Part shown: piece after piece, positions 1 to 36,213 of the stretch | Layout of the letters: every line of letters starts with the position of its first letter | How positions within the stretch are numbered: position 1 is the first letter of the stretch | From: a virus | Direction: 5' to 3' (one strand) | IMG/VR virus record: IMGVR_UViG_3300046000_013327 | Location: 1 to 36,213 of that record | DNA length: 36,213 nucleotides | The notes under the pieces: generated by a model | Told to the model about the DNA's origin: nothing | Database searches by the model: none | The model's input: only the letters and a program-made list of their open reading frames with translations | Made by a program: the position numbers and the translations under genes

Positions 1-18
1 GGCAGTAGAACCGCAATC

Positions 19-237
19 ATGAACCCCATCGACTTCACCAACTGGACCGACGCCCAACTCAACATGACCCCGGATTTCATGTTCGGCGACCAACTGCCAC
101 TCGCACAGGCCGAGATTCAACGCCGCAAAGACGAAGGCATCTGGCTCACCGACGGCAGCACGGAACGAGTCGCACAGATCATCCGCGATAACACGCCCGC
201 CAGTCGCCGCAAGTTCTCCCGCCGCGCCCGCCGCTAA
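19..237 (+). CDS. Small hypothetical protein, 72 aa
   Basis: I do not recognise this protein. It is short, has an acidic and aromatic N-terminal half, and ends in a very basic tail (SRRKFSRRARR) that could bind nucleic acid; that role is a guess from composition. It is the first of a series of small co-directional genes and lies 25 nt before the next one. The leader before its ATG shows no Shine-Dalgarno sequence, which is the rule in this window. The left edge of the window is only 18 nt away, so an upstream start cannot be excluded. Confidence 0.55.
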   Translation: MNPIDFTNWTDAQLNMTPDFMFGDQLPLAQAEIQRRKDEGIWLTDGSTERVAQIIRDNTPASRRKFSRRARR

Positions 238-262
238 TCACCAACCCCAACCAAACACCAAC

Positions 263-553
263 ATGGACATCGAATACATCAAACAACACCGCAGCCTGAC
301 TCTCGAATTCGGGCGCGGCGAAACCTACCGCTCCAACAAGCCTACGCTCTACGGTCACTCGACCTACGGACGAAGCTCGGTTCTCGCCGGTCGCCCTCGC
401 CGGGTATTCCTCGAAAGCTGGGACGATCTGGACAGCGCCCGCGCCGAACTCAAGGCAGCGAAGATCCGCTATGACGACCTCTGCGATACGCACGGCTCCA
501 CCCACATCCCGGTGGATGTCATCACCGCAGGCCTGCCCGACGAGGACATCTAA
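263..553 (+). CDS. Hypothetical protein, 96 aa
   Basis: I do not recognise this protein. It is soluble, has no membrane segment and ends in an acidic tail (LPDEDI). Its start codon is preceded by an A/C-rich leader, AACCAAACACCAACATG, which is nearly identical to the leader of the gene at 1587 and replaces a Shine-Dalgarno sequence. It sits between two other early genes on the same strand with about 20-25 nt gaps, so it is probably co-transcribed with them. Confidence 0.6.
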   Translation: MDIEYIKQHRSLTLEFGRGETYRSNKPTLYGHSTYGRSSVLAGRPRRVFLESWDDLDSARAELKAAKIRYDDLCDTHGSTHIPVDVITAGLPDEDI

Positions 554-573
554 CACCCAACCACTGAGATCCC

Positions 574-1275
574 ATGAAATCCGAATCCGACATCCTCGAT
601 AAAATCCGCAAGCTTCTGCGACTGGCCGACCGATCCCGCGGTTCCACCGAGAACGAAGCGAAGGTGGCTCTCGCCAAGGCACAGGAATTGATGACCCGCC
701 ACAACATCGACTCGGCGCTGCTCCGCATGGAACGCGGCGAATCTGGCGGCGGGTCGTTCACCGTCAACAAGGGCAAGGTCGATCTGCCGAAGACCCTCAA
801 CCCTGCCGACTTGATGATCCTGTCGATCCTGCAGGCGCACTTCAACGTGAAGACGATCCTGATGCCCGATGGGCGCGGGACACCGGTGGACATCATCGGT
901 GCCGCCGCCGACATCGACTTCGCCATCTTCGCCTTCAACTACCTGCGGCAGACCTTCTTCCGCTGTTGGAACGAATTCAAGCGGAGCCACGCCAATCCTG
1001 ACAAGGCATCCTACTACCGGGGACTGCGCGACGGACTTAACGCTGAACTCAAAGCAGCGAAGCAGCGCGCCGAACAATCCTACGCCGCCGACCAGCGCCA
1101 GGCATACGGACTGGTGGTGGTGGATCAGGAGGCCGTCATCACCCGCTACGTCGCCGAGCACTACGGCAAGCTCCGCAACCGATCGCAACGCCGCCGCCAC
1201 CTCCATTCCGGCAGTTATGTCGCAGGTGAAACCAAAGGCCGCACCATCCAAATCAACCGCCCGCTACCATCATGA
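574..1275 (+). CDS. DUF2786-domain protein, 233 aa
   Basis: The N-terminal 45 residues carry the DUF2786 signature: an ILDKIRKLLRLA helix followed by a second helix containing AKAQELMTRHNI. This domain is common in phage and plasmid proteins and its biochemical role is not established. The middle (roughly residues 75-150) is a helical region resembling the extension that usually follows DUF2786. The end is basic, with an RRRH stretch near residue 207. The start is the first ATG after a gap of 20 nt. The stop overlaps the next ATG by four bases. DUF2786 genes often travel in early phage regions, which fits the position here. Confidence 0.75.
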   Translation: MKSESDILDKIRKLLRLADRSRGSTENEAKVALAKAQELMTRHNIDSALLRMERGESGGGSFTVNKGKVDLPKTLNPADLMILSILQAHFNVKTILMPDGRGTPVDIIGAAADIDFAIFAFNYLRQTFFRCWNEFKRSHANPDKASYYRGLRDGLNAELKAAKQRAEQSYAADQRQAYGLVVVDQEAVITRYVAEHYGKLRNRSQRRRHLHSGSYVAGETKGRTIQINRPLPS

Positions 1276-1574
1276 AAACCATCCAACAGAAAGACGAAAA
1301 AAGACATGGACGTGCCCAATCAGACGGGCAGATGAGGGATGCTATGACAACAGCATCTATTCCTAACACCTATTCGAACAAGGCGATGCAGCAAAGCATT
1401 CGCGGTCTTGAGAAAAACGGCTTCACCGCCCGGCGCATCCTGCCGGTCGATCCGATGGCCGGCATTCATGCCCGCGAATTTCGAGCCGACTTCGCCAAGC
1501 AAACTCCCACCGGACTGCTGGTGTTCAGCGTCCGAATCGACACCGACGGCAACGTCACCAACACCAAACCATAA
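1272..1574 (+). CDS. Hypothetical protein, 100 aa
   Basis: I do not recognise this protein. The ATG at 1272 overlaps the previous stop codon in an ATGA arrangement, which favours this start. However, the first 24 residues are charged and low in complexity, and a second ATG at 1344 would give a more compact 76-residue protein starting MTTASIPNTY. The C-terminal part (GLLVFSVRIDTDGNV) looks like a beta hairpin. The gene lies in a run of early genes on the same strand. Confidence 0.55.
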   Translation: MKTIQQKDEKRHGRAQSDGQMRDAMTTASIPNTYSNKAMQQSIRGLEKNGFTARRILPVDPMAGIHAREFRADFAKQTPTGLLVFSVRIDTDGNVTNTKP

Positions 1575-1586
1575 CCAAACACCACC

Positions 1587-2117
1587 ATGAACAAACTGTA
1601 TTACATCGTCTGCGACGACAAAGAAACCAACGTATTCGAAGGCCGCTATCAGGGCCGCACCCGAGGCGAGGCATTGAAGTTCCTCAAGCAAACCATCGGG
1701 CGCAAGACGCTCAACGGACTGGTCTTCACCATCACCGAAATCCCGGTGCCGCTGATCCGCGAGATTGTTGCGGAAATCCTCGCCGGGGGCGATGGCAATG
1801 TCATGCCAGCCGCGAATGTCGTGCCACTCACCCGTCCAAAACCCGAGGCCAGCCCGGGACGTTACGACGCGTTCGCCGACGCTGCTGAGCCCGAACCAAC
1901 GCCAGCGGAGACCACGCCACCCAAGGCCAAGGCATCCAAGGCAAAAGCATCCAAGCCCGCCAAGAAGGTCGGCAATCCCGGCCACGGTGACGAACAGTGG
2001 TCGCAGGTCCGGGCTCATTGGGAGGAATGCCGCAGCGTGAAGCAGACCGCCGAGCACTTCGGACTGTCGCCAAACACGATCAAGACCCGCAGTCGGAGGG
2101 AGGGCTGGGGCAAATGA
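1587..2117 (+). CDS. Putative HTH protein with Ala/Lys-rich linker, 176 aa
   Basis: Three parts are visible. Residues 1-75 form an alpha/beta segment. Residues 100-135 form a low-complexity linker rich in Pro, Ala and Lys (PKAKASKAKASK). The last 40 residues look like a helix-turn-helix (SVKQTAEHFGLSPNTIKTRS) resembling the AT-hook/HTH ends of phage DNA-binding proteins. DNA binding is therefore a reasonable inference for the C-terminus only. The start codon is preceded by the leader AACCAAACACCACCATG. The stop overlaps the next start (ATGA). Confidence 0.6.
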   Translation: MNKLYYIVCDDKETNVFEGRYQGRTRGEALKFLKQTIGRKTLNGLVFTITEIPVPLIREIVAEILAGGDGNVMPAANVVPLTRPKPEASPGRYDAFADAAEPEPTPAETTPPKAKASKAKASKPAKKVGNPGHGDEQWSQVRAHWEECRSVKQTAEHFGLSPNTIKTRSRREGWGK

Positions 2118-2449
2118 GCGCACCCGACTGGACACCTGCCGTCGGCGGTGGAGCGACCGTCTGCCACTACTCCGACCGCACCGCCTGCACGGTGATTCGC
2201 ATCAGCCCCAGTGGTAAGACCCTCTGGATGCAGGAGGACACCGCCGTTCTCGACGACTGGAAACCCGAGTTCGTCGCTGGTGGGTTTGGCGGTCATTGCA
2301 CCAACAACACCGAGCAGACCTACCAATACTCGCTCAATCCCGAAGGGGCGACACACCGCGCCAGCCGCCGCAAGGATGGTTGGTTCCGCACCACCAACGG
2401 CGAGCCGGTCATTCCCGGCCGCCGCCAATTCCACGACTACAACTTCTGA
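2114..2449 (+). CDS. Conserved phage-type hypothetical protein, 111 aa
   Basis: The protein has the look of a small family often seen in phages and plasmids: an early GGGATV segment, then SPSGKTLWMQED, a Gly/His/Asn stretch (GGHCTNN) and an ending GRRQFHDYNF. I know of no assigned function for that family. The ATG at 2114 was chosen because it overlaps the previous stop as ATGA and begins the conserved part; upstream in-frame codons fall inside the preceding gene. Its stop overlaps the next start as TGATG. Confidence 0.65.
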   Translation: MSAPDWTPAVGGGATVCHYSDRTACTVIRISPSGKTLWMQEDTAVLDDWKPEFVAGGFGGHCTNNTEQTYQYSLNPEGATHRASRRKDGWFRTTNGEPVIPGRRQFHDYNF

Positions 2450-2688
2450 TGAAGGTCGCAGTCGAAAAATACCGCAAACCCGATGGCTACGCCACGCGCT
2501 ACTGGTCGGTGATCGTTGATGGCGAACTACTCGCCGTCACCCTCTACCGCAAGGGCGCGGTGGCCGTCGCCAGGGCCATCACCAATTCCAACCAAGATCC
2601 CCATGTCACAACTCTTCAAGATTCTGCCGAACCCTACACCGTGCCCCGCAAGCTCTCCGCTGGCGTGGCGACCTACCGGACCCGATGA
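2449..2688 (+). CDS. Small hypothetical protein, 79 aa
   Basis: I do not recognise this protein. It reads as a plausible beta-rich small protein (ATRYWSVIVDGELLAV) followed by a helix. Its ATG overlaps the preceding stop (TGATG). Its last 86 bases overlap the start of the AAA+ ATPase gene in another frame, which is unusually long for this window. Either the overlap is real or the ATPase begins later. The ATPase needs residues encoded from about 2660 onward, so some overlap seems unavoidable if both genes are used. Confidence 0.45.
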   Translation: MKVAVEKYRKPDGYATRYWSVIVDGELLAVTLYRKGAVAVARAITNSNQDPHVTTLQDSAEPYTVPRKLSAGVATYRTR

Positions 2689-3271
2689 CCTCTGCGGCCC
2701 CGCCGCCACCGTCGCACGCCGACTCGTCGCCAAGGCGCGCAAGCTCCACGATGATCCTGCCGTTCCGGTGAAGATTCTACTCTACGGCCCGCCGGGTGTC
2801 GGCAAGACCAGCATCGCCGACATGGTAGCCGATGCCTTATCCGGCACGCGCTTCGCCATCGAGGAATACAACGGCAAGCTCGTCACCGTCGAAACCGTGA
2901 AACAGTGGATGGGCACGCTCGGTGTCTGTTCGCTGTTCGGAGTCTATTCGGTGAAGATCATCAACGAAATGGATCGCTGCACGCGGGATGCACAGGACTT
3001 GCTTCTGAGTTATCTCGACCGTCTTCCACCAGGGCGGGCGGTGGTCGGCACGAGCAATCTGCAGCTCGACCTGCTCACCGAGCGGTTTCAGACGCGCTTC
3101 CAGTCGATCAAGCTCGCCGCTCCGTCCACTGAGGAAATCGCCACGATGCTCCGCCGACATTGGCCGGTCGATGAACAGACGTCATTGCGGATCGCGGTGG
3201 GCAGCGGCGGATGCGTCCGGGCCGCACTCGCCGATCTGGAATCCTGGCTGGACGCGGAGGGGCTATCGTGA
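2603..3271 (+). CDS. AAA+ ATPase, clamp-loader-like, 222 aa
   Basis: The protein has a Walker A motif (GPPGVGKTS, residues 62-70) and a Walker B-like strand (IINEMDR, 119-125). It also has a sensor-1 segment (VVGTSN, 147-152), a possible arginine finger in ERFQTRF (160-166) and a sensor-2 arginine near 206. The layout resembles the ATPase module of replication-factor-C/clamp-loader and Holliday-junction motor proteins, but the C-terminal collar domain is absent. A role in phage DNA replication or remodelling is inferred. The usual first acidic residue of Walker B is Asn121 here, while Glu122 is kept. The ATG at 2603 lies just before the conserved start (WRPTGPDDLCGPA). The stop overlaps a GTG start for the next gene. 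Confidence 0.75.
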   Translation: MSQLFKILPNPTPCPASSPLAWRPTGPDDLCGPAATVARRLVAKARKLHDDPAVPVKILLYGPPGVGKTSIADMVADALSGTRFAIEEYNGKLVTVETVKQWMGTLGVCSLFGVYSVKIINEMDRCTRDAQDLLLSYLDRLPPGRAVVGTSNLQLDLLTERFQTRFQSIKLAAPSTEEIATMLRRHWPVDEQTSLRIAVGSGGCVRAALADLESWLDAEGLS

Positions 3272-3513
3272 AGGCGCGAATCCATCAGATCACCTTCGAC
3301 CGTAGCGGTCGTCTCGCCCGCGCCGTCTTCCGATACCGCTCGCCGGACATGCGGCGGGAAACACCGGTCACCGTCGAATGGCGCGACGTGGCTGGCAGCC
3401 GCGAATGGTTTGCCCTCGGATGGTGCCCGCCGGATGCGTGGAAGGAAATCCTCCCGCTGCTCGCGCAAGTCACCCATGCCGTTGACACCATCCAAAGCGA
3501 CGATGACGGATGA
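3268..3513 (+). CDS. Small hypothetical protein, 81 aa, GTG start
   Basis: I do not recognise this protein. The GTG at 3268 overlaps the ATPase stop (GTGA) and begins the coherent part of the protein (VKARIHQITFDRSG). Starts further upstream would lie inside the ATPase and encode an Arg-rich segment typical of a shadow frame. The product is a short beta-rich protein ending in an acidic tail. It overlaps the next gene by 11 bases and is presumably translationally coupled to both neighbours. Confidence 0.55.
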   Translation: MKARIHQITFDRSGRLARAVFRYRSPDMRRETPVTVEWRDVAGSREWFALGWCPPDAWKEILPLLAQVTHAVDTIQSDDDG

Positions 3514-4159
3514 TTCTCCCAAAGCTCGCACACTCGCCAATGGCATCGAAGTCTGGTGCAGCTTCGACAAGCTCGTGCCGGTCGGTGAATTGAAACCCAA
3601 TCCGCGCAACCCGAACACCCACCCGCAGCGGCAGATCGAACTGCTCGCCAAAAACATCCGCTACTTCGGATGGCGGCAAACAATCACCGTTTCCAATCTC
3701 ACCGGCCTGATCGTTTCCGGTCACGGCCGCTTGATGGCTGCCAAGCACCTCGGCGCGGAAGTCGTGCCGGTGGACTATCAGGACTTCGCCAGCGAGAACG
3801 ATGAACTCGCCGTGCTGGTGGCAGACAATCGTTTGGCCGAACTTTCCACGGTCGATCTCAACGAACTCGAAAAAATCGCCAGCGAGTGGAAAGCCATCGA
3901 CTTCGATACGATCCTCGCGGGCTTCGAACCCGCCGACATCGAGGGACTGCTCAATCCGGGTGGCAATGACGATGACGAGGATGACGACGACCGCCACGAC
4001 AAGGAACTCGACAAGAGCGACGTCACCGTCGCGGTCGGACTCTATCGGTTCCGCATCACTCAGGAAGAATTCATCGCGTGGTGCGACCGGGTGAAACAAG
4101 ACGCCGGTTTCGACAAGGAAAGCGTGCTCAACGAAATCCGCAGCCGCCTCGGACTATGA
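3503..4159 (+). CDS. ParB/Srx-fold (ParB N-terminal-like) protein, 218 aa
   Basis: Residues 15-110 match the ParB N-terminal/sulfiredoxin-like fold: a PVGELKPNPRNP strand-turn, a helix, and the nucleotide-binding style motif IVSGHGRLMAA, followed by VADNRLAEL. In phages this fold occurs alone or fused to DNA methyltransferases, and it can bind or hydrolyse nucleotides. Here no methyltransferase domain follows. Instead there is an acidic patch (residues about 154-164, mostly Asp) and a C-terminal helical segment (ITQEEFIAWCDRV). A TTGACA element lies 21 nt before the ATG. The stop overlaps the start of the second ParB-like gene (ATGA), which suggests that the two products act together. Confidence 0.75.
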   Translation: MTDDSPKARTLANGIEVWCSFDKLVPVGELKPNPRNPNTHPQRQIELLAKNIRYFGWRQTITVSNLTGLIVSGHGRLMAAKHLGAEVVPVDYQDFASENDELAVLVADNRLAELSTVDLNELEKIASEWKAIDFDTILAGFEPADIEGLLNPGGNDDDEDDDDRHDKELDKSDVTVAVGLYRFRITQEEFIAWCDRVKQDAGFDKESVLNEIRSRLGL

Positions 4160-5670
4160 ACATCACCCTCGAATCCATCGACGCCGTTAGACCATCGACC
4201 TACAACCCACGGTCGGCGGTTGCCGAGCGTCTTGACCTGATTGAACTATCGCTTCGCAAGCTCGGCTTTATCGCCCCGATCTTCGCTGACTCGGACGGCG
4301 AGATTCTTTCCGGCCACCAGCGCCACCTCGTCGCATCGCGCATGGGGGCCACGCACGTCCCGGTATCCCGGACCAAGGCGCTCGACCTCGACCAGCGCAA
4401 AGCGCTCAACATCGTGTTCAACCGGGCGACCAACGATTTCGATTTCAACAGCACGCCTGGCAGGGTCACCAGTGAGTTGCAATCGCTGGACATTGAGGCG
4501 CTCGCTGCCTGCATCCCCGACAAGGAGGTCGGCAGCGATGGTTTCTTGCGCTGCATCAAGCCCGCGGAAGTGAGCGTGAAGGATCTCTGCAAGGTGAACT
4601 CGGGCCGCTGGATTCAGTATGCCCGCAACCTCGCCCGCACGTTGCATCGTCACGGCATCCTCATGCCCATCGTCTGCCGCGAGGATCTGACCGTCATCAA
4701 CGGAATCGGTCGTTTGGAAATGCTGGCTGAGAAAGGCGCGGCCTTCGCTCCGGTCGTGTTCGTCACCGAGCAGGAAGCTGAATTCGCCCGAGCCATGATG
4801 AATCTGCTCTCGATGGATTTCGACATCCACACGCGCTATGCCGACATGCTCCGCTTTAATTCGTTCCGCCGCGCACGCCGCGTGAGGCGTGAGCTTGGCA
4901 ACGGCTTCATCTTCGCCACGCACGGCGCGAAACCATGCAAGGACTTCGACATCAGCAAAGCATCCGACCGCGCCCGCTGGACCAAGGAGCATGGCTCGAC
5001 GATTCTCGACTTCGGTGCCGGCCACCTGACGGAAACCTTCCTCCTGCGCCAGGCCGGTATCGACTGCACGCCGTTCGAACCCTACCGGCTCGGACCAGGG
5101 GGCATCAACAAGGCGGAGAGCGTGGAACTGGCACGCGCATTCCTTGCGGAAGTGGCGGCGGGCAAGGAGTGGACCAGCATCTTCATTGCAAGCGTGCTTA
5201 ATTCCGTGCCCTTCCGCGAGGACCGCGAGCACATCGCCTGCCTGTGCGCCGCCTTGTGCAAGCCGTTCACCAAAGTCTATGCCTGCGCATCGTCCGCTGG
5301 CGAGTCCGGTTGGCGGCAGGTCAACGGCAAGGCGTTCATGAACGAATCCAACGCGGGCAACATCGCGTTCCGCCTCGACTACGAACCGGGAATTCGCATC
5401 GGTGATTTCCAAGACAAGCCCAAGGTCCAGAAGTATCACACCGCCTCGGAGTTCCGCGACCTGTTCGGCCCGTTCTTCCGCTCCGTGAAGGTCGATGACT
5501 TCTCCAACAACATCAACGCGGCCTGTGCGTCGGCACGTCCCGTCGATCCAGCCCGCCTGCGTGCGGCCATCGAGTTTGAATTCAACCTGCCCTATCCGGA
5601 CGGCACCCGCATGAAACTCGCGCAATGCGCCATGGACTCTTTCTCCCAACGTCTTCAGATTACCCTATGA
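4156..5670 (+). CDS. Double ParB-like domain fused to SAM methyltransferase, 504 aa
   Basis: Residues 1-75 are a ParB-like domain (YNPRS near residue 16, then ILSGHQRHLVA). Residues about 135-215 look like a second, degenerate ParB-like domain (TVINGIGRLEMLAEKG). The C-terminal half carries a class I SAM-methyltransferase core. This core has motif I DFGAG followed by HLTE, an acidic end of strand 2 in CTPFEPY, and a strand-4 segment ASVLNSVPF. The NPPY/DPPY motif of N6-adenine or N4-cytosine methylases is not visible, so the target base or molecule is unknown. ParB-methylase fusions are known in phages, but two ParB domains joined to this type of core are less familiar to me. The start overlaps the preceding stop and the stop overlaps the next start. 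Confidence 0.65.
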   Translation: MNITLESIDAVRPSTYNPRSAVAERLDLIELSLRKLGFIAPIFADSDGEILSGHQRHLVASRMGATHVPVSRTKALDLDQRKALNIVFNRATNDFDFNSTPGRVTSELQSLDIEALAACIPDKEVGSDGFLRCIKPAEVSVKDLCKVNSGRWIQYARNLARTLHRHGILMPIVCREDLTVINGIGRLEMLAEKGAAFAPVVFVTEQEAEFARAMMNLLSMDFDIHTRYADMLRFNSFRRARRVRRELGNGFIFATHGAKPCKDFDISKASDRARWTKEHGSTILDFGAGHLTETFLLRQAGIDCTPFEPYRLGPGGINKAESVELARAFLAEVAAGKEWTSIFIASVLNSVPFREDREHIACLCAALCKPFTKVYACASSAGESGWRQVNGKAFMNESNAGNIAFRLDYEPGIRIGDFQDKPKVQKYHTASEFRDLFGPFFRSVKVDDFSNNINAACASARPVDPARLRAAIEFEFNLPYPDGTRMKLAQCAMDSFSQRLQITL

Positions 5671-6119
5671 TCATCCTGCTAGACCTCAACTACACGCTGG
5701 TGGCGAACTCGCCCAAGCACGGCACCACGCCCGAGCGCATGGAGAAGCGACTCGCTAACGAGCAATACCGGCAATGGCTGGTGGAACTTGTGCGGCCTCA
5801 CACGGTCGTTCTCATCACCGCCCGCCCGGAAACCTGGACGATCAAAACGCTCGACCGCATCGAGGAGCAAACCGGCTGGCGGCCCCAGGATGCGTGCTTC
5901 GCGCCGAAGGGTTGGTGGAATCCACCGGCGATCAAGGAACATCTGCTGAAAAAAGACGTGTTTCCCATCCACGGCGATGACGCCCGCTACCTCGCGATTG
6001 AGAGCAATCCTCGGACCCGCGAGATGTATGCCCGGTTCTCGATTCCTTGCTTATGGGTGACGGCGGAAGGCACCTGCCTGACCGAGGGCACGCGGATCGT
6101 GAAGCGGCTGCCGCGTTGA
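5667..6119 (+). CDS. HAD-superfamily phosphatase-like protein, 150 aa
   Basis: HAD motif I is LLDLNYTL with the nucleophile Asp6 and Thr10. Motif II is ITARP (Thr51), a basic candidate for motif III is Lys90, and an acidic motif IV region is HGDDARYLAIESN (residues 102-114). The size fits a minimal HAD core without a large cap. In motif I the second Asp of DxD, which usually acts as general acid/base, is Asn8. This could mean a slower, altered or kinase-end-processing type of activity. The gene is embedded between two SAM-dependent enzymes with ATGA overlap upstream. Its TGA stop lies within the TTGACA element preceding the next gene. Confidence 0.7.
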   Translation: MIILLDLNYTLVANSPKHGTTPERMEKRLANEQYRQWLVELVRPHTVVLITARPETWTIKTLDRIEEQTGWRPQDACFAPKGWWNPPAIKEHLLKKDVFPIHGDDARYLAIESNPRTREMYARFSIPCLWVTAEGTCLTEGTRIVKRLPR

Positions 6120-6135
6120 CATCCGCCACGCGGGC

Positions 6136-6858
6136 ATGAGTGAAGCCCAACGTGACGAGGTGATTCCACGCGGAGCCTGGCAGTTCGATCAGGAAGTGAC
6201 CGCCGTATTCGATGACATGCTCCAGCGGAGCATCCCGCAATACAACGCGATGCGGATGGTGACCTTCGAGGTTGGCCGGCGCTTCGTGCAACCCGACACC
6301 GCCATCATCGACATGGGATGCTCCCGCGGCCAGGCGCTCTTGCCGTTCGTCTCAAACTTTGGCGCGGCCAACGATTACATCGGCCTGGAAATCAGCGATC
6401 CGATGATCGAGGCGGCGCGTCAGAACTTCAACTACCACCCTCACGGAAATCGCGTCAGCATCCAGTCTGCCGACCTGCGCCACGAGTTCCCCGGTGTGAC
6501 CTCCAGCCTCGTGCTCTCGGTGCTCACCCTGCAATTCACCCCCATCGAATACCGCCAGCAGATCGTGCGACGGGTGTTCGAGTCGCTGGCTCCCGGCGGA
6601 GCTTTCATCCTGGTAGAAAAGGTTCTCGGTGCCACGGCCAAGCTCGATGAGGCGTTCGTGAATCTCTTCCTCAACATCAAGCGGGAGAACGGATATTCCG
6701 AGAGTCAGATCGACCGCAAGCGGATGTCGCTGGAAGGCGTGTTGGTGCCCGTCACCGCCCGCTGGAACGAGGAGCTTCTCCATCAGGAAGGGTTCACATC
6801 GGTCGATTGCTTCTGGCGGCACCTGAACTTCGCCGGATGGGTGGCGGTGAAGCCGTGA
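6136..6858 (+). CDS. CmoA-like carboxy-SAM synthase family enzyme, 240 aa
   Basis: Compared with E. coli CmoA from memory, the protein is collinear over its full length. The N-terminus FDQEVTAVFDDMLQRSIPQY parallels the CmoA segment around residues 20-39. Motif I is IDMGCSRGQA, the strand-4/5 region has VLTLQF, and IKRENGYSES is followed by KR (Lys195, Arg196) and SLEGV. Arg196 aligns with CmoA Arg199, which contacts the carboxylate of carboxy-SAM, so the special-cofactor site appears kept. CmoA makes carboxy-SAM from SAM and prephenate for wobble-uridine modification by CmoB. No CmoB-like gene is seen here. Direct involvement in tRNA or DNA modification is inference. A generic methyltransferase remains possible. 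Confidence 0.75.
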   Translation: MSEAQRDEVIPRGAWQFDQEVTAVFDDMLQRSIPQYNAMRMVTFEVGRRFVQPDTAIIDMGCSRGQALLPFVSNFGAANDYIGLEISDPMIEAARQNFNYHPHGNRVSIQSADLRHEFPGVTSSLVLSVLTLQFTPIEYRQQIVRRVFESLAPGGAFILVEKVLGATAKLDEAFVNLFLNIKRENGYSESQIDRKRMSLEGVLVPVTARWNEELLHQEGFTSVDCFWRHLNFAGWVAVKP

Positions 6859-6884
6859 GGCTTCGGCCTTGTGAGTCCGGGGGA

Positions 6885-6913
6885 TTGACCTTGGCTCGGG
6901 CTGTCGCTACGAT
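6885..6913 (+). promoter_or_regulatory. Sigma70-like promoter for the PIN-like gene
   Basis: TTGACC (6885-6890) and TACGAT (6908-6913) are separated by 17 nt, close to the sigma70 consensus. They lie 64 nt upstream of the ATG at 6978. The preceding gene has ended, so the accessory gene probably has its own expression, possibly during lysogeny. No operator is evident. An upstream tetraloop hairpin (AGGCTTCGGCCT) just after the CmoA-like stop is too short and lacks a T tract, so it is not called a terminator. Confidence 0.6.
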
Positions 6914-6977
6914 TCGGATGTTCCGTGCTTGAGAAGAAGCGGGGAATCCAACCCGTTTACTGCTAGCCAAAACTGCC

Positions 6978-7868
6978 ATGCCAAAACGAATCGCCATAGA
7001 CACAGGAGTCGCAAGAGAGCTTTGCTACTCTGAACCGTCTTGGTTCAGCATGCTTATGTCGATGAGACAAGATGGCTGGACGTTTCACTTGTCCGATATT
7101 GCGATAGCCGAGCTGATTGCAGCTCGTGAGAGAAGTGCTCTGTCAGAGGATCAGTGGGCCGATGGCATCGCGCGCCTTGATAAGATTTTGGGTGACTTTT
7201 TTCCCTGTCTGCCGGGTAAGCGAGAACTATTCCATCTTTGCGGGTTCACCGATGATGAAGATCCGAATAAAGAACATCTCTCAGACGAATTCTTGTTGGA
7301 GTATTCGCGTGCAATTTGGGAGACAGTCAAACAACCCTTGGCTAACACCACGAATGGTGCGGAGGTGATCTTTAGCGTCGGATCAGAGAAGTTTAGATGC
7401 CCCGTCAAGCTGGGGGTGGCTGCGCAGGTTCTTGATGAAGAACGAGGGAAATGGATCGCAGAGATGTCACGAGAGCCCAAACCCGAGTTTGACTCCAGTG
7501 CTGTGGTAAATGCTACCAAGACTGACTTTGATTCTTGGGCGTCGACTGCCGGGCGACCGATGAGCTTACGAGGCGAAATCCTGGCCTATGCCCATGCGGA
7601 ATTTGAGAGGAGGCTAGCCAGCGGCTACAACCCCGCGAGTCCTAAACGGAAGAACGATGGAATCGATTTCTTGCTTCACTTTGCTTTCCTTTGGCCGGCC
7701 CTACTTGTCACAACTGACAAGTGGTTGTGCGGGTTCTTGCGCGGCCTTGATTCCTTTCAGGCCGACTGGACTTTTCTTCCCGATCAGCTTGCTGAAGCGT
7801 GGCAGAACGGCAGCCTCATCGAACCAAACTGGCCAGCTGACATCGACCAATCAAATTCCAGTGCCTGA
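6978..7868 (+). CDS. PIN-domain-like nuclease, accessory gene, 296 aa
   Basis: The arrangement of acidic residues fits a PIN-like fold: Asp8 in IAIDTG, Glu45 in IAIAELI, Asp227/Asp230 in KNDGIDFLL, and Asp247 in LVTTDKW. PIN domains are metal-dependent RNases, often toxins or defence effectors. At 296 residues it is about twice the size of a VapC toxin and has a large helical insertion (roughly residues 55-200). No small antitoxin gene is adjacent, so it is not a standard toxin-antitoxin pair. The base composition is lower in GC than the phage core, and the gene has a private promoter and similar flanking junctions. Superinfection exclusion or abortive defence is a reasonable but unproven role. 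Confidence 0.6.
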   Translation: MPKRIAIDTGVARELCYSEPSWFSMLMSMRQDGWTFHLSDIAIAELIAARERSALSEDQWADGIARLDKILGDFFPCLPGKRELFHLCGFTDDEDPNKEHLSDEFLLEYSRAIWETVKQPLANTTNGAEVIFSVGSEKFRCPVKLGVAAQVLDEERGKWIAEMSREPKPEFDSSAVVNATKTDFDSWASTAGRPMSLRGEILAYAHAEFERRLASGYNPASPKRKNDGIDFLLHFAFLWPALLVTTDKWLCGFLRGLDSFQADWTFLPDQLAEAWQNGSLIEPNWPADIDQSNSSA

Positions 7869-7930
7869 GTGAGAGTGATAGCCACGAATCCCGCATCATC
7901 TTGTGTAAGCTGGTTTGCCGGTCTGGTTCC

Positions 7931-7985
7931 GATCAAACTCTCCTTAGTTGGTCGGGGAAGTGGTGTTTGATCCAATCAAGTTTCA
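7931..7985 (+). terminator. Possible terminator hairpin after PIN-like gene
   Basis: GATCAAAC (7931-7938) and GTTTGATC (7965-7972) form a perfect 8-bp inverted repeat, and an inner stem TCTCC/GGGGA can extend the structure. It is followed by an AT-rich stretch (TTTCATTTT). The T tract is broken, so termination is uncertain and the dyad could instead be an operator. The rest of the 159-nt gap between the PIN-like stop and TerS holds no gene that I can support. Confidence 0.35.
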
Positions 7986-8027
7986 TTTTGGACTGCCCTC
8001 CGGTCGGATTGACACTCCTCCGTCGGT

Positions 8028-8624
8028 ATGGAGCTAAAAGAGCTTTCGCCCGACATCGCTGGAAAAATTCTCGACGCCGACTTCCAGAACATCGTCAAGA
8101 AAGTCGCCGCTGGAAAGCCGCTCACGGTTGCCGAACGCACACGCATCGAATCCCGGGCGGCGGGCAGTGCGGAAACGCTGGCCTACACCAAGACACTCGT
8201 GGAACTCGCCGCCGTGCTTGGCGTTTCCCGCCGCACGCTTTCGACTTGGCAGAAGATAGACGGCGCGCCCAAGGCTTTATCAAACGGACTCTGGCCGGTG
8301 GCCGATTGGCGCGAGTTCGTCAGGATGCGCGGATTGAATGCCGGACGCGTGCCTGTCGGCAACGAGGAGGCGCTCAAAGCCCGCAAACTGTTGGCCGAAG
8401 TGGAGGAACGTGAGCTGCGCATCGCAGTGAAGAAGGGCGAATACGTCCCACTCACCAAGGTCCGCGAGGAATGGATCGGCCTGGTCGCCCAGGCGTCATC
8501 TATCTTGCGGGCAAAATTCGAGAATGAGCTTCCGCCCGTGCTTTCCGGACTCGACGCCACCGGCATTCAGCGGGAATGCCGCCGCGCCATCGACGAAGTC
8601 CTGCGTTGTCTCCACGAAGGCTGA
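8028..8624 (+). CDS. terS: Terminase small subunit, 198 aa
   Basis: The protein lies directly before the large terminase. It contains a helix-turn-helix (VELAAVLGVSRRTLSTW, about residues 58-75) followed by a wing-like PVADWREFVRMRG segment, as in the Nu1-type small terminases that recognise the packaging site. The C-terminal half is helical with a charged coiled-coil-like stretch (ARKLLAEVEERELRIAV), suited to oligomerisation and to docking on TerL. A TTGACA element starts 19 nt before the ATG. The gap to TerL is 27 nt and also contains a TTGACG element. Confidence 0.8.
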   Translation: MELKELSPDIAGKILDADFQNIVKKVAAGKPLTVAERTRIESRAAGSAETLAYTKTLVELAAVLGVSRRTLSTWQKIDGAPKALSNGLWPVADWREFVRMRGLNAGRVPVGNEEALKARKLLAEVEERELRIAVKKGEYVPLTKVREEWIGLVAQASSILRAKFENELPPVLSGLDATGIQRECRRAIDEVLRCLHEG

Positions 8625-8651
8625 TGGGGTGTTGACGTTGGCGACAAGGAC

Positions 8652-10472
8652 ATGAGTGTCCTCAAGGAAATCTGGCGCGAGGCGTGGCAACCGCCCGACC
8701 GTCGCCCCGCTTGGCAATGGTGTGAGGATCACATCGAGGCCATTCCCTATTCGCCCAATCCCGGACGCTTCCGGTCGGAAAACTCGCCATGGATTCGCGA
8801 GGTCATGGAATCATTGGTCGATCCGCGCATTCGCCTGGTCTCGATCATTGCGTCGGTGCAGTCATCCAAGACCACCGCGCCTGAGCTGACGCTCTGCTAC
8901 ATCATTTCCAACCTGCCGGGACCCGCACTTTGGCTCGACCAAACTGACGAGGATGCCCGCGATTATTCCGAGTCGCGCCTGCAGAAGCTCTTCGACCAGT
9001 GCGAGCCGGTCGCACGGCTCATGCCCACCGGCGTTCACCGCCACAAGCGCAAGAATAACGCGATCCAGTTTACCAACGGCATGACGCTCTGGATTCTCGG
9101 GGCGCACAACAAGACCAACCTCCAGCGCCGTTCGATCCGCTGGTTGATCGGTGATGAAACCTGGCGCTGGCCACAGGGGCACATGGCGGAGGCCGAGGCC
9201 CGCGTCACCGCCTTCGGCTGGCTGGGCAAGTGCATCTTCATGAGTCAGGGCGGCGAGGAAGACGACGACACCCACCGCAAGTTCGAGATGACCGACCAGC
9301 GTGAATGGACGTTCGCCTGTCCCGAGTGCCATCACCGTCAGCCGTTCAAGTGGGAGTGCGTCGAGTGGAGCAAGTCTGCCCGCGATGAATCCGGCGACTG
9401 GGATTTTGATGAAGTTAGGCGCACTGCCGCCATGCGCTGCGAATCTTGCAACCACTACTTCAACGATGGCGAGCGCACCCGCCGAGAACTCAACTCCACC
9501 GGTGCTTTCGTCGCCAAGAATCCGAAAGCCTCGAAAGAAAACGTCGGATTCCACTGGAACGCCCTGTGCGCGATGAGTTGGGGGCAGCTCGCCGAACTCT
9601 ATCTGCGGGCGAAGGCGGCGGCGAGGAAGGGTGACGTTTCCTTGCTGCAACAGTTCTATCAGAAGCGCCTTGGCCTGCCGTGGCGCGAGTATGTCGAGGA
9701 TTACAAGTTGGAGATCGTCAAATCCGGCTACAAGCGCGGCGAGACGTGGGAAGAGGAAGGCGCGATTGATCCGAAGACCGGAAAAATTCTCGCCGCCCCG
9801 CTACCCGAGCGCACCGGCCTGATCCCGCTTCGATTCATCACCGTGGACTGCCAGATGGACCACTTGTTTGTCGTTGTCCGCTCGTGGTCGGCGGAGGGAT
9901 CGAGCCGTCTGATGTGGAACGAGCGCATCCTGACCTTCACCGACATCGACGTGTTGCAGGAACGTTTCGAAGTTCATCCGAGTCTTGTCTTCCTCGACGC
10001 CGGCTATGCGACCTACGACGTCTATCGCGAATGCGCCAAGCGAGGATGGGTGGCGCTCATCGGCGACCGCCGCCCGGTTTATGCCCACAAAGGACGCGAT
10101 GGCAAAACCGTCCAGCGGTTCTATTCGCCCCGGCGCAAGGTGGTGTTGTCGCATCGCCAACACTGCCACGTTCACTATTGGAGCAACCTCAACATCAAGG
10201 ACACGCTCGCCCGTCTGCGTCGCAATCAGGATCCTGCTCAGGGACCAACATGGGAAGTGCCCGATGACATCGACGATGACTTCCTCGCACAGATGGAAAG
10301 CGAGCAACGCATCAAGGAAAAGGGCCAATGGATGTGGAAGCAAATCGGCTCGCGACCGAACCACTACTTCGACTGCGAAGCGGAACAGGCCGCTGCCGCG
10401 ACCATGCTCAAGATCGTCGGACGGGAGTCCATCGCGGCTGCCCCGGTTGACACCCCGGACGGGGAGTTATGA
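8652..10472 (+). CDS. terL: Terminase large subunit, GpA type, 606 aa
   Basis: The length and motifs match the lambda GpA family of packaging motors. The N-terminal ATPase has a Walker A-like loop (ASVQSSKTT, Lys73) and a Walker B candidate (WLIGDETW, about residues 164-171). A zinc-binding insert holds CPECHH and CESCNHYF (about residues 220-275). The C-terminal nuclease has acidic residues in FITVDCQMDH (near 396), VFLDAGYAT (near 446) and HYFDCEAEQ (near 572). The protein pumps DNA into proheads through the portal and cuts the concatemer. GpA-type terminases usually cut at cos sites, so cohesive ends are expected; no cos site was identified. TTGACG starts 20 nt before the ATG. Confidence 0.93.
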   Translation: MSVLKEIWREAWQPPDRRPAWQWCEDHIEAIPYSPNPGRFRSENSPWIREVMESLVDPRIRLVSIIASVQSSKTTAPELTLCYIISNLPGPALWLDQTDEDARDYSESRLQKLFDQCEPVARLMPTGVHRHKRKNNAIQFTNGMTLWILGAHNKTNLQRRSIRWLIGDETWRWPQGHMAEAEARVTAFGWLGKCIFMSQGGEEDDDTHRKFEMTDQREWTFACPECHHRQPFKWECVEWSKSARDESGDWDFDEVRRTAAMRCESCNHYFNDGERTRRELNSTGAFVAKNPKASKENVGFHWNALCAMSWGQLAELYLRAKAAARKGDVSLLQQFYQKRLGLPWREYVEDYKLEIVKSGYKRGETWEEEGAIDPKTGKILAAPLPERTGLIPLRFITVDCQMDHLFVVVRSWSAEGSSRLMWNERILTFTDIDVLQERFEVHPSLVFLDAGYATYDVYRECAKRGWVALIGDRRPVYAHKGRDGKTVQRFYSPRRKVVLSHRQHCHVHYWSNLNIKDTLARLRRNQDPAQGPTWEVPDDIDDDFLAQMESEQRIKEKGQWMWKQIGSRPNHYFDCEAEQAAAATMLKIVGRESIAAAPVDTPDGEL

Positions 10473-10846
10473 AAACCGTCACTATCCTCCGCTTCCTCAC
10501 CTTCCTTGGTTCCGGTCTCACCACAATGGCCGCGATTGACCTCTCGGGCATCGCCAACCTGCTCGACGCGGACAAGGCGCAATACCTACTCATCGCTGGT
10601 CCCGCCGCGCTGGCATTGAAGGAACTGGTTGTCGTTCTTGGCGACCTCTTCGACGACGGCAAGCCCAACAAATCGTTCAAGGTTGGCCTGTTCTGCTTCG
10701 CCATGGCGGTGCTGACCGTTCCGTTCCTCGCCTCGTGCGCCACGCCCCCTGCGGTCACTGGTGAATTCATCAACAAGGACGGTCGCATCCGGGTTCATCC
10801 GGACGGTCGCGTCGAAATCGTCGTGGAACCCCGCACCTCCAAGTAA
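10469..10846 (+). CDS. Membrane/lipobox protein, probable lysis function, 125 aa
   Basis: A hydrophobic N-terminus (residues 4-22), a second hydrophobic segment (about 38-56) and a third (about 73-90) are visible. The last ends in a lipobox-like FLASC followed by a short soluble tail (GEFINKDGRIRVHPDG). The first two-thirds resemble a phage holin. The lipobox-plus-tail end resembles an outer-membrane spanin lipoprotein. The next gene is an endolysin, which supports a lysis role. Whether one protein does both jobs or the lipobox is fortuitous cannot be told. The start overlaps the TerL stop, and TTGACA with a CCCC/GGGG dyad lies 22 nt upstream. Confidence 0.6.
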   Translation: MKTVTILRFLTFLGSGLTTMAAIDLSGIANLLDADKAQYLLIAGPAALALKELVVVLGDLFDDGKPNKSFKVGLFCFAMAVLTVPFLASCATPPAVTGEFINKDGRIRVHPDGRVEIVVEPRTSK

Positions 10847-10849
10847 TCC

Positions 10850-11284
10850 ATGAACTCGTTCAATGAATGGTTCGCGGCCCAGGGGTTCCGTCACTTCGGC
10901 GCGGGCGAGTTCACCAGCTACTTCGCCCGCGAGAGAAACGGCGTGAAGAACAGCCCGCCGCCGAGGCGGTTGTGGAAGAACATCGTTCCGACGCTTCGCA
11001 TCGTGGACGATCTCCGCGATTCATTCGGCAAGCCCTGCCGCATCCTGAGTTCGTATCGCGCCCCGGCTTACAACAAGACGGTCGGCGGTGCCCCGCTCAG
11101 CCAGCATCTTGAATTCAAGGCTCTCGACATCGCATTCGACGGCATCAGCCCGCAGCGCGTCTATGACCGACTGCTTGAATGGCGCAAGGCGGGCAAGTTC
11201 ATCGGCGGCCTCGGCCTCTATCCATCGTCCGGTTTCGTCCACATCGACACGCGGGGACGCAACGCCACTTGGAAAGGCAACTGA
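10850..11284 (+). CDS. Peptidase M15-type endolysin, 144 aa
   Basis: The zinc site of peptidase family M15 is clear: SQHLEFKALD supplies His86 and Asp93, and GFVHIDTRG supplies His131. The preceding SSYRAPAYNKTVGG matches the substrate-side loop of phage M15A endolysins, which cut peptide cross-links in peptidoglycan. The length is that of a single catalytic domain with no cell-wall-binding module and no signal peptide, so release through a holin is expected. It lies 3 nt after the membrane/lipobox gene, forming a lysis pair placed between terminase and portal, which is not the usual position. Confidence 0.85.
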   Translation: MNSFNEWFAAQGFRHFGAGEFTSYFARERNGVKNSPPPRRLWKNIVPTLRIVDDLRDSFGKPCRILSSYRAPAYNKTVGGAPLSQHLEFKALDIAFDGISPQRVYDRLLEWRKAGKFIGGLGLYPSSGFVHIDTRGRNATWKGN

Positions 11285-11287
11285 TCC

Positions 11288-11548
11288 ATGGCCCGCGGAC
11301 TCTTCATCACCGGCTTCACGATTTCCGAAGTGCTCGCGATCCAGCAGCGGGCGAAGGAATTTCTGATCGAGGGCAAAACCCTCATGACCTGGAACGAGGC
11401 GGGCAGCTCGGCATCGAAGCAGTTCACCATGCCGGTCGATCAGGTGCTTGAGGAATGCGGCCATGCGCTCCGCGTGCTTGATCCTGCCACCTACGGCAAA
11501 CCCCGTATCGCCGCTGCTTCCTTCATCTCCGGCTATCTCCCGAAATGA
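11288..11548 (+). CDS. Small head-completion/connector-position protein, 86 aa
   Basis: This small helical protein lies directly before the portal, the position of gpW-like head-completion proteins in lambda-type phages. Sequence similarity to gpW is not obvious, so the assignment rests on size and position. A helical region (TISEVLAIQQRAKEFLIEGK) and a short beta-like segment (SASKQFTMPV) are compatible. The stop overlaps the portal start (ATGA). It may seal the portal after packaging. Confidence 0.5.
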   Translation: MARGLFITGFTISEVLAIQQRAKEFLIEGKTLMTWNEAGSSASKQFTMPVDQVLEECGHALRVLDPATYGKPRIAAASFISGYLPK

Positions 11549-12984
11549 ACCGCCTCAAGCACATCGCGCACCTGCTCTTGCCACCTATTTTCGTGCCGAA
11601 GGCATGGGGCTCACCATACGAATCGGTAAACTGGTCTCCTCGTCGCGGGAGTGTGCCGGGCGCGTCACCAACCGACGCCCGCAACGAACTCACGCCGGGC
11701 GTCCGCACGGAGTTGGTTCGTAAGTCGCGATACATGCACAAGAACAGCGGTTTCGTGCGGGAGCTTGTCGCCAACATGGCGATTTACTCGACCGGCGACG
11801 GCATTCGCGTCCAGGCGCAATCACCCGATCCTCAGTGGAACCGTACCGCAGAAGCCTATTTCGCGATGTGGTCGCCCCGCTGTGAAGTGACGCGGCGGTT
11901 TTCGTTCGAGGAATGCCAGGCCCTGGTTTGTCGCGGCATGGACATCGACGGCGAGTATTTCATCCACAAGACCCGTGATGCCCAAGGCGAACCACGCATC
12001 CAGTTGATCGAATCCCACCGCGTAGGCGACCAGTTCGGTTCACAAGAAACCATCGACGGAGTCGGCCTCGATGCGTGGGGCGCACCGGTTTTCTATCGCA
12101 CGTTGGAAGACGACAGCAAACACCGTGATCTCCCCGCCGCGTCGGTTCTCCATATCCACGAACCCGAGTGGGCCGGTGGTGTCCGCTGTCACCCGACGAT
12201 CCAGCATTCGATCAATCATGTGCTCGATGAAATGGAATTGCTCGCTCTGGAAAAGCACGCGGTCAAAGACAATGCGGACGTGGCTCGCATCCTCAAGACG
12301 GCTCGCGGAGAGATCGACGACAACGGTGACTTCGTGGTCGGTGGCGGGTCCGGTGTCAGTGAGTCAAGCGACCCAGTTTCGCTGCAACGCATCGTCGGCG
12401 GCAAACTGGTGGCTCTCAGACCCGACGAGTCTCTCGACAGCTTTCAGTCGAACCGCCCATCGCCAACGTTCACCGGCTTCCTGGAACACCTGCGCCGTGA
12501 CTCCGCGCTAGGGATGATTCCCTTCGAGTTCGCGGCTGATTCCAGCAAGATCGGGGGCGCTGGTGTTAGATTGATCGTTGCAAAAGCGGATCGCCGCTTC
12601 TCGTTCCGCCAGATGATTCTCGAAAGCCGACTCATCAAACCGGTTTGGGCCTATGTGATCGGCGATGCCATTGCCCGCGGCTTCCTGCCACCGGTGCCAG
12701 GCTGGTGGAAGATCAGCTCCGTTCCTCCCAAGCGCGTGACCGTGGACGCCGGACGCGAGGCGCAACAAAACCGTGCTGACGTGGAAATGGGCCTGAAAAC
12801 CCTGTCTGATCACTTCAACGAACAAGGTGCCGACTTCGGCGAAGAAATCGAACGCCGCGCCAGCGATGCCAAGCTCATCTTGGATACAGCAGCGAAATAC
12901 GGCGTACCAGTGGACATGCTCTGGAAACCGAATGGCATGCCTGTGACACTCACGGAGCAGGAAGAGCCACCACCTGGCCGTTGA
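11545..12984 (+). CDS. Phage portal protein, lambda family, 479 aa
   Basis: The length and motifs match the lambda-type portal (gpB) family. Features include an N-terminal ARNELTPGVRTELVRKSRY segment, then NSGFVRELVANMAIYSTGDGI, a GMDIDGEYFI strand, LIESHRVGDQ, and the helical stem and wing region around residues 220-250. The Pro-rich C-terminus (EEPPPGR) is typical. The portal forms the dodecameric ring at one capsid vertex to which the terminase and connector bind. Its TGA stop is part of the TTGACA element that precedes the prohead protease gene. Confidence 0.9.
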   Translation: MNRLKHIAHLLLPPIFVPKAWGSPYESVNWSPRRGSVPGASPTDARNELTPGVRTELVRKSRYMHKNSGFVRELVANMAIYSTGDGIRVQAQSPDPQWNRTAEAYFAMWSPRCEVTRRFSFEECQALVCRGMDIDGEYFIHKTRDAQGEPRIQLIESHRVGDQFGSQETIDGVGLDAWGAPVFYRTLEDDSKHRDLPAASVLHIHEPEWAGGVRCHPTIQHSINHVLDEMELLALEKHAVKDNADVARILKTARGEIDDNGDFVVGGGSGVSESSDPVSLQRIVGGKLVALRPDESLDSFQSNRPSPTFTGFLEHLRRDSALGMIPFEFAADSSKIGGAGVRLIVAKADRRFSFRQMILESRLIKPVWAYVIGDAIARGFLPPVPGWWKISSVPPKRVTVDAGREAQQNRADVEMGLKTLSDHFNEQGADFGEEIERRASDAKLILDTAAKYGVPVDMLWKPNGMPVTLTEQEEPPPGR

Positions 12985-12999
12985 CACCGCCATCCGGGC

Positions 13000-14310
13000 G
13001 TGAACCCGGTAATTCAACATCGCGAGTGGCTGATCCAACCTGAAGCGCTGCAATCCATGGCCGCGTCCTTGCGGGGACTGGTAGATCGCGGCGGATTCCT
13101 CCCGAAGCAGGCATCCGAAAGCCCGCTGCTTACCATTGAGGATGGCATCGGCGTGGTTGCCATCGAAGGGCCAATCCTTCGCAAGCCCGATCTCTTCGCT
13201 CGGATCTTCTTCGGTGCCACCAGTGCCGAAGACATCGGCGAGGCTTTGCGTGAGGCAGGCGAACGCGACGACATCAAGGCCGTGTTTCTCAACATCGACT
13301 CGCCTGGCGGCACAGTGGCCGGCACGCCTGAACTCGCGGCGGCGGTGAAGGCTTTGAATGGAAGCAAGCCCGTCTATGCGTTCTCGTCCGGGCTCATGTG
13401 CTCGGCGGCCTATTGGATCGCCAGCCAGGCCCGCGCCATCTACGCCACGCCATCCGCTCAAGTCGGATCCATCGGCGTGGTGCAAGCGGTGATCGACAAC
13501 ACCGCCGCGCTCGATAAGGCGGGGCTCAAGGTCGAGGTTTTCTCCGTCGGCAAATACAAAGCGATGGGTGCGCCCGGCACTCCGCTAACAGACGACCAGC
13601 GCGAGTTGATTCAATCGAACCTCGCAGAGATCGCGGCCGAGTTTCATGACGCGGTGCTTTCTCGTGGCCGTGCCATTCCAGCCGAAGCCATGGAAGGCCA
13701 GACCTTCAGCGGTAAACAGGCTCAACGCCACAACCTCGCGGGCATGGTTTCGGATCGTGCGGACGCGATGCGCCGCCTCCGAGTCTATCACGCATCGGTT
13801 GACACGGCATCACGGTCGATGAAGACCATCGAAGACGAACTCGCCGAAGCCCGCACTCAGGTCGCCAACCTGCAGCGGGACCACCAAGCCCAGACCGATC
13901 TGCTTAACGAGGCATCGACCAGTGTCGATTCCCTGCGCGGCGAAGTGGAGCTGCTTTCCGCCGAAATCGACACGCTCAAGGCAGAGCGCGATGACGCGAA
14001 AAACCAAGCCGCCAATCTCATCACCGAGCGCGACTCCGCCAGCGCTCGTGTTTCCACGATGCAAACCCGAATCACCGAGCTGGAAGCATCGCAGACCGAC
14101 TTCGACCGCAAGCTGCAACTGGATGTCGCCCGCGTCGTCGCCTCCACCGGCACCACGATGCCAGCCCAAGTGACTCCTGCCGGAGATGCCTCCCAGGCTG
14201 CGGACCTCCATGCGCGTTTCGCCGCCATCACCGATCCCGCCGAGCAGACCGTCTTCTGGCGCAAGCTCACTCCCGAACAACAAGCCCTCATCCTCAAACA
14301 CCAAGCCTGA
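13000..14310 (+). CDS. S49 prohead protease fused to scaffold, 436 aa, GTG start
   Basis: Residues 45-255 are an S49 (SppA/lambda gpC-like) serine peptidase. They carry the oxyanion segment NIDSPGGTV (98-106), nucleophile Ser135 in GLMCSAAYW, and Lys187 in GKYKAMG at the spacing expected for the Ser-Lys dyad. Residues 274-375 are a long coiled coil, followed by an Ala/Thr-rich linker and a C-terminal segment (AEQTVFWRKLTPEQQALILK) like other scaffold tails. The protease matures the prohead and removes scaffold. The GTG start was chosen because it fits the start-context motif: TTGACA begins 19 nt upstream, as it does for several neighbours. An internal start for free scaffold is listed separately. 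Confidence 0.88.
   Translation: MNPVIQHREWLIQPEALQSMAASLRGLVDRGGFLPKQASESPLLTIEDGIGVVAIEGPILRKPDLFARIFFGATSAEDIGEALREAGERDDIKAVFLNIDSPGGTVAGTPELAAAVKALNGSKPVYAFSSGLMCSAAYWIASQARAIYATPSAQVGSIGVVQAVIDNTAALDKAGLKVEVFSVGKYKAMGAPGTPLTDDQRELIQSNLAEIAAEFHDAVLSRGRAIPAEAMEGQTFSGKQAQRHNLAGMVSDRADAMRRLRVYHASVDTASRSMKTIEDELAEARTQVANLQRDHQAQTDLLNEASTSVDSLRGEVELLSAEIDTLKAERDDAKNQAANLITERDSASARVSTMQTRITELEASQTDFDRKLQLDVARVVASTGTTMPAQVTPAGDASQAADLHARFAAITDPAEQTVFWRKLTPEQQALILKHQA
13819..14310 (+). CDS. Nested scaffold protein from internal start, 163 aa
   Basis: In lambda the scaffold Nu3 is translated from inside the protease gene C in the same frame. Here Met274 of the protease-scaffold protein lies exactly between the protease domain and the coiled coil. 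The sequence before it is GTTGACACGGCATCACGG, so TTGACA begins 20 nt before the ATG, the same signal that precedes other genes in this window. The product would start MKTIEDELAEARTQV and be an almost pure coiled coil plus tail. No Shine-Dalgarno is present, but none is used by the neighbours either. The existence of the free product is an inference. Confidence 0.5.
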   Translation: MKTIEDELAEARTQVANLQRDHQAQTDLLNEASTSVDSLRGEVELLSAEIDTLKAERDDAKNQAANLITERDSASARVSTMQTRITELEASQTDFDRKLQLDVARVVASTGTTMPAQVTPAGDASQAADLHARFAAITDPAEQTVFWRKLTPEQQALILKHQA

Positions 14311-14319
14311 TAACACGCC

Positions 14320-15216
14320 ATGTCCAACACCCTAACCAACGTCAAAGACATCAAGGTCGCCCAACGGGCGCTCATGCCCTTCATGTCGAACCTTCTGCCG
14401 GTCACGGCGTTCTCCACCGATTTCAGTCCGCTGCCAGCCGAAAAACTCGACACCGTGCGCGTTCCTCTCGTCGGTGCGCCCAGTGAATCGAGCGACTTCG
14501 CCGGTGACTATGCGGCCAATGCCGATTCCACGGTCACCGTGGTTCCAGTCACGCTCAACCGCCACAAATACAAGACCGTCCACGTGACCGCGAAGGAATC
14601 CGCAGAGACCTCGCTCAGCGTGCTCGAAACCCTGGTGGAAGCCGCCGCCCAGCAACTCGCTCAGGACGTTCTGGTGGACATCTTCAGTTGCATCACGCTC
14701 GCCAACTTCGGGACTCCGGGCATCGCCGCACTCGCCGCCACTGGCTTCGATTACAAGAAGGTGCTCAGCCTGCGCGAAGCTTGCGGCAATGCCAAGATGC
14801 CGCCCAACCCGCGTTCGCTCGTGCTCGACGCCGGTTACTACACCAACATGCTCGCCGATGACGTGGTGGCCAAGAGTTTCAACCTGAACCTCAACGCCCC
14901 GGCAGTCACCGAAGGCATGGTCAAACGGCTCGCCGGATTCAACCTGCACGAGACGACCCTCATCCCGTCGGATCACGCGGAAAAACTTGTTGGCTTCGCA
15001 GCTCACTCCAGCGCCGTCGCGGTGGCCATGCGCTACCTCCAGCCGGTGGCCGACTACCAGCAAGCCGGTGCCGTCACCGATCCCGCCACGGGCATGACTT
15101 TCGGCTACCTCCGTTTCACCGACACCCGCGCCAACAAGATCTTCGTCACCCTCGAATGCCTCTATGGCTTCGCCCCGGCCAAGACCGACGCCCTCAAGCG
15201 GATCGTCAAACCATAA
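14320..15216 (+). CDS. Major capsid protein, 298 aa
   Basis: The protein directly follows the protease/scaffold gene. It has the size and composition of a major capsid protein of a protease-matured phage: a helical N-terminus, a beta-rich centre (STVTVVPVTLNRHKYKTVHV) that could be the E-loop and P-domain, and a C-terminal VTLECLYGFAPAKTDALKRI. The central segment LNAPAVTEGMVKRLAGFNLHE fits the A-domain of HK97-fold capsids in this family. There is no separate head-decoration gene between protease and capsid. The start lies 9 nt after the previous stop and has no Shine-Dalgarno. A strong hairpin follows the stop. Confidence 0.82.
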   Translation: MSNTLTNVKDIKVAQRALMPFMSNLLPVTAFSTDFSPLPAEKLDTVRVPLVGAPSESSDFAGDYAANADSTVTVVPVTLNRHKYKTVHVTAKESAETSLSVLETLVEAAAQQLAQDVLVDIFSCITLANFGTPGIAALAATGFDYKKVLSLREACGNAKMPPNPRSLVLDAGYYTNMLADDVVAKSFNLNLNAPAVTEGMVKRLAGFNLHETTLIPSDHAEKLVGFAAHSSAVAVAMRYLQPVADYQQAGAVTDPATGMTFGYLRFTDTRANKIFVTLECLYGFAPAKTDALKRIVKP

Positions 15217-15246
15217 GCCTCTTTGGAGTTCGATTGGCATCCTTCA

Positions 15247-15276
15247 CCCTCTCTCGGGAAACCGGGAGGGGGTGTT
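15247..15276 (+). terminator. Hairpin terminator after capsid gene, copy 1 of repeat
   Basis: CCCTCTCTCGG and CCGGGAGGGGG form an 11-bp stem (two G-T pairs) closed by a GAAA tetraloop and followed by TGTTGT. It lies 30 nt after the capsid stop. The full 30-nt element is repeated identically at 16717-16746. A weak T tract follows, so termination may be partial; an mRNA-stabilising role downstream of the most abundant transcript is also possible. Confidence 0.7.
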
Positions 15277-15308
15277 GTCGATGTGGCGGGCTGGGTAATT
15301 CTCATCGA

Positions 15309-15863
15309 TCAAATATCAATCGGTCGCCACATCAACGGTGGCATTATCTTGTTTGCGTGGAACGCTTGAAACGCGGCAAGCACATCTTCCAGTTTCAGAA
15401 GATCCCGAAACTCCCCCCGGCTCACGTAATTGACTTGCTTGAGAGCGCGAGGCTTCTCGGAACCGCCGGGGCGGCAGGCTCGCAGGTGGCTATAATCGTT
15501 AGGGCTTTTCCATGTGATTCTTGCCTCTAGGTGCCAACCGTTTAAACCGCGAAGGCATTGGATGTATGTATTCCCGGGACGTGCAAGACAGGCGAAACTG
15601 TTGAATTGCCCTGGATCGAGCTCTCGGATCACCTCATCAACCTCAAGCCAAATTGGGTTTTTCCATTTGAGTCCTATTTCATTATTCAACACCATCCGTC
15701 CGCCAACGGGTTTCTGACCCCACTTCGCCAAGAAGTCCTCCATCGCCTTTTCAGCATTTTCCCTGTCTTCTTCTGTGTAAATAGGAACCGCCTTCCTCGG
15801 TGCACGACCTTTTTTGAGGGGAGAATCCGATGGCGATTTAGGCTCGTTTTTCTTCAGTTTCAT
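15309..15863 (-). CDS. Hypothetical accessory protein, 184 aa
   Basis: I do not recognise this protein with confidence. It starts with a Lys-rich basic segment (MKLKKNEPKSPSDSPLKKGR) and continues as an alpha/beta domain with many Trp residues. It ends FQAFHANKIMPPLMWRPIDI. The pattern near the end (a helix with an AFQAF core, a short Pro turn and a WRPI strand) recalls small single-domain immunity-type proteins, but this is only an impression. It is transcribed against the phage late genes and lies inside the repeat-bracketed island, as expected of a lysogenic-conversion or defence gene. Its promoter should lie in the divergent spacer at 15864-16041. Confidence 0.6.
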   Translation of the reverse strand: MKLKKNEPKSPSDSPLKKGRAPRKAVPIYTEEDRENAEKAMEDFLAKWGQKPVGGRMVLNNEIGLKWKNPIWLEVDEVIRELDPGQFNSFACLARPGNTYIQCLRGLNGWHLEARITWKSPNDYSHLRACRPGGSEKPRALKQVNYVSRGEFRDLLKLEDVLAAFQAFHANKIMPPLMWRPIDI

Positions 15864-16180
15864 AGAGGCTATTTATCGCAAATTTAGGTCAAAATTACGA
15901 ATAAAAACGACTGATTTTCAGCATGATTTTCATGCCAAAATTTTTTTCCCACGCCCGAATCCCTGTGATTGACGCGATTCTACATTCAATATCCACCCCC
16001 CAGATGCCAGGCGGCTAGAAGGTCGGATTTTCCAAACCTCGATGGCGCGTATCGCTCTGCATAAGGAGCTGATTGAGCGTGTCGAAACGGCTCGAAAAAA
16101 CGATGATTTGCCTTGCTCCGAAGGGCCAAAGTTTTACTATCTGTTGGTCCAGAAGAAAGGAACCAATAGCACCAAAAACC
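15864..16180. promoter_or_regulatory. Divergent AT-rich spacer with perfect dyad
   Basis: This spacer separates a minus-strand gene from a plus-strand gene and is the most AT-rich part of the window up to about 15960. It contains GCATGATTTTCATGC (15921-15935), a perfect 6-bp inverted repeat with a 3-nt centre, followed by an A/T-run. This could be an operator or, on the plus strand, a small terminator. TTGACG occurs at 15969, but I see no convincing -10 at the right spacing. Short open frames between 16042 and 16180 look fortuitous and are not called. Confidence 0.4.
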
Positions 16181-16435
16181 ATGGCAAACATCGTAAAAAT
16201 ATCCATCCCCGAAATCAAACTTGGAAGAACTACAGTAGTGCCTATCGAAGTGAAAACGAAAGATGGCATCTTGGGAGTTTTAAGCGTCGCCCAAGGCAAG
16301 CTAGAGTGGCTTCCACGCGGTAAACAGATCCCATGTGAAATCCGTTGGAAGGAGTTCGATAAATACGCCACAAGCCTACGAACAGTCAAACGCAAGAAGG
16401 CGGCAAAACGCGCTAGAAATAAGAAGCAAGACTAG
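16181..16435 (+). CDS. Small hypothetical protein, 84 aa
   Basis: The ATG at 16181 begins a compact beta-rich unit: two strands, GILGVLSVAQGKLEWLPRGK, then a WKEFDKYA helix. It ends in a strongly basic tail (KRKKAAKRARNKKQ). The layout (a strand pair with G-K-L-E-W-L-P, then W-x-x-F-D) recalls small uncharacterised proteins common on mobile elements; I know of no function. An earlier in-frame ATG at 16073 would add 36 residues of low coherence and was not chosen. The gene is followed after 3 nt by the next one. The basic tail hints at nucleic-acid contact. Confidence 0.55.
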   Translation: MANIVKISIPEIKLGRTTVVPIEVKTKDGILGVLSVAQGKLEWLPRGKQIPCEIRWKEFDKYATSLRTVKRKKAAKRARNKKQD

Positions 16436-16438
16436 CAT

Positions 16439-16654
16439 ATGAATAACAAAGAAAACTCTTCGAGCGAAAAGGAGAGGATTTTGTTTTCTGAGGCAGATGA
16501 GCAGAAAACAGACAGTCATCTGCATGCTGAAATGCTAGAATCGGTTGCTTCAGTTGCCGATGAAGCCGGTATCCGCATCCTTATGGATACTTGCGGACTA
16601 ACAAGAGATTTGGCGCTTAAACTCGTTCGCCCGGATAAATCCGGAGGTCCGTGA
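16439..16654 (+). CDS. Small hypothetical protein, 71 aa
   Basis: I do not recognise this protein. It is acidic and Ser/Glu-rich at the start (NKENSSSEKERILFSEADE) and helical afterwards (LHAEMLESVASVADEAGI). It lies 3 nt after the basic 84-aa protein, and the opposite charge of the two makes a pair plausible, though unproven. Its lower GC matches the rest of the island. The 126 nt after its stop hold only the second terminator copy and the start signal for the connector gene. Confidence 0.5.
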   Translation: MNNKENSSSEKERILFSEADEQKTDSHLHAEMLESVASVADEAGIRILMDTCGLTRDLALKLVRPDKSGGP

Positions 16655-16716
16655 AATATGCTGATGCTGTGATTTGAGCTGATTTAGCCGACATCAGCGC
16701 ATTTAGGCATTTCATG

Positions 16717-16746
16717 CCCTCTCTCGGGAAACCGGGAGGGGGTGTT
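16717..16746 (+). terminator. Hairpin terminator, copy 2 of repeat
   Basis: This is identical over 30 nt to the element at 15247-15276: an 11-bp stem with a GAAA loop, here followed by a better T-rich tail (TGTTTTGTTT). It lies after the two plus-strand accessory genes and before the connector gene, so the accessory transcript would stop here. The duplication marks the right border of accessory island 2. Confidence 0.72.
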
Positions 16747-16780
16747 TTGTTTCAAGCTCGATTGACACGCCACGCTTGGC

Positions 16781-17089
16781 GTGAACGCGATCCAAGCCGC
16801 TGCTGCCGAAGCCTTCGTCGAAATCCTGCGTGATGCGGGTGTGCCGGTGACCATCGGAGGCAAGGACTATCAGGCGATGGTCTCGCCGAGCGGACTGGCG
16901 GTCGATCTTGAGGAAGGCGGCTTCACCCAGGACGGATCGCTCACGGTGAGGCTGCTCGTGACACATCTGCCAACTCCGCTTCCCGCCCACAACGACACGA
17001 TCCTCATCGGTGGTGAGCGCCACAAGATCGAGGAAATCAACCGCAAGCCCGGCTCCGGCATCATCGAATACCGCGTGGCCCGCCGCTGA
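16781..17089 (+). CDS. Head-tail connector protein, GTG start, 102 aa
   Basis: The position after the capsid gene and the short beta-rich sequence (VPVTIGGKDYQAMVSP, then LIGGERHKIEEINRKPGSGI) fit an FII/HK97-type head-tail joining protein that caps the portal and receives the tail. The GTG is chosen because TTGACA starts 19 nt before it and a perfect dyad ACGCCA/TGGCGT lies between. Only weak family similarity can be claimed by eye. It lies 7 nt before the next gene. Confidence 0.6.
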   Translation: MNAIQAAAAEAFVEILRDAGVPVTIGGKDYQAMVSPSGLAVDLEEGGFTQDGSLTVRLLVTHLPTPLPAHNDTILIGGERHKIEEINRKPGSGIIEYRVARR

Positions 17090-17096
17090 AAACCTC

Positions 17097-17498
17097 ATGA
17101 ACCAAGCCATCGAAGATTACCTGGCCGGTCTGTTCACCTCCACGCAACTCATTCCCGCGCCCGAGGTGTTCACCGGGACTTCCTCCGACATCCGCACACC
17201 GGAATCTCACGCGATTCTCGTGCTGGCAGACTCGATTGAAAACGTGGTGGGCCCGTTGCATCGGGCGACGGTCAAGATTCTCGTCTCGTCACCCACCGAC
17301 GACCGGACCCAACACGCCACTCTCGCCCATTTAGTGAAGGGCATCATGGAAGGCGTGCTGCCTGCGGCGAACGGATTCACCATCGGCGGATTCAGGACGA
17401 AAGCCAACTCGACCGCCGTGACGGACGATGATCGGTGGCTCACCACCATCGAAGGGATTCTCGGTGTGGATTGGACGCCGGTTGACAACACGCCGTAA
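17097..17498 (+). CDS. Tail-completion/terminator-position protein, 133 aa
   Basis: The size and place between the connector and the tube-like proteins fit a minor tail protein of the gpU/gpZ type, which closes the tail tube and joins it to the head. The sequence shows an N-terminal helix (MNQAIEDYLAGLF), a beta-rich middle (HRATVKILVSSPTDD) and WLTTIEGILGVDWTP near the end, all common in such proteins. The ATG at 17097 was preferred because upstream in-frame codons lie within the connector gene. Assignment is mainly positional. Confidence 0.5.
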   Translation: MNQAIEDYLAGLFTSTQLIPAPEVFTGTSSDIRTPESHAILVLADSIENVVGPLHRATVKILVSSPTDDRTQHATLAHLVKGIMEGVLPAANGFTIGGFRTKANSTAVTDDDRWLTTIEGILGVDWTPVDNTP

Positions 17499-17503
17499 GA
17501 GTC

Positions 17504-17818
17504 ATGCCCGCCACCTTCGGAGTCACCAACTTGCACGGACTCGCGCCCGCCACCGGCCACGCCCAGGAAGCGTCTGCGGACTCATCCATCGAAGTGGCGA
17601 CGCTGCGGGATTCGCTCGGTGTGACGGTGGTGGCAAAGCCGAAGAAGCTCATCACCCGCAGCATCACGCTATCCGGAAAAGGCACCGTGAATTTTGGCGA
17701 TGTCGCCGCAGGGGCGATCACCAAGGGCGTCTCGTTCGTGACGTCGGTCAAGGTGACGGAAAGCAACGACGACTTCCCCGGCTTCGAGATTCAGGCCGTC
17801 GCCTACGACGACATCTAA
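17504..17818 (+). CDS. Small tail protein, possible tube protein A, 104 aa
   Basis: This is a short beta-rich protein with no membrane segment, placed where the major tail tube gene is expected. It resembles the next gene product in overall layout. The segment SITLSGKG corresponds to SFSFSVKG, and TSVKVTESNDDFPGFEIQAV corresponds to TTVKNSQTNEDYNSFELSGV. The two are therefore probably tandem paralogues. TTGACA starts 22 nt before the ATG. Which of the two forms the tube, or whether both do, cannot be decided here. Confidence 0.5.
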   Translation: MPATFGVTNLHGLAPATGHAQEASADSSIEVATLRDSLGVTVVAKPKKLITRSITLSGKGTVNFGDVAAGAITKGVSFVTSVKVTESNDDFPGFEIQAVAYDDI

Positions 17819-17832
17819 CATTCAACAATTCC

Positions 17833-18168
17833 ATGCCCGCCGCGTTCAACGAAATCGGAGTCAAGTGCGTCACCGCCGCCCTCGTGGAGAGCGTGGACGT
17901 GCAGAAGCAGCTCGAACACAAGATCATCAAGAAGAGCGACGGCGCATTCGAAACGGGCAACCGCTACGACCCGTCCTTCAGTTTCAGCGTCAAGGGCCGG
18001 GGTGTCGCTGATGAATCCCTGCTGGGTGGAGCCTCCGCCGCCTACGTGCCCGAACAGATCACGGGCGGAACCACGATCATCACCACCGTCAAAAACTCCC
18101 AGACCAACGAGGATTACAACTCGTTCGAGTTGTCGGGAGTGAACCATCCCGCCGCAGGCGCGGCATGA
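17833..18168 (+). CDS. Small tail protein, possible tube protein B, 111 aa
   Basis: This is the likely tandem paralogue of the preceding protein; both end in a beta strand, an acidic turn and a final strand. It carries a longer central insertion (around GGASAAYVPEQITGG). The position before the G/GT chaperone genes fits a tail tube component. The ATG at 17833 follows the previous stop by 14 nt and starts MPAAF, similar to the MPATF start of its neighbour. Its real partner count in the virion is unknown. Confidence 0.5.
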   Translation: MPAAFNEIGVKCVTAALVESVDVQKQLEHKIIKKSDGAFETGNRYDPSFSFSVKGRGVADESLLGGASAAYVPEQITGGTTIITTVKNSQTNEDYNSFELSGVNHPAAGAA

Positions 18169-18201
18169 TGCATTCTGCCCAAAGATCACCTGAAATCACC
18201 C

Positions 18202-18669
18202 ATGAAAGAAGGAATCACCATCAGCGTCGTGCGCGATCACGACACGAAACCCACCGAAAGCCGCAACACCCGGCTTGTCGCTGCGGCACTCTCAAGCGGC
18301 GGCATGTTCGCCACCGAAGCCGCCTATTCCGACACGGTCGAACAGACGCCCAATGGCGCGAAACGCACCGTAACCTGGCTCATGGACGGCGCGGCCAAAA
18401 TCAGCTTTGAACCCATCGAGGTCGCGGAAAGCATCACCTTCGACGAGTTCCGCAAGCGTTATGAATCGCTCGCCTGGTGCGAGGCCAACGCCAACCACCC
18501 CATTGCCTATCTGCGGGCGATGAATGACCAGCACAACCGGCTGCTCGACAAAGTCAAGACGATGCGCCCGATGCTGCTGATCCGTAAAGGCAAGCGCATC
18601 GCCATCGTGCCGAGCGGTTCTGACGAGGCATCTAAGGCCACCCGCGAGCAAATCCTTTCCGAATTCTAA
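18202..18669 (+). CDS. Tail-region hypothetical protein, 155 aa
   Basis: I do not recognise this protein. It has a beta-rich N-terminal half and a helical C-terminal half (ITFDEFRKRYESLAWCEANANHP), ending in ATREQILSEF. It lies between the tube-like genes and the frameshifted chaperone gene, and there is no membrane segment. A structural or assembly role in the tail is inferred from position only. Confidence 0.5.
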   Translation: MKEGITISVVRDHDTKPTESRNTRLVAAALSSGGMFATEAAYSDTVEQTPNGAKRTVTWLMDGAAKISFEPIEVAESITFDEFRKRYESLAWCEANANHPIAYLRAMNDQHNRLLDKVKTMRPMLLIRKGKRIAIVPSGSDEASKATREQILSEF

Positions 18670-18673
18670 CAAC

Positions 18674-19093
18674 ATGAACGACCGCGAACTTCAACTGGCC
18701 ACTGGCATGATCGACAGCGGGGAACGCCAGATCGGCAACCTCAAGCTGCGTCCATACACCATGGGCTCGATGCAACTGGCCTATCTGCTCAAGCTCACCA
18801 TGTTCACCCGTGGCAAGGATGATCCACCGTTGGAGCTTGATGATTTGGAAGAGCAGCGGCAGATCATGGCCTTTGCATGGATGCAGTCGGCTGATGAAGA
18901 TGACATCGCGGACGCCGTTCGTGACGACACCGTGGATCGTTGCGTGCTCAAATTCTCTCTCAACGTCACTTTCGACATGCTCCCGGGTTTGATGGCGGAA
19001 ATCAACCGGATCAACGCGATGCTTGCCGCATCCAGCGTCCGCGTCGAAAGCAAGTATCCGTCCAGCGAGGACGATGCGCCGGGAAAGTCCTGA
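18674..19093 (+). CDS. Tail assembly chaperone, gpG-like, 139 aa
   Basis: A helical, acidic protein directly upstream of the tape measure region, with the position and size of the lambda gpG chaperone. The C-terminal codons run Ala-Pro-Gly-Lys-Ser-stop across a GGGAAAG heptamer. Translation to the stop gives the short form; a -1 slip gives the longer GT-like form listed separately. The chaperones wrap the tape measure protein and set tail assembly. Family similarity is not strong by eye; the frameshift signal is the best evidence. Confidence 0.75.
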   Translation: MNDRELQLATGMIDSGERQIGNLKLRPYTMGSMQLAYLLKLTMFTRGKDDPPLELDDLEEQRQIMAFAWMQSADEDDIADAVRDDTVDRCVLKFSLNVTFDMLPGLMAEINRINAMLAASSVRVESKYPSSEDDAPGKS

Positions 19094-19335
19094 ACCCCGG
19101 CTGGCTGGCGAGCGCGGTGTTCACCATCGCCAAGGACACCGGTTGGAGCGAGGACTTCATCATCTGGCGACTACCGATGGCGCGTGCCCTCCAGTATTAC
19201 CATTGCTCGCTCCAAGCGGCCAATCTCTGGACGCTTGAACCACCCACCGAAGAGACGATGCAGGCACTCGCACCGGACGAGCTGATCGGTCTCATCGACC
19301 GCATGGTTGACGATGGCGACGATGACGATGGGTGA
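18674..19335 (+). CDS. Tail chaperone GT-like fusion made by -1 frameshift
   Basis: The second frame continues from Lys137 of the gpG-like protein through VLNPGWLASAVFTIA to an acidic end (DRMVDDGDDDDG), with its stop at 19333-19335. No good start codon begins this second segment: any upstream ATG in its frame lies deep inside the first gene and yields an Arg/Gln-rich shadow sequence. The slip site GGGAAAG is read G-GGA-AAG in the zero frame, exactly as in lambda G/GT. The fusion is expected in a small fraction of translations; that ratio is known from lambda, not measured here. Confidence 0.85.
19081..19087 (+). other. Programmed -1 frameshift slippery heptamer GGGAAAG
   Basis: The heptamer G-GGA-AAG has the X-XXY-YYZ pattern with zero-frame codons GGA and AAG. 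After a one-base backward slip the next codon is GTC at 19087, which opens the second frame. The zero-frame stop TGA is at 19091-19093, only four bases after the heptamer. The sequence is the same as the lambda G/GT slip site. Confidence 0.88.
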
Positions 19336-20002
19336 TGAGGTGAAATTCAAACTGCATGTCGATGAGTTCCAGCGCGCCGCCGACCGTCTCGCCGCTTACT
19401 CGAAGCGCGACGGAGAGACGTTCATGAAGGAACAAGTTCGCGGATTCATCCGGCACTTGTTGGATTTTACTCCGCCGAGCCGTGGCAGCACGCGAGGTGT
19501 CAAAGCGAAGAAGCTGGGTGAGCAAGCGATTGTTGGCGACATCCGCGCCGTGTTTCGTGGTGTGTCCGATCCGAAGCGGGCGGATGTGGATTCGTTAGCG
19601 CAAATGCGTTCGGTGCTCAAGTCGCGGCGAAAGAGCGGGACTATGCGCGTGGCCAAGGGCGGCACCAAGCTCAAGGCACCGAAGGCGCTGATTGCCGAGT
19701 TGATCAAGGCGAAGAAAGCGCGGGTCGGCTATCTGGCATCGGCATGGGCCACGGCGGCGCAGAGCGTTGGGAAAATCCGAGTGCCCGCGTGGGTGTCGCG
19801 CCATGCCGCGCCGGGAAGCACCGACATCACGGTGAAGGATGGCGAGATCAATGCGTCGATCACCAATGCGGTGGAGTGGGCCGCCAAGGTCAATGGCCTG
19901 CGGGCGCGGGTGAATGCCGCGCTCCGTGTGCAGACCCGCTCGATGGAAAAACGGCTGCTCTATTTCTTCGCCAACGTGAAGGGCAAGTCCGGCTTCGATT
20001 GA
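19328..20002 (+). CDS. Tail-region hypothetical protein, 224 aa
   Basis: I do not recognise this protein. It is basic and helical, with a long Lys/Arg-rich middle and an ending that contains EWAAKVNGLRARVNAALRVQTRSMEKRL. Several starts are possible (TTG 19307, ATG 19313, 19322, 19328). I prefer 19328 because TTGACG starts 21 nt before it, as for neighbouring genes. It then overlaps the end of the GT-like frame by 8 bases. It lies directly before the tape measure gene, where a minor tail or assembly protein is expected. Confidence 0.55.
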   Translation: MGDEVKFKLHVDEFQRAADRLAAYSKRDGETFMKEQVRGFIRHLLDFTPPSRGSTRGVKAKKLGEQAIVGDIRAVFRGVSDPKRADVDSLAQMRSVLKSRRKSGTMRVAKGGTKLKAPKALIAELIKAKKARVGYLASAWATAAQSVGKIRVPAWVSRHAAPGSTDITVKDGEINASITNAVEWAAKVNGLRARVNAALRVQTRSMEKRLLYFFANVKGKSGFD

Positions 20003-20020
20003 CATGCCACCCGTGGCCAG

Positions 20021-21709
20021 ATGGCCAAGCTCACCGCACTGCTGACACTCAACACGGCTGGATTCCAGTCCGCGCTGAAGACTGCCAAGTCGGAAACCAG
20101 CGGCTTGAAAAACTCGATGGCCGGCATGTCGTCGGGCGCATCCAAGGGTTTCGTGTCGATGGGCAGCGCCATGAAATCCGTGGCCAAGGGAACGGCAGTT
20201 GTCGCCGCCGCTGTGGCAGCCGCAGGCGCGGCGATTGGCGCGTTGACCTACAAGCTGATCCTGTCGGGTGAGGCGGCGAACTCAGCCGACGCCCGCGTTC
20301 GTAACATTGCCAAGTCGATGGGGCTGTTCGGCGACCAATCCGACGCGGTGGCCGAGCGTCTGAACAACCTCGCGGACAAAATCGAGTTGCAGACTGGAGT
20401 AGATGGAAATGCGATTCAACTCACCCAGGCGAAACTTCTCACCTTCAAGGAACTCGCCAATACCGCCGACGAGCTGGGCGGCAATTTTGATCGGGCCACC
20501 CAGGCAGCGGTGGACATGGCGGCTGCCGGTTTCGGCGCTGCCGAACAGAACGCCGTCCAGCTTGGCAAGGCGCTGAACGATCCGGTCAATGGACTCGCTG
20601 CATTGCGGCGGTCAGGCATCACCTTCGCTGAAGATGAGAAAGCGAAGATCAAGACTCTGGCCGAATCCAACCGGATGCACGAGGCGCAGGCGTTGGTTCT
20701 CGCCGCCATCGAAAAGCAAGTTGGTGGCACGGCGGCGGCGACCGCGGACGCGTCCGTCCAGATCAAGGCCGCACTGAATCAGGGATTTGAGGAAGTGGGC
20801 AAACCACTGGCGGCGGCACTCGCATCCATTACGCCGCAGTTCCTGGAATTCGTGGAGATGGCCAAACCCAAGTTGGCCGAAGCTGGACAGTTCCTGGTCG
20901 CAATCTTCCGCAGTGGCGAGGCGCTCAACCTCGTCTGGTCGTCACTCAAGCTCGCTTTCGCTCAGAGCGTGAATTTCCTGTGGGCCACCCTGCGGGCAAC
21001 CATCGCGGCCACCGGCCAATACATCGTCGAGTATTTCAAGACGGCGGTCACCTATTTCCAAATCCTCACGACTCCCGAGTTCTGGAGCGGGATGGGCAAT
21101 GCCATCATCGGTATTTTTCTATCAGCCATCAGCTTCCTTCAAAAAGGATTCTCAGAAATCATCGAGGTGGCCCGCCCGCTGGCCGAATTGTTCGGCAAGG
21201 AGGACGCGTTCAACGGCATCCAGAAGACGATTCGCGAAAGCGCGGCGATCCTCGACGAAGACGCGGCGGCGCGATTCTCGAAGGCCGGTGACCTGTTGGA
21301 ACCTGCCGCCCAGAAGATTGCCCAACGTCTGGCAGAAGCCGGTGAAAACGTGAAGACCCGATTCAGCGAGACTTTCGCCAACACCGCGGAGGCTATCGAC
21401 ACGTCCGGCATGAAGCGCGAGTTCGGCGACACCGTGGAGCGCATCAAAGCGGCCATTCCTCCGGTGAAGACGGGCAAGCAAATCGGCATGGCGGCAGCGG
21501 ACGAAAAGCCAACGGCTCCGGCAGTCATCGCGGGCGGTTCAGGACAGTTAGGTTCCTTCGCGCAATCCATGAACATGCTCTTTGGCCGCAGCGCAAACGC
21601 AGGGCTGCTAGAGGAAAACAAGCGGCAGACCGACTGGCTCAAGAAGATCCACGACAACACCAAGAACAGGGGCAACACCACGACACCGGGGGAGGCGGTT
21701 TTCGCGTAA
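20021..21709 (+). CDS. Tail tape measure protein, 562 aa
   Basis: The N-terminus (LTLNTAGFQSALKTAKSE) and the following Ala/Gly/Ser-rich helical stretch are typical of tape measure proteins. A hydrophobic segment (VVAAAVAAAGAAIGALTY) follows at about residues 60-80, and a further hydrophobic, aromatic region lies around residues 305-375. The segment ATQAAVDMAAAGFGAAEQNAVQLGKALNDPV matches a common tape measure domain. The protein fixes tail length and is injected with the DNA. It is short for a siphophage, so a tail shorter than that of lambda is expected. TTGACA with a GCCAC/GTGGC dyad lies 22 nt upstream of the ATG. Confidence 0.9.
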   Translation: MAKLTALLTLNTAGFQSALKTAKSETSGLKNSMAGMSSGASKGFVSMGSAMKSVAKGTAVVAAAVAAAGAAIGALTYKLILSGEAANSADARVRNIAKSMGLFGDQSDAVAERLNNLADKIELQTGVDGNAIQLTQAKLLTFKELANTADELGGNFDRATQAAVDMAAAGFGAAEQNAVQLGKALNDPVNGLAALRRSGITFAEDEKAKIKTLAESNRMHEAQALVLAAIEKQVGGTAAATADASVQIKAALNQGFEEVGKPLAAALASITPQFLEFVEMAKPKLAEAGQFLVAIFRSGEALNLVWSSLKLAFAQSVNFLWATLRATIAATGQYIVEYFKTAVTYFQILTTPEFWSGMGNAIIGIFLSAISFLQKGFSEIIEVARPLAELFGKEDAFNGIQKTIRESAAILDEDAAARFSKAGDLLEPAAQKIAQRLAEAGENVKTRFSETFANTAEAIDTSGMKREFGDTVERIKAAIPPVKTGKQIGMAAADEKPTAPAVIAGGSGQLGSFAQSMNMLFGRSANAGLLEENKRQTDWLKKIHDNTKNRGNTTTPGEAVFA

Positions 21710-21712
21710 GCC

Positions 21713-22444
21713 ATGGCTGAGAACACCATTCTTGAAGGCGCGAGTGGCGGCAGGGACGAAAACATGATTTCGTCATTCGCCGTGTCGTATCATGCAAAGA
21801 GCATCGGCGAAGTCACCACGGTCGGGCATGCGCGGTTTCACGGGTTGGTGGAACAGGGCCGGACCTGGCAGGCGCTCAACGATGGCACCGACGGCTGGAT
21901 TGTCACCGTCACCTACAAGGGATACGCCGGTGACGAGGAACCAGCTCCGGAAGACACCGAGCAATGGAATCTCGGCTTTGATTTTTCCGAGGAACCCATC
22001 GAATCGCATCCGAACCTCAAGGAGATCAAGGCGACCTACGGCGGCTATTACGAGGAACCGGGCGGCCCGCTCAAGTTCCCTGAGTTCATGCCCAAGGAGG
22101 CCAAGGGCAAGGGTGGACTCGGCGGCAAGGGAAAGGCCAAACCCGGCGAGAAAAACCCGATGTTCGGCACTTCGACCTATGCGGTGATGACTGCGCGCGT
22201 CACGCGCACCTGGTCGTCGAAAAACATCCCGAAGAACGCGATCAACGACATCGGCAAGGTCTATTCCAGCATTCCGGGAGCACCGGACTCGATTGCGGAT
22301 GTGGATTTCGGGAGCCGCACATGGATGGCGATGCCGCCGAAGATTTCACAGAACGGCGACGTGTGGCGCATCGAAAACGAATGGCTCCTCTCACCGCCGA
22401 GCGGCTGGGTTGAGGAGATCTATGAGAAGGCCAGCAAGCAATGA
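21713..22444 (+). CDS. Distal tail-type hypothetical protein, 243 aa
   Basis: I do not recognise this protein. It directly follows the tape measure gene, the place of distal tail proteins. It is beta-rich with an internal Gly/Lys-rich low-complexity stretch (KEAKGKGGLGGKGKAKPGEK, about residues 125-145) that separates two folded parts. The stop overlaps the next start as ATGA, so translation of the two is probably coupled. There is no signal peptide or membrane segment. Confidence 0.55.
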   Translation: MAENTILEGASGGRDENMISSFAVSYHAKSIGEVTTVGHARFHGLVEQGRTWQALNDGTDGWIVTVTYKGYAGDEEPAPEDTEQWNLGFDFSEEPIESHPNLKEIKATYGGYYEEPGGPLKFPEFMPKEAKGKGGLGGKGKAKPGEKNPMFGTSTYAVMTARVTRTWSSKNIPKNAINDIGKVYSSIPGAPDSIADVDFGSRTWMAMPPKISQNGDVWRIENEWLLSPPSGWVEEIYEKASKQ

Positions 22445-23121
22445 CGACGCGTGAAATCAAAGTGCGCAAGGGCGAGAAAGTCCGCGACGCGTGGGAACGC
22501 CTCGTGCGCTGGGTGGATTCGCTCAAAATCGTCCCTGATGACGGGATCGACGTGCGTATCACGCCTCACGGAACCATCGTACGAGTTCGCGATCACCAAA
22601 TTTTCCGACATCCGTTCCGCGTCATGGTGAGCGGATCATCGGTGCGAGTTTCACCCGGAACCGTGAATGATCTGATTCCCGTCATCACCGAGAGTGGGCA
22701 GAAACGCCGCATCGACAACCGCGACAAGGACGGCAACCGCGAGAGCGGCAAGGACTATCCGGCGCTGAAGCTGGATCCGAAGAAGGCATCCAAGGACGGG
22801 CGGATTTACATTTCGCTCAAGGTGAAGCAATCGGTGAGCGGCGGGATTTCCGGCGTGAAGGAAAACAAGGCTGGCGAGCAAGTGAGTGAGAACGTCGAAA
22901 TCGTTCAAACCGACTCAGCCAAGGGACCGCTCGATGGCTTCGGTTACTATCCGCTCGCGTTCTTACGTGCATCCAGCGACGGCGGTTCCATTGAGGAGGT
23001 GTTCCAGATCGTTCACCACAACATCCGCTACGAATTCCAAGAGCGCCGACCGAGCGAGGCTGATCTCAAGAAAGACCCGAATGCAAAAGCCGCAGGTCGC
23101 CACCTGTTCATCCCGACATGA
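22441..23121 (+). CDS. Tail-region hypothetical protein, 226 aa
   Basis: I do not recognise this protein. It has a basic N-terminus (TTREIKVRKGEKVRDAWERL), a beta-rich centre with many charged residues, and a C-terminal segment EEVFQIVHHNIRYEFQERRP. It overlaps the genes on both sides by ATGA, forming a block of four coupled genes from 21713 to 24328. A baseplate or tail-tip role is inferred from position. Confidence 0.5.
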   Translation: MTTREIKVRKGEKVRDAWERLVRWVDSLKIVPDDGIDVRITPHGTIVRVRDHQIFRHPFRVMVSGSSVRVSPGTVNDLIPVITESGQKRRIDNRDKDGNRESGKDYPALKLDPKKASKDGRIYISLKVKQSVSGGISGVKENKAGEQVSENVEIVQTDSAKGPLDGFGYYPLAFLRASSDGGSIEEVFQIVHHNIRYEFQERRPSEADLKKDPNAKAAGRHLFIPT

Positions 23122-24170
23122 AGCGCAAAGTTCCCATCATCAATCACAAGACATGGAACGCCATGATCGACGAGGTGTCGCGGCGATTGCCATTGCGGTT
23201 TGTGAGAACGTCGCGGCGTTGGGTGCATCCGTGGACCATCGTGCCGGAATGGAGCGACACCGCCGAACAGTGGGTGTTCCGCATCCGTCCCGGATTCGTT
23301 AACGGGGTGGAACCGGAGATTTCGACCTTGGCCATGCTCGCCACCGAGCGCACGCTCGACCGGATCGAGGAGGAAACCGGATCGCGCCCGGAAAAGGATC
23401 AATCGGTGGACGCGCTCATCACCGAGTCACCGCAAATCGTCGTCTCCGGAACCCGCATCATCGGCAAAGGGGCGGATGCCGAATCAGTTTCAGTTTCGAT
23501 GTCGGGGAACATCGCCGTTGAGTTCGAGGCGGTGCCCGAGTTCTTCATCCAGTTCGGTGTGACCGATGAAAAGGTCGTGTTCCAAGGCAACCTCAATTCC
23601 GGCATTCAAGAGGTCCAATACGATTCGGCCAGCGAGCCGCCATTGCTGCGGGCCTGCGACGTGGTGCTCTACGTGGATCGTGCAGCGGCCAAGCTGGATG
23701 TCATCCAGGGAAATCCCTTCCTCGACAGTTACAGTGCGTTGCTCGTCATCAACTATGGCAGATCCACGCCACCGCGAAAACGCCCGTGGCTGACCGTGAC
23801 ATCCAAATACAAGCCGATTGTAGAGGTCGATATGGGCAACCTGCTGGAAGGAACCCCCGATCCAGAGTTCGACGCCATCAAGATCGCCACCATCTATTTC
23901 CTGTCGCCGCCGAAGTTCTCGCCCGAACTGCCGATGGATGATACATGGACCGCATTCGTGAAGCACGACCAGTTCTGGAACCTCTGCCACGCTCCACAGC
24001 GGATTCCGGACCCGACACCCATCCAGCCAATCCAGCTCCGAACCGGTCTCTTGGGCGGCATCGCTGATTCGATTTTCAGCAGCCTGCTCGCACCCGGCAA
24101 CGACGCCTTCAACGAAGCACTCCAAGTGCTGCGCAACCGCAATTTGGCAGGGAGGTTCTGGTCGCTATGA
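23118..24170 (+). CDS. Tail-region hypothetical protein, 350 aa
   Basis: I do not recognise this protein. It is beta-rich and soluble, with a segment that looks like a repeated phage tail sandwich fold (VVSGTRIIGKGADAESVSVS followed by VEFEAVPEFFIQFG). Its position between the tape measure and central tail genes suggests a tail-tip component. Its start and stop both overlap neighbouring genes by four bases. Confidence 0.5.
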   Translation: MKRKVPIINHKTWNAMIDEVSRRLPLRFVRTSRRWVHPWTIVPEWSDTAEQWVFRIRPGFVNGVEPEISTLAMLATERTLDRIEEETGSRPEKDQSVDALITESPQIVVSGTRIIGKGADAESVSVSMSGNIAVEFEAVPEFFIQFGVTDEKVVFQGNLNSGIQEVQYDSASEPPLLRACDVVLYVDRAAAKLDVIQGNPFLDSYSALLVINYGRSTPPRKRPWLTVTSKYKPIVEVDMGNLLEGTPDPEFDAIKIATIYFLSPPKFSPELPMDDTWTAFVKHDQFWNLCHAPQRIPDPTPIQPIQLRTGLLGGIADSIFSSLLAPGNDAFNEALQVLRNRNLAGRFWSL

Positions 24171-24328
24171 GTGAGGAAACCAAAGACGGCTTCGGCTTGG
24201 ACAAGGAACAACGACTTCTCGCCAAACGCCTGGGCAAGGAAGAGGAAGAAGCGGAGCAGGCCGCCGGGTTGGAACCGCCGTTTCCCTACGTCATGACGAA
24301 GTTCGACGCAGCGTATTTCGAGCTGTGA
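24167..24328 (+). CDS. Small acidic tail-region protein, 53 aa
   Basis: The gene starts in an ATGA overlap with the preceding stop and encodes MSEETKDGFGLDKEQRL followed by a charged helix (GKEEEEAEQA) and YVMTKFDAAYFEL. It is too small to recognise. The overlap, codon use and coherent composition support it as real. It ends in the left copy of the 16-bp repeat that brackets accessory island 3. Confidence 0.6.
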   Translation: MSEETKDGFGLDKEQRLLAKRLGKEEEEAEQAAGLEPPFPYVMTKFDAAYFEL

Positions 24329-25221
24329 GTTGACGCGGCTGCTGCGGTTAAGAAATCGGCTCCAATCAATGAAGGTCTTGGATTGCATGCGGCCACGTTT
24401 TGCCGCAAGCTGGACAAGAAAATGCTTCATCTTCTCACACTCAATCTTATCCAGCTTGACGAAACGCGAATGCCCATTGGTTATGCCTCGGGCTGCCTGA
24501 TTCATTATCGGGAGCGCATATTCGTGGCAACCGTCTTTCACGCCACGGGAAATTACGGTAATTGGGCAATTGAGATCGGGTTGGATCCATCCAACGGAAA
24601 GATGGCTTTGTATCAGCTTGGACAAATGTCGTTTGTTCAGAAGTTTGTCCTGAAGCGCAACAAACTCAAAGAACGTGAATTCGATTTTTCCTATAAGCTA
24701 TTGAATGAGGCGATATTACCGCGACGGCAGATAATCAATAAGGACGGCATCATAGAATACGATGAGGCTATCGTCCCGATTTCTACTGAGCTTTCAGATC
24801 AACCGAATCCTGATAAGCGTTATGGCTTTTGGGGATGCACCAAACAAGAAAAAGAAGGTAAGTTTGTTAAAGTCACCCAGAAATGCGAAACTGAACTGCG
24901 GTTTGAGAAAATCGGCGAGTACAACCAACTGTATTTCTTTCGCGCTCGAGCGCGCTATCGGAGCTACGAAGAATACAAAGGCTGCAGCGGTGCCCCAATC
25001 ATGAGCAAAGACGGTGATTTTGTCGCGCTAACAGTAGAGGGGGATAAGAAAAAGACAGGAATTTTTGGCTTGCCGATCCATACTGTCAGACCGCTTTTCG
25101 ATGTCGAAATCTTACAAGCCGAAGCAGGTTCCCTTTGATGCTGGTCGCAAAAAATACCCTCTTCGAGATCTTAGCAATAACGCCGGATTACGGAAGTTGA
25201 TATACCTGTGGGTTGACGCGG
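24323..25221. other. Accessory island 3 bracketed by 16-bp imperfect repeat
   Basis: The left border is CTGTGAGTTGACGCGG (24323-24338) and the right border is CTGTGGGTTGACGCGG (25206-25221), a direct repeat with one mismatch. Between them lies one lower-GC gene unlike its tail-gene neighbours. Collapsing the repeat would place the 53-aa gene directly before the large tail gene at 25244. The non-coding parts (24339-24421 and 25139-25205) hold no further gene that I can support. Confidence 0.65.
24422..25138 (+). CDS. Trypsin-fold serine protease-like accessory protein, 238 aa
   Basis: The features of a chymotrypsin-like peptidase are visible: His40 in FVATVFHAT, a possible Asp88 in REFDFSYKL, and nucleophile Ser189 in KGCSGAPIM, followed by a Val/Gly-rich strand and GLPIHTV. 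There is no signal peptide, so it probably acts in the cytoplasm. An upstream ATG at 24383 would add 13 residues and cannot be excluded. The lower GC, the flanking repeat and the place within tail genes mark it as an accessory gene. Intracellular trypsin-like proteases occur in anti-phage systems, so a defence role is possible but unproven. Confidence 0.65.
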   Translation: MLHLLTLNLIQLDETRMPIGYASGCLIHYRERIFVATVFHATGNYGNWAIEIGLDPSNGKMALYQLGQMSFVQKFVLKRNKLKEREFDFSYKLLNEAILPRRQIINKDGIIEYDEAIVPISTELSDQPNPDKRYGFWGCTKQEKEGKFVKVTQKCETELRFEKIGEYNQLYFFRARARYRSYEEYKGCSGAPIMSKDGDFVALTVEGDKKKTGIFGLPIHTVRPLFDVEILQAEAGSL

Positions 25222-25243
25222 GAGGCAGGGGCAGGACATCCCC

Positions 25244-27595
25244 ATGCAGGCCACCGTTTACGCCAATCTCACCACTCGCAGGCTGACCACGACGCTTGGC
25301 GGCAGCGCGATTTCATTCCCGGCCTTCGTCCAGGGTGACAAGGTGCGCATCGGACTACGCTTCGCTGAATCGCTCGAAGGTTCACCCATCGAAGTCCAGA
25401 GGATTGTGACACACATCCGCGCTTCCATCGGATTTGTCGATGCTCGCCCGACATCTGGCTTCTTTGTGCTGCGAGTGGACGGTCAAGACACCGCACCGAT
25501 CCCTCACGACGCCACGGCAGGCGCTGTGCAAACCGCTCTCGCCGCCATCGGATTGGATGACGCGGTGGTCGGCAAACAGGATGGCTCGTGGATCATTTCC
25601 ACCGGACTGCAGGAAATCGCGCTGTCCGGACACTCTGCCGGGGGACTGCTTTCCGAATTGCGGCCCGTCTCTTTCGTGCGCGTTCGCTCGACGCAGGTGG
25701 TCGGACAATATCGCCACGAGGTCCGGCTCGTGCAGGCACCACTCGCATCGACTGCGAGCTTTGAATTGATCGTGCCGCCCGCACCCACCGTGAGCGAGGT
25801 GCAGGCAGGCGGAGCATCGGCCACCACGCTCTGGCCCGAAATCCAGGCACTCAAAATCCAGCCGACCTTCAAGGGCACCTATCAGTTGCGCCGTGGGTTC
25901 AAGAAGACCCGCGAATTGTCCGTGGATGACGGCCCCGAGGAAATTCAAGACGCGCTCACTGTGCTGGCTGACGACGGAGGATCATTCTCCGTCAGCAACC
26001 CGGCGACCAACATCGCCCACATCACCTTCAACGGCGAGATGGCCGGCATTGACCAAGAGTTGATCGAGGTCGCGGTGTTTTCCGCGCCGCCCGGTGATCC
26101 GACCGTCATCCTCGATCTCAACACCGCCGAAATTGCCGCCGCGCTTCGCGGTGCCGCCGAATTAAAGCCCGACTTGGAAATTGAAGTCGCAATTAAAGAT
26201 GAGAACGATCCTGACAAAACCTACACGCTCACGCCGTTCCGCGCTCCGATCTCGCTGATTCGCGAACTCAACTGGGAGGGGCTCGAAACCGCCGCCAACA
26301 TCGACTGGTTACGGCCGCCCTATGGCAGGACGTATGTGCCGTTCACGCCCGACCAGATCATCACCGGCTCGCAGCACTACGTCGCGCCCGTCGGTGATGG
26401 CGTGAACTCGGACTTCACCATCAGTCACAACCTTGGCACCCGCGACCTGCATGTCACCGTGCGACAGAATGGCGGCAGTCGCGCCATTGTGGAGCCGCTG
26501 TCGGTCACCTTGGATGGCGAGGATGATCTCAGCATCACTTTCGCGGAAGCGCCCCCGCTGAACGGCTATGTCGTCACCATTTCCACCGCAGGCCCGGTGT
26601 CCGTATTCCAAATGCACGGCCACACCATCGCCCAAATCGAGGGGCTGCAACTGATCCTCGATGACTTGGGCGAACGCGTCGAAGAACTGGAGACCTTCAT
26701 CCCGACCTCGTTGCCGAGTGTCAGCAACACCCAGCAAACCGTCATCGCCGCATGGGAACTGCCGGAACTCTTCGAGGTGTTTCCCACCCGACAGAAAATC
26801 GACGCAAAGGACGTGCCTTCCATCAAACCCGCCAACCTGCCGCGTGTCGGTGGCCTGCTGCCAGCCGTGCATGTCGATCCATTGGCATTCACCACGGTTT
26901 CAGCTCTGCCGACAGTTCCGCAAACCGGCGTGATCTATGAATACACCGAGACCGCCGCGCCACTGGTGATCCCGGGCTATCTCGGCCGCCGTTCGACCAA
27001 ACTAAGCGCCCCGGGATTCTTCGCATGGGACGGACGCGGATTTTACCAGGTGGAACAGATCATCGCGGGCGAGCAGGTATTTTATCCGACGGACTTTTCC
27101 CGCGAGCTGTTCCGCATTCACGTCAACGGCAAGCAACTGCGGATCGGCAAACGGCTTTCGCTCGACTTCTCATTCGTCGCAGCCGTGTTCAACTCGAACA
27201 CCCTGGTGCATTGGGGTGTGGCCATCGACATCGGCCTGCCGTCGGGCAATCCGCCTAGCCCGAGCAACATCGCGGATGTCACGTTCCTGCCTTCGTCGCT
27301 CGATCACAGCTTCATGCTCACGAGCATTCCTTCCTCACACGGCTTCGGCCTGCGCGTCGTTCGCAAGATTGTCGATACGGTCGATACATGCGTCGTGGAT
27401 CGCGTGATCTACGGAGCCACGGAAGCCACGCCAACCACGATGACCACCGCAAACTTCATCGTCCGGGGGCGGCTTGTCCGATTCGACACCGACGATCACC
27501 AGACCGACCCACGAGGACTCGTCGCGTTCAACGGGCTGAAAGCGACTCTCACAGGCGAAGAACCCGAAAGTCTCGGCAAAGCAACCATCCAATAA
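25244..27595 (+). CDS. Large central tail/baseplate protein, 783 aa
   Basis: This is the largest tail gene after the tape measure. The protein is beta-rich throughout, with repeated domain-like blocks: residues 60-190, with two similar halves ending in SFVRVRSTQ and ASFELIVPP; residues 195-285; a helix-turn around NWEGLETAANIDWL; and a coiled coil near LQLILDDLGERVEELETF (about residue 475). The C-terminal third (GFFAWDGRGFYQVEQI) looks like a receptor-side domain. No peptidase or lysozyme motif was seen. A central tail-tip or baseplate role is inferred from size and position. A TTGACG element lies 31 nt upstream of the ATG, outside the usual spacing. Confidence 0.6.
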   Translation: MQATVYANLTTRRLTTTLGGSAISFPAFVQGDKVRIGLRFAESLEGSPIEVQRIVTHIRASIGFVDARPTSGFFVLRVDGQDTAPIPHDATAGAVQTALAAIGLDDAVVGKQDGSWIISTGLQEIALSGHSAGGLLSELRPVSFVRVRSTQVVGQYRHEVRLVQAPLASTASFELIVPPAPTVSEVQAGGASATTLWPEIQALKIQPTFKGTYQLRRGFKKTRELSVDDGPEEIQDALTVLADDGGSFSVSNPATNIAHITFNGEMAGIDQELIEVAVFSAPPGDPTVILDLNTAEIAAALRGAAELKPDLEIEVAIKDENDPDKTYTLTPFRAPISLIRELNWEGLETAANIDWLRPPYGRTYVPFTPDQIITGSQHYVAPVGDGVNSDFTISHNLGTRDLHVTVRQNGGSRAIVEPLSVTLDGEDDLSITFAEAPPLNGYVVTISTAGPVSVFQMHGHTIAQIEGLQLILDDLGERVEELETFIPTSLPSVSNTQQTVIAAWELPELFEVFPTRQKIDAKDVPSIKPANLPRVGGLLPAVHVDPLAFTTVSALPTVPQTGVIYEYTETAAPLVIPGYLGRRSTKLSAPGFFAWDGRGFYQVEQIIAGEQVFYPTDFSRELFRIHVNGKQLRIGKRLSLDFSFVAAVFNSNTLVHWGVAIDIGLPSGNPPSPSNIADVTFLPSSLDHSFMLTSIPSSHGFGLRVVRKIVDTVDTCVVDRVIYGATEATPTTMTTANFIVRGRLVRFDTDDHQTDPRGLVAFNGLKATLTGEEPESLGKATIQ

Positions 27596-27597
27596 TC

Positions 27598-28344
27598 ATG
27601 GCAATCCCCGTCATTTCCAACACCACCTCCGTCCTTGGCTACCGCAAGGGGCAGTATTTCGAGTATCAGATGCAGGCGACCAACTCGCCGACATCGTGGA
27701 CCGCTGATGGTCTGCCGTCTGGCATGTCGATCAATTCGTCTGGCCTCGTGAGTGGAGCGGCAATTTCCGCAGGGGTCTATCTCGTGAAGGTCATCGCCAG
27801 CAATGCGACCGGTCCATCGACCCCGCTGGAAGTGGCCATGGGCATCGAAGACACCAACTTCAACGATGGCATCGGCATCGAGGTGAACATCGACCTGCGA
27901 TCCGGTGCGGTATCGGTTCCAGGAATCACGCCTTCATCGTCGCAAGCCAGTCAGGCCGTCATGTTCCTCAAATACGGCGACAAGGTGTTTCTCGACATCG
28001 GTTTCCTCAAGGGTGAGGAGCTGCAAACGATGGCGATGGCGTCCATCGTCATGAACATCCGCGAGTTCGACGGCGAAACCGTGCTGGTTCAGAGCAACGG
28101 CGGGTTGGAAATCATCGGCACCAGCGACCGCCCGCGCTACCGCATCCTCCTCGATCTCGACACCCCGGATCTTCTCAACGCACTGGCAAACTACCAGGCC
28201 GACTATCAGACAACCTTCGACGCTATCGCCGAAATCGAGTGGCGCGTTGACTACCTTGAACCGGGCGCGTTGTCCGACGAGGTCATCCGTTCGTCCAAGA
28301 CCTTCCGCCTCGCCATCGACCGCGACCTCGTTCCGAACCCATGA
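27598..28344 (+). CDS. Tail protein with putative Ig-like domain, 248 aa
   Basis: The first 80 residues resemble a bacterial Ig-like (putative He_PIG-type) domain: YFEYQMQATNSPTSWTADGL, then LPSGMSINSSGLVSGA and GVYLVKVIASNATG. Such domains decorate phage tails and capsids and may bind host surfaces. The second part (residues 85-248) is a beta-rich domain of unknown type. The start at 27598 follows the previous stop after 2 nt; the frame reads only shadow sequence before it. The stop overlaps the Tad2-like gene. Confidence 0.7.
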   Translation: MAIPVISNTTSVLGYRKGQYFEYQMQATNSPTSWTADGLPSGMSINSSGLVSGAAISAGVYLVKVIASNATGPSTPLEVAMGIEDTNFNDGIGIEVNIDLRSGAVSVPGITPSSSQASQAVMFLKYGDKVFLDIGFLKGEELQTMAMASIVMNIREFDGETVLVQSNGGLEIIGTSDRPRYRILLDLDTPDLLNALANYQADYQTTFDAIAEIEWRVDYLEPGALSDEVIRSSKTFRLAIDRDLVPNP

Positions 28345-28775
28345 CCTACGGCACCGGCATGATCTGGCCTTTGGCCGCCGAATACGCCCGTCGCGGGTGG
28401 GCCGTCCGTCGTGCCGGATGGGATGACCTTGAACTGTTTGGCGACACGGGACGCGCCTTGCGGTGGGTCGTCTATCAGAACGCATTGTTCTGGCTGCTCT
28501 ACCGCGCTCCCGTCACCGGAACCAAGGCCACACGCGTCATTCGAAACACGGATTTCGTGGTCGAGGATTTCTATGCCGAAGACTGGACCGTGCTTTCACC
28601 CAGTTGTTTCGACGGAGTGAATGTCACGGGTGCCGACCTCTACCAACAAGGCAAGAAGCGGTATCCCCGGCCTATTGATGTCTCGCCCGTGGTCGATCCG
28701 CGCAACCCGAACTCGAAGTATGGCGCGTGCCCGGTCGTCCCGCTCTACGACTCTATCCGAAAGGTTTCACCATGA
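28341..28775 (+). CDS. DUF2829/Tad2-like protein, 144 aa
   Basis: The N-terminal 85 residues show the DUF2829 pattern: a helix (LAAEYARRGWAVRRAGW) and, at the end of the domain, a TDF-x5-FYAEDWTV segment. Between them are short strands and a Trp/Tyr-rich centre. DUF2829 includes Tad2, the phage protein that blocks Thoeris defence by sequestering its signalling nucleotide. The C-terminal 60 residues have no known match. The same domain opens the next protein, so duplication is likely. Anti-defence activity is inferred from the family only; many members have no tested function. The start overlaps the previous stop as ATGA. Confidence 0.62.
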   Translation: MTYGTGMIWPLAAEYARRGWAVRRAGWDDLELFGDTGRALRWVVYQNALFWLLYRAPVTGTKATRVIRNTDFVVEDFYAEDWTVLSPSCFDGVNVTGADLYQQGKKRYPRPIDVSPVVDPRNPNSKYGACPVVPLYDSIRKVSP

Positions 28776-30745
28776 GCATCGGTCACGGCATGATCTGGCC
28801 GTTGGCCGCCGAGTATGCCTGCCGTGGATGGGCCGTGCGGCGTGCGGGCTGGTCCAACGAAATCACCAACCCATTCAACAAGGCATCTTCGCTGCGCTGG
28901 ATCGTTCATCACAGCAGCCTGTTTCATGTGACGTATCTGAACCGGGGCGACGACTTCATTGTCGGCAACGTCAGCCGCGTGGTGCGCAACACTGACTTCG
29001 GCGTCGATGAGTTCTATGCCGACGACTGGACGGTCTATGCTCCGGGTTGCTCCGCAAGTCCAGCCCCCGACCAACAGGGGAAATTCTGGTATCCCGGCGC
29101 GGTTGATGACGAACCTTACACCGACCCCACTGTTCCTGGTGCGGGCGGCACAGGATGTCCCGACGTGCCACCAGTCATTGACGATCCTCCTCCCAATTGT
29201 GGCGGACTGTGCCAGCCACCGCCCTACTGCGGCCCGAACTTCAAGCTAGTGACAGGAGGATATGATTCATGCGGTTGCCGGATCTATCTCTGCCAGCCCA
29301 AGTTTTGTGCGGATCCTCCCTTGTGTCCTCCCGGAACGACTCTGCGCATCGGCGGTTACAATGATCTTGGATGCGCGATTTGGAATTGCGCCCCGGATGA
29401 CCGTCAGCCGTGCGGTGATCCGCCAGTTTGCGGCCCAAACACGAAACTCGCCATCGGTGGTCGTGATGCGAGGGGGTGTCTAACATACGTTTGCCAACCC
29501 ACGTTCTGCGCCGATCCCCCAAACTGTCCTCCCGGTCAAATTTCGTTTATCGTCGGCACAGACGACCAAGGTTGCTCCATCTTCGAGTGCAAGCCCGACA
29601 AACCGCCATGTCCACCGCCGCCGAATTGTGGACCGGACGCCAAACCCGCTACCGACGGAGTGGATGCTAACGGCTGCCCCATCTACGTCTGCCAACCGAT
29701 CTTTTGTGGCGACCCGATTGCGTGCCCACTTGGATTCACCAGCATCGTCACGGGCTATGACAATGCCGGGTGCGCGATTTGGGGATGCAGGCCGGATGAC
29801 GTGCCCTGCGCCGATCCGCCCGACTGCGGGCCGAATTTCAAACTCGTGCAAACCGGAGTGGATGCCAATGGCTGCCCAACCTTCGAGTGCCAGCCGACGT
29901 TTTGCGGTGATCCGATTCCCTGCCCACCCGGTCAGATACCTGTCGGCCAATTCGTCGATGCCAATGGCTGTGTCGTCACCGTATGCGGCCCCGACTGCCC
30001 GCCGTGCAAACCCGGTCCAGCCTGCCCTCCGGGGACCGTCGCCGTTGCCACTGGAATGGACCAGTGTGGGTGCCCGACCTTTGAGTGTCAGCCTGATGGT
30101 GGGGGAGGTGGAGGCGGCGGTGGCGGGGGTGGTGGTCCTCGACCGCCAAGGCCACCGCCGAATCGTGACCCGGCCCAGATCACCATCGAGAACGTGACGT
30201 GGACGCCTCAGTGCTTCCTAGACGGCACCGCACCACCGTTTCAGATTCAACTCGGCTTCCGGGTTCGGCTTGGCGCGGCTCCGACAGCCTATGCCAACGG
30301 GCTGTATTGGATTTCAGTTTATGTCCACGGCAAGAAGATCGACGCGCCTTCATGGACGCCGGGAACTACTGTCGATTACTCCGTCGCCGTCCAGCAGGAC
30401 TTGGGCAAGTCCGTCTTGATCCGCGCCAATGCCTATCTTCCGATCAGGAAGATTCAGTCTAACGACCAGCACGAGTTCAATTTTCCAAAAATGTGCGGTA
30501 GCGGATGCACGAATCCATACGCCGCCAACTATGACCCGGAAATCACCGACGACGACGGTTCATGCGTCACCTGCGCCTCGGCCGGAAACTGCATCCCGTA
30601 TGACACCGACGAGGGCGCGAACTGCAACGGGATCGATAACGGCTGTTGCGACGGCTACTGCGAGACTGCGGGCGATTGCAGCGATTCATTCCGTCAATCA
30701 TTCACCGCCACGAATGGAACCTACTACCCAAGCTGCTTCGGATAA
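28772..30745 (+). CDS. Tad2-like domain fused to Cys-rich repeat surface protein, 657 aa
   Basis: Residues 1-90 repeat the Tad2-like domain of the previous protein (WPLAAEYACRGWAVRRAGW; VRNTDFGVDEFYADDWTV). Residues about 145-440 hold nine units of 32-35 residues, each with four cysteines. The units alternate between a CGP type and a CPP/CPL type and usually end D-x-x-G-C-x-x-x-x-C-x-P. A run of about 13 Gly and a Pro-rich hinge follow, then a beta domain (about 470-570). The end is a GCTNPYAANYDPEITDDDGS motif, a Cys/Asp pattern seen in secreted proteins. Disulfide-rich adhesin or tail-fibre function is inferred. No signal peptide is present, so it would be assembled into virions. The stop overlaps the next gene. 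Confidence 0.7.
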   Translation: MSIGHGMIWPLAAEYACRGWAVRRAGWSNEITNPFNKASSLRWIVHHSSLFHVTYLNRGDDFIVGNVSRVVRNTDFGVDEFYADDWTVYAPGCSASPAPDQQGKFWYPGAVDDEPYTDPTVPGAGGTGCPDVPPVIDDPPPNCGGLCQPPPYCGPNFKLVTGGYDSCGCRIYLCQPKFCADPPLCPPGTTLRIGGYNDLGCAIWNCAPDDRQPCGDPPVCGPNTKLAIGGRDARGCLTYVCQPTFCADPPNCPPGQISFIVGTDDQGCSIFECKPDKPPCPPPPNCGPDAKPATDGVDANGCPIYVCQPIFCGDPIACPLGFTSIVTGYDNAGCAIWGCRPDDVPCADPPDCGPNFKLVQTGVDANGCPTFECQPTFCGDPIPCPPGQIPVGQFVDANGCVVTVCGPDCPPCKPGPACPPGTVAVATGMDQCGCPTFECQPDGGGGGGGGGGGGGPRPPRPPPNRDPAQITIENVTWTPQCFLDGTAPPFQIQLGFRVRLGAAPTAYANGLYWISVYVHGKKIDAPSWTPGTTVDYSVAVQQDLGKSVLIRANAYLPIRKIQSNDQHEFNFPKMCGSGCTNPYAANYDPEITDDDGSCVTCASAGNCIPYDTDEGANCNGIDNGCCDGYCETAGDCSDSFRQSFTATNGTYYPSCFG

Positions 30746-31302
30746 TGGACAAGAAAGACCTCATTCCAGCCTGTTTGCAGGCGTTTCAGGAAGACCCGCA
30801 ATTTCGCGTTTTGCTGAAATCAGTCATGCCGGTGAAATCACATCGGGCATTCAACGCGGTGCATCGCGAAGGAATGTTTCTGTCCAACGGCATGATGTCG
30901 CAGGCGGGACATGACTTCATCAAGGAACTCAACGCTGCCTTGCCGATCATTCAAGTCGCCCTCGCGACACATGATAGCGACCAGATCGCAGCACGCGCAT
31001 CATCCTGGCGGAGTGGAGTAACGACGAGAAGGTCGGAGCATACCAAGGCCAGTCGGCCAGCACCACCGGGATTGCTCAAGAGGGCTGGCAGCTTGGCCAA
31101 GGCGATTGGCTCGGAAACCAAGGCGATGGTGCAGGGGCAACCGACTCTGACCGCACAACAAGTGGCGGCACGGTTGGCGGCGTGCGCTTCGTGCGACCAG
31201 CTTCGTTCCAACCGGACATGCGCCCGCTGCGGATGCTTTGTCGATGCCAAGGCGCGTTTCAGATCACAGACTTGCCCGCTGCGCAAATGGCCGACCAAGT
31301 GA
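30745..31302 (+). CDS. Protein with C-terminal zinc ribbon, 185 aa
   Basis: The last 40 residues contain a zinc-ribbon pattern (CASCDQL, CARCGCFVDAKA, then CPLRKW) that recurs at the ends of phage tail-region proteins. The N-terminal part is helical. A middle stretch (about residues 85-115) is Ser/Arg/Pro-rich and probably disordered. The ATG at 30745 shares a base with the previous TAA. It lies between the Cys-rich fibre-like gene and the 216-aa gene. A fibre assembly or attachment role is possible, but the function is not known. Confidence 0.65.
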   Translation: MDKKDLIPACLQAFQEDPQFRVLLKSVMPVKSHRAFNAVHREGMFLSNGMMSQAGHDFIKELNAALPIIQVALATHDSDQIAARASSWRSGVTTRRSEHTKASRPAPPGLLKRAGSLAKAIGSETKAMVQGQPTLTAQQVAARLAACASCDQLRSNRTCARCGCFVDAKARFRSQTCPLRKWPTK

Positions 31303-31326
31303 TGCGGTTGACAGGCCAGCATGGGC

Positions 31327-31971
31327 GTGAAGCTCCACGTCGATCTTGAGACGCTACAACTTATCCAGGGACCGGGCCAGCGGAGCGCGGTCAACACCCT
31401 GCGTTTCAAGCGTGGCGATGCCGCCCGCCTCCAGGTGGTGTTTCTCGAAAACGGTGTCACACCCGCCACGATTGGCGATCCGGGCACTCTGGAGATCCAG
31501 ATCGGCATCAAGCCGCGCAACCAGTTCGACCGATCCTATCTCGCCCACAGCGCGGACTGGTCGATGCCATCGGAGGGCGACGACACACCCGCCTACGGAT
31601 GCTCTATCAGTTTCAATACGCTGCAACTCAACTCGGCTCTCAACATCGGATCGCCCACGGCCGAGGAGCTTCCCGAAGTCACACTCATGGGAGAGATCAC
31701 ATGGCGCGAAGGCGGGGGTGAACCGACCAGCACGCGCACCTTTCTTGTGGTCGTCGAAAACGACGTGAACCGGGGCGACGAAGGTGTGCCCACCGATACC
31801 GACCCACCCTATCCGGCATCCGGAACCATCGTTCTCAAGTCTGACGAGGGATTCACCGTCACACTGCGCGACACCCTTAAATCCTTCGATGCCAACACCG
31901 CGACCATCGACCAGCTCATGGACGCGTTCGCGACCCTGCTTTCCACCCTCAAATCCAAAAACGTCATCTGA
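31327..31971 (+). CDS. Baseplate/fibre-anchor-like protein, about 214 aa, GTG start
   Basis: The N-terminal part (LRFKRGDAARLQVVFLENG, then LEIQIGIKPRNQFDRSYLA) resembles BppU-type N-terminal domains that anchor receptor-binding proteins. The C-terminal part has TIVLKSDEGFTVTLRDTL and a helical end. Two starts are possible: ATG at 31321 and GTG at 31327. I prefer the GTG because TTGACA starts 19 nt before it, the distance seen at the GTG starts at 13000 and 16781, and because the GGGCGTG context matches that of 13000. The stop overlaps the next start (TGATGA). Confidence 0.6.
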   Translation: MKLHVDLETLQLIQGPGQRSAVNTLRFKRGDAARLQVVFLENGVTPATIGDPGTLEIQIGIKPRNQFDRSYLAHSADWSMPSEGDDTPAYGCSISFNTLQLNSALNIGSPTAEELPEVTLMGEITWREGGGEPTSTRTFLVVVENDVNRGDEGVPTDTDPPYPASGTIVLKSDEGFTVTLRDTLKSFDANTATIDQLMDAFATLLSTLKSKNVI

Positions 31972-32882
31972 TGAAGCCGCGCACCATCATTCTCACGCTG
32001 GCCCTCATCGCGGCGATTCCGTTCGTCGTAGGTGGGGAGCGCCTGGGCGATCTCAACCGCGACTCGATTGTCCTCACTCCCGGTGACGACATCAACGCCC
32101 CTAACGTCACGACCAAGGACGGCTTTCCTGTTTTTGAAATCCGCGTGCCAGACGGTTTCGTGGAAGTCCAAGTCCGCGCCAGCCTCACCAATTTCGAGCC
32201 GGGATTCCTACTCAAAACAGGTGAAGCCTTCGTTCGCAATTTCATCCCGACCGGAGCGACCGTTGCGGGACGCAAGGTGTATCGCGCACTCGGAACCACG
32301 CATGAAGCCACATGGAATATCGCTAACAACCGCTGGGAGATCCGTTTCTCGGAGTTCACCATCCTCGCCAGCAATGACACCTCCATCGCTCCATGGGACA
32401 TCCCGAGCGAATCGATTTTCCCTGTGATTTCCGAAGGCGGACCTGGTGGCGCTCCACCACCACCCGGATACTTCTCCGTCCAAAAGGAATACTTCGTCTA
32501 TCGATTCTGCACCACCGGCAGTCCCGCCGACGCTCAGTGGGGCCAAGGTTCTGGGGACCCGGATGCGTGGGTGTTCATCGCCAACCAATCCGCCACTCCA
32601 GGCGACAACACGGAGTTCAAGCGGCAGAAGTGGAGTGACGCATCCTCGCTCGCCTCCCAACTGCAACCAGGCGGCACACCGGGATACACCGTCCTTTTCC
32701 AACCGAGCCGGGGCAACCTTGGGGCCATCGAATGGATGCAGCAGAACCACGACAAGCTCGTCTGGATCTATCAAGTCGAGTCGCCCGCTGGAAAACCGCA
32801 GCACCCGAACGGCTCGGACGTGTGGAACGCGCTGCACCCGCACGAATGGCGCAAGTCCCGCATCACACTGCCCGCTCCTTGA
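31971..32882 (+). CDS. Signal-peptide protein of unknown function, 303 aa
   Basis: The N-terminus MKPRTIILTLALIAAIPFVVGG has the basic start, hydrophobic core and small-residue end of a Sec signal peptide. The mature part is beta-rich. It has a Pro/Gly linker in the middle (GGPGGAPPPPGYF, about residues 153-165) and a C-terminal domain with many Trp. I do not recognise the family. A secreted or periplasmic protein encoded in a phage tail region is unusual; virion decoration, lysogenic conversion and cell-surface receptor masking are all possible. It is the first of three consecutive signal-peptide genes. Confidence 0.6.
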   Translation: MKPRTIILTLALIAAIPFVVGGERLGDLNRDSIVLTPGDDINAPNVTTKDGFPVFEIRVPDGFVEVQVRASLTNFEPGFLLKTGEAFVRNFIPTGATVAGRKVYRALGTTHEATWNIANNRWEIRFSEFTILASNDTSIAPWDIPSESIFPVISEGGPGGAPPPPGYFSVQKEYFVYRFCTTGSPADAQWGQGSGDPDAWVFIANQSATPGDNTEFKRQKWSDASSLASQLQPGGTPGYTVLFQPSRGNLGAIEWMQQNHDKLVWIYQVESPAGKPQHPNGSDVWNALHPHEWRKSRITLPAP

Positions 32883-32911
32883 CACCGAACCCTCACCACC
32901 AACCAAACCAA

Positions 32912-33832
32912 ATGAAACATACGACACACATCCTGCTCATCGCAGCCGCCCTCATTACCACTGCTCACGCCGTATTGCCCGGAAACATGCCGGTCATGGC
33001 GGAACACCTGAAACGCGAGCAATCCGTCAGCAATGCCCAAAAGGCACTGGCGGATTACGAAGCGCAATGGACCAACATCCTCGGCGAAGGCTGGCACGCC
33101 CGTCTCTTGGCCAGCACGCTTCCCGAAAGCGAGGAAATGGCTGCCGTTTATCTCACAGGGAAACGCTTCGATTACCCGTGGGCATCCGGCACTAACAAGG
33201 CGAAGAACGACCTCGCTGACTACCTCGTCGCCAAGCAGACGTTCGACGCGGAAGACCTCAAGCTCGTCAAGCAAATCGGTCCCTACGTCGTGCCCAAGCT
33301 CCAACCGCGCATGCGCGATATTCTCAAGCTGCTCGACCCACAGACGTTTGAATACTACGAGGTCAAATACGGCGCGATCCTCGTCGGCACCATGAACATC
33401 AGCACCTGGGCCAAGCGGGTCACCCCTAACGACTGGTTGGTGCTGGTTGCTGGTAACAATACCGCTGCCAGTTACACCATGATCCGCGACAACCTGTTGC
33501 TCACCTTCACCAATGCGATGGTCGAAAAAAGTCGGGCCGCGAATCAGGACACCGATGGGCCGGAATTTGACGCTGCCATGGCCCCGATCATTGGCGCTCT
33601 GAGTGCCCCGTTGTTTGAGGGGCTGGTCGCTGCCACCAACGACCTCGGACTCGAAGTGACGCTGGCCGACTACACCCAAACCTCCATCAACGGCAACCGT
33701 CTCGCCAATTCCATCGAGCGTCGCACCATCAGCGAAAACGAAGCCAAGGCCGGAATGGGCACCGTGATGTTTGTGAAAGGCGTCACCGCCTACAACGCAT
33801 GGGCTGAATCTCTCAAAAACCCGCAACCATGA
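32912..33832 (+). CDS. Signal-peptide protein of unknown function, 306 aa
   Basis: A Sec signal is clear (MKHTTHILLIAAALITTAHA, then VLPGN). The mature protein is largely helical with a Lys/Glu-rich first half and no membrane segment afterwards. No domain is recognised. The ATG at 32912 was chosen because it starts the signal peptide; upstream in-frame sequence lies in the previous gene's shadow. The leader AACCAAACCAAATG is the A/C-rich type also seen at 263 and 1587. The stop overlaps the next start as ATGA. Confidence 0.6.
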   Translation: MKHTTHILLIAAALITTAHAVLPGNMPVMAEHLKREQSVSNAQKALADYEAQWTNILGEGWHARLLASTLPESEEMAAVYLTGKRFDYPWASGTNKAKNDLADYLVAKQTFDAEDLKLVKQIGPYVVPKLQPRMRDILKLLDPQTFEYYEVKYGAILVGTMNISTWAKRVTPNDWLVLVAGNNTAASYTMIRDNLLLTFTNAMVEKSRAANQDTDGPEFDAAMAPIIGALSAPLFEGLVAATNDLGLEVTLADYTQTSINGNRLANSIERRTISENEAKAGMGTVMFVKGVTAYNAWAESLKNPQP

Positions 33833-34416
33833 AACTCCCCCGCACCCTGATTGCGCTGGTCCTCTTGTGCTCCGTTGTTTGGGCGCAGGAGGTCATCCTC
33901 GCGCCGGTCCTTCCCGAAGTGAAGGTGGATCGGACGCTGAACGCGTATGCCGAGAGCATCACCAAGCCAGTGCCAGTTCCAAAGCGACCGCTGGTCACCT
34001 TGACGCCTATCACACCTGCGGCGATAAAGCAGCTCAAGCCGCTCAACCAGGAGGATCTGCGGAAATCCTACTTCGCCGCCCTCGACCCTGAGTTCGGTTA
34101 TTTCGGCTCACCAGTCGAACCAAGCAAGCTGGAGAAAACCAAGCAACCGTCGTTTCGGGAGATTATCGCGAAGGGCGAAGTTTGGAGGCCAGCCAAGGTT
34201 GAAGCGTTGCGTCCGCTGAGTTCATTCCGTGTGAAGATACTCGCCCGCTGGAACCCACCGCACGGCGAAATGATGCAAACCATGCTCTCGCAAATCGAAG
34301 CTGCGGAAAAGGCGGGTGATTCTGAAACCTACCAGCGCCTCACCGCCACCTACACCACTTGGGCCGAAAAGTATCTCGTTCGTGATACCAAGTCAGAACT
34401 CAAACAGAACCCGTGA
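33829..34416 (+). CDS. Signal-peptide protein of unknown function, 195 aa
   Basis: MKLPRTLIALVLLCSVVWAQ is a typical Sec signal with a VWA cleavage site. The mature part starts with a Pro/Val-rich extended stretch (PVPVPKRPLVTLTPITP) and continues with helices. The protein is not recognised. A Cys lies within the signal core, but no clear lipobox. The start overlaps the previous stop. With its two neighbours it forms a group of probably secreted products ahead of the small membrane gene. Confidence 0.55.
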   Translation: MKLPRTLIALVLLCSVVWAQEVILAPVLPEVKVDRTLNAYAESITKPVPVPKRPLVTLTPITPAAIKQLKPLNQEDLRKSYFAALDPEFGYFGSPVEPSKLEKTKQPSFREIIAKGEVWRPAKVEALRPLSSFRVKILARWNPPHGEMMQTMLSQIEAAEKAGDSETYQRLTATYTTWAEKYLVRDTKSELKQNP

Positions 34417-34419
34417 TCC

Positions 34420-34608
34420 ATGCGCCAGTCTATCGACTTCGACTACCTCAGCAAAGCTATCGTCGGAATTGCCTCCCCGGTGATGGGTGTCGTCACATCT
34501 CTTCAAGAGCAAGTCGAATGGACTCTGCGCGTGGCATCCCTACTTGTGGGTCTGGCTGTCGGTATCATGTCGCTCGTCAGCATGGCTCGAAAACTAAAGC
34601 GAAAGTGA
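34420..34608 (+). CDS. Small membrane protein, holin-like, 62 aa
   Basis: Two hydrophobic segments are visible (about residues 12-28 and 36-54), with a short charged loop and a basic C-terminus (RKLKRK). This is the size and charge pattern of a small class II holin. It is the last plus-strand gene, so it would be transcribed late. The endolysin, however, lies 23 kb upstream next to another holin-like protein, so this gene could be an antiholin, an accessory holin or a tail-associated membrane protein. Confidence 0.55.
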   Translation: MRQSIDFDYLSKAIVGIASPVMGVVTSLQEQVEWTLRVASLLVGLAVGIMSLVSMARKLKRK

Positions 34609-34615
34609 ACCAATG

Positions 34616-34652
34616 AAAAACCCCGGATGGCTTTCACCGTCCGGGGTTTTTT
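34616..34652. terminator. Strong bidirectional terminator between convergent genes
   Basis: AAAAACCCCGGA and TCCGGGGTTTTT form a 12-bp stem around a 12-nt loop, with T tracts in both orientations. It lies 7 nt after the last plus-strand gene and 11 nt before the end of the minus-strand excisionase-like gene. It would end the late operon on one side and the integrase transcript on the other. Confidence 0.85.
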
Positions 34653-34663
34653 GTGTTCAGGCA

Positions 34664-34891
34664 TTACGCTGCGTCGATCTTGTATTTCTTGCGGATGGCT
34701 GCCATGACTGCCTCGACTTCGTAGAGATAGAGTCGTGGAGTTACTTTGATGCAGGGTATTTCGCGACGCTGAACCCAAGCGTCAATCGTGTGGGGGCTGA
34801 CTGATAGACGCTTGGCGAGTTCCTTCTTTTTGATCAGAATCGGTTCGTTGTTCGTCGCCGGATCGTTGTTGGAGTGAATGACAGTGTTCAT
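34664..34891 (-). CDS. Excisionase-like HTH protein, 75 aa
   Basis: The core KKKELAKRLSVSPHTIDAWV is a winged-helix/MerR-type HTH of the excisionase (Xis/AlpA-like) family. It is followed by RREIPCIKVTPRLYLYEVE, which forms the wing. Such proteins bend DNA at attachment sites and steer integrase toward excision, or act as small regulators. It overlaps the integrase stop by four bases and lies downstream of it in transcription order, so both come from one transcript. The order integrase then Xis-like protein is the reverse of lambda. Confidence 0.72.
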   Translation of the reverse strand: MNTVIHSNNDPATNNEPILIKKKELAKRLSVSPHTIDAWVQRREIPCIKVTPRLYLYEVEAVMAAIRKKYKIDAA

Positions 34892-36213
34892 GCGGCATCG
34901 GCTTCGTTGTCAACATGCGGTGTCCCATCTTGTGCCAGCAAGCGACGCATCCGCTCTCGCAGGCTGTGCTTGAGTCCCGTCGGCATCCAGCCGTCCGGCG
35001 GGGTGATCCCGAACCACGTTCGGGCGGCCTCCTCATCCACGATCTCCCGGTAGTGGCGGAAGATCATTTTAGGGGAGTTGCCAGCCTCCAGAGAGGTTCG
35101 AGCTACGTCGCCTGTCATGGACACGCGATAGCTGATGAACGAGTGTCTGAGGGCATTCTGACGCCATCCGCCGGGGATTTTCGCCTTCACGGCGGTATCA
35201 CCCAAGGCACCCGACACATCGCTGATCGTGAGGATCGGGCCGGTTTCGTCACGCCATGGCGCAAGCCACGCCTTGAGATTCTCGGGGAGGGGGACGAGTC
35301 GCCGCGCCGCCGTCTTCGCCTTGTGGCCGGCGATCTCGATGTGCCCCCGATCCCACTTGATGTCCTGCCAGGTGAGGCGTTCGACCTCGGCTGACCGGAT
35401 TCCGCAAAATCCGCCGATGGCGATGAGCGGCAGGATGCGGGCGTGGGCGGCGAGCAGGATGTCACGCATTTCGTCTGGCGTGAAAATCTCGATCTCCTTC
35501 TCAGGCTCCTTGAACGAATCGCTCTGTTCCGCAGAAGTTTTCCGGTCGGGATGGAGGTATCCCTGTTTCTTGGCGAATCCAAACATCGTAACGAGGTTGC
35601 GCCGAATGCCGTTCTTGCTGACCGGCCCAAGCGTCTTCAGACCGTCGAGGAAACGATTGATGTCGGCCACGCTGACATCTGCGATATTTCCCGGCATGGC
35701 ATCGGTGAACCGCTTGAGGCTGCTCGTCGCGTTCCTGACGTAGATGTCACTCACGCCCTTCCGTTTCAGTGACACGACGAACTCGGCCGCCACCTGGACG
35801 TTTGTCCGGACGGCGAACAAGTCAGCCCGGTTCGCCTGGTAGAACCGGACGGCATCGGAGAGCGGGATTTCACCTGCGGCTTTCCGTGCGCTGGCCCATT
35901 CGTCCATCGCGGCGGAAAGACCGACTCCATGTTCCCGTGCCACTTGCTCGCAGTGGCGAAGCAGGTCGATGTCGCGGCGGGTCGCCTCATCTGCGGCCGT
36001 CCAGCCGTTGGTCAATCGGACGCTGATCTGCTGGGCGATCATCCGAGCTTCTTCCATGGCTGAGAAGCTGCGGGTCTTGCGCCTGCCAGCCTCCTTCCAT
36101 GAAAGCGTGAACTCGGGATAACCATCCCGACGGTTCATCGTGTAGATCTTGATTCTCGCGGGACCGTTGCCGATTTCCACGACACTGCTGCGACGTTTGC
36201 GTTTCCGGGTCAT
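34888..36213 (-). CDS. int: Tyrosine recombinase integrase, 441 aa
   Basis: The catalytic domain is clear: Arg273 in GIRSAEVERLTW, Lys298/300 in GHKAKTAARRL, Arg356-His357 in NALRHSFISY, and Tyr388 in MIFRHYRE. An N-terminal SAM-like core-binding domain (about residues 120-215) and a basic arm (KRKRR) precede it. Two His positions commonly conserved in the family are Asn here (Asn353 and Asn379). It integrates and, with the HTH protein, excises the phage. The ATG is at the very edge of the window, so a longer N-terminus cannot be excluded. The attachment site is not visible. Confidence 0.9.
   Translation of the reverse strand: MTRKRKRRSSVVEIGNGPARIKIYTMNRRDGYPEFTLSWKEAGRRKTRSFSAMEEARMIAQQISVRLTNGWTAADEATRRDIDLLRHCEQVAREHGVGLSAAMDEWASARKAAGEIPLSDAVRFYQANRADLFAVRTNVQVAAEFVVSLKRKGVSDIYVRNATSSLKRFTDAMPGNIADVSVADINRFLDGLKTLGPVSKNGIRRNLVTMFGFAKKQGYLHPDRKTSAEQSDSFKEPEKEIEIFTPDEMRDILLAAHARILPLIAIGGFCGIRSAEVERLTWQDIKWDRGHIEIAGHKAKTAARRLVPLPENLKAWLAPWRDETGPILTISDVSGALGDTAVKAKIPGGWRQNALRHSFISYRVSMTGDVARTSLEAGNSPKMIFRHYREIVDEEAARTWFGITPPDGWMPTGLKHSLRERMRRLLAQDGTPHVDNEADAA

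Follow-up and report, generated by a model that had tools for sequence, protein, structure and literature searches.

The window analysed here is the whole 36,213-nucleotide stretch of the IMG/VR virus record IMGVR_UViG_3300046000_013327. By its gene content it is assigned to a lambda-like temperate phage, and its annotation includes a tyrosine integrase on the minus strand (34888-36213). The genes for TerL (PHROG 15), portal, S49 protease and major capsid protein follow one another in that order on the 5' side of the locus considered below, and on its 3' side a small head-closure gene precedes the tail genes. Between the two blocks lies an island of about 1.44 kb with a GC content of about 46% (0.44-0.53 inside) versus about 0.60 outside. 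The features of the locus are the following, L051 being the independent contig IMGVR_UViG_3300048583_000459:

14320-15216 (+), major capsid gene, left neighbour and conserved anchor (PHROG 283, E 2.7e-25)
15245-15276 (+), first hairpin copy, the native terminator-like element behind the capsid gene, its T-tract cut short by the island
15277-16714 (no strand), inserted accessory island, low in GC and missing from empty sites; its left junction recurs in L051
15309-15863 (-), accessory gene A, 184 aa, family unknown, antisense to the late genes; homologues in L049, L053, L054, L059 and Akkermansiaceae chromosomes
15864-15935 (-), gene A upstream region, with a start-proximal segment (ATTTGCGATAAAT..C..CTATG) conserved in phage homologues
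16181-16435 (+), accessory gene B, encoding a small basic protein under weak constraint; prophage L197 has a homologue at 38%
16439-16654 (+), accessory gene C, 71 aa; 48-49% homologue in L197, downstream of the gene B homologue
16715-16752 (+), second hairpin copy with its T-tract (TTTTGTTT); the flank on its right is native and matches the empty site of contig L003 exactly
16761-16783 (+), ATTGAC element, invariant right edge of all insertions here, 19 nt before the head-closure start codon
16781-17089 (+), head-closure gene, lambda FII-like, right neighbour (Phage_attach PF05354, E 3.7e-4, and phrog_82, E 0.01, both weak; a weak match is also Hc1-like)

The two hairpins share a 30-nt element, CCCTCTCTCGGGAAACCGGGAGGGGGTGTT, located at 15247-15276 and 16717-16746, 1470 nt apart and 100% identical. 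This exact duplication, already reported in a preliminary description of the same DNA, is confirmed, and no further match to the element is found within the window at three mismatches or fewer (0 expected in 100 shuffles). Both copies fold as strong GAAA-loop hairpins (z -3.3 and -3.6). The GAAA loop originally described therefore stands and the 11-bp stem does not, since the flanking bases extend it to 13 bp in the left copy (CACCC...GGGTG) and to 14 bp in the right one. Similarly, of the terminators proposed for both ends, the hairpin fold is found in both copies, and the terminator-like score and the T-tract are properties of the right copy only; the left one continues GTGTT-GTCG, that is, two T and then GTCG. 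The absence of the T-tract makes the activity of the left hairpin doubtful, and its loss implies that the join fell inside the terminator. A search in Rfam gave no hit. The pair is identical in the window and diverged in L051, a difference that calls for gene conversion or else for recent re-entry.

The gap between the major capsid and the lambda FII-like head-closure genes is an accessory-gene (moron) hotspot. Its core layout consists of the capsid stop codon, about 28 nt, the terminator-like hairpin with its T-tract, and an RTTGAC motif 19 nt before the head-closure start codon. In the empty state the two genes are 87-98 bp apart and enclose exactly one hairpin, as seen in 13 contigs, 12 of them viral and one from a MAG (L003, L013, L027, L042, L017-L024 and L083), a count of non-independent events, many contigs being near-identical and eight of them (L017-L024) close to each other. 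L003 has a capsid 99% identical to that of the window, and its right flank matches that of the window letter for letter. The uninterrupted, one-hairpin version of the site that had been predicted among relatives is thus found, and the case named against the insertion, relatives devoid of the island and still carrying two hairpins, was not encountered: every empty site has one. Closed occupied sites hold 588 to ~5840 bp and about ten unrelated cargo types, always between the capsid gene and the RTTGAC element. The cargos with recognizable domains are listed here; further ones encode large secreted-looking proteins.

L033, Fic_N/Fic (Pfam); L009 also Fic, by sequence
L007, AbiEii (Pfam)
L012, AbiEi (Pfam); likewise L059 at the corresponding place
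L050, PP2C plus kinase/FGE with DuOB (Pfam)
L045, GNAT, FGE and RNase_T, an exonuclease (Pfam)
L009, Sel1/trypsin (Pfam)
L040, PDDEXK (just below the Pfam cut-off)

Relatives of the capsid, 79-99% identical, are frequent in IMG/VR and are present in MAGs of Akkermansiaceae and other Verrucomicrobiota, which points to hosts within or close to the Akkermansiaceae; the family is accordingly described as one of viruses of freshwater Akkermansiaceae. A BLAST search of window 14.3-17.5 kb against GenBank phages gave no match.

The 11-13 bp stem is kept in all 17 hairpin variants tested (17/17), and nearly all variants run into a T-rich stretch. Some phages have an additional gene behind the capsid gene; there the hairpin comes after that gene (about +575), still just 5' of the head-closure gene. 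In 254 Akkermansiaceae genomes, 11 copies were counted in 10 genomes, mostly at capsid-gene ends or behind the extra gene. The one exception (L167/L172) has the hairpin 5' of an AbiEi gene with no capsid nearby; in the parallel locus L173 a truncated capsid and an integrase are still present together with the same AbiEi. Being rare in hosts and nearly always placed at capsid-type prophage loci, the hairpin is an element of these phages and no repeat scattered over host genomes; such scattering was the other finding that would have spoken against the proposed insertion. It is best described as a conserved, presumptive post-capsid terminator-like element. The chromosomal AbiEi genes of L172 (genome G252) and L173 (genome G012) keep the phage hairpin together with a palindrome, have a convergent ubiquitin-barrel gene nearby, and look like prophage remnants with retained cargo. 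The palindrome is an imperfect one of 55-60 nt, GTTTGAAAT...ATTTCAAAC, found directly 3' of the post-capsid terminator in many phages with or without cargo (L007:6961-7022, L016, L052:3035-3097, L033:5196-5257, L166, L172 and others); its reading as an integron attC was dropped, the arm order being wrong by inspection.

As to the content of the island, no head or tail gene is found in its ~1.44 kb, in agreement with what had been noted for the interval between the hairpins. The island recurs in L051 at 94% identity, with left junction and neighbours unchanged, and synonymous and nonsynonymous codon changes between the two contigs were used as a coding test. Gene A (6 synonymous/1 nonsynonymous) and gene C (11/6) behave as coding. 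Gene B is open in both contigs and weakly constrained (9/13). The three-gene island previously proposed consequently holds for genes A and C, with gene B an open frame of less certain standing. An additional frame at 16042-16323 was rejected as a gene, its start being lost and a stop gained in L051 (5/15 changes). Divergence from L051 is about 1.3% in gene A and several times more in the right half of the island, which implies that the island is itself mosaic. A related prophage of genome G011 (L197) has homologues of genes B and C close to its tape-measure gene, separated by about 660 bp and with their order and orientation preserved.

Gene A is, to judge by its codon changes, a real and strongly constrained gene. 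Its homologues in related phages (62% identity in L049, 53% in L053, L054 and L059) share the minus-strand orientation and lie two genes farther downstream; others occur in several Akkermansiaceae chromosomes, and remote relatives of about 130 aa are present in other genomes of the host order. The segment 5' of its start is conserved among the phage copies and not among the chromosomal ones, and a 65-nt conserved blastn match to the upstream region is found in L049. This would be consistent with gene A moving with its own promoter, and the start-proximal segment is a possible extended -10 element of a near-leaderless transcript. A simple promoter scan of positions 13000-20000 detected no sigma-70 sites. 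An inverted repeat around the gene A stop codon (15277-15288/15325-15336) is not claimed, the compensatory change being absent in L051. In the same window, a low-GC gene of 296 aa (6978-7868) precedes the packaging genes; a PHROG search gave no hit for it, and it has no DNA match among the fetched loci, few of which cover that region.

The gene A protein gave no hit in Pfam (up to E 10), NCBIfam, PHROG or PADLOC and nothing meaningful against plasmids, GenBank phages and the PDB. A doubtful proposal for its role, compatible with the moron hotspot, is that of an Imm1-like immunity protein of a polymorphic toxin system, which would shield lysogens from rival toxins. Its size and a conserved NPPWxxV / LDPGxxNS / W-R-IDI pattern, which we take to resemble that of Imm1, point in this direction, as does a chromosomal homologue (L136) located among small genes of unknown family. 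However, the Pfam search gave no match to Imm1 (PF14430), an hhalign comparison with an Imm1 protein reached a probability of only 12.5%, and the AlphaFold model built from 5 sequences (pLDDT 42) is not interpretable and thus unusable here. The immunity-like features initially attributed to the protein are accordingly not substantiated, and what is kept is gene A as a reasonable candidate for lysogenic conversion, in view of its minus strand and of its own conserved upstream region.

Taking the locus as a whole, it is probable that the window island is one of the occupants of an accessory (moron) hotspot that temperate, lambda-like phages of Akkermansiaceae have in their late operon. The clues to how cargo enters come from a few junctions. 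In L015, a 164-bp repeat (90%) consisting of a second copy of the capsid 3' end, leader and hairpin separates an AbiE cargo from another one; in L073 the hairpin is followed by a broken duplicate of the 5' end of the head-closure gene; L008 and L026 have 2.5 kb in common, with it most of the L008 cargo, and the left and right hairpins of L008 are of different subtypes. The capsid-end repeat of L015 and the mixed hairpins of L008 make recombination between related phages at a conserved boundary the best supported route, and a likely one as far as these few junctions (L015, L008, L073) can be read. Cargo would be gained or exchanged in this way: one crossover would fall at the conserved capsid 3' end/terminator, and the other would be illegitimate, with selection restricting it to places that spare the downstream start signal. 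Where donor and acceptor terminators were both retained, two hairpins would bracket the cargo, and the pair in the window may be the scar of one such insertion. Two-hairpin sites accompany five different cargos (window/L051, L008/L010/L011, L015, L032 and L044); most of the others have one, and at closed sites most cargo types have the left hairpin only. The double terminator, put forward earlier as a simple way for cargo to enter, is not the general way but a minority outcome, and in the window its left copy lacks the T-tract. Functionally, the post-capsid hairpin would lower read-through from the capsid to the connector genes, gene A would be expressed in lysogens as an antisense transcript from its own promoter in the prophage, and genes B and C would be read with the late transcripts ending at hairpin 2 with its T-tract; termination, promoter and lysogen expression are all deduced from sequence.

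The direction of the event could also be the opposite, with the two-hairpin occupied state ancestral and the empty sites produced by deletion between the hairpins. Recombination of identical 30-nt repeats would yield exactly a one-hairpin empty site, and the right flank of the window is identical to that of L003. Nevertheless, this is unlikely given the low GC of the island, the unrelated cargos held by the same site, the single hairpin of most occupied sites and the several hairpin subtypes among empty ones. About equally unlikely is the insertion of a self-mobile element, such as a transposon or integron cassette, with the 30-nt repeat as its target-site duplication. The insert is indeed flanked by an exact direct repeat, and the second island of the window (24339-25221) also has a 16-nt near-exact direct repeat on either side. 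However, the island holds no transposase or recombinase, its proteins having no match in Pfam, NCBIfam or PADLOC and only weak PHROG hits that carry no functional annotation; no inverted repeat pair was found at the two island ends, the repeat is a native, functional-looking element, the duplication is missing from other cargos at the same site, and the cargos have no common ends beyond the site itself. An assembly chimera or binning artefact, conceivable for a metagenomic virus record, is refuted for practical purposes by the same island, junction and neighbours in L051.

The right edge of the hotspot belongs to a wider pattern. In 12 of its 32 occurrences in the window, the motif [AG]TTGAC is followed at +19 to +22 by the start codon of an open frame, the top result of all 1024 five-mers tested (next best 9/161):

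6116, 8009, 8632, 10447, 12981, 13799, 16762, 19999, 31308 and others, [AG]TTGAC 19-22 nt before start codons

In 18 related, hence non-independent, phage loci, 107 start-codon hits were counted for 212 RTTGAC occurrences, versus 2/55 in five host-chromosome loci. The motif is also placed before an in-frame internal ATG (13819) inside the protease gene, a possible start for a scaffold similar to lambda Nu3. A small hairpin between RTTGAC and the start codon was rejected, folding no better than shuffles (fraction beaten 0.52). A second family-wide hotspot is the portal-protease gap (window 12984-13000; L005, L014, L017, L024, L041, L054 and others), with inserts of about 170-3700 bp; GTTGACA is always left, about 19-23 nt before the protease start. 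A second low-GC island of the window (24323-25221) contains an ORF (24383-25138) that is trypsin-like by eye, and its direct repeats, CTGTG[A/G]GTTGACGCGG, form a 16-nt repeat containing the RTTGAC motif; L119 has an empty version of that site with one repeat copy, and the insert is missing in L116, L117 and L124 too. Elsewhere, an Akkermansiaceae phage contig encodes, between TerL and portal, a ubiquitin with a signal-peptide-like N-terminus (L100:2640-3131, +), and host chromosomes (L172:6665-7861; L173:5244-6446; L188-L193) encode ubiquitin fused, by eye, to an autotransporter-like barrel; P0007 matches 25 of 254 genomes, mostly in the ubiquitin part. Tentatively, the late region may be made of independently started translation units, insulated by the phage-specific RTTGAC 19-22 nt before the start and by short terminators. 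If so, cargo could enter before any such unit without polar damage, and one and the same architecture would provide the landing pads at 25.2 kb, between portal and protease and between capsid and head closure.

The kind of arrangement is already known. The morons of the lambdoid phages HK97 and HK022 are reportedly extra genes between core genes that are adjacent in relatives (Juhala et al. 2000, cited in PMC7067206). The Akkermansiaceae site resembles them in the differing composition, the associated terminator-like element and the position often antisense to late genes; it differs in that the terminator-like hairpin belongs to the core site and can be duplicated, and in that the promoter is a candidate one. 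In the window, the flanking core genes are adjacent in 13 empty relatives, GC is about 0.46 versus 0.60, and the candidate terminator takes the form of a hairpin plus T-tract in the right copy and of a hairpin without T-tract in the left one. Phage T7 has its Tphi terminator directly after capsid gene 10, a likeness in position with a different polymerase, and to our knowledge Tphi is not a cargo site. P2/P4-type prophage/satellite defence hotspots rapidly exchange their cargos at one conserved locus; the likeness extends to abortive-infection-type genes such as AbiE, whereas the present site occupies the head-connector interval, its cargos include secreted giants, and the putative defence role is read from the genes. 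In SPP1, three morons bracketed by transcription signals stand in the virion module (PMC6316719). That block (8-10) is comparable to the window island in its three genes, its place among capsid genes and the transcriptional signals, putative ones in the window, on either side; SPP1 has a further accessory ORF (14) in the interval from capsid to head-completion genes (PMC6316719). SPP1 is, however, lytic and its block also holds oriR, whereas the Akkermansiaceae site holds many alternative cargos across relatives. An antisense position in the lytic region, as that of gene A, is considered typical of morons (PMC7067206). No description of this docking site and its cargo range was found in the literature searched.

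The junctions of L015, L008 and L073 are of use in that the mechanism of moron exchange can be read from them, and the RTTGAC start-site motif is amenable to reporter tests. From a biological perspective, the site shows where a little-studied group of Verrucomicrobiota phages keeps its exchangeable genes, among them AbiE, Fic and families without known function, and, since these are gathered at one place, it offers a place to look for new genes of phage defence or lysogenic conversion.
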